From assembly GCA_900316275.1 (NCBI GenBank), contig ONCF01000021.1, forward strand, positions 1 through 33,584: 33,584 nucleotides of DNA, written 5' to 3'. A program made the position numbers and the translations under genes. Source of the stretch: an uncultured Veillonellaceae bacterium. GTDB taxonomy: Bacteria; Bacillota; Negativicutes; Selenomonadales; Selenomonadaceae. Shown one piece after another: positions 1-33,584 of this stretch. The notes beneath the pieces are model-generated. The model was not told where the DNA came from, searched no databases, and worked only from the letters and a program-made list of their open reading frames with translations. Numbering within the stretch: the stretch's first letter is position 1; every line of letters begins with the position of its first letter.

Positions 1-7
1 ATAAAAG

Positions 8-1291
8 TTGAGTAAGTTGCAGAAAATCATCGCCGGCATCGCAGCTGTATGCTTTGTCTTCTTCGGCTTTGTGGTGTTCCGCATCGCCGCCCAGCCGAAT
101 GACAACAGCATCAAGCTGGCCCAGATTCCGGAAGATAAGAAATTGACGACCGAGGCGTACAAAGACGCCTATCCTTTAGAGTATGAGTCCTACATGAAGA
201 ACAATATGGGTGGTGAGTCCCCCACGGGCTACGGCGGCAGCGACCCCGGTAAATCCTACCTGGAGATGCAGCCGGAGATGCTCGAGAACTTCAAGGGCTA
301 CAAGTTCTCCATTCAGTACGATGTCGCGCGCGGTCATACGCACGCCGGTGAGGACTTCCTCGCGACGAAGCGTCTGCCGGGCCAGAAGGGCTCCTGCATT
401 ACCTGCAAGGGCTCGTATATGTATGATGTCTACTTCAAGCAGAGCGGCTGGGACTATGCTTCCAAGCCCATCGACGAGGTCGTAGCGCCGATTCAGGCTG
501 ACCAGTGGTTCGGCTGCTCCAGCTGCCACGATCCTGAGACGATGGAGCTCCGCGTCTATCAGCAGGGCTTCGTCGAGGCGATGGCCCGCCGTGGTGTCGA
601 CGTGAACAACGCGCCGCACAACGACAAGCGCGCCTATGTCTGCGCCCAGTGCCACAACGAGTACTACTTCATGAAGGAAGACGGCCGCGTCAACCATCCG
701 TGGGATAACGGCCTGGAGGCTGAGGACGAGTTCCAGTTCTATCAGAGCGGTCAGGCTGGCGGCTTCGAGCAGGATTGGGTACACCCCGACTCCAAGACGA
801 AGATGCTGAAAGCTCAGCATCCGGACTTCGAGATTTGGGCGACGAGCGTGCACGCCGAGAACGGCGTCACCTGTGTGGACTGCCATATGCCGTACATGCG
901 CAAAGACGGTCAGAAATACACGTCGCACTGGATGACGAGCCCGCTCAAGACGGTGCAGGAGTCCTGCCAGAAGTGCCACGACGAGCAGGCCCAGACGCTC
1001 ATCAACCGCGTCAAGACCATCCATGACAACAACTACAAGCTGCAGCGCACGGCCGGCCAGACGGTCGCCAAAGCCCACCTCGCCATCAAGGCCGCGATGG
1101 ACGCCGGTGTACCGGATGAGCAGCTGAACGGTGCCCGCCTGAAACTGCGCGAAGCTCAGTTCTATTGGGATTGGATTGCGGCCGAGAACGGCAACGGCTT
1201 CCATAACCCGGACAAGTGCATGCGCATCAGCGGTGAGGCCATCGACCTCGCGCACCAGGTTATCGAAGAGGCCAATTCGCTGCATAGATAA
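8..1291 (+). CDS. nrfA: Ammonia-forming cytochrome c nitrite reductase (pentaheme NrfA)
   Basis: Reduces nitrite to ammonium with six electrons at the outer face of the cytoplasmic membrane, normally fed by the quinol dehydrogenase NrfH. Five heme motifs are visible: the NrfA-specific CxxCK at C130-K134 (lysine-ligated catalytic heme), then CxxCH at about 170, 212, 289 and 320. Residues 6-28 form an uncleaved signal anchor or signal peptide. The TTG start is forced: an in-frame TAA lies at 2-4 and the next in-frame ATG is far inside the protein. The length (427 aa) is somewhat short for the family (about 440-480) but contains all hemes. nrfH would be expected just upstream, outside the window. 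A hairpin terminator follows. Confidence 0.96.
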   Translation: MSKLQKIIAGIAAVCFVFFGFVVFRIAAQPNDNSIKLAQIPEDKKLTTEAYKDAYPLEYESYMKNNMGGESPTGYGGSDPGKSYLEMQPEMLENFKGYKFSIQYDVARGHTHAGEDFLATKRLPGQKGSCITCKGSYMYDVYFKQSGWDYASKPIDEVVAPIQADQWFGCSSCHDPETMELRVYQQGFVEAMARRGVDVNNAPHNDKRAYVCAQCHNEYYFMKEDGRVNHPWDNGLEAEDEFQFYQSGQAGGFEQDWVHPDSKTKMLKAQHPDFEIWATSVHAENGVTCVDCHMPYMRKDGQKYTSHWMTSPLKTVQESCQKCHDEQAQTLINRVKTIHDNNYKLQRTAGQTVAKAHLAIKAAMDAGVPDEQLNGARLKLREAQFYWDWIAAENGNGFHNPDKCMRISGEAIDLAHQVIEEANSLHR

Positions 1292-1342
1292 TTAAGTCGG
1301 TTGCATGAGGCACGCACTGCCTACAAACAACGTATCAGCAAG

Positions 1343-1374
1343 AGCGCTCCCGCCCCGTGAGGGGTAGGAGCGCT
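1343..1374. terminator. Hairpin between convergent nrfA and moaC
   Basis: Arms AGCGCTCC and GGAGCGCT pair perfectly, with an inner CCCC/GGGG. It sits between convergent genes and probably serves both. The T-rich tail is weak on either strand. Confidence 0.65.
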
Positions 1375-1446
1375 ATTGCTTTGTGTTACGTATTTGGTTG
1401 GCAGCCTGTGTGGCTGGTAAGCGGTAGGTCTGGCCATAGGTGTGGT

Positions 1447-1929
1447 TTAGCGTACGAAGTCGCCGCTTTTGCCGCCGCTCTTTTGGTCGAGGTGGATGTA
1501 GCGGATTTCCATGCGTTTGTCGATGGCCTTGCACATGTCGTAGATGGTGAGCAGGGCAACGCTGACGCCGTGCAGGGCCTCCATCTCCACGCCGGTCTTG
1601 CCCGTGACCTTGACGGTGGCGATGGCCTTGACCGCACATTCCTCGGGCAGCATTTCGAAGTCAATGCTGCATTTTGCGATGGGCAGCGGGTGGCAGAGCG
1701 GGATAGTGGCGCTCGTGGCCTTGATGCCCATGATGCCCGCGATACGCGCGACGCCGAGCACGTCGCCTTTTTTCGCCGTGCCTTGCTCGATGGCGTCATA
1801 GACGGCCTGATTGACGGCGATGACGCCGCTGGCCGTGGCGATGCGGCAGGTATCCTGCTTGCCGCTCACGTCGACCATGATGGCCTGGCCCTGCGCGTCG
1901 AAATGGGTGAGTCCGTGATTAGGTTCCAT
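1447..1929 (-). CDS. moaC: Cyclic pyranopterin monophosphate synthase MoaC
   Basis: Second step of molybdenum cofactor synthesis: converts 3',8-cyclo-7,8-dihydro-GTP (the MoaA product) to cyclic pyranopterin monophosphate in the cytosol. Family signatures visible are LTHFD near the N-terminus, the IPLCHPLPI segment and the stretch KTGVEMEAL. The start is the ATG at 1929, because AAAGGAG lies 8 bases before it. An upstream in-frame ATG at 1950 would place that Shine-Dalgarno inside the coding sequence. This gives 160 aa, the usual family length. It stands alone here, with no other moa or mog gene in the window, and is divergent from rpiB across about 300 bases. Confidence 0.95.
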
Positions 1930-2011
1930 AGTATCGGCTCCTTTATGCATGTATATGCTTTGACGAAAAGTCTGTTACCACCATTTTAGCATAAGCGGCG
2001 CGGCCTGCCTA

Positions 2012-2023
2012 TGCGTTAACGCA
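2012..2023. promoter_or_regulatory. 12-bp perfect palindrome upstream of moaC
   Basis: TGCGTTAACGCA lies upstream of moaC, about 20 bases beyond a TAAAAT that could be a -10. It could be an operator, but no regulator is identified. Confidence 0.3.
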
Positions 2024-2028
2024 CGTGT

Positions 2029-2124
2029 GGGCACAGATTTATGGGCGCAGACAGGTGTGAGGGCACATTTTTCATCATAGGCACAGTTTACTTGAGCACA
2101 GACGCGGGTGAGAGGCAAATTTTA
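2029..2124. repeat. Imperfect tandem repeat, two units of about 45 bp
   Basis: Unit A spans 2029-2072 and unit B spans 2079-2124. Both follow the pattern (A/G)GGCACAG...GAGCACAGAC or GGCGCAGAC, then GGTGNGAG(G)G, then a T-run. It lies between divergent moaC and rpiB. Most of the gene-free stretch 1930-2225 is this repeat plus the palindrome at 2012. Confidence 0.6.
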
Positions 2125-2225
2125 CGCGCAAAAAGCCTTGCTTTGTGGTACACTATAAGCAGTATGGATTTTTAACGGAACGGTTTTTTACGAACGGTTT
2201 TCCGAGGAGAAAGGTGGACTCAGTG

Positions 2226-2693
2226 ATGAGGATTACGATTGGCAGCGACCACGGTGCGGTGCAGCTAAAGGAAGAAGTCAAGATGGTGCTGAAGGAGTTC
2301 GGTGACATCGAGGTCAAGGACGTGGGCACGTTCGGCACGACGTCGGTGGATTACCCCGATATCGCGGCGAAGGTCTGCGCCGACGTCGTGAGCGGCGAGG
2401 CAGACCGGGGCATCGTGCTCTGCGGCACGGGCATCGGCATCTCCATTGCCGCGAATAAAATCAAGGGTATCCGCTGCGCACTCTGCAACGACGTGTACTC
2501 GGCGAAGATGTCGCGTCACCACAACGATGCGAACGTGCTCGCCATGGGCGGCCGTGTGCTCGGCTTTGGCCCGGCGGGCGAGATTGTGCGCGCCTGGGTG
2601 ACGACGGAGTTCGATGGCGGCCGTCACGAGCGCCGCGTGGGCAAAATCGCCGCGTTGGAGGAGAATTTCGGCAAAGGAGAGGCAAATGGCTGA
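2226..2693 (+). CDS. rpiB: Ribose-5-phosphate isomerase B
   Basis: Interconverts ribose 5-phosphate and ribulose 5-phosphate in the pentose phosphate pathway. RpiB/LacAB features are visible: the N-terminal SDHG followed by LKEEV, the catalytic cysteine in [12 protein letters not shown], and the stretch from CNDVYSA to [13 protein letters not shown]. The ATG at 2226 gives 155 aa and has AAAGGTGG 8 bases upstream; an in-frame GTG at 2214 is a less likely alternative. Its 3' end overlaps upp by 8 bases, so the two are translationally coupled and supply phosphoribosyl metabolism together. Confidence 0.95.
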
Positions 2694-3324
2694 GGAACTC
2701 AAAGTACATCTCATTGACCACCCGCTCATCCAGCACAAGCTGACGCTCATGCGGCGCAAAGAGACGGGGACGAAGGATTTCCGCGAGCTGCTCGAGGAAA
2801 TCGCCATGCTCATGACGTACGAAATCGCGCGCGATTTCCCGCTCGAGGACGTGGAGATTGAGACGCCGGTCGCGAAGTGCCACGGCAAGAAGCTCTCGGG
2901 CAAGAAAATCGGCGTCGTGCCCATCCTGCGCGCGGGCCTCGGCATGCTGAACGGTGTCGTGAACATGATTCCGGCGGCGCGCGTGGGCCATATCGGTCTC
3001 TACCGCGACCCGGAGACGCTGAAACCGGTGGAGTACTACTGCAAGCTGCCGAACGATGTGGCGGAGCGCACGCTGCTCGTCGTCGACCCTATGCTCGCGA
3101 CGGGCGGCAGTGCAGCGGCCGCGCTGGATCTGCTGAAGCAGCACGGCGCGAAAAACATCATCCTCATGTGCCTCGTCTCGGCCCCGGAGGGTATCCGTGT
3201 CGTGAATAAAGAGCACCCCGACGTGCCGCTCTACGTCGCGGCCATCGACGAGCGCCTGAACGACAAAGGCTACATCGTCCCCGGCCTCGGCGACGCCGGC
3301 GACCGCATTTTCGGTACAGTGTAA
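2686..3324 (+). CDS. upp: Uracil phosphoribosyltransferase
   Basis: Salvages uracil: uracil + PRPP gives UMP + diphosphate. The PRPP-binding loop is visible as [14 protein letters not shown], and the uracil-binding end as [10 protein letters not shown] at the C-terminus. The start is ATG 2686 behind AAAGGAGA at 2673-2680, inside the last codons of rpiB. The protein is 212 aa, matching the family (about 209). ychF follows 13 bases later, consistent with an rpiB-upp-ychF operon. Confidence 0.96.
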
Positions 3325-3337
3325 AGGTGGAATAAAT

Positions 3338-4444
3338 TTGAGCAATTTAGAAGTAGGCATCGTGGGCCTGCCCAATGTGGGCAAGAGCACGTTGTTCAAT
3401 GCGATTACGAAGGCGGGCGCCGAGGCGGCGAACTTCCCGTTCTGCACGATTGAGCCGAACGTGGGCGTCGTGGCCGTGCCCGACCCGCGTCTGCAGGTTC
3501 TGCACGAGCTCTACAACTCGAAGAAGACGACGCCGGCCTCCGTGCGCTTCGTCGACATCGCGGGCCTCGTGAAGGGTGCCTCCAAGGGCGAAGGTCTCGG
3601 CAACAAGTTCCTCGAGCACATCCGTCAGGTGGACGCCGTGGCGCATGTCGTGCGCTGCTTTGAGGACGCAAATATCACGCACGTGGAGGGCAGTGTCGAT
3701 CCGCTGCGCGACATCGACATCATCCAGACGGAGCTCTGCCTCGCCGACCTCGAAATCGTCGAGAAACGCATTATGAAGCTCGCGAAAATTGCGAAATCGG
3801 GCTCGAAGGAGGCGCGCGTGGAGGACGAAATCCTGCGTCGCATCAAGGCCAGCCTCGACGAGGCACAGCCCGCGCGTCAGGTGGAGCTCACGGACGACGA
3901 GCTAGCCATGATTAAAGAGATGAACCTGCTCACGCTGAAGCCGACGCTCTATGTCTGCAACGTGGCCGAGGACGAGGTCGCGACGGCCTGGGACGAGAAC
4001 GCCTACGTGCAGCAGGTCAAGGAGTTCGCGGCCAAAGAGGGCGCGCAGGTCGTGGCCATCTCCGCGAAAGTGGAGTCGGAAATCGCCGAGCTCGACCCCG
4101 AGGAGGCGCAGGCGTTCCTCGAGGACCTCGGCGAAAAGGAGAGCGGCCTCGACCGCCTCATCAAGGCGGCGTTTGACCTGCTCGGCCTGCAGACGTTCCT
4201 CACGGCCGGCCCCGACGAGTGCCGCGCCTGGACCATCGTCAAGGGCACGACGGCGCCGAAAGCAGCTGGCAAAATCCACACGGATTTCGAGCGCGGTTTC
4301 ATCCGCGCCGAGGTCGTAAACTACGACGACCTCGTATCGAACGGCAGTGTGGCCGCCGCGCGCGAAAAAGGCCTCGTGCGCGTCGAGGGCAAGGACTACG
4401 TCATGCAGAACGGCGACGTAGTCAACTTCCGCTTTAATGTATAA
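3338..4444 (+). CDS. ychF: Ribosome-binding ATPase YchF (OLA1 family)
   Basis: A TRAFAC-class P-loop protein that prefers ATP and binds ribosomes. The Walker [10 protein letters not shown] begins at about residue 10, the switch region reads [10 protein letters not shown], and [17 protein letters not shown] is the Obg/YchF G3 region. The C-terminal TGS domain ends in [17 protein letters not shown]. The start is TTG at 3338, with AAAGGTGG 7 bases upstream. At 368 aa it is full length. Its stop is only 4 bases before the promoter of the small antitoxin RNA, and no separate terminator intervenes, so ychF transcripts should run through that RNA to the hairpin at 4538. Confidence 0.97.
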
Positions 4445-4448
4445 GAAC

Positions 4449-4476
4449 TTGCATTTTGGGCTATAAATGCTATAAT
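4449..4476 (+). promoter_or_regulatory. Strong sigma-A promoter of the locus-1 antitoxin RNA
   Basis: TTGCAT (4449-4454), a 16-base spacer, then TATAAT (4471-4476). Predicted start of transcription is near 4483. Confidence 0.7.
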
Positions 4477-4482
4477 TAAAGC

Positions 4483-4578
4483 TGACAGAGGATTTGATAG
4501 GAAGTTAAAGGTAGCATTTGCTCACCGGTAACGCAAAAAGCCCCCCGCAAAGTAGGACGTGCGGGGGGCTTCTTGTTG
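4483..4578 (+). ncRNA. Candidate antitoxin RNA of a par-like type I system
   Basis: A roughly 95-nt RNA predicted between a near-consensus promoter and a 12-bp terminator hairpin; no ORF is needed to explain it. It carries AGCATTTGCTCACC (4513-4526) directly followed by CGGTAACGCA (4526-4535). The first segment is the exact complement of the toxin mRNA ribosome-binding site and start codon region. The second can pair, with one G-U, with the predicted extreme 5' end of the toxin mRNA. This is the DRa/DRb arrangement of the pAD1 par antitoxin RNA II. Expression is inferred, not seen. Confidence 0.6.
4538..4571. terminator. Bidirectional terminator shared by locus-1 toxin and antitoxin
   Basis: A 12-bp stem (4538-4549 with 4560-4571, C6/G6 core) with a 10-base loop. 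The minus-strand tail is CTTTTTG and the plus-strand tail CTTCTTGTT. It terminates the antitoxin RNA and ychF read-through on one side and the toxin mRNA on the other. Confidence 0.8.
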
Positions 4579-4592
4579 GGTTGTTACGGCAA

Positions 4593-4682
4593 TCACCGTC
4601 TGTCGAACCACTTGTTAATGCGATGTGAAATCACATTAGCCATGACAGAAGAGAGGACCGAGAGGAAAAAATAAAGAAGCAT
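4593..4682 (-). CDS. Candidate 29-aa membrane toxin peptide (type I, Fst/par-like)
   Basis: A 29-residue ORF. Residues 2-18 are hydrophobic (LLYFFLSVLSSVMANVI), enough for one membrane helix, and are followed by a short basic tail ending KWFDRR. The ATG has AAAGGAGGTGA 4 bases upstream, an almost perfect anti-Shine-Dalgarno match that strongly supports translation. The size, hydrophobicity and polar end resemble Fst-type peptides, which damage membranes when overproduced. It has its own promoter (4729-4758) and a terminator after the stop. It lies directly downstream of the amidase gene on the same strand, so read-through is possible. Toxicity is inference; homology to Fst is by character and architecture, not by alignment. 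Confidence 0.65.
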   Translation of the reverse strand: MLLYFFLSVLSSVMANVISHRINKWFDRR

Positions 4683-4728
4683 TTGCTCACCTCCTTTACT
4701 GTTACCAGTTTGGGGCGGCAACGCATTT

Positions 4729-4758
4729 ATTATACCACAGGTAGTGGACACCTGACTA
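4729..4758 (-). promoter_or_regulatory. Promoter of the locus-1 toxin
   Basis: On the minus strand: TAGTCA (4753-4758), an 18-base spacer and a consensus TATAAT (4729-4734), with a TGTGG just upstream. The spacer contains GTGTCCAC, also present in the locus-2 toxin promoter. The flank also forms GTAGT/ACTAC arms (4741-4745, 4755-4759). Predicted start is near 4722. Confidence 0.6.
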
Positions 4759-4760
4759 CA

Positions 4761-5549
4761 TCATTTTGTTTTGTATACATCCTCGCGCCGGTCGGCGAAT
4801 ACATTGAGCGTTTGGCGGATTTGTGTGCGCAGGATGAGGCGCAAATTGGCCTGCAGGATGGCCTCGTCTTCGTCCGCGACGGCGAGGATCTCGCCCCAGG
4901 GGTCGATGATGGTGGAGTGGCCGGCGAGCGGCTGGCCGTCGGGCTGGGTGCCGCAGGCGTTGCAGGCCACGACCCAGATCTGGTTCTCGATGGCGCGGGC
5001 GCGCAGCAGCGTCTGCCAGTGGATGAGGCGGCGCGTGGGCCACTCGGCGGGCACGAACAGCACGCTGATGTCCTGCAGCGCGAGCGCGCGGGCGGCCTCA
5101 GGGAAACGGATATCGTAGCAGACGAGCACGCCGCATTTCACGCCGTCCAGCGTAAAGGTCACGAGCTTGTCGCCGGGCGTGAAGTCTTTGTCCTCGCCCG
5201 CGAGCGAGAAGAGGTGCGTCTTGTGGTACGTTGTGACCTGCTGGCCCTCGCGGTCGAAGATGTAGCAGGTGTTGAAGACCTGCGCGCCGATGACGTTGGC
5301 GACGGTGCCGCCGACGATATTTACCTGATGCTCACGCGCGAGGCGGGCGAGTGCGCGGCGTGACTCCGTGCCGTCGGGGTCGGCGTAGTCGCGGATGGGC
5401 TGCGGGTAAAAGCCGAGCCGCCAGAGCTCGGGCAGCAGGAGCACGTCGGGGCGGCTAGCACAGGCCTGCTCCGTCAGGCGGTACATCGTGGCGAGATTTT
5501 TCGCGGCCGCGCCGGGCAGCACCGGCATTTGCAGGACGGCGACTTTCAT
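4761..5549 (-). CDS. Carbon-nitrogen hydrolase (nitrilase superfamily, omega-amidase-like)
   Basis: Hydrolyses a C-N bond of a small amide via a cysteine thioester. The Glu-Lys-Cys triad is visible: E in LLPELW (about residue 41), K in YHKTHLF (about 110), C in LVCYDIRFPE (about 144). The later EWPTRR and RAIENQ segments fit the omega-amidase/YafV-like branch, which acts on alpha-ketoglutaramate-type substrates, though substrate is not certain. The start is ATG 5549 with GAGGTG upstream; the longer reading frame to 5633 overlaps the divergent neighbour and has no support. The protein is 262 aa, normal for the family. It has no clear terminator, so transcripts may extend into the small toxin ORF. 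Confidence 0.9.
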   Translation of the reverse strand: MKVAVLQMPVLPGAAAKNLATMYRLTEQACASRPDVLLLPELWRLGFYPQPIRDYADPDGTESRRALARLAREHQVNIVGGTVANVIGAQVFNTCYIFDREGQQVTTYHKTHLFSLAGEDKDFTPGDKLVTFTLDGVKCGVLVCYDIRFPEAARALALQDISVLFVPAEWPTRRLIHWQTLLRARAIENQIWVVACNACGTQPDGQPLAGHSTIIDPWGEILAVADEDEAILQANLRLILRTQIRQTLNVFADRREDVYKTK

Positions 5550-5621
5550 ATTGCACCTCGTTGTCAAATAGCATAAAATAAACAGGAACGTACGGCAGAA
5601 CGGTGAACGGAGGGGACGTAT

Positions 5622-5891
5622 ATGCAACAGCACGCAGCGCCGGAGACCAGCACACAGGCGGCTGAAGCCAAAACCACGCCAGCCAGCCAGCCTTCACAGG
5701 TGGCACAGCCGAAATATCAGGTGGGCGATATCGTACGCATGAAGAAGAAGCATCCCTGCGGCAGTTTTACCTGGGAAATTTTACGTACGGGGATGGATTT
5801 CCGTCTGAAATGCACAGGCTGTGGGCATGTGATTATGCTCGAGCGAAAAAAATTCGAGAAAATGTCACGGGGTATGGTTGAACATTTGTAA
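5622..5891 (+). CDS. DUF951 family protein with N-terminal extension
   Basis: Residues about 31-89 are a typical DUF951 domain: YQVGDIVRMKKKHPCGS, WEILRTGMDFRLKC, then GCGHVIMLERKKFEK. The conserved cysteines in HPCGS and CTGCG suggest a small zinc- or nucleic-acid-binding fold. The function is unknown; in other Firmicutes it often neighbours ychF. The first 30 residues are an Ala/Gln/Thr/Pro-rich tail not part of the domain. The ATG at 5622 has GGAGGGGA just upstream, so the extension appears to be translated. Divergent from the amidase across 72 bases. Confidence 0.88.
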   Translation: MQQHAAPETSTQAAEAKTTPASQPSQVAQPKYQVGDIVRMKKKHPCGSFTWEILRTGMDFRLKCTGCGHVIMLERKKFEKMSRGMVEHL

Positions 5892-5904
5892 ACCTGCGAA
5901 CCCT

Positions 5905-5933
5905 TGCGCGCTAACGGTTAGCGCGCCTTTTTT
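5905..5933 (+). terminator. Rho-independent terminator after the DUF951 gene
   Basis: Arms GCGCGCTA/TAGCGCGC around a 5-base loop, followed by CTTTTTT. Confidence 0.9.
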
Positions 5934-5990
5934 GTACCTCCATTATAACATAAAAATGCAGTATACAGGGAAAATGCAACTTTTTTACCC

Positions 5991-6019
5991 TTGCCAAGAA
6001 CTTTTGCTTGTGTTATCAT
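5991..6019 (+). promoter_or_regulatory. Promoter of the free-standing structured RNA
   Basis: TTGCCA (5991-5996), a 17-base spacer, TATCAT (6014-6019). Predicted start is near 6026. Confidence 0.6.
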
Positions 6020-6025
6020 ACAAAA

Positions 6026-6186
6026 CCTGTTCGCCACTGGGGGACAGACTTACGAGGTAACATGGCAACTTGTAAGGAACATCCTGTTTGGCCGTCTGAA
6101 GTTCGCCTGGTAATGACGCCACATCCGACAAGATTATAGTAGATCAGGCAAAGGCTGCGCCCCTGCGGGTGCAGTCTTTGTTTTTA
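6026..6186 (+). ncRNA. Free-standing structured RNA sharing the porin-leader hairpin
   Basis: About 160 nt between a 17-spaced promoter and an intrinsic terminator, with no plausible ORF. A rod-like fold can be drawn by hand: CAGAC (6045-6049) with GTCTG (6094-6098) encloses an 8-bp hairpin, CTTACGAG/CTTGTAAG, whose 12-nt loop (6057-6068) is GTAACATGGCAA. Outside it, ACTGGGGGAC pairs with GTTCGCCTGGT. The loop has the same length and pattern as the loops in the four porin leaders downstream. I considered 6S RNA (rod shape, UGUUCGC near the 5' end) but the length is short and the shared loop points to a link with the porins. No named RNA family is assigned. Confidence 0.55.
6155..6186 (+). terminator. 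Terminator of the free-standing RNA
   Basis: CTGCGCCC/GGGTGCAG (one G-U) with a 4-base loop, followed by TCTTTGTTTTTA. From here to 6321 I see no gene, only AT-rich spacer before the next promoter. Confidence 0.85.
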
Positions 6187-6321
6187 TTTCTTCCTATTAT
6201 ATATAGGAACTTTTGCACGCGTTTACACGCTGTTATTTTGGCTGGGGCAGAAAACTGCACGTCTCCGCGCATCCGCTGGCATGTATACAGGAAAGCGTCA
6301 AGAAAGTGTTCTCTGGGACAC

Positions 6322-6350
6322 TTGCAATCGGCTTATAAACATGTTATGAT
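6322..6350 (+). promoter_or_regulatory. Promoter of the first ompM-like gene
   Basis: TTGCAA, a 17-base spacer, TATGAT. Predicted start is near 6357, giving a leader of about 138 nt. Confidence 0.7.
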
Positions 6351-6356
6351 AGCACT

Positions 6357-6494
6357 AATCATTTGGTCACGGCCTAAAGACGGAGGAAACAAGGCAACTC
6401 CTAAGACAGGTCGAAACCGGTGAGAATGTTTCGCTTACGGAAACACTGACGCTTACAGTCGTGTTTTCCACTGTTTATGAGGAGGAGTATTTTT
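6357..6494 (+). promoter_or_regulatory. Structured leader of ompM-like gene 1
   Basis: Inner hairpin GGAG/CTCC (6382-6385, 6398-6401) with 12-nt loop GAAACAAGGCAA. The outer stem is TCACGG (6367-6372) with CCGGTGA (6417-6423, one bulge). A further TGTTTC/GAAACA hairpin follows before the ribosome-binding site. Confidence 0.6.
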
Positions 6495-7742
6495 ATGAAA
6501 AAGACTCTCGTATCTGCTCTGACCACGGCGCTGGTTGTCGGCGCTGCCAGCACGACGTTCGCAGCTGCGAACCCGTTCTCCGATGTCCCGGCTGATCACT
6601 GGGCCTATGATGCGGTGAGCCAGCTGGCTGCCGATGGCGTCATCGAGGGCTATGGCGACACGACGTTCCAGGGTGACAAGAACATCACGCGCTACGAGAT
6701 GGCGCAGATGGTTGCCAAGGCGATGGCCAAGTCCAGCACGGGCAACGTGAGCGGTGCTGACAAGGCCCTCGTGGACAAACTGGCGGCTGAGTTCTCCGAT
6801 GAGCTGAACAACCTCGGCGTCCGCGTGGCGAACCTCGAGCGCAACGCTGACAAAGTGAAGTGGACGGGTGAGATGCGTAACCTGGCCTACAGCACGCGCG
6901 AGGAAGGCAAGCACATGACGAACAACTACAAGACGCGTTTCCGTCTGCTGCCGTCCGCTGAGGTCGACGAGAACTGGCATGTCAAGGCTAAAATCGATGC
7001 CGATGTGAAAATCAACGAGGATGGCTCCAACGACGGCGCGAAGCTGAAAGAAGTGCACGCGGATGCTGTTTATCCCGGCTATGACCTGAAGCTCGGCAAG
7101 ATGGCTTACTTCTCCGATGCGGATGAGGGCCTGACGTTCGATACGTACTTCAGCGGCGCGCAGGTGTCGGCTGGCAAAGACGTCAAGGTGACGCTGTCCG
7201 GCGGTCGTATGAACCTGAAGGGCGAGACGCTCTGGGATGGTGTTGATGAGGCGGCGGATTTCGCTTCGCTGCAGGCTTTCGGTGCGGTCGGCAAGCTGAA
7301 CCTGAGCGCTTCGTATGCTTATCTCAAGGCTGACAGCATCAAGACGTATACGGGCGAGGACAAGGCTGGCATCTGGTCGGCAGGCGGCCGCTATACGTTC
7401 AATCCGAACGTCTCCGTGGCTGGTTTCTATGCCGAGAACGAGAAGGCTGACAAGGGCAACAAGAAGTCCGGGACGGCCGAGGTCGACTACAAGGGTGCTG
7501 ACAAGGCCAACGCTGGTACGTGGGGTGCCTATGTCGCTTACCGTCACGTCGGCAGCAATGCTTCGCCGATGCCGACGTTCGATACGTTCAATGACTTCTG
7601 CGATGCCAAAGGCTGGGAGGTCGGCGGTACCTATGTGCCGTTCAAGAACGTCAAGGCCTGGGTCTCCTACTTCGACGGCAAGGATCTGAACGATGACAGC
7701 AGCAAGAACGAGCTGTTCGGTCGTCTGAGCTTCTACTTCTGA
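6495..7742 (+). CDS. ompM: OmpM-like SLH-domain outer-membrane porin, copy 1
   Basis: A tether-and-pore protein of the diderm Firmicute envelope. Residues 1-24 are a signal peptide ending TTFAA. Residues about 26-80 are one SLH domain (NPFSDVPADHWAYDAV through ITRYEMAQMVAKAM), which binds peptidoglycan-linked polymer. Residues about 88-120 form a helical, coiled-coil-like stalk (DELNNLGVRVANLER). The rest is a beta-barrel ending in GRLSFYF with a terminal Phe typical of outer-membrane proteins. ATG 6495 has GAGGAGG upstream and gives 415 aa. It is first of four tandem paralogues: the N-terminal 120 residues are nearly the same in all, the barrels differ. Monocistronic, with its own promoter, leader and terminator. 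Confidence 0.93.
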   Translation: MKKTLVSALTTALVVGAASTTFAAANPFSDVPADHWAYDAVSQLAADGVIEGYGDTTFQGDKNITRYEMAQMVAKAMAKSSTGNVSGADKALVDKLAAEFSDELNNLGVRVANLERNADKVKWTGEMRNLAYSTREEGKHMTNNYKTRFRLLPSAEVDENWHVKAKIDADVKINEDGSNDGAKLKEVHADAVYPGYDLKLGKMAYFSDADEGLTFDTYFSGAQVSAGKDVKVTLSGGRMNLKGETLWDGVDEAADFASLQAFGAVGKLNLSASYAYLKADSIKTYTGEDKAGIWSAGGRYTFNPNVSVAGFYAENEKADKGNKKSGTAEVDYKGADKANAGTWGAYVAYRHVGSNASPMPTFDTFNDFCDAKGWEVGGTYVPFKNVKAWVSYFDGKDLNDDSSKNELFGRLSFYF

Positions 7743-7772
7743 TTGCTTTAAAGGTTAACACATTTTATGTGG

Positions 7773-7797
7773 AGCCTCCCGTTAGGGAGGCTTTTTT
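7773..7797 (+). terminator. Terminator after ompM copy 1
   Basis: AGCCTCCC/GGGAGGCT, loop GTTA, then TTTTTT. Confidence 0.95.
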
Positions 7798-7888
7798 ATT
7801 GCAACGTTTACAGTTTTAGTCGAAACTGCAAGAAAGTTGAGTCAGTCATTAAATTTTGCTTTTTACCTGAAATTTACCTCTACTTTAG

Positions 7889-7917
7889 TTGAATTTAGCT
7901 GAAAAACGTGCTATGAT
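7889..7917 (+). promoter_or_regulatory. Promoter of ompM copy 2
   Basis: TTGAAT, a 17-base spacer, TATGAT. Predicted start is near 7924. Confidence 0.7.
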
Positions 7918-7923
7918 TGACCC

Positions 7924-8034
7924 AATCGAAGGTCGAGGCAACGAGACTGAGGAAACATGGACACTCATGAGGAATTGCCTCCCTGCCTTTGAGAATACAT
8001 TATTCACTGTTTTTTTATAAGGAGGAGTTTCTTT
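7924..8034 (+). promoter_or_regulatory. Structured leader of ompM copy 2
   Basis: Perfect outer stem GAGGCAA (7935-7941) with TTGCCTC (7975-7981). Inner hairpin TGAG/CTCA (7948-7951, 7964-7967) with 12-nt loop GAAACATGGACA. Confidence 0.65.
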
Positions 8035-9282
8035 ATGAAAAAGACTCTCGTATCCGCTCTGACGGCCGCTCTGGTTGTCGGCGCTGCCAGCACGACGTTT
8101 GCTGCTGCGAACCCGTTCTCTGATGTCCCGGCTGATCACTGGGCCTATGATGCTGTGAGCCAGCTGGCTGCCGATGGTGTCATCGAGGGCTATGGCGACA
8201 CGACGTTCCAGGGCGACAAGAACATCACGCGTTATGAGATGGCGCAGATGGTTGCCAAGGCGATGGCGAAGTCCAACACGGGCAATGTCAACGGCGCTGA
8301 CAAGGCTCTGATTGACAAACTGGCTGCTGAGTTCTCCGATGAGCTGAACAACCTTGGCGTCCGCGTGAGCAACCTCGAGCGCAACGCTGACATGGTGAAA
8401 TGGAACGGCGAGATGCGTGTGCAGGCCATCAGTGAGCGTAATGAAGGTCAGCATATGCAGAACAAGTATCCGGCCCTGCTCCGTCTGGAGCCGTCCGCTG
8501 AGGTCAACAGCAACTGGCATGTGAAGGCGCGTATCGATTCCAAGGTTGCGAACCTCGCTGAGGATTCCTCTAAAAACACGGCTGAGCTGCAGCGTGTCTA
8601 TGCTGAAGGCAAATATGGCAACACGAAGCTTGATTTCGGCAAAATCCCGACGGTCTTCAACACGAACATGCTGTTCGATGGCCAGTTCTCCGGTGCCAGC
8701 GTCACGACGGGCAACAAGCTGAAGTTCACGGCGCTCGGCGGCCGTTGGAGCCAGGTCGGTGGCGGCAATGATGTAGCTGCTGATGTCTACGGTGCTGGCG
8801 TGAAGTATACGCTGGGCAAGGCTTCCGCTGGTGCGGCTTATCATGAGCTGAAGGGCGACGGCTTTGAGACGCGTGCGAACTATCGTAACGGTTCTACGTC
8901 CGACAAGGCACAGATTTGGTCTGTTGATGGCTACTATCGTTTCGATGGCAACACGGCGCTCGGCGGTGAGTATGCGCAGAACCAGAAAGCTGACAACTAC
9001 GATAAGTCCGGTACGGTTGAGTTCGACTACAAGGGCGTGAAGAAGGCCAATGCTGGTACGTGGGGCGCTTATGTCGCTTACCGTCACCTCGGCCAGAACG
9101 TCTCTCTGAAATCGAACACGCTGAACTACGCTGCTATGCAAGGCACGAAGGGCTGGGAGATCGGTGCTGACTACACGCTCTTCAAGAACACGGTTGCTTA
9201 CCTGAAGTACTTCGATGGTGAGAAACTGGCTGGCGGCAAAGATGCTTCCAAGCTCATGGGCCGTCTGTCCTTCTTCTTCTGA
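8035..9282 (+). CDS. ompM: OmpM-like SLH-domain outer-membrane porin, copy 2
   Basis: Same plan as copy 1: signal peptide (1-24), one SLH domain, helical stalk (LGVRVSNLERNADMVKW), then a beta-barrel ending LMGRLSFFF; 415 aa. The first 120 residues differ from copy 1 at only a handful of positions (for example TAAL for TTAL, NTGNVNGADKALID for STGNVSGADKALVD). The barrel is clearly divergent until the shared blocks NAGTWGAYVAYRH and KGWE near the C-terminus. ATG 8035 follows AAGGAGGAG. Its own promoter and leader imply separate regulation from copies 1, 3 and 4. Confidence 0.93.
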   Translation: MKKTLVSALTAALVVGAASTTFAAANPFSDVPADHWAYDAVSQLAADGVIEGYGDTTFQGDKNITRYEMAQMVAKAMAKSNTGNVNGADKALIDKLAAEFSDELNNLGVRVSNLERNADMVKWNGEMRVQAISERNEGQHMQNKYPALLRLEPSAEVNSNWHVKARIDSKVANLAEDSSKNTAELQRVYAEGKYGNTKLDFGKIPTVFNTNMLFDGQFSGASVTTGNKLKFTALGGRWSQVGGGNDVAADVYGAGVKYTLGKASAGAAYHELKGDGFETRANYRNGSTSDKAQIWSVDGYYRFDGNTALGGEYAQNQKADNYDKSGTVEFDYKGVKKANAGTWGAYVAYRHLGQNVSLKSNTLNYAAMQGTKGWEIGADYTLFKNTVAYLKYFDGEKLAGGKDASKLMGRLSFFF

Positions 9283-9319
9283 TAAGACGAAGGGTACAAT
9301 CCTATAAGGAACCTACAGG

Positions 9320-9350
9320 GGCTCCCGCTTATTGCGGGGGCTCTTGTTTT
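9320..9350 (+). terminator. Terminator after ompM copy 2
   Basis: GGCTCCCGC/GCGGGGGCT (with G-U), 5-base loop, then CTTGTTTT. Confidence 0.85.
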
Positions 9351-9595
9351 AGTTCGAGGCAGTCCTCCGGGCAGGAACGTAACTTTTTCTGGTCCTAAAC
9401 TCTACTGGGATCCTGAAAACAAACTGGCGCCTTTCGCGCTCCTGGCGTGATTTTCAGCCTCCTTTCAGTGAAATGCGCGGCTTTTTCGGACGAAGTGCGC
9501 TCTCTTAGCGGCGGGTGATGTGTCCTTTAATCGACGGTTAGTTGAGCTGGTCATCTATTTAAGCAAAAGAGTAGTAAACGATAACGGCCGCGTAA
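9351..9595. other. Gene-free spacer between ompM copies 2 and 3
   Basis: I see no ORF with a ribosome-binding site here. The one structure noticed is a spaced inverted repeat CTGAAAA (9413-9419) / TTTTCAG (9451-9457). The role is unknown; it could be residual intergenic sequence from the gene duplications. Confidence 0.4.
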
Positions 9596-9624
9596 TTGTA
9601 ATTGACTAAGTCAAGTAATATAAT
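9596..9624 (+). promoter_or_regulatory. Promoter of ompM copy 3
   Basis: TTGTAA, a 17-base spacer, TATAAT. Predicted start is near 9631. Confidence 0.7.
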
Positions 9625-9630
9625 GAAGAT

Positions 9631-9766
9631 GTTCCAAGGGAAGGGGCACCAAAACACAAGGCGCTGAGGAAACAAGGACACTCCGCCAAGCAACTGGAGC
9701 CGATCCCCTCCCACGGAACAGCAACATTAACAGCGATTGCGCCAGAGGCGCAAGGAGGAGATTATC
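9631..9766 (+). promoter_or_regulatory. Structured leader of ompM copy 3
   Basis: Outer stems GTTCC/GGAAC (9631-9635, 9715-9719) and GGGAAGGGG/CCCCTCCC (9638-9646, 9705-9712). Inner GAG/CTC hairpin (9666-9668, 9681-9683) with 12-nt loop GAAACAAGGACA, extended by GGC/GCC. Confidence 0.65.
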
Positions 9767-11074
9767 ATGAAAAAGACCGTTATTTCCGCTATCACCACTG
9801 CTCTTGTCGTCGGTGCTGCCAGCACGACGTTCGCCGCGGCGAACCCGTTCACGGATGTGCCGTCTGATCACTGGGCCTATGATGCGGTGAGCCAGCTGGC
9901 TGCCGATGGTGTCATCGAGGGCTACGGCGACACGACGTTCCAGGGCGACAAGAACATCACGCGCTACGAGATGGCACAGATGGTAGCGAAGGCCATGGCC
10001 AAGTCGAACAGCGGCAATGTCAATGCAGCGGACAAGGCGCTCATCGACAAGCTGGCCGCCGAGTTCTCGGATGAGCTGAACAACCTCGGCGTGCGCGTCT
10101 CGAACCTCGAGCGCAACGCGGACAAGGTGAAGTGGAACGGCGAGGCCCGCTACACCTACACGAGCACGCGTGACAAGAGCGCGACGAAGGACAAGGTGAA
10201 CGATGATGAACTGCTGCTGCGCCTGGAGCCGAGCGCGGAGATCAACAATCACTGGCATGTGAATGCCCGCCTCGATGCCTCCACGGATCTCGCGAAGGAC
10301 AGCGGCAACGATAACCACGGCAGCAGCCAGGATACGGACGTTTCGCTGAAACGCATCTATGCGGATGGCCAGTATGGCACGACGAACATCAAGCTCGGCA
10401 AACTGCCGCAGCAGCTGGACAGCGACCTGCTGTTCGATGATGAAATCTCCGGCGCGAGCGTGACGACGGGCAAGGACCTCAAGGTCACGCTCCAGGGCGG
10501 CCGCTATGACCTCACGGATGACACGAACAACACGCAGGTGGCAAATGTGGTCGGTGCGAATGGCAACGACACGGCGGATATGGCGAGCGTGGGCCTGCAG
10601 TATGGCCTGGGCAAGCTGGATATGGGCGCGAGCTACCATCATCTGACGAGCGACAATTTCAAGAACTATGTGGGCTACAAGACGAGCGGCAGCGCGTCGG
10701 ATGAGGCGAATATCTGGGCCGTGAACGGCAAGTACACGTTCGACCACAACGTCTCGCTCGGCGGCACGTACGCGGAGAACACGGAGGCGGACAGCTACGA
10801 GAAGGCTGGCAGCGTCGAGCTCGCCTACAAGGGCGCGCAGCCGGAGAACCAGGGCACCTGGGGCATCTATACGGCTTACCGTCATCTCGGCCAGAACGTA
10901 GCGCTCGATCCGTCCTATGACGGCGCCTGGGCCGGCACGAAAGGCTGGGAGGTCGGCACGAACTACACGCTGGCCAAGAATACGGTGGCTTCGCTGAAGT
11001 ATTTCAACGGTGAGAAGCTGGATAACAGCAAGGACGCCGAGAAGCTGTTCGGCCGCGTCGAGTTCAAGTTCTAA
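9767..11074 (+). CDS. ompM: OmpM-like SLH-domain outer-membrane porin, copy 3
   Basis: 435 aa, the longest of the four. Signal peptide (MKKTVISAITTALVVG to TTFAA), SLH domain starting NPFTDVPSDHWAYD, stalk LGVRVSNLERNADKVKW, and a barrel ending LFGRVEFKF. The extra length is in barrel loops, including an Asp/Asn-rich stretch (DSGNDNHGSSQDTD) and another near DLTDDTNNTQ, which look like surface loops. ATG 9767 has AAGGAGGAG upstream. Codon use is somewhat more GC-rich than copies 2 and 4, so the copy is not a very recent duplicate over its whole length. Confidence 0.93.
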   Translation: MKKTVISAITTALVVGAASTTFAAANPFTDVPSDHWAYDAVSQLAADGVIEGYGDTTFQGDKNITRYEMAQMVAKAMAKSNSGNVNAADKALIDKLAAEFSDELNNLGVRVSNLERNADKVKWNGEARYTYTSTRDKSATKDKVNDDELLLRLEPSAEINNHWHVNARLDASTDLAKDSGNDNHGSSQDTDVSLKRIYADGQYGTTNIKLGKLPQQLDSDLLFDDEISGASVTTGKDLKVTLQGGRYDLTDDTNNTQVANVVGANGNDTADMASVGLQYGLGKLDMGASYHHLTSDNFKNYVGYKTSGSASDEANIWAVNGKYTFDHNVSLGGTYAENTEADSYEKAGSVELAYKGAQPENQGTWGIYTAYRHLGQNVALDPSYDGAWAGTKGWEVGTNYTLAKNTVASLKYFNGEKLDNSKDAEKLFGRVEFKF

Positions 11075-11150
11075 GGCAAAGCTTTAGTTTGCATAGCAAA
11101 CTTTTAGATTAAAATTTCTACCAAAGTTTAACTGCAAATTACTATCGTTG

Positions 11151-11197
11151 AACGTCAAGTGATGACCGCGCTGGTCGCGGTTCCACACTTGGCGTTT
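11151..11197 (+). terminator. Terminator after ompM copy 3
   Basis: AACGTCAAGTG/CACTTGGCGTT (11 bp, one G-U) with an inner CCGCG/CGCGG, then TTTTT. Confidence 0.9.
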
Positions 11198-11256
11198 TTG
11201 TGGCGTTTATTAGAGAAAATGCGTAGTTGAGAGGTACTATCAGTCACAATAGCCCC

Positions 11257-11285
11257 TTGCAATTTTCAGAGACGAGTGCTAAGAT
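11257..11285 (+). promoter_or_regulatory. Promoter of ompM copy 4
   Basis: TTGCAA, a 17-base spacer, TAAGAT. Predicted start is near 11292. Confidence 0.65.
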
Positions 11286-11291
11286 AGGCGT

Positions 11292-11406
11292 CGGTTGAGG
11301 GAGAACCCGCCACCGCCAGACAGGAAACATGGACACTATCGCGTGGGTGACGGGAGCTCGCTCGACCTGAGATGTTTCAACTTTTTATTCTAGGGGGAAT
11401 AAAATC
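11292..11406 (+). promoter_or_regulatory. Structured leader of ompM copy 4
   Basis: Outer stem GGTTGAGGGAG (11293-11303) with CTCGCTCGACC (11357-11367), 11 pairs with one mismatch and one G-U. Middle CCAC/GTGG. Inner GACAG/CTATC (one mismatch) with 12-nt loop GAAACATGGACA (11324-11335). Confidence 0.65.
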
Positions 11407-12675
11407 ATGAAAAAGACTCTCGTTTCCGCACTCACGGCTGCACTGGTTGTCGGTGCTGCCAGCACGACGTTCGCTGCGGCGAACCCGTTCTCCGATGTGC
11501 CGTCTGACCACTGGGCCTATGACGCTGTGAGCCAGCTGGCTGCCGATGGCGTCATCGAGGGCTACGGTGACACGACGTTCCAGGGCGACAAGAACATCAC
11601 GCGCTACGAGATGGCGCAGATGGTTGCCAAGGCGATGGCGAAGGCCAGCGCGGGCAATGTGAGCGGCGCCGACAAGGCGCTCGTGGACAAGCTCGCTGCT
11701 GAGTTCTCCGATGAGCTGAACAACCTCGGCGTCCGCGTAGCCAACCTCGAGCGCAATGCTGACATGGTGAAATGGAACGGCACGGCCGAGTACACGATTG
11801 CTCGTCCGCACAAAGACCATCAGTCTGGTGCAGCTGATAAGGCTGGCAACGTGAACAACGTCCTGTTCCGTCTCGAGCCGAGCGCTGAGATTAACAACCA
11901 TTGGCATGTGAATGCACGTCTCGATGCTAACTCCGACCTCGCTAATGATAAGGGCGATGACGGCAAAGTTACGCTGAAGCGCGTTTATGCACTGGGCAAC
12001 TATGGTGCTTTCACGGGCAAGTTCGGTAAATTTGCGCCTATCGATGATGACAGCATCTTCGATACGCAGTTCTCTGGTGCTGAGGTTGCTTACAACAAGG
12101 GCGCTTGGAGTGTTGTAGCTGCGGCTGGCCGCAACAACAATGCTGATGACAATGCTACGGATGTGGCTAACTATCAGTACTATGGTATCGGTTATGTCAA
12201 CGGCAAGCTGACGGCTGGTGCTGACTTCCACGAGCTGACTTCCAGCACGGTGGCAGCTGATTACTTCGATAGCAGCTCCTACAAGAAGAGCGGCACGACG
12301 GATCAGGCTGATATCTGGCTGCTGAAGGGCTCCTACACGTTTGACCACAACAATGCAGTCAGCGGTTTCTATGCTGAGAACCATGATGCTGATGCCTTCG
12401 AGAAGGCTGGCAGCCTCGAGTATGACTACAAGGGCGCACAGCGTGAAAATGCTGGCACTTGGGGTGCTTGGGTAGCTTATCGTCATCTGGGCGATAACGT
12501 GGCTGCTTTCAGCACGTTCGATGCTGTTGACGCTGGCTGGAAAGCTTGGGAGATCGGTGCTAACTACGCTCCGTTCAAGAACGTGGTCGCACAGGCTCGC
12601 TATGCTAAGGGCAAGACGCTCGCTGGCGACACCGATGTCGATAAGATCTTCGGCCGCGTGAACTTCTTCTTCTGA
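11407..12675 (+). CDS. ompM: OmpM-like SLH-domain outer-membrane porin, copy 4
   Basis: 422 aa with the same order of parts: signal peptide, SLH domain (NPFSDVPSDHWAYD), stalk (LGVRVANLERNADMVKW), and a barrel ending IFGRVNFFF. The barrel has its own sequence between about residue 125 and the shared block NAGTWGAWVAYRHLG. The ribosome-binding site is a weaker GGGGG run before ATAAAATC-ATG. It ends the array: the next gene, alr, has its own promoter. In Negativicutes such proteins are abundant envelope components; which copy dominates cannot be told from sequence. Confidence 0.93.
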   Translation: MKKTLVSALTAALVVGAASTTFAAANPFSDVPSDHWAYDAVSQLAADGVIEGYGDTTFQGDKNITRYEMAQMVAKAMAKASAGNVSGADKALVDKLAAEFSDELNNLGVRVANLERNADMVKWNGTAEYTIARPHKDHQSGAADKAGNVNNVLFRLEPSAEINNHWHVNARLDANSDLANDKGDDGKVTLKRVYALGNYGAFTGKFGKFAPIDDDSIFDTQFSGAEVAYNKGAWSVVAAAGRNNNADDNATDVANYQYYGIGYVNGKLTAGADFHELTSSTVAADYFDSSSYKKSGTTDQADIWLLKGSYTFDHNNAVSGFYAENHDADAFEKAGSLEYDYKGAQRENAGTWGAWVAYRHLGDNVAAFSTFDAVDAGWKAWEIGANYAPFKNVVAQARYAKGKTLAGDTDVDKIFGRVNFFF

Positions 12676-12708
12676 TAAATCAGTAGAACTTTCATAAAAG
12701 CCAAAATT

Positions 12709-12743
12709 AGGGAGCTCCTGCAAAAGCAGGGGCTCCCTTTTTG
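12709..12743 (+). terminator. Terminator after ompM copy 4
   Basis: 13-bp stem AGGGAGCTCCTGC/GCAGGGGCTCCCT (one G-U), loop AAAA, then TTTTTG. Confidence 0.95.
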
Positions 12744-12746
12744 CGC

Positions 12747-12775
12747 TTGAATCCCGTGCAACAGCGTAGTACAAT
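12747..12775 (+). promoter_or_regulatory. Promoter of alr
   Basis: TTGAAT (12747-12752), a 17-base spacer, TACAAT (12770-12775). Confidence 0.65.
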
Positions 12776-12818
12776 GTGATAAGTGATTTTGCAATTTTAG
12801 ATAAAGGGGCGGTTTTGG

Positions 12819-13931
12819 ATGCCGAATCGGGCGGCTTGGGCTGAGGTGGACCTCGGGGCGATCAGACATAACTATGAGGCGATAAAGTCCTGCATCAAGG
12901 GCGGGGCGAAACTGTGCGCGGTGGTGAAGGCGGATGCCTATGGGCATGGCGCTATCCCCGTGGCGCGCGTGGCTGTGGAGTGCGGCGCGACGTATCTCGC
13001 GGTGGCGACGCTGTCGGAGGCTGTCGAGCTGCGGCAGGCTGGCTTTACGGTGCCGATTTTGCTACTGGGCGTGGTGCGGCCGGAGGATGCCGAGGCGGTC
13101 GTAGACTACGATGTGACGCAGGTGGTGTGCCAGCTGGAGCTGGCGCAGGCACTGTCGCAGGCAGCCGTGCGTCTGGGCAAGGTCGCCAAGGTGCACCTCA
13201 AGGTCGAGACTGGTATGGGACGCATCGGCGTGCGCCCCGAGGAGATCGGCGCGCTCGCGGCGGCGGTCAAGGCTTTGCCCGGTATCGAAATCGAGGGCAT
13301 GTTCTCGCACTTTGCGATGGCTGATGTAAAGGATAAAACCTATACAAAGGGGCAACTGGTGAAGTTCGAGCAGGCACTCAAGGCCGTGGAGGCTGCGGGC
13401 GTACAGCTGCAAATCCGCCATATCGCGGAGTCGGCGGCTATCCTCGAGATTCCCGAGGCGCATTATGATATGGTGCGCGCGGGCATTATCCAGTATGGGC
13501 TGTGGCCGTCGGACGAGGTCACGCATCCTATCGAGTTGCGACCGGCGATGAAACTACAGGCGCAGGTGGTGTTTCTGAAGACTTTGCATAAGGGCGAGAG
13601 TATCGGCTACGGGCGCACGTTCATTGCGCAACGTGAGAGCCGTATCGCGACGCTGCCTATCGGCTATGCGGACGGCTATATCCGCGCCTACGGCGCGCAG
13701 GGCTGTGTGGAGCTGCGCGGCCAGCGTGCGCCGATTGCGGGGCGTATCTGCATGGACCAGGTCATGGTGGATGTGACGGATATCCCGGGCATCGAGGTCG
13801 GAGACGTAGCCACGCTCTGGGGCTCACCGACACTCACCCTCGACGAGGCCGCAGGCTGGCTCCACACCATCAACTACGAGCTGCCCTGCCTCATCTCCCC
13901 GCGCGTGCCGCGCGTATATGTAGACGAATGA
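12819..13931 (+). CDS. alr: Alanine racemase
   Basis: PLP enzyme interconverting L- and D-alanine for peptidoglycan synthesis, in the cytosol. The PLP lysine is K37 in AVVKADAYGHG. The second catalytic base, the tyrosine in SIGYGRTF, is about residue 264. The family block RAGIIQYGLWP and the C-terminal AGRICMDQVMVD are intact. The ATG at 12819 has AAAGGGG upstream; 370 aa is standard. It follows the porin array but has its own promoter, so co-regulation with the porins is not implied. Confidence 0.97.
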   Translation: MPNRAAWAEVDLGAIRHNYEAIKSCIKGGAKLCAVVKADAYGHGAIPVARVAVECGATYLAVATLSEAVELRQAGFTVPILLLGVVRPEDAEAVVDYDVTQVVCQLELAQALSQAAVRLGKVAKVHLKVETGMGRIGVRPEEIGALAAAVKALPGIEIEGMFSHFAMADVKDKTYTKGQLVKFEQALKAVEAAGVQLQIRHIAESAAILEIPEAHYDMVRAGIIQYGLWPSDEVTHPIELRPAMKLQAQVVFLKTLHKGESIGYGRTFIAQRESRIATLPIGYADGYIRAYGAQGCVELRGQRAPIAGRICMDQVMVDVTDIPGIEVGDVATLWGSPTLTLDEAAGWLHTINYELPCLISPRVPRVYVDE

Positions 13932-13964
13932 GATATATTCGTTAGATGAAAGAAGGTTATGGCA

Positions 13965-14201
13965 ATGCGCAAGGAATATTGTGAGAAGGATGGCATTAGC
14001 ATTACTTACACCGATAAAGATGTTTGCTTTGAAGATGTGAGAACTGCTGAGGCTGTTATTTTTAACAATGATGGTAGTATTAAGCATAATGATTTTTATG
14101 CGGATGTAGTTAAAACGCAGCAGTTTCAGACTTGGTTTAACCGTGTATACAAAAACATTGTCATTTTCCGTTCTCTCGATACGATGGAGGATATAGCCTG
14201 A
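13965..14201 (+). CDS. Small protein of unknown function, partner of the DUF4160 gene
   Basis: 78 aa with no family I recognise. It is acidic to neutral and rich in Asp/Val/Phe, with the pattern ISITYTDKDVCFEDVRTAEAV near the N-terminus. I prefer the second ATG (13965), because AGAAGG lies 8 bases before it; the ATG at 13959 is too close. Its stop overlaps the next start as TGATG, so the two are translationally coupled. Base composition is much more AT-rich than the neighbours, suggesting the pair was acquired. DUF4160 genes are commonly found in two-gene cassettes with a small partner, often DUF2442; this protein may fill that position but does not clearly match. Confidence 0.7.
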   Translation: MRKEYCEKDGISITYTDKDVCFEDVRTAEAVIFNNDGSIKHNDFYADVVKTQQFQTWFNRVYKNIVIFRSLDTMEDIA

Positions 14202-14476
14202 TGCCGACTTATTTGCGTATACGCGGCTATCGTGTTTATTTTTGGGCTAATGAAAACAACGAGCCGATACATTTTCATATTTGTCAGGGTGATCCTAGTC
14301 ATGATGATACTAAGGTTTGGATTACACAGGATCGGACAATGGTAGTAGCTCATAATAAAGGCAGGATCCCCAAAGTTGATTTGACTAGAATCATGATTGT
14401 CATGTCAGATAATATCGAGGATTATATTGCTTTTTGGCAGGATACGCTGGAATATATACGTTTTTATGAGGCATGA
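14201..14476 (+). CDS. DUF4160 domain protein
   Basis: 91 aa. The N-terminus MPTYLRIRGYRVYFWANENNEP followed by IHFHI is the DUF4160 signature, with the His pair conserved. This family typically sits in toxin-antitoxin-like two-gene modules; biochemical activity is not established to my knowledge. The start overlaps the upstream stop by one base. The sequence is AT-rich like its partner. A strong hairpin terminator follows within a few bases, so the cassette is a self-contained transcription end. No promoter was clear between alr and the cassette, and expression may come from alr read-through. Confidence 0.8.
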   Translation: MPTYLRIRGYRVYFWANENNEPIHFHICQGDPSHDDTKVWITQDRTMVVAHNKGRIPKVDLTRIMIVMSDNIEDYIAFWQDTLEYIRFYEA

Positions 14477-14478
14477 AA

Positions 14479-14519
14479 AGAGCCCTTATTTCTACGCATT
14501 GTGAGAAATAAGGGCTCTT
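14479..14519. terminator. Bidirectional terminator between DUF4160 gene and the minus-strand membrane protein
   Basis: A 15-bp perfect stem (AGAGCCCTTATTTCT with its complement) and a 10-base loop. T-rich on the plus side (TTGTTT) and A-rich before it, so usable from both sides. Confidence 0.9.
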
Positions 14520-14521
14520 GT

Positions 14522-15010
14522 TTATTGCAACTGGTTCTGCCAGTATTCGAGGTCGGGGGCGTTGAGCGGGAGGTCGATGGTCTGACCGTTGTCGTAGTAG
14601 AAGCGGAAACGTACGCTTTGCGCTTTGGTGATGGCGGGGAGGCTGGAGCGGGGGAGCTCGACGAAGAGCTTGTTCTCGTTTTTCCAGCCGGGGTTGTCGG
14701 CTGTGCCTGCGGGGGTCTGCTTGACGGCGGCTTTCATCTCCCACGGGTCGCCGTCGGTGTAGAGGATGGCCTCGGGGCGCAGTTTGCTGTCGTCGTAGCG
14801 GTAATCCCAGATGGTGAGGATGGCACCCTCGAGCTTGCCAGACTCGGTGTGCGAGCTCTGGAAGTCGATGCGGCAGTAGGCCGAGAGGCTGTCCGCCGTG
14901 CGATGGTCAATGTGCCAGGTGTACGACAGCCCGAACACGCCGAGCAGCATACAGAGAATGCCCAGAATGAGCAGGAATTTTTTCAGGGGAAAATGTTTTA
15001 ATAACGGCAT
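14522..15010 (-). CDS. Small membrane-anchored protein of unknown function
   Basis: 162 aa. A basic N-terminus (MPLLKHFPLKKF) precedes one hydrophobic segment at about residues 11-29 (LLILGILCMLLGVFGLSYT), then a soluble domain of about 130 residues outside the membrane. No lipobox is convincing although a Cys lies in the segment. The domain has YCRIDFQSS, ILTIWDYRYDDSKLRPEAILY and a C-terminal VRFRFYYDNGQTIDLPL, a beta-rich pattern; I do not recognise the family. The start is ATG 15010, preceded by AAGGAAG; the longer frame reaching 15526 lies over the HAD gene on the other strand and is a shadow. Divergent from the HAD gene. Confidence 0.75.
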   Translation of the reverse strand: MPLLKHFPLKKFLLILGILCMLLGVFGLSYTWHIDHRTADSLSAYCRIDFQSSHTESGKLEGAILTIWDYRYDDSKLRPEAILYTDGDPWEMKAAVKQTPAGTADNPGWKNENKLFVELPRSSLPAITKAQSVRFRFYYDNGQTIDLPLNAPDLEYWQNQLQ

Positions 15011-15100
15011 GTAATCTTCCTTTACGCTTTTATCAGGTACCATTATAGCATTGTGTGTGCTAAAATGTATAGTAACGATTGCGAGAAGGATGTGAGTGCG

Positions 15101-15904
15101 ATGGCGGTGAAACTCTTGGTGACGGATCTCGACGGCACGCTGCTGCGCAGTGGCTCGCCCGTGTCGGCGGGAAATTGTGCGGCGGTGCAGGCGGCCGTGC
15201 GCGCGGGGGTGACGGTGACGCTGGCGACGGGACGCATGTTCCGCGCGGCGCTGCCCGTGGCCGAGGCGCTGGGTGTCGATGTGCCCATCATCACCTATAA
15301 CGGCGCCTTGATTAAGCGCGTGTCGGGCGAGGTATTGTACCGCAGCTGCCTGCCCGAGGCGACGGTGGCCGAGGTCGTGCGCTATTGTCAGGCGCAGGGC
15401 TGGTATGTGCAACTCTACAGCAACGACGAGCTCTATTACGTAGAGAATTGTGCGGAGGCGCGCGGCTACGAGGCCGAGCAGCAAATCAAAGGCCACGCCG
15501 TGGGCTGGGACGGTCTGCTCGCGCATACGGCGGGCGTGTGCAAGCTGCTTTCGATTACGCGCGGCCGCACGGAGACGGATGCGCGCGTGGCGGCGCTCAA
15601 CGCGGCCTTTGGCGAGACGCTGGCGGCCGTGCGCTCGAATGACCGCTATGCGGAGCTGCTCATGCCGGGCGTCACGAAGGCGACGGCGCTACAGCAGCTG
15701 GCGCAGCTGCTCGGCGTGGAGCTTGCAGAGGTCATGGCTATCGGCGACTCGGATAACGACCTGCCCATGCTGCAGGCGGCGGGCCAGGCCGTGGCCATGG
15801 GCAACGCCGTGCCCGCGGTCAAGGCGGCCTGTGCGTACGAGACGGGACGCTGCGAGGATGACGGTGTCGCGCAGGCAATTTATCGGTGGGTGCTGCAGGG
15901 GTGA
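15101..15904 (+). CDS. Cof-type HAD-IIB hydrolase, copy 1
   Basis: A predicted sugar-phosphate or related small-molecule phosphatase. HAD motif I is DLDGTLL with the nucleophile Asp near residue 9, and motif III/IV is GDSDNDLPML near residue 218. Between them lies the C2B cap, and LATGRMF and YNGA are Cof-family blocks. The ATG at 15101 has AGAAGGA about 10 bases upstream, giving 267 aa. It is paralogous to the next gene, which has exactly the same length, and they are separated by a REP-like double hairpin. Substrate cannot be assigned from sequence. Confidence 0.9.
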   Translation: MAVKLLVTDLDGTLLRSGSPVSAGNCAAVQAAVRAGVTVTLATGRMFRAALPVAEALGVDVPIITYNGALIKRVSGEVLYRSCLPEATVAEVVRYCQAQGWYVQLYSNDELYYVENCAEARGYEAEQQIKGHAVGWDGLLAHTAGVCKLLSITRGRTETDARVAALNAAFGETLAAVRSNDRYAELLMPGVTKATALQQLAQLLGVELAEVMAIGDSDNDLPMLQAAGQAVAMGNAVPAVKAACAYETGRCEDDGVAQAIYRWVLQG

Positions 15905-15905
15905 C

Positions 15906-15957
15906 GACCCTCTCAGTCACGCTTCGCGTGACAGCTCCCCCCAAAGGGGAGCCAAGG
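15906..15957. repeat. REP-like double-hairpin element
   Basis: Two adjacent palindromes: GTCACGCTTCGCGTGAC (15916-15932) and GCTCCCCCCAAAGGGGAGC (15934-15952), framed by GACCCTCTCA and CAAGGGG. The layout resembles dispersed intergenic palindromic units I know from other anaerobic Firmicute genomes. Only one copy is in the window. Confidence 0.6.
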
Positions 15958-16007
15958 GGAATTGCACCGAAAACTAAACTTTCCTAATTTGGAAGGAGTT
16001 AACACTC

Positions 16008-16811
16008 TTGGCTATAAAACTTATTGCTTTGGATTTGGATGGTACGCTGCTGAACTCCGAGAAGGTGATTACGCCGCGCACCATGGCGGCGATTAAGGCG
16101 GCGCAGGCGCGGGGCGTGGCGGTGACGATTGCCACGGGGCGTATGTTCAAGGGCGCGGAGGTCTTTGGGCAGCAGTTCGGGGCGAATGCTCCACTCATCT
16201 GCTGCAACGGCGGCGTCGTGCAGGCCATGGGGGCGGAGCAGCCGCTCTTTGCGCGCTATTTGCCTGCGGCCGTCGTGCGGCGTTTGCTCGCCTACTGCCA
16301 GCACGCGGGCTGGTATGTGAATTGGTACATCGGCAACGACATCTACGTGGACCACTACGATGAGGCTTTTTACTACGCGTACCGCACGGTGCCCGATATG
16401 CCGTTCCGCGAGGTGGGCGAGCGCTATCCCGACTACACGCAGCACGTGTATCAGTGCGTGTTGCGTGACCTCTCGGGGGAGGTCGGGAAAAAGACGGCCG
16501 TGCTGCACGCGATGTTCCCGAACTCGCTGCTCGCGCAGCAGAATACGGGCTGCAGTGCCGACCTCACGCCCATGGGCGTGAACAAGGCGCTCGGCCTCGG
16601 CTGGCTCGCGCAGTCTATGGGGCTGACACCCGCTGAGGTCATGGCCTGTGGCGACGGCGACAACGACACGGCCATGCTCGCGTACGCGGGCACGGCGGTC
16701 GTCCCCGCGAACGGCCTGCCCGAGGCGCAGGCGCTCGCGACCTGCCATGCGCCGAGCAATGATGAGGACGGCATCGCGCAGGCCATCGAGGAATTGGTGT
16801 TGACCGATTAA
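16008..16811 (+). CDS. Cof-type HAD-IIB hydrolase, copy 2
   Basis: Tandem paralogue of the preceding gene, also 267 aa. Motif I is DLDGTLL at about residue 8, then IATGRMF, CNGG and motif IV GDGDNDTAML. The cap differs more than the core (for example YIGNDIYVDHYDEAFYY), suggesting a different phosphate ester. The start is TTG 16008, with GGAAGGAG 9 bases upstream, and matches copy 1 well at the N-terminus (MAIKL against MAVKL). The following 120 bases to rapZ contain no gene. Confidence 0.9.
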   Translation: MAIKLIALDLDGTLLNSEKVITPRTMAAIKAAQARGVAVTIATGRMFKGAEVFGQQFGANAPLICCNGGVVQAMGAEQPLFARYLPAAVVRRLLAYCQHAGWYVNWYIGNDIYVDHYDEAFYYAYRTVPDMPFREVGERYPDYTQHVYQCVLRDLSGEVGKKTAVLHAMFPNSLLAQQNTGCSADLTPMGVNKALGLGWLAQSMGLTPAEVMACGDGDNDTAMLAYAGTAVVPANGLPEAQALATCHAPSNDEDGIAQAIEELVLTD

Positions 16812-16934
16812 GCCAGGTGCTGGTGTCGGTGGTTTTACGCATATGGATGCAGCTGGTTTATTTTGTATAGCAAGCAGGGGCTGCTCAGCAGACAGCCTTT
16901 AGTGGATAGATAACTTATCGTGGAGGTGTGGAGC

Positions 16935-17885
16935 ATGGCAGAGGAACAGGCTTTACAGGGGGCGCAGGCGCCGGAGGAGGCCGCGCCCATGGAGAAGGAT
17001 TTCCGCCTCGTCATTGTGACGGGCATGTCGGGCGCGGGCAAGACACAGGCCTGCCGCTATATGGAGGATTTGGGCTATTTTGTCGTGGACAATCTACCGC
17101 CCATCTTTATCCCGAAATTCGTGGAGCTCTGCCGTCATGCGGGCGGGCACGTGGGCAAGGTCGTGCTCGTCGTCGACACGCGCAGCCACGAGTTTTTCGA
17201 TACGTTCGTGCACGTGCTTGAGGAGATGGACCGCGACGATTTGCCGTACGAGATGCTGTTCATGGATGCGACGGACCCCGTGATTATTCGCCGCTACAAG
17301 GAGACGCGCCGCCGCCACCCCATGGCACCCGCGTCGCGTATCTCCGAGGGCATCGCGAAGGAACGCGACTTGCTGGCGCCCGTGCGCGCCAAGGCCACGT
17401 ACATCGTCGACACGTCCGAACTGCGCAAGGTCGACTTGCGCGACAAAATCCACCGCATTTTCGGTTCGGCCGAGGGCGAGCATATGAATATCAACGTGCT
17501 CTCGTTTGGCTTCAAGTTCGGTATGCCGTTGGACGCGGATCTCGTGTTCGACGTGCGCTTTTTGCCGAACCCGTTCTACATCGAGTCGCTGCGCCATAAA
17601 TCGGGCGCCGTGCCCGAGGTGGCGGAGTACATCGGCAAATGGGCCGTGACGCAGGAGTTCGAGCAGCGGCTGGACTCGCTCATCGATTTCCTCATCCCGC
17701 AGTACATCAAGGAGGGCAAGAGCCAGCTCGTCATCGCCGTCGGCTGCACGGGCGGCATGCACCGCAGCGTCTTTATCGCCAAGCATCTGTTCGATATGCT
17801 CACGAGCCGCGGCTATCAGGCGAAGCTGGAGCACCGCGACCTCATGAAGAACGATGTGCAGGAACATGTACGGGAGGAGTGCTGA
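16935..17885 (+). CDS. rapZ: RNase adapter protein RapZ (YvcJ family)
   Basis: A nucleotide-binding protein. In enterobacteria RapZ delivers sRNAs to RNase E; in Firmicutes YvcJ binds and hydrolyses nucleotides and affects competence. The Walker A GMSGAGKT is at residues 30-37 and the C-terminal RapZ block CTGGMHRSV is near residue 280. ATG 16935 follows GGAGGTG by 6 bases; a GTG at 16920 would start upstream of that site. The protein is 316 aa, with an Ala/Glu/Gln-rich N-terminal tail of about 18 residues before the usual start of homology. Followed at one base by yvcK in the conserved rapZ-yvcK-whiA order. Confidence 0.95.
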   Translation: MAEEQALQGAQAPEEAAPMEKDFRLVIVTGMSGAGKTQACRYMEDLGYFVVDNLPPIFIPKFVELCRHAGGHVGKVVLVVDTRSHEFFDTFVHVLEEMDRDDLPYEMLFMDATDPVIIRRYKETRRRHPMAPASRISEGIAKERDLLAPVRAKATYIVDTSELRKVDLRDKIHRIFGSAEGEHMNINVLSFGFKFGMPLDADLVFDVRFLPNPFYIESLRHKSGAVPEVAEYIGKWAVTQEFEQRLDSLIDFLIPQYIKEGKSQLVIAVGCTGGMHRSVFIAKHLFDMLTSRGYQAKLEHRDLMKNDVQEHVREEC

Positions 17886-17886
17886 G

Positions 17887-19185
17887 ATGCATCTCTTGAA
17901 ATGGCTCTACCCTGGCATGCGCTTCAAGCGCTGGCTGTTGCTGTTTTCGGCCGGCGTCATGCTCGTGAGCCTGGGGCTCGCGCTCGTTTTCAACTATAAA
18001 TTCCTCGACATCATCGAGGAGACGATTTTCCGCATGGTCTACCTCTGGCGGGGCAGCTACAACTACGCGTTCACGACGTTCGTGGGTTTCGTGGTCGTGG
18101 CTGTGGGCCTCACGCTCATGCTCGTGGCCATGCGCTTCGTCATCCGCTCGCTCATCACGGTGCTGCTGCCGGACAGCTCGGAGCGGCTCGTCGATATCAT
18201 CTACGAAAAACGCAAGCTCGACCGCGGCCCGACCATCGCGGTCATCGGTGGCGGGCACGGCCTCTCCGTGCTGCTGCGCGGTATCAAGGAGGCCACGTCG
18301 AAGGTCACGGCCGTCGTGACCGTGGCCGACGACGGCGGCTCGTCGGGGCGCCTGCGTGAGGAGCTCGGCATCATCCCGCCGGGCGATTTGCGCAACTGCC
18401 TCGTGGCGCTCGCCGACACGGAGCCTTTGATGGAAAAGTTGTTCCAATATCGCTTCAAGGGACAGAGCGAGCTCGCGGGGCACAGCTTCGGCAACCTCTT
18501 TATCGCGGCCATGACCGAGGTCACGGGCAATGTGGAACAGGCGCTGAAAGAGTCCTCCAAGGTCCTCGCCGTCAAGGGCAACGTGCTGCCCGCCTCGGAG
18601 GAGCACGTGCGCCTCGACGCTATCATGGATGACGGCACCATCGTCGAGGGCGAGTCACACATCCCGGAGGCGCACAAGCATATCCATCGCGTGCGCCTGT
18701 TCCCCGAGCATGTGCAGCCTGTGGCCTCGGCCATTGAGGCGTTGACGAACGCGGATGTTATCATCCTCGGTCCCGGCTCGCTCTATACGAGCATCATGCC
18801 AAATTTGCTCGTCGACGGCGTGGCCGAGTGCGTGCGCCGCAGCAAAGCCATCAAAATTTACATCTGCAATGTCATGACGCAGCCGGGTGAGACGGACGGC
18901 TACACGGCCTCCATGCATGCGAAGGCCATTCTCGACCACGCGGGCAAGGGCGTCATCGACTTTATGCTCGTGAACGACCACCCCATCTCGGCACATATCC
19001 GCGACTACTACGCCGCCAAGGGCGCCTACCCCGTCGAGGTCGACGAGGAGGCCATCAACGCGCTGGGCATCGGTTTCGTCAAGGCCGATATCATCAACGA
19101 GACAGATGTCATCCGCCACGACCCCGACAAGCTCTGCAACGCCGTCATGCAGCTCGTACTGCAGGTGCAGAATAAATTAGGGTGA
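17887..19185 (+). CDS. yvcK: YvcK/GlmR-type gluconeogenesis factor, membrane-anchored
   Basis: 432 aa. The core (from about residue 115) is the CofD-like UDP-GlcNAc-binding fold, opening with AVIGGGHGLSVLLRG and including DDGGSSGRLR and GPGSLYTSI. In Bacillus YvcK/GlmR senses UDP-GlcNAc and adjusts carbon flow into cell-wall precursors. Unlike the short Bacillus protein, this one has two N-terminal transmembrane segments (about residues 16-36 and 62-83), so it is probably held at the membrane. ATG 17887 has GGGAGGAG 7 bases upstream. Its neighbours rapZ and whiA confirm the identity. Confidence 0.95.
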   Translation: MHLLKWLYPGMRFKRWLLLFSAGVMLVSLGLALVFNYKFLDIIEETIFRMVYLWRGSYNYAFTTFVGFVVVAVGLTLMLVAMRFVIRSLITVLLPDSSERLVDIIYEKRKLDRGPTIAVIGGGHGLSVLLRGIKEATSKVTAVVTVADDGGSSGRLREELGIIPPGDLRNCLVALADTEPLMEKLFQYRFKGQSELAGHSFGNLFIAAMTEVTGNVEQALKESSKVLAVKGNVLPASEEHVRLDAIMDDGTIVEGESHIPEAHKHIHRVRLFPEHVQPVASAIEALTNADVIILGPGSLYTSIMPNLLVDGVAECVRRSKAIKIYICNVMTQPGETDGYTASMHAKAILDHAGKGVIDFMLVNDHPISAHIRDYYAAKGAYPVEVDEEAINALGIGFVKADIINETDVIRHDPDKLCNAVMQLVLQVQNKLG

Positions 19186-19189
19186 TTTT

Positions 19190-20134
19190 ATGCCATCTTT
19201 CGCCTCAGAAGTAAAAAACGAACTGGCCCACCTGATGTACGAGCAGCCCTGCGACCAGACGGCCGAGCTCGCGGCGCTGCTGCGTATGGGGGCGACGGTC
19301 AGCTTTGGCCGGCAGCACACGTTCGGCCTGACGTTTATCTCGAAAAACGCAGCCGTGGCGCGCAAGACGCTGCAGCTGCTGAAACTGCAAAGCGCGGGCC
19401 TGCACACGGAGGTCACGGTGAGCCGCTCGCGCCAGCTGAACAAGCTCAGCAGCTACCAGCTGCGCCTCGTACCCTCGCCGCAGGGCACGGCGCTGCTGGA
19501 AAAGTTGGGCTTTTTACATGAATCGACGCTCAATGTGGAGAGCGACTGGCCCATCCTGCGCAAGGCCTGCTGCCGCGCGGCCTACCTGCGCGGCGCGTTC
19601 CTCGGCGGCGGCAGCGTGAATCGCCCCGAGGCCAGCTATCATCTGGAGTTCTCCACGGGCAACTACGCGTTCGGCCAGCTGCTGTACCAGCTGCTCAAAC
19701 GCATGGCGTTCCCCGTGGGTTTTACGGACCGCAAGGACAGTTACATCGTCTACCTCAAGGAGGGCGATGCTATCGTCGAGCTCCTGGGCATGCTGGAGGC
19801 GGACAAGGCCGTGGAGGCGTTCGAGCTCGCGCGCAATATGAAGGAAGTGCGCGAGCAGGTGAACCGCCTCGTGAACTGCGAGACGGCCAATCTGCAAAAG
19901 GCCGTCGATGCGGCCGGGCGGCAGCTCGCCGATATCCGCCTGCTGCAGGCGGCGGGGCAGCTCGATGGCCTGAGTATCGGCCTGCGCGAGGCCGCCGAGG
20001 GGCGTATGGCCCAGCCCGAAGCCAGCCTGCAGGAGCTCGCGGCCGTGCTGCACATCAGCAAGCCCGGCCTCAACCACCGCATGCGCAAGCTGCACGCGCT
20101 GGCGGAGCAGCTGCGTGCACAGAATCAGGTATAA
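19190..20134 (+). CDS. whiA: DNA-binding protein WhiA
   Basis: 314 aa. The N-terminal domain is LAGLIDADG-like without the nuclease residues (for example AAYLRGAFLGGGSVN). The C-terminal helix-turn-helix contains LQELAAVLHISKPGLNHRMRKL. In actinobacteria WhiA is a sporulation regulator; in Firmicutes it affects division and chromosome segregation. The ATG at 19190 lies 4 bases after the yvcK stop, with AGGGTGA as ribosome-binding site. Last gene of the conserved trio; a large hairpin follows at 20214. Confidence 0.96.
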   Translation: MPSFASEVKNELAHLMYEQPCDQTAELAALLRMGATVSFGRQHTFGLTFISKNAAVARKTLQLLKLQSAGLHTEVTVSRSRQLNKLSSYQLRLVPSPQGTALLEKLGFLHESTLNVESDWPILRKACCRAAYLRGAFLGGGSVNRPEASYHLEFSTGNYAFGQLLYQLLKRMAFPVGFTDRKDSYIVYLKEGDAIVELLGMLEADKAVEAFELARNMKEVREQVNRLVNCETANLQKAVDAAGRQLADIRLLQAAGQLDGLSIGLREAAEGRMAQPEASLQELAAVLHISKPGLNHRMRKLHALAEQLRAQNQV

Positions 20135-20213
20135 GGGTGTGGGCGGCAAAGCTTTTAGTATGTAGTGGGCAGGTGGCGGCAACAATGTGCGCCTGCTATT
20201 TGGGATAAACAAG

Positions 20214-20251
20214 AAGCTGGAGCGGGCACTGACATGTGCTCGCTCCAGCTT
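20214..20251. terminator. Long hairpin after whiA
   Basis: About 16 pairs: AAGCTGGAGCG with its complement plus GCAC/GTGC around a 6-base loop. There is no T-run on the plus strand. It overlaps the longest possible N-terminus of the radical SAM ORF and helps decide its start. Confidence 0.6.
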
Positions 20252-20272
20252 GTCAAAGAAGGGAAAAGGCAA

Positions 20273-21187
20273 GTGACTGAACAAAATAATCCTTTAGACC
20301 TGCATCACTGCACGCTCTGCCCACGGCGCTGCGGCGTGGACAGAGCCGTGCGGGCGGGCTTTTGCGGGGCGGGGATGCAGGCGCGCGTGGCGCTTGTCTC
20401 GCTGCACCCGTGGGAGGAGCCGTGCCTCGTGGGCGCGCAGGGCGCAGGCACGGTGTTTTTTGCGTATTGCAATCTGCGCTGCTGCTACTGCCAGAATCAC
20501 GAGATTTCGCACGGCGGCAAGGGTATCGAGGTCACGGACGAGCGCCTGGCGGCGATTTTCTGTGAGCAGCAGGCGCGCGGCGCGGCGACGCTCGACCTTG
20601 TGACGCCGACGCACTACGTACCGCAGATTATCCACGCGCTCGACCTCGCGCGGGCACAGGGCTTTCGCCTGCCCGTCGTTTACAACTCCAGCGGCTACGA
20701 GACAGAGGAGACGATTGCGGCGCTCGCGGGCTACGTGGACATCTATCTGCCGGATTTGAAATATGCGAGCGAGGCGAGCGCGGGCGAGTACTCGGCAGCC
20801 CCGGACTATTTCCCCGTGGCGCAAAGGGCGCTGCAGGCTATGGTCGCGCAGGCCGGCCCCGTGCAGTTCCAGGCCGACGGCAGCCTGCAGCGCGGCGTGC
20901 TTGTGCGGCACATGGTGCTGCCGGGGCACCGTCACGAGAGCATGCAGCTCTTGGACTGGCTATGGCAGACGTTTAGCGATAAAATCCAAATTTCGCTCAT
21001 GAATCAGTACACGCCGATGTTCCATGCGGCGGAGCACCGACCGCTCGACCGGCGCCTCACGACGTTCGAGTATGAGTCCGTCGTCGCGTACGCGCAGGCG
21101 CTCGGCATCACGCAGTGCTACGTGCAGGAGCGCCGCGCGGCCTCCGAGGAATACGTGCCGCAGTTCGACGGCCGCGGCGTGCAGTAA
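20273..21187 (+). CDS. PflX-like radical SAM protein (COG1313 type)
   Basis: A radical SAM enzyme related to pyruvate formate-lyase activases but of uncharacterised substrate. The N-terminal CTLCPRRCGV and FCGAG give an extra cysteine cluster. The SAM iron-sulfur motif is CNLRCCYC (CxxxCxxC) near residue 72. VTPTHYVPQI and VDIYLPDLKY are family blocks. I choose GTG 20273 because the upstream frame passes through the hairpin at 20214-20251 and GGGAAAAGG lies just before the GTG; this gives 304 aa. Its target glycyl-radical enzyme is not obvious here. nrdD lies 10 kb away but is normally activated by NrdG. Confidence 0.85.
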   Translation: MTEQNNPLDLHHCTLCPRRCGVDRAVRAGFCGAGMQARVALVSLHPWEEPCLVGAQGAGTVFFAYCNLRCCYCQNHEISHGGKGIEVTDERLAAIFCEQQARGAATLDLVTPTHYVPQIIHALDLARAQGFRLPVVYNSSGYETEETIAALAGYVDIYLPDLKYASEASAGEYSAAPDYFPVAQRALQAMVAQAGPVQFQADGSLQRGVLVRHMVLPGHRHESMQLLDWLWQTFSDKIQISLMNQYTPMFHAAEHRPLDRRLTTFEYESVVAYAQALGITQCYVQERRAASEEYVPQFDGRGVQ

Positions 21188-21250
21188 TCATCGCTCAACA
21201 GGCATTATATTTACAGTTGCGAGATTTTAAAACAGAAAAACAAATAATAC

Positions 21251-21279
21251 TTGTAAACAACACTCTGCCATGATAGAAT
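21251..21279 (+). promoter_or_regulatory. Promoter of ilvD
   Basis: TTGTAA (21251-21256), a 17-base spacer, TAGAAT (21274-21279). Just downstream, ACTGTAT is repeated in tandem (21300-21313). Confidence 0.6.
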
Positions 21280-21334
21280 GAAAGATATTTCACAGGGTAA
21301 CTGTATACTGTATTTTGTTAAGGAGTGCTTGTTT

Positions 21335-22987
21335 ATGCGTAGCGATGTAGTCAAGAAGGGCGTTACCCGCACGGCGCACCGGACGTTGTTCCATGCCATG
21401 GGGTACAGTGATGAGGATTTGCAAAAGCCGCTCATCGGCGTAGTCAACGCTTTTAACGAGATTATCCCCGGGCATGTGCATTTGCGGGAAATCGCGCAGG
21501 CCGTCAAGCTGGGGATAGCGGCGGCCGGCGGCACGCCCGTCGAGTTCCCGGCCATCGGCATCTGCGACGGCATCGCTATGGGGCACGACGGCATGAAGTA
21601 CCCGTTGGCCAGTCGCGAGCTCATCTGCGACTCCATCGAGGCCGTGGCGAACGGTCATGCTTTCGACGGACTCGTGCTCATCCCGAACTGTGACAAAATC
21701 GTGCCGGGCATGCTCATGGCGGCGGGCCGGCTGAACATCCCGTCCATCGTCGTGAGCGGCGGGCCGATGCTGGCGGGGCGCTATCAGGGGCGCGACGTCA
21801 GCGTCAGCACGATGTTCGAGGCGGCGGGCAAGGTGGAGTCCGGCCAGCTCACGCCGGCGGAAATGGATGCGATGGAGCACTGTGCCTGCCCCGGCTGCGG
21901 CTCTTGTGCGGGCCTGTTCACGGCGAATACGATGAACTGCCTCACGGAGGTGCTGGGCATGGGCCTGCCGGGTAACGGCACCATCCCGGCCGCCTATACG
22001 GGCGCGCGCCGCATTTTGGCGAAAAAAGCCGGGCAGACCATCATGGAGCTCGTGGAGAAGCAGATTAAGCCGCGTGACATCATGACCCTGGCGGCTTTCG
22101 AGAACGCCATTGCCGTGGATATGGCTATCGGCGGCTCGACGAACACCGTGCTGCACCTGCCGGCCATTGCGCACGAGGCGGGGCTCGAGCTGCCACTTGC
22201 GAAGTTCGATGAGATCAGCCGCCGCGCGGCCTATATCTGCAAGCTCAGCCCCGGCGGCACGTACCACATGCAGGACCTCGACGAGGCGGGCGGTATCAAT
22301 GCGGTGCTCAAGGAGCTCAGCAACACGGGACTCATCCATACGGACGCGCTGACGGTGACGGGCTCGCTGGGCGAGCGTATCCAGGACGCGCAGATCCGGC
22401 GGCCGGAGGTCATCCACACGGTGGAACAGGCCTATATGCACAAAGGCGGCATCGCCATCCTCACGGGCAATCTGGCCCCGGACGGCTCAGTCATCAAGGA
22501 GAGCGCCGTGGAGCCGGAGCTGCTGACCTACGAGGGCACGGCGAAATGCTATAACTCGGAGGAGGAGGCCATCGCGGCCATCATGGGTGGCGAAATCCAC
22601 GAGGGTCACGTCGTGGTCATCCGCTACGAGGGCCCGAAGGGCGGCCCCGGTATGCGCGAGATGCTCAATCCGACGGCTGTCATCACGGGCATGGGCCTGA
22701 AGGTGGCGCTGCTGACGGACGGCCGCTTCAGCGGGGCCAGCCGCGGCGCCTGCGTCGGCCATATCTCGCCCGAGGCCATGGAGGGCGGCCCCATCGCGCT
22801 CATCGAGGACGGCGACAAAATCCTCGTCGACGTGCCGAACCGCAAGCTGGAGCTAAAGGTCAGCGACGCGGAGCTCGCACGCCGCCGGGCGGCCTGGCAC
22901 CAGCCGGAGCCCAAGGTCAAGACGGGCTATCTGTCGCGCTATGCCCGCCTCGTGACCTCGGCCAATACGGGCGCCGTCCTGCAGTAA
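21335..22987 (+). CDS. ilvD: Dihydroxy-acid dehydratase
   Basis: Third step of valine/isoleucine synthesis: dehydrates 2,3-dihydroxy acids to 2-keto acids with an iron-sulfur cluster. Cluster cysteines are visible in CDKIVPGML and in CPGCGSCAG. Other blocks are [19 protein letters not shown] and [16 protein letters not shown]. The ATG at 21335 has AAGGAG 9 bases upstream; the protein is 550 aa, the usual length. It converges with ilvB and ends in a plus-strand terminator at 23061. Confidence 0.97.
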
Positions 22988-23060
22988 AGCAGCTCCTGCT
23001 GTTAAGAAAGCGCTGACGATTTAATCAGTGCTTCCTCAAATAAAAAGAGATTTGATTGCG

Positions 23061-23104
23061 TTAGTCCCGACGGGTATGGAATTATCTGTCGGGACTAATT
23101 TTTT
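23061..23104 (+). terminator. Terminator of ilvD
   Basis: 11-bp stem TTAGTCCCGAC/GTCGGGACTAA, then TTTTTT. Confidence 0.92.
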
Positions 23105-23105
23105 A

Positions 23106-23150
23106 CAGCGCAAAAGGCCACACCTGCGTTTGAGGTGTGGCCTTGCGCTG
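23106..23150 (-). terminator. Terminator of ilvB
   Basis: An 11-bp AGGCCACACCT stem inside a 7-bp CAGCGCA stem. On the minus strand a TTTT follows the inner stem. It abuts the ilvD terminator. Confidence 0.8.
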
Positions 23151-23174
23151 TGTGTGTTGCTACTATAAAGTGCG

Positions 23175-24866
23175 TCAGTCGCAGAGCACCATTTCGTCGA
23201 GACGCTTGCCGCCGGGCACCATGGGATAGACATTCTCGTCTTCGGGTATGAAGACGTCGAGCAGGGCGGGGCCGTCGGTGGTAAAGAGGAAGTCCATGCC
23301 CGCTGCTAGCTCGTCCGGCGTATGCACGGCGCGGGCCGCGACGCCCATGGAGCGCGCAACGGCCGTGAGGTCGGGCCCGTCGTAGAGCAGGGACTCGGCG
23401 CTGTGGCCCTGATAGAACATGCGTTGCCACTGGTTCACCATGCCGAGCACGCGGTTGTGCAGCACGATGGTTTTGACGGCGCAGCCGTATTTGTGCAGGG
23501 TGGCGAACTCCTGACAGTTCATCATGATGCTGCCGTCGCCCGTGATGAGCACGACCTGGGCGTCCGGGCGCGCCACCTGCGCGCCGAGCGCAGCGGGCAG
23601 GCCGTAGCCCATCGTGCCGAGGCCGCCTGAGGTGAGGAAATGACGCGGCTGGCGGCTCGCATAAAACTGGGCAGCCCAAATCTGGTGCTGGCCCACGTCC
23701 GTGGCCACGAGCGTGTTGGCATCCGTATGCTCAGCCAGTGCGGCAAAGATAGCTGCCGGTGAAATTTGCCCCGGCAGCTCGCGACAGGCAAAGGGGTGCG
23801 CGGCGTGTGTCTGTGTGAGTGACGTGCACCAGCCCTGCCAACGGGAGGCGCGGTCTGCGGGCAGCCCCGTGCGCGCGGCGTCCGCGAGTGCGGGCAGCGA
23901 CCAGCGCAAGTCGCCCGCCACGGCGATATCCGTGGCGATAATTTTGCCCAGCTCGTCCGGGTCGATGTCGAAATGCACGATTTTCGCGTGCGGCGCGAAA
24001 TGCTGCACATTGCCGGCCACGCGGTCACTGAAGCGACAGCCGAGCGCTAGCAGCAGGTCGCACTGCATGACAGCCTGATTGGCGGCGTAGGAGCCATGCA
24101 TGCCCACGAGACCGAGGTGTGTGGGGGCCGTGTCGTCCAGCGCGCCCTTGCCCATGAGCGTCGTGACGACGGGCAGCTGGGTCTGTGCCACGAGCTCCCG
24201 CAACGCGGGCGCCGTATCCGAGAGCACGATGCCGCCGCCCGTCATGATGAGCGGGCGCTCCGCCTGTGCGAGTGCGGCGACGACCTGGTCGATGGTGCTG
24301 GCGTCGCCCGTAGTCGCCACGGGAGCGGCCGGTTCCTCCGGATAAGCAAAGTTCAGTTTCGCTTGAAAGGCATTTTTGGTGATGTCGACGCTCACGGGAC
24401 CGGGGCGGCCGCTCACGGCCGTCGCAAAGGCCTCGCGCAGCACGCGCGGGATATCCTGGGCCTCGGTGACGAGGAAATTGCGCTTCGTGATGGCGGCTGT
24501 GATGTGCTTGACGTCGGCCTCCTGAAACGAGTCGCGCCCGAGCAGGTGACTCGCGACCTGTCCGCTGATGATGACGAGCGGCACGGAGTCCATATTCGCC
24601 GTGGCGATGCCCGTGACCATGTTGCAGATGCCGGGGCCGGACGTGGCAAAGCAGACGCCGGGGCGTCCTGTGACGCGCGCGTAGCCGTCGGCCGCGTGCA
24701 CAGCGCCCTGCTCGTGGCCCGTGAGGATGTGCGGGAATTTGGCCTGATATAGCGCATCGTAGAGGTCGAGCACGGCACCGCCGGGATAGCCGAAGACGAC
24801 GGGGACTTGTTCGCGGCGCAGACACGCGATGACGGCCTGCGCGCCGGTCATTTCCGTCTTTTCCAT
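23175..24866 (-). CDS. ilvB: Acetolactate synthase, large (catalytic) subunit
   Basis: ThDP enzyme that condenses pyruvate with pyruvate or 2-ketobutyrate, the first committed step of valine/leucine/isoleucine synthesis. The ThDP glutamate region GYPGGAVLDLYDAL is near the N-terminus, followed by HEQGAVHAADGYAR. The Mg-ThDP motif GDGSIMMNCQE to HNRVLGMVNQWQ is near residues 445-485. ATG 24866 is preceded by AAAGGAG at 8 bases; 563 aa. It lies downstream of ilvC on the same strand. No ilvN small subunit is adjacent on either side, so feedback control by a partner encoded elsewhere, or none, must be assumed. Confidence 0.95.
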   Translation of the reverse strand: MEKTEMTGAQAVIACLRREQVPVVFGYPGGAVLDLYDALYQAKFPHILTGHEQGAVHAADGYARVTGRPGVCFATSGPGICNMVTGIATANMDSVPLVIISGQVASHLLGRDSFQEADVKHITAAITKRNFLVTEAQDIPRVLREAFATAVSGRPGPVSVDITKNAFQAKLNFAYPEEPAAPVATTGDASTIDQVVAALAQAERPLIMTGGGIVLSDTAPALRELVAQTQLPVVTTLMGKGALDDTAPTHLGLVGMHGSYAANQAVMQCDLLLALGCRFSDRVAGNVQHFAPHAKIVHFDIDPDELGKIIATDIAVAGDLRWSLPALADAARTGLPADRASRWQGWCTSLTQTHAAHPFACRELPGQISPAAIFAALAEHTDANTLVATDVGQHQIWAAQFYASRQPRHFLTSGGLGTMGYGLPAALGAQVARPDAQVVLITGDGSIMMNCQEFATLHKYGCAVKTIVLHNRVLGMVNQWQRMFYQGHSAESLLYDGPDLTAVARSMGVAARAVHTPDELAAGMDFLFTTDGPALLDVFIPEDENVYPMVPGGKRLDEMVLCD

Positions 24867-24886
24867 AGAAAGTCTCCTTTGCGGGA

Positions 24887-24961
24887 AACGCTGCTGCTTC
24901 CAGCAGTGTTTTCCTATATATAGCACCAGCCTTCCCGACAGCGCAGGAAGGCTGGTTTTTT
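24887..24961 (+). terminator. Two hairpins between ilvC and ilvB, T-runs facing the plus strand
   Basis: Hairpin A: AACGCTGCTG/CAGCAGTGTT, loop CTTC, then TTCC. Hairpin B: ACCAGCCTTCC/GGAAGGCTGGT followed by a T-run on the plus strand. The genes here run on the minus strand, where neither hairpin has a T tail. Confidence 0.6.
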
Positions 24962-24985
24962 GTACTGGTCGATATCGGTGGCCAC

Positions 24986-26011
<1,026 letters not shown>

Positions 26012-26122
26012 TTATCTTCGCTGATAGTGTTATTTGTTTGTAATTTGTGTGCATGTGTTAAGAATATTGTATGCACGTTACGCTTGGGCTTGTTCGAACC
26101 GGTTTGAAAAGCTTGCTCGTAG

Positions 26123-26173
26123 TTTACAGTATTACACATAAACTTGTCAATAGGCAATTTGCAATTTACAGTA
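26123..26173 (-). promoter_or_regulatory. ilvC promoter with two TTTACAGTA sites
   Basis: Minus strand: TTGACA (26145-26150), a 16-base spacer, TGTAAA (26123-26128). TTTACAGTA occurs at 26123-26131, over the -10, and at 26165-26173, exactly 42 bp apart. The ilvC leader is about 120 nt with no clear attenuator. An AATAAT/ATTATT palindrome lies at about 26201. Confidence 0.45.
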
Positions 26174-26265
26174 AAGTTTTTTGAATATGCACAATAATAG
26201 TAATTATTCTAACATAAACCGTTTTAGGCACGCATGACGGCCACAAACAAAATTTGTGCACCTAC

Positions 26266-26294
26266 TTGACACGCAGGCGTAATTAGTTTATAGT
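26266..26294 (+). promoter_or_regulatory. Promoter of ilvA
   Basis: TTGACA (26266-26271), a 17-base spacer, TATAGT (26289-26294). Short leader of about 40 nt. Confidence 0.75.
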
Positions 26295-26341
26295 AGGGCA
26301 CAATTCGTAAAGTTTGTTGCGTGGGAAAGGAAGATTGCCAC

Positions 26342-27568
26342 ATGGATACAGCGCAGGTGGTAGCCGAGACAGATCTGGCGGCCGTACAGCAGGCGGCGGC
26401 GCGTCTGGCAGGCGTCGCCAAACATACGCCACTGCTCGCGAGTGAGTATTTCTCGGCACTTTCGGGCAATGAGGTACGGCTGAAGGCCGAGAATTTACAG
26501 CATACTGGTGCGTTCAAGTTGCGCGGGGCCTACAACAAGCTCGCCCAGCTCACGCCCGAGGAGCGGGCGCGTGGCGTCATCACCTCGTCGGCCGGCAACC
26601 ACGCGCAGGGCGTGGCCTATGCGGCGCAAAAGCTCGGCATTAAGGCCGTCATCTGCATGCCGGCTACGACACCAATCCTCAAGGTAGAGGGCACACGCGC
26701 GCTCGGCGCTGAGGTCGTGCTGCACGGCGACGGTTTCGACGATGCTTACGCCTATAGCCGCGAGCTGGAAAAGCAGCACGGCTACGTCTACGTGCATCCG
26801 TTTGATGACCTGCAGGTGCTGCTCGGCCAGGGTACGACGGCACTGGAAATCATGCAGGACTGGGCGGATGTCGATGTCATCCTCGTGCCTATCGGCGGCG
26901 GCGGCTTTGCCTCGGGCGTGGCGCTCGCGGCGAAGCTCACGAACCCGCACGTGCAGGTCTACGGCGTGGAGCCCGAGAACGCGGCCTGCATGAAGACGGC
27001 GCTGCGGCAGGGCGAGGTCACGACGCTCCCCTCGGCTGAGACCGTGGCCGACGGCTGCGCCGTGAAGCGCGCGGGCGAGCTCACCTATGCGTTCTGTCAG
27101 CAGTATCTCGACGGCATCCTCACGGTGTCGGAGATGGAAATCATGAACGCGCTGCTCTCGCTCATTGAAAAGCACAAGCTCATCGCCGAAGGCGCGGGCG
27201 TGCTCTCGCTGGCGGCGCTCGCGAAGCTGCCGTGCCGCCACAAGCGCGTGGCGGCCATCGTCTCAGGCGGCAATATCGACATTTCCACGCTTTCTGCGCT
27301 CATCGCCAAAGCGCTCATCGCGCGCGGGCGCGAGTTCTGCTTCTCCGTGCAGCTGCCGGACAAGCCGGGCCAGCTGCTCGCGGTCTCGCAGATTCTCGCC
27401 GACCAGGGCGCGAACGTCATCAAGCTCGACCACGACCAGGCCATGGTCACGGACAGTTTCCAGAAGGTCGTGCTCACCGTGACCGTGGAGACGAACAATG
27501 AGCAGCACATCGAGCGCATCTGCCGCGCGCTCGCGCAGGGCGGCTATGCGGTCACGAAAGTATATTGA
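26342..27568 (+). CDS. ilvA: Threonine ammonia-lyase (threonine dehydratase)
   Basis: PLP enzyme converting threonine to 2-ketobutyrate and ammonia, the entry to isoleucine. The PLP lysine is K59 in HTGAFKLRGAYNKL. The phosphate-binding loop is GGGGFASG. Residues about 330-408 form one ACT-like domain (FSVQLPDKPGQLLAVS), as in the 400-residue form of the enzyme rather than the long IlvA with two ACT-like modules. ATG 26342 has AAAGGAAG 8 bases upstream; 408 aa. Divergent from ilvC. ridA follows 68 bases later, matching its role in removing the reactive intermediate. Confidence 0.95.
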   Translation: MDTAQVVAETDLAAVQQAAARLAGVAKHTPLLASEYFSALSGNEVRLKAENLQHTGAFKLRGAYNKLAQLTPEERARGVITSSAGNHAQGVAYAAQKLGIKAVICMPATTPILKVEGTRALGAEVVLHGDGFDDAYAYSRELEKQHGYVYVHPFDDLQVLLGQGTTALEIMQDWADVDVILVPIGGGGFASGVALAAKLTNPHVQVYGVEPENAACMKTALRQGEVTTLPSAETVADGCAVKRAGELTYAFCQQYLDGILTVSEMEIMNALLSLIEKHKLIAEGAGVLSLAALAKLPCRHKRVAAIVSGGNIDISTLSALIAKALIARGREFCFSVQLPDKPGQLLAVSQILADQGANVIKLDHDQAMVTDSFQKVVLTVTVETNNEQHIERICRALAQGGYAVTKVY

Positions 27569-27636
27569 GCTTGCTTGAAGCACAACAATTTTAGCCATCA
27601 ACCGTTTTGGGCGGTGCTGTATAGGAGGTAAGTAAC

Positions 27637-28008
27637 ATGCAGGTTATTCATACGGAGCAGGCGCCGGCGGCGCTCGGTCCCTATAGTCAGGCCATTGTGG
27701 CGGGCGATACGCTCTATACATCGGGGCAGATTGCCATCGACCCCACAGTGGGGAAGATTACCGCAACTACTATCGAGGGGCAGGCTGAGCAGTGCTGCAA
27801 AAATCTGCAGGCAGTGCTGCAGGCTGCGGGCTACGACTTTTCCCAGGTCGTCAAGACAACCTGTTTCCTCGCTGACATGGGCGATTTTCAGGCGTTCAAT
27901 GCCGTGTATGCCAAATATTTCGTGAGTAAGCCCGCGCGCAGCTGCGTGGCCGTCAAAACGCTGCCGGCCGGTGCACTTTGCGAGGTCGAGCTCGTAGCTG
28001 TAAAGTAA
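27637..28008 (+). CDS. ridA: RidA family 2-iminobutanoate/2-iminopropanoate deaminase
   Basis: Hydrolyses the enamine/imine intermediates released by PLP dehydratases such as IlvA, protecting PLP enzymes from 2-aminoacrylate. Family blocks are visible: AALGPYSQAI, TSGQIAIDP, then KTTCFLADMGDFQAFN and PARSCVAVKTLPAGALCEVE, where the Arg of PARSC is the conserved substrate carboxylate anchor. ATG 27637 has AGGAGG upstream; 123 aa, normal. Placement just after ilvA supports the assignment. A strong terminator follows. Confidence 0.96.
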   Translation: MQVIHTEQAPAALGPYSQAIVAGDTLYTSGQIAIDPTVGKITATTIEGQAEQCCKNLQAVLQAAGYDFSQVVKTTCFLADMGDFQAFNAVYAKYFVSKPARSCVAVKTLPAGALCEVELVAVK

Positions 28009-28010
28009 AA

Positions 28011-28045
28011 AATACCGCTGTTCACTAAAGAACAGCGGTATTTTT
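28011..28045. terminator. Terminator of ridA, usable from both strands
   Basis: 13-bp stem AATACCGCTGTTC with its complement, loop ACTAAA, T-run on plus and, via the A-run, on minus. On the minus strand it could end a long form of the locus-2 antisense RNA. Confidence 0.92.
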
Positions 28046-28048
28046 GTA

Positions 28049-28077
28049 TTGTACACATAGTGGACACGTGTTATAAT
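28049..28077 (+). promoter_or_regulatory. Promoter of the locus-2 toxin mRNA
   Basis: TTGTAC (28049-28054), a 17-base spacer, TATAAT (28072-28077). Predicted start is near 28084. The spacer contains GTGGACAC, as in the locus-1 toxin promoter. Confidence 0.7.
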
Positions 28078-28159
28078 CAAAAAAGAAGTCACCATAACGG
28101 TAGGCGGTTGGTTAAACCTCGCAGAAAGGTCGAATACACCTGGAGTGAGGTGATAGCCC

Positions 28160-28225
28160 ATGGAGCTCGTAGTATTGAGTCAATTCTTGATGCTCTGTAT
28201 CCTGGTCGTCTTAACAAAGCGATAA
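28160..28225 (+). CDS. Candidate 21-aa hydrophobic toxin peptide (type I)
   Basis: A short ORF, MELVVLSQFLMLCILVVLTKR: one hydrophobic helix ending in a basic Lys-Arg, the character of holin-like type I toxin peptides. Translation is supported by GAGGTGAT (28146-28153), an 8-base anti-Shine-Dalgarno match, 6 bases before the ATG. The gene has its own promoter, a leader of about 75 nt and a terminator. The leader segment GGCGGTT (28103-28109) can pair with AACCGCC (28224-28230) at the 3' end, a 5'-3' closure seen in type I toxin mRNAs. A longer 68-codon frame over the same region has no ribosome-binding site. Function is inferred. Confidence 0.6.
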   Translation: MELVVLSQFLMLCILVVLTKR

Positions 28226-28311
28226 CCGCCCCGGTCGCCAAACTAGGGGTTATTTTTCCTAATTAACTCAACGAGTGAGGTTGCCAGCCGTCTATCGGTG
28301 ACTTCTGCTTT
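28215..28311 (-). ncRNA. Candidate antisense antitoxin RNA of locus 2
   Basis: Predicted from the minus promoter (28318-28346). Its first half contains the complement of GAGTGAGGT (28273-28281) and AGCC (28286-28289). The same plus-strand words occur over the toxin Shine-Dalgarno (28143-28151, 28155-28158), so it can pair with the toxin ribosome-binding site in trans. Its 3' half is directly antisense to the toxin mRNA 3' end. The 3' end is uncertain: near 28215, or at the ridA terminator for a form of about 300 nt. Confidence 0.5.
28222..28257 (+). terminator. Terminator of the locus-2 toxin mRNA
   Basis: ATAACC...GGTTAT stem with further C/G pairs inside, then TTTTT. Weaker on the minus strand. 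Confidence 0.7.
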
Positions 28312-28317
28312 ATCTAG

Positions 28318-28346
28318 ATTATACTACATATGTGTTGGTGGTTCAA
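28318..28346 (-). promoter_or_regulatory. Strong promoter of the locus-2 antitoxin RNA
   Basis: Minus strand: TTGAAC (28341-28346), a 17-base spacer, TATAAT (28318-28323). It lies just after the stop of the phosphoethanolamine transferase gene, whose transcripts also run through this RNA. Confidence 0.7.
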
Positions 28347-28352
28347 GCTTAT

Positions 28353-30185
28353 TTACGGCTCCTCGGGGTTGCCGTCGGGGTCCTCCAGCAGGCTGTGGTC
28401 GCCGAGCATGGTCGTGAGTGTCGCGCGCGTGAAGCGGTACTGCGGCGAGGTGAAGTCCTGACCGGCGTCGTAGTGGTTCGACGGCGCGTTGATGAGGCCG
28501 CAGATGGTGTCGTAGAGCATGTCGTTCGTGAAGTAACGGTTGCGGTGGCCCCAGAGCGTGAGTGCCTGTGTGGGCAGTGCGCTGCGGTACTCGGGCGACA
28601 GGTAGACGAACATGGGGATGCGCACCATGTCGAAGCTGAACACGTCCGGATTGTGCGAGATGGCGAGATTTTCGCCGTGGTCGGAGAAATAGAGCAGGGT
28701 CTGCAGATGCAAATTCGCCTGCGCGTACTCGAAAATCTGCTGCAGTACGTGGTCCGTGTAGAGGATACTGTTCGCGTACGAGGCCTCGGAGGAGAGCGCC
28801 GACTCGCCCTCGGCGGTCGCGAACTGCTCAAACTCCTGCGGGTAGCGGTTGTTGTAATAGATGTGGCTGCCCATGATGTGCAGTACGATGAAATTGTTTT
28901 GCGTGGGGTCAACCTGCGTGAGATAGGGCAGCAGCGTTTCGTCGTATTTGTCGGAGAAATTGTAGGAGTCGTCCGTCCACTCGGCCTGGTCGGCCGTCTT
29001 GGCCACGAGCGTGATGGCACTGTCGTACTGGCCATAGCGGCCCTGATTGCTGAACCAGTACGTGCGGTAACCGGCCTTTTTCGCCACGTCGAGGATGGAG
29101 TTCGACTCAAAGAATTCCTTGTCGTTGTACTGGCTCTGCTCCGTCAGCATGCGCTGCAGCACGGGCACGGTCTGCGACCACGAGGAGTAACAGTTCTGGA
29201 ACAGGGTAAAGTCGCCGCTCGTGGCCATGGCGGAGAGCCACGGCGTATCCGGGTAGGCATAGCCGGGCGTAAAGGCCTGCATGTAGTTGCGCGAGGCGGA
29301 CTCGCCAATGACGACGATGACCGTGCCGGGCGCCTGCGCAGGCAGCGCCTGTGCGCCGTCTACCGCGAGCTCGGCGAAGCGGTCGTCATGCGTGACGCTG
29401 TACTGCTGCGTCTGGTTCACGTAGCTGTCCACGTCCTGCCACTGCGTGGCGATGGACGTGTCGGGCACGACGAGGCGCAGCGTGATGGCTGCCGTGAAAA
29501 AGACGACGACGAGCGCCGCGAACTGCCCCGGCCGGCTGGCACCCTCCATTTCGCGCGCAAAGCGCAGGTGGCAGCGGTACGCCCAGACGAGGAAGGCGAG
29601 GATGCCCGCCGCGATGCAGAGCGTGGGCACGAGGCCAAAATTCGACTGGATAAAGTCGATGCTCTCGCGGTAGTTCGTGAGGTAGATGGCCATGAGCGAG
29701 GCCGGTGAGAGGCAGTGCCAGACGAGGCAGTAGTAGGCGTACTGCATAAAGGGGATGATGAGCAGCGCGAAATCCAGTAACGCGAGCACGCCCGCGGCAA
29801 TGCGCGGCCAGCCGATGCGAAAGAGTATCGCGCCGAGCGCTGTGAGCAGCACGATTTCGCTCGTGCCCACGAGGAAATCGAAGAACACGAGCTGCTGGTA
29901 CCAGTACGTGCTGTACGTCCAGAAATAGCAGAGCGGGAAGGCCGAGCACCAGGCAAGCCCTGTCACGAGATGTGGCCACATCGCTTTGCTGAACAGCGGC
30001 ACGCCACTGCCGTACTGCAGCAGCGTGAGCGCGAGGATGACCGGGATGAGCGAGGGGATGATGTTCTCGCTGCCCATGTTCTGCCCGATGTCGAGATAGA
30101 ACGAGTTCAGGCAGAGATAGTAGATACAGGCCGCCAGCAGCCAGCCCCAGGGCTGCGGCAGGCGCGCGGAGGAATGGTCCGTCAT
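28353..30185 (-). CDS. CptA/EptA-like phosphoethanolamine transferase (membrane sulfatase-fold)
   Basis: Predicted to move phosphoethanolamine from phosphatidylethanolamine to lipid A or LPS core on the outer face of the inner membrane. The N-terminal part has about five transmembrane segments (to about residue 230). The alkaline-phosphatase/sulfatase-fold domain opens with VIVVIGESASRNYM, where Ser takes the nucleophile position as in the CptA branch rather than the Thr of EptA. Later metal and active-site blocks are HIMGSH and LLYFSDHGEN. 610 aa, full length. ATG 30185 has only a modest ribosome-binding site. The promoter overlaps a long palindrome (30235-30263). Such enzymes often confer resistance to cationic peptides. 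Confidence 0.85.
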   Translation of the reverse strand: MTDHSSARLPQPWGWLLAACIYYLCLNSFYLDIGQNMGSENIIPSLIPVILALTLLQYGSGVPLFSKAMWPHLVTGLAWCSAFPLCYFWTYSTYWYQQLVFFDFLVGTSEIVLLTALGAILFRIGWPRIAAGVLALLDFALLIIPFMQYAYYCLVWHCLSPASLMAIYLTNYRESIDFIQSNFGLVPTLCIAAGILAFLVWAYRCHLRFAREMEGASRPGQFAALVVVFFTAAITLRLVVPDTSIATQWQDVDSYVNQTQQYSVTHDDRFAELAVDGAQALPAQAPGTVIVVIGESASRNYMQAFTPGYAYPDTPWLSAMATSGDFTLFQNCYSSWSQTVPVLQRMLTEQSQYNDKEFFESNSILDVAKKAGYRTYWFSNQGRYGQYDSAITLVAKTADQAEWTDDSYNFSDKYDETLLPYLTQVDPTQNNFIVLHIMGSHIYYNNRYPQEFEQFATAEGESALSSEASYANSILYTDHVLQQIFEYAQANLHLQTLLYFSDHGENLAISHNPDVFSFDMVRIPMFVYLSPEYRSALPTQALTLWGHRNRYFTNDMLYDTICGLINAPSNHYDAGQDFTSPQYRFTRATLTTMLGDHSLLEDPDGNPEEP

Positions 30186-30234
30186 GTATTTGCCTCAGAC
30201 TTTCTTTCTAATAATGAGTGCTGGGCCACAAAAA

Positions 30235-30263
30235 CCCACACTAGACGATTTTACTAGCGTGGG
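30235..30263. promoter_or_regulatory. Palindromic operator over the -10 of the transferase gene
   Basis: CCCACACTAG (30235-30244) and CTAGCGTGGG (30254-30263), 9 of 10 pairs, centred on TAAAAT. Read from upstream on the minus strand it also resembles a hairpin followed by TTTTT. Confidence 0.55.
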
Positions 30264-30276
30264 CCACTTCTGTCAA
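30248..30276 (-). promoter_or_regulatory. Promoter of the phosphoethanolamine transferase gene
   Basis: TTGACA (30271-30276), a 17-base spacer, TAAAAT (30248-30253), on the minus strand. Confidence 0.7.
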
Positions 30277-30292
30277 TGAACTCTTGCGGGCG

Positions 30293-30321
30293 TTGACTTT
30301 TGCGGGGGCAGTCGCTATGAT
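30293..30321 (+). promoter_or_regulatory. Promoter of the OhrR-like gene
   Basis: TTGACT (30293-30298), a 17-base spacer, TATGAT (30316-30321). Confidence 0.7.
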
Positions 30322-30348
30322 GATAGTAAAAGAGAAAACTGTTTCAGA

Positions 30349-30360
30349 TACAATCTTGTA
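30349..30360. promoter_or_regulatory. OhrR-box-like operator
   Basis: TACAATCTTGTA: perfect TACAA/TTGTA arms, followed by CAAT. It closely resembles the Bacillus OhrR operator type (TACAATT...AATTGTA) and lies between the promoter and the start of the OhrR-like gene, suggesting autorepression. Confidence 0.6.
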
Positions 30361-30386
30361 CAATAAAATGAGGAGGCTGTACATTT

Positions 30387-30833
30387 ATGGAGAAAGACGA
30401 CCCTTTGCGTTTGGAAAATCAGCTTTGTTTCCCGCTCTATGCCTGCTCGCGTGAGCTCACGAAGCTCTACCGCCCATGGCTCGACCAGCTGGGTATTACC
30501 TACACGCAGTACATCACGCTCATGGTGCTCTGGGAGGAGCAGCGCGTCAGCGTCAAGGAACTGGGGCTGCGCCTGCACCTCGACTCCGGCACACTCACGC
30601 CACTGCTGAAGAAGCTGGAGGCACGCGGCTATCTGCGCCGCCAGCGCTCTGTGGAGGACGAGCGCGTCGTGCTGGCCTGCATCACGGACGCGGGCAACGC
30701 GCTGCGGGAGCAGGCCCAGGACATCCCCTGCGAGATGGCGGCACAGCTGCAGGCTTTCCCGCCGGAGAAAGCCAAAGCACTTTACACGTTGCTTTATGAA
30801 TTCATCGGCATCATCGACGCGGCGGAAAAATAA
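30387..30833 (+). CDS. MarR-family regulator, OhrR-like
   Basis: 148 aa winged-helix repressor. The N-terminal block LENQLCFPLYACSRE places Cys14 where OhrR has its peroxide-sensing Cys15, and LDQLGITYTQYITLMVLWE matches the OhrR/MgrA branch. The recognition helix region is LHLDSGTLTPLLKKLEARGYL and the wing RQRSVEDERVV. An AGGAGG lies 10 bases before ATG 30387. The operator at 30349 fits autoregulation. Usually paired with ohr (organic hydroperoxide reductase), which is not in the window; the flanking genes are a lipid-modifying transferase and nrdD. Confidence 0.9.
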   Translation: MEKDDPLRLENQLCFPLYACSRELTKLYRPWLDQLGITYTQYITLMVLWEEQRVSVKELGLRLHLDSGTLTPLLKKLEARGYLRRQRSVEDERVVLACITDAGNALREQAQDIPCEMAAQLQAFPPEKAKALYTLLYEFIGIIDAAEK

Positions 30834-30847
30834 TTTTTTACCTGTGA

Positions 30848-30881
30848 AAAGAGGCGTAATCAAGCGGTTGCGCCTCTTTTT
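30848..30881 (+). terminator. Terminator of the OhrR-like gene
   Basis: AAGAGGCG/CGCCTCTT with an interrupted AA/TT continuation, then TTTTTG. Confidence 0.85.
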
Positions 30882-30918
30882 GCGGCCACTAAACGGGACT
30901 AATCCGTGCGCAGGGTTA

Positions 30919-30947
30919 TTGCTATCTGCGGGGCGCTCTGCTAAAAT
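30919..30947 (+). promoter_or_regulatory. Promoter of nrdD
   Basis: TTGCTA (30919-30924), a 17-base spacer, TAAAAT (30942-30947). Predicted start is near 30954. Confidence 0.65.
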
Positions 30948-30973
30948 ATGTAGCTGTGACAACTCAGTCCAAA

Positions 30974-31021
30974 CCACAATATCTAGTGAAAGGCAGGGTG
31001 AGGTGCTACTACATATAGTAG
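30974..31021. promoter_or_regulatory. Tandem NrdR-box-like sites
   Basis: Two 16-bp imperfect palindromes, CCACAATATCTAGTGA (30974-30989) and CTACTACATATAGTAG (31006-31021), with a 16-bp gap (centres 32 bp apart). Both the core and the three-turn spacing match NrdR repressor sites known before ribonucleotide reductase genes. Confidence 0.65.
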
Positions 31022-33316
31022 TTGAGCACGCAAAGCATGATAAAGACAGTAGTGAAACGCTCCGGCCATACGGTGGCCTATAACCGCGAGAAAATCCGCA
31101 ACGCCATCGCGGCCGCCAACGCGGATGCTGGCAGCAAGATGAGCGAGCGCGATATCGATGCCGTGACGCAGCAGGTCGAGTGGGACCTCGAGGGCCATGA
31201 CAACGCGGGCGTGGAGGAAATCCAGGACCTCGTCGAGCAGGAGCTCATGAAATACGACTGTTACGACGTGGCCAAGAAATACATCACGTACCGGCAGAAG
31301 CACGCCGAGCGCCGCCAGGCTCAGAAGCACCTCATGCAGACGTATCAGGATATCTTCTTTGCCGATGCGGCCGATGTTGATCTCAAGCGCGACAACGCGA
31401 ACATCAACACGGACGCACCGATGGGCATCATGCTCAAGCTCGGCGCCGAGGGCGCGAAGCACTTCGTTGACAACTACGTGCTCGACGAGGAGTCGGCGGC
31501 TGCGGATAAAGAGAACTACATTCACATTCACGACAAGGATTTCTCGCTGATTACGTTTAACTGCTGCCAGATTGACCTGCTGAAGCTGTTCCACGGCGGC
31601 TTCTCCACGGGCCACGGTTTCCTGCGCGAGCCGAACAGCATCCGCGCTTACGCGAGCCTGGCCTGCATTGCCATCCAGTCCAACCAGAACGACATGTTCG
31701 GTGGGCAGAGCATCAACGCGTTCGATTTCGCCATGGCGGAGGGCGTGCGCAAGTCATTCCACAAGGCCGTGGTCGACGAGGCTCTGAAGGCTGTGCTCTA
31801 TCACTGTGGCCTGCAGGCCGTGACGGATGTCAAGGCCTTTAAAAAGCAGTTCCTCGCGGCGCTGGCGACGGAGCAGTGCCACTACACGGAGAGCCCGGAG
31901 GATACGGACCGTGAACAGGGCATCGCGGCCATCCTGCAGGCACTCACGGCCGTGCTGCCGGACGCCGGCTTTACGCAGGGCGACGCCCAGAACGTCTACC
32001 TGCTGGCCTGCGCCGATGTGGAGGAGGAGACGCACCAGGCCATGGAGGCACTCATTCACAATTTCAACACGCTGCACAGCCGCGCGGGCGCGCAGGTGCC
32101 GTTTTCCTCCATTAACTACGGCATGGACACGACGCCCGAGGGCCGTCTCGCGACGAAAGAGGTCATGCGCGCCATCTGGGCGGGCCTCGGCAACGGCGAG
32201 ACGCCGATTTTCCCGATTTCCGTGTTCCAGCTGAAGGCGGGCGTGAACTACAATCCCGGCGACCCGAACTACGACCTGTTCCAGCAGGCCTGCAAGACGA
32301 GCGCCAAGCGCCTGTTCCCGAACTTCGTGAACCTCGACGCGCCGTACAATCTGCAGTACTACAAGCCGGGCAACTACAACACGTACACGGCGACGATGGG
32401 GTGCCGCACGCGCGTGGCCAGCAACGTCAACGGCCCGGAGGAGTATGGCAGCCGTGGCAACTTCGCCTTTACGACCATCAATCTGCCGAAGCTGGCCATT
32501 GAGGCTACGCTCTACGGTAAGGACGACCACGACAAGGTCATGACCAGGTTCTGGGAGCTCTTTGACCACTATATCAACCTGAGCCGCCACTACCTCGAGC
32601 AGCGCTATGACATCATCGCGCACAAAAAGGTCAAGAATTTCCCGTTTTGCATGGGGCAGGGCGTCTGGATGGACAGTGAAAAGCTCGGCCCCGAGGATGA
32701 AATCGCGCCCGTGCTCAAGCATTGCTCTATCTCCATCGGTTTCTGCGGCCTCGCGGAGTGCCTCGTGGAGCTCACGGGCCAGCATCATGGCCAGTCAGCT
32801 GCCGCGCAGAAGCTGGGCCTGGAAATCGTCGGTCATCTGCGTAAAACGACGGACCGCTTCACCGCGGAGACGCATATGAACTGGTCGACGTTCGGCACGC
32901 CGGCCGAGAGCACGGCGGGCCAGTTCCAGCGCGCGAACCGCAAGCAGTATGGCATCATCAAGGGCGTGACGGACCGTCCGTACATGACGAATTCCAGCCA
33001 TGTGCCGGTCTACTACCCCATCAAGGCCATCGACAAAATCCGCATTGAGGCGCCGTATCACGCGCTGGAGAATGCGGGGCACATCGCCTACATCGAGATG
33101 GACGGTGACCCGACGCAGAACGTCAAGGCGTTTGAGACGGTCGTGCGCGCCATGCACGATGCGAACATGGGCTATTTCTCCATCAACCACCCCGTCGACC
33201 GCGACCCCGTCTGCGGCTACACGGGCCTCATCGCGAACGAGTGCCCGCACTGCCACCGTCAGGAGGTAGAGAAGGGCACGTTCATCGTGCCGCGCATGTG
33301 TGGCTGCGATAACTGA
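31022..33316 (+). CDS. nrdD: Anaerobic (class III) ribonucleoside-triphosphate reductase
   Basis: Makes dNTPs without oxygen using a glycyl radical. Residues about 6-95 are an ATP-cone (VVKRSGHTVAYNREKIRNAI). The catalytic finger-loop cysteine is in TMGCRTRV, and NFVNLDAPYN and ESTAGQFQRANRKQYG are family blocks. The start is uncertain: TTG 31022 directly abuts the second NrdR-like box and ATG 31037 is possible; neither has a good Shine-Dalgarno (GAGGTG is 17 bases before the TTG). The C-terminus is odd: it has VCGYTG and CPHC but ends PRMCGCDN, lacking the usual RRVCGYL-type radical loop and about 25-30 following residues. nrdG does not follow. Confidence 0.92.
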   Translation: MSTQSMIKTVVKRSGHTVAYNREKIRNAIAAANADAGSKMSERDIDAVTQQVEWDLEGHDNAGVEEIQDLVEQELMKYDCYDVAKKYITYRQKHAERRQAQKHLMQTYQDIFFADAADVDLKRDNANINTDAPMGIMLKLGAEGAKHFVDNYVLDEESAAADKENYIHIHDKDFSLITFNCCQIDLLKLFHGGFSTGHGFLREPNSIRAYASLACIAIQSNQNDMFGGQSINAFDFAMAEGVRKSFHKAVVDEALKAVLYHCGLQAVTDVKAFKKQFLAALATEQCHYTESPEDTDREQGIAAILQALTAVLPDAGFTQGDAQNVYLLACADVEEETHQAMEALIHNFNTLHSRAGAQVPFSSINYGMDTTPEGRLATKEVMRAIWAGLGNGETPIFPISVFQLKAGVNYNPGDPNYDLFQQACKTSAKRLFPNFVNLDAPYNLQYYKPGNYNTYTATMGCRTRVASNVNGPEEYGSRGNFAFTTINLPKLAIEATLYGKDDHDKVMTRFWELFDHYINLSRHYLEQRYDIIAHKKVKNFPFCMGQGVWMDSEKLGPEDEIAPVLKHCSISIGFCGLAECLVELTGQHHGQSAAAQKLGLEIVGHLRKTTDRFTAETHMNWSTFGTPAESTAGQFQRANRKQYGIIKGVTDRPYMTNSSHVPVYYPIKAIDKIRIEAPYHALENAGHIAYIEMDGDPTQNVKAFETVVRAMHDANMGYFSINHPVDRDPVCGYTGLIANECPHCHRQEVEKGTFIVPRMCGCDN

Positions 33317-33390
33317 GTCTGGTTCGCTTTTTAAGCAGGAAAATGCTGCCCTTGGCGCGAAACATACAAATATATAGCGATATACGAAAA

Positions 33391-33424
33391 GTGACCGCCG
33401 TAAGCAAATGCTGACGGCGGTCAC
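33391..33424. terminator. Hairpin between nrdD and the VOC gene
   Basis: An 11-bp perfect stem GTGACCGCCGT with its complement, extended by AGCA/TGCT in the loop. The minus side has TTTT, the plus side none. It ends 4 bases before the AAGGAGG of the next gene, so it may act in that gene's leader. Confidence 0.55.
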
Positions 33425-33442
33425 GTCAAGGAGGCAACGTGC

Positions 33443-33584
33443 ATGAAAGCATATGTAGAACACGTGGGCGTCACCGTCCGCGATATCGAGTGGGATGTGA
33501 AATTCTTCCGCGACGTGCTGGGCATGGAGATCACGCGCACGCGCGAGGATAATGAGGGCAACTGGCAGATGGTCTGGCTGAAAG
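33443..33584 (+). CDS. VOC (glyoxalase/bleomycin resistance) family protein, 5' part only
   Basis: 47 codons before the window ends. MKAYVEHVGVTVRDIEWDVK followed by FFRDVLGMEITR is the first beta-alpha-beta half of a VOC module, with the metal-position His in EHVGV. AAGGAGG lies 7 bases before ATG 33443. Substrate cannot be told; VOC proteins include lyases, dioxygenases and sugar or lactoylglutathione enzymes. Confidence 0.85.
   Translation, partial: MKAYVEHVGVTVRDIEWDVKFFRDVLGMEITRTREDNEGNWQMVWLK

Follow-up and report, generated by a model that had tools for sequence, protein, structure and literature searches.

Stav et al. (2019, PMC6429828) described a riboswitch candidate, the SLH motif, that lies 5' of genes with SLH domains in Negativicutes, Clostridia and Synergistaceae. 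They gave 80 examples, with 40% of the neighbouring genes being of unknown function, and suggested that the ligand was perhaps cyclic di-GMP. The hairpin element analysed here is probably this candidate, a match made from the published description. As in that description, SLH/OmpM genes were located downstream of our element in 193 of 215 instances, many of these loci having been retrieved by ompM similarity, and the element was found in Negativicutes (139 of 150 genomes) and in other families of the phylum. The published range of the SLH motif fits a spread of the element linked to the outer membrane. The two differ in that more than 400 copies were present in the 150 genomes, and nearly all of those examined preceded genes for outer membrane proteins (OMPs).

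Another named family, TwoAYGGAY (RF01731), had been proposed for comparison in an earlier note on this DNA. It resembles our element in having a GG-bearing hairpin loop, and AUGGAC occurs in two of the four loops of the window. However, TwoAYGGAY needs two AYGGAY terminal loops, whereas each leader here has a single hairpin, with an AYGGAY loop in only two of four, and a longer and different loop consensus. Membership was rejected. Rfam returned no match at the gathering thresholds, and none to this or any other family at E values up to 10 over positions 5880-11410.

The window is the whole analysed stretch of 33,584 nucleotides from an uncultured Veillonellaceae bacterium. Four ompM genes lie on its forward strand, all with a PF00395 match: ompM1 (6495..7742, E 1.4e-13), encoding an SLH-domain protein with a porin-like body; ompM2 (8035..9282, E 1.9e-13, with a weak Porin_4 match) and ompM3 (9767..11074, E 4.9e-14, with weak Porin_4/Porin_5 matches), both SLH-porins; and ompM4 (11407..12675, E 4.8e-14), encoding an SLH-domain protein. 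From reading the same strand, the predicted -10 boxes are TATGAT for ompM1 (6345..6350), TATGAT for ompM2 (7912..7917), TATAAT for ompM3 (9619..9624) and TAAGAT for ompM4 (11280..11285).

A 12-nt loop, GRAACNNGGNNA, closed by a RAG/CUY helix, is common to all four leaders, again on the forward strand. Hairpin 1 (6364..6419) presents GAAACAAGGCAA at 6386-6397, flanked by the inner stem GAG (6383-6385) and CTC (6398-6400). Hairpin 2 (7926..7992; z -2.41) has the loop GAAACATGGACA at 7952-7963 and the outer stem GAGGCAA/TTGCCTC; hairpin 3 (9630..9720; z -2.18) has GAAACAAGGACA at 9669-9680 and the terminal stem TGTTCC/GGAACA; and hairpin 4 (11293..11367; z -2.36) has GAAACATGGACA at 11324-11335 and the outer stem GGTTGAGGGAG/CTCGCTCGACC. 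The loop cores are AAGGCA, ATGGAC, AAGGAC and ATGGAC, respectively. An upstream open reading frame starting from the AUG in GAGGAAACAUGG was considered and rejected, since many loops have AAG, ACG, CAG or even TAG in its place. The covariance model, for which 55 leaders were used, found hairpin 1 at 36.4 bits (6354-6431, E 1.4e-10) and hairpins 2 to 4 at 44.3, 32.9 and 30.8 bits, partly by construction because all four leaders were in the training set.

The element is an imperfect hairpin of about 23 pairs, capped by the RAG/CUY helix and the loop, and is followed by a U-rich linker (43% T, median length 20 nt), the Shine-Dalgarno sequence and then the start codon. The outer stem starts at a median of 1 nt past the predicted +1, where base pairing climbs, and 76% of the stems start within 4 nt of this position. 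When the arms of 60 dereplicated leaders were swapped, the native arms reached -23.7 kcal/mol and the swapped ones -13.5 kcal/mol (z -19.9), and the best partner of three of the 5' arms in the window was their own 3' arm. The same exchange in 32 leaders from other families of the phylum, where the arms compensate as in Negativicutes, gave a z of -16.1. The covariation score was 0.338 compared to 0.175 +/- 0.016 after shuffling and was not reached in any of 500 shuffles; it peaked in register among slides from -3 to +3. As the sequences are related, the p-values given here and below are optimistic. Compensatory inner stems GUG/CAC were present in two genomes, G067 and G139. At the level of sequence comparison, these results show that the hairpin structure is under selection and that its loop is conserved. 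The earlier note had read the short stem closing a 12-nt loop, and the outer stems that differ in sequence yet still pair, as a selected RNA structure and a cis-acting element of the porin leaders, and all of this was borne out, with the four loops at the positions it gave and a loop that resembles a recognition site. Three of the four outer stems that it quoted are contained in the minimum-energy folds; for leader 1, the fold prefers CGGCCU/AGGUCG and UGGU/ACCG over the overlapping TCACGG/CCGGTGA.

The inverted repeat RAG-N12-CTY near the predicted +1 could also be viewed as a DNA operator for a transcription factor just 3' of the promoter. This is hardly credible, because the long outer arms keep their pairing although their sequence is not conserved, which would not be required of an operator.

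In the 150 Negativicutes genomes, the loop pattern had 434 matches, compared to 22 for the reversed pattern (sums over the per-genome table), and the one family that appeared to be an exception carries a variant with a 13-nt loop. Instances without an SLH/OmpM gene were mostly 5' of other outer membrane barrels, an e(P4) nucleotidase or a TonB-type receptor. Outside Negativicutes, the element tracked Omp85 (24/29 versus 6/90 genomes, p 6e-15). Across the genomes compared, these counts show that the element stands before OMP genes and that, within the phylum, its presence goes with that of Omp85. The earlier description of an ompM-leader element is thus right in that the porin leaders carry it, but it was too narrow, since other OMP genes have it as well and it follows the outer membrane across the phylum. 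An exact-match scan of viral contigs yielded two matches in one coding region, which we ascribe to chance.

Many copies of the element contain ACA-N-GGA in the hairpin loop, as CsrA/RsmA binding hairpins do; the Selenomonadaceae loop with this string can be compared with the SELEX consensus RUACARGGAUGU (PMC7652899), and the genome of the window has two csrA genes. Nevertheless, it is extremely unlikely that the loop is a binding site of the RNA-binding protein CsrA. The known sites have a hexaloop instead of a 12-nt loop, and the element persists without csrA: the gene was not found by search in 66 of the 150 genomes of the class, most of which retain the element, and GGA is fully kept in csrA-less family f25 (43/43) and in two csrA-less genera of family f1 (15/15). 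Because such families keep the loop, CsrA was ruled out as a general partner. Even in genomes bearing csrA, ANGGA occurs in just 55% of loops; GGC, GGT or GGG replace GGA in roughly 10% of the loops where csrA is present and in 60% of those in family f15, so GGA is not required, and the window itself includes a GGC loop.

In most families, there is complementarity between the 3' arm of the hairpin and the Shine-Dalgarno sequence of the same gene. The duplex between them scored -10.2, compared to -7.3 for shuffled sequences (p 7e-26) and -8.75 for the exact complement of the own 5' arm (p 3e-5), and CUCC occurs in 58 of 175 3' arms, where 20 were expected. Otherwise, the complementary segment is paired within the hairpin with a probability of 0.70. 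In the window, CCTCCC in the 3' arm of leader 2 complements the Shine-Dalgarno sequence of ompM2, and CCCCTCC in leader 3 pairs with that of ompM3 at -12.4 kcal/mol. Since the complementarity is weak in families f15 and f25, as it is for two of the four leaders in the window, it does not appear to be the conserved function. The predicted stability of the hairpin is about -24 kcal/mol, far stronger than the alternative pairing at about -10, and a switch would therefore need help to open the hairpin. Conserved base pairing between the apical loop and other parts of the leader was weak at best (downstream -4.8 versus -4.4, p 0.002) and was not seen with the 3' arm.

The conserved loop and the possible alternative pairing with the Shine-Dalgarno sequence would suit a riboswitch with a small molecule or an ion as the ligand of the hairpin, as proposed for the SLH motif, and the reported association of that motif with SLH genes agrees with this (PMC6429828). 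We consider a riboswitch unlikely, because an aptamer would be expected to be larger than a lone hairpin with a single 12-nt loop, the targets are structural outer membrane proteins and not one pathway, Rfam gave no riboswitch match, and inspection revealed no terminator 3' of the four window hairpins.

The 5' leader of E. coli ompA is an analogy only: there, too, a 5'-terminal hairpin and a strong Shine-Dalgarno sequence are found on the mRNA of a major outer membrane protein. We know of no conserved loop consensus in that leader comparable to the one of our element. A passive stabilizing hairpin of the ompA kind, acting without a dedicated factor, would explain the position at the predicted +1, the long stem and the strong Shine-Dalgarno sequence downstream, and 5' stem-loops are known to protect mRNAs (PMC7509114). 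It is quite unlikely, however, as the near-invariant loop across the phylum would be left unexplained. In Gammaproteobacteria, OMP mRNAs are commonly under small-RNA control. The loop, which is single-stranded, might be bound by a small RNA that acts in trans via loop-loop pairing, and MicA acts on ompA (PMC7509114). We regard this as very unlikely, since the conserved pattern is absent from the reverse strand of the window's genome, the full loop pattern occurs elsewhere just at scattered sites, and there is free variation at loop positions 6, 7, 10 and 11, although pairing through a short seed is conceivable.

Instead, we suggest as reasonably likely that the 5'-terminal hairpin is read by a putative trans factor that tunes the stability or translation of OMP mRNAs. 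The element would act in cis at the extreme 5' end of these mRNAs, with its onset on the predicted +1 or only a few bases away from it. Its loop would be recognized by a factor common to those Bacillota that have an outer membrane. This factor, for which an RNA-binding protein different from CsrA is the most likely candidate, may set the lifetime of the mRNAs, their translation or both, for all OMP genes jointly. In most families, not all, the stem may double as an anti-anti-Shine-Dalgarno: with the 3' arm on the 5' arm, the site would be free and translation on; with the 3' arm on the Shine-Dalgarno sequence, translation would be off. As the 3' arm has two alternative partners, we propose that output is switched by holding or opening the hairpin.

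A loop that is nearly unchanged on a stem that changes yet still pairs points to an old RNA-based control of the outer membrane. It is quite possible, and we put it forward tentatively, that the loop on OMP mRNAs is recognized by one trans factor, which diderms inherited from an ancestral diderm Firmicute and which monoderms lost along with their outer membrane. This factor would control the supply of outer membrane proteins through a dedicated RNA-based regulon. If true, this regulon would correspond in function to the control that sigma-E and small RNAs exert on OMPs in Proteobacteria. Besides the candidate of Stav et al., we found no literature on the control of OMP genes in diderm Firmicutes. 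A motif that heads OMP mRNAs and is nearly confined to genomes with Omp85 is a direct handle on such control, and it is also a non-protein character for the debate on whether ancestral Firmicutes already had an outer membrane (Antunes et al. 2016, PMC5007114). Deletion mutants of ompM have been reported in Veillonella (PMC10628300), which makes the motif open to experiment.

The region 6026-6186 had earlier been counted as a fifth copy. Its hairpin, which was outside the model training, does match the covariance model (17.7 bits, E 5.5e-4), but the region is a gene remnant. At 6025..6113 of the forward strand, a leader hairpin with the stem CTTACGAG/CTTGTAAG and the loop GTAACATGGCAA is joined to the 11 terminal codons of an ompM (NILFGRLKFAW and a stop, 6078-6113). 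These codons match the ompM 3' end in genome G001 (ENILFGRLKFVW-stop), and an ompM 3' end was the sole match of the W0 sequence search in relatives. As read from the sequence, a hairpin with a T-run at 6153..6188 of the same strand resembles a terminator and aligns with the one after the G001 ompM. The combination of leader hairpin, last 11 codons and terminator identifies the region as the scar of a deleted fifth ompM, and this remnant rules out a small RNA or sponge.

The four loops and stems that the earlier note had described in the ompM leaders are present at 6386, 7952, 9669 and 11324, and each of the four genes that follow encodes an SLH domain with a porin-like body, that is, an OmpM. 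In unconstrained folds compared with shuffles, leaders 2, 3 and 4 reached z -2.2 to -2.4; leader 1 taken singly was unremarkable (z -1.15). We then collected 78 loci that encode the nearest relatives of these OmpM proteins in named Selenomonadaceae genomes, and examined 77 of the leaders. A strict search found [AT]AACANGG in 61 of the 77 leaders, and a looser one found the motif in 66 of them and in the five window copies, for which the joint loop consensus is GAAACAWGGAHA, with a closing G that shows no variation. When 3' arms were exchanged among 60 dereplicated leaders, the mean energy, -23.7 kcal/mol for the native pairs, rose to -13.5 kcal/mol (z -19.9, a statistic that ignores shared ancestry), and with the inner 5 nt of each side left out it rose from -18.2 to -9.9 kcal/mol. 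The covariation score, computed on 55 leaders aligned without gaps, was 0.338 against 0.175 +/- 0.016 for shuffled alignments (0/500, again ignoring shared ancestry), and it dropped at every slide of the 3' side. The arm-swap energies and the covariation thus establish the leader hairpin as an RNA structure under selection, as had been proposed from outer stems that diverge in sequence yet still pair.

The fifth copy, reported at 6026-6186, does contain a leader hairpin but belongs to a gene remnant. At 6026-6113 the hairpin of an ompM leader is fused to NILFGRLKFAW-stop, the last 11 codons of a typical OmpM C-terminus, and a terminator follows (6025-6188 overall). A relative, G001, has this 3' end intact, and 6025-6188 is the deletion scar of a fifth ompM paralogue.

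At an E-value threshold of 0.01, a covariance model built from the leaders gave matches in 135 of 150 Negativicutes genomes. The pattern RAGGRAACNNGGNNACTY occurred in 139 of the 150, with 434 matches against 22 for the reversed pattern (summed from the table). Family f4, a seeming exception, has a 13-nt loop, GAAACNAGGANAA, enclosed by GAG/CUC 5' of ompM genes (L274, L276, L278-L280, L282, L284, L286, L290 and L293). In two seeming negatives, G067 and G139, the inner stem that closes the loop reads GUG/CAC, so that a pair invariant elsewhere has changed in a compensatory way. In G025, with a single ompM, no element was recognisable, and the ompM search of G042 gave no match. In families f15 and f28 the loop keeps GRAAC, GG and its final A unchanged, while position 10 shifts from A to either C or T.

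SLH/OmpM genes follow 193 of 215 distinct instances, a share biased by the many loci fetched through ompM similarity. The remainder include SLH-less barrels, such as Porin_4 in L148, and, by sequence reading, a TonB-dependent-receptor-like gene in L182 (f15). The element also precedes e(P4)-type 5'-nucleotidase genes (TIGR01533, E 2.6e-78) in five genomes (L137, L139, L150, L159 and L161), one of them the window's own (G000:C13), in which another ompM with the element lies on G000:C28.

In a phylum-wide sample of 119 genomes, the pattern was found in 24 of the 29 genomes that have Omp85 and in 6 of the 90 that lack it (Fisher p 6e-15, ignoring shared ancestry), and 33 loci were opened. The hairpin lies 5' of signal-peptide genes resembling OM barrels or SLH-porins in 19 non-Negativicutes genomes with Omp85 (loci L302-L330, in outer-membrane-bearing lineages); G176, G187 and G223, also with Omp85, were unconfirmed. 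A Pfam scan of ten downstream proteins from these loci gave SLH in five, Porin_4 in one and no matching family in four. Three pattern-matching genomes without Omp85 were inspected and lacked an OM-barrel or SLH-porin-type gene, as chance matches would. Arm swapping among 32 leaders outside Negativicutes gave z -16.1, or -12.9 for the outer arms only.

The element matched nothing in Rfam 15. TwoAYGGAY, which had been suggested for testing, is ruled out because the defining features of that family are absent. The SLH motif, a riboswitch candidate described from Thermovirga lienii, was reported with 80 examples, spread over Synergistaceae, Clostridia and Negativicutes; some 60% of them lie before SLH genes (Stav et al. 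2019, PMC6429828). This distribution and gene context agree with ours, and the present element is probably the SLH motif. If so, what is new is that it is nearly universal in Negativicutes, is associated with OMPs generally and with Omp85, and lies at the predicted +1; also new are the loop consensus, the complementarity to the Shine-Dalgarno sequence and the exclusion of CsrA as general partner.

CsrA as the partner reading the loop is suggested by the CsrA-like ACA-N-GGA in many loop copies (consensus from PMC7652899) and by the occurrence of csrA twice in the window's genome, at G000:C81:3567-3725 and, more divergent and recurring in several related genomes, at G000:C100:31539-31685. However, csrA was found in only 84 of the 150 genomes of the class. 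GGA is kept without csrA in 43/43 loops of f25 and 15/15 of two f1 genera, it is relaxed to 40% in f15, and genomes with csrA have ANGGA in only 55% of loops. Since csrA-less families retain the GGA loop and csrA-bearing genomes so often lack ANGGA, CsrA is excluded as the general partner.

A predicted -10 box lies upstream of the hairpin, whose stem starts a median of 1 nt past the predicted +1 (within 4 nt in 76%), where the pairing probability across the loop climbs. Roughly 33 nt past the loop the 3' arm gives way to a U-rich linker, 43% T with a median length of 20 nt, that runs up to the Shine-Dalgarno sequence. A U-run 3' of the hairpin is absent in all four window leaders, which rules out an attenuator role there. 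CUCC is enriched in 3' arms (58/175 versus 20 expected), and GGAG shows no enrichment in 5' arms. The duplex of the 3' arm with the Shine-Dalgarno sequence averages -10.2 kcal/mol, compared to a mean of -7.3 when the arms are shuffled (p 7e-26) and of -8.75 for an exact complement of the 5' arm (p 3e-5), both values ignoring shared ancestry. The complementary segment, about 18 nt past the loop, is paired within the hairpin at a probability of 0.70. It is possible that the hairpin acts as a switch, in which the 3' arm would pair either in the hairpin or with the Shine-Dalgarno sequence. The complementarity is strong in f1 and the pooled other families, weak in f15 and f25, and within the window clear in leaders 2 and 3 only; we read this pairing as a putative output stage that differs among lineages rather than as the element's conserved function.
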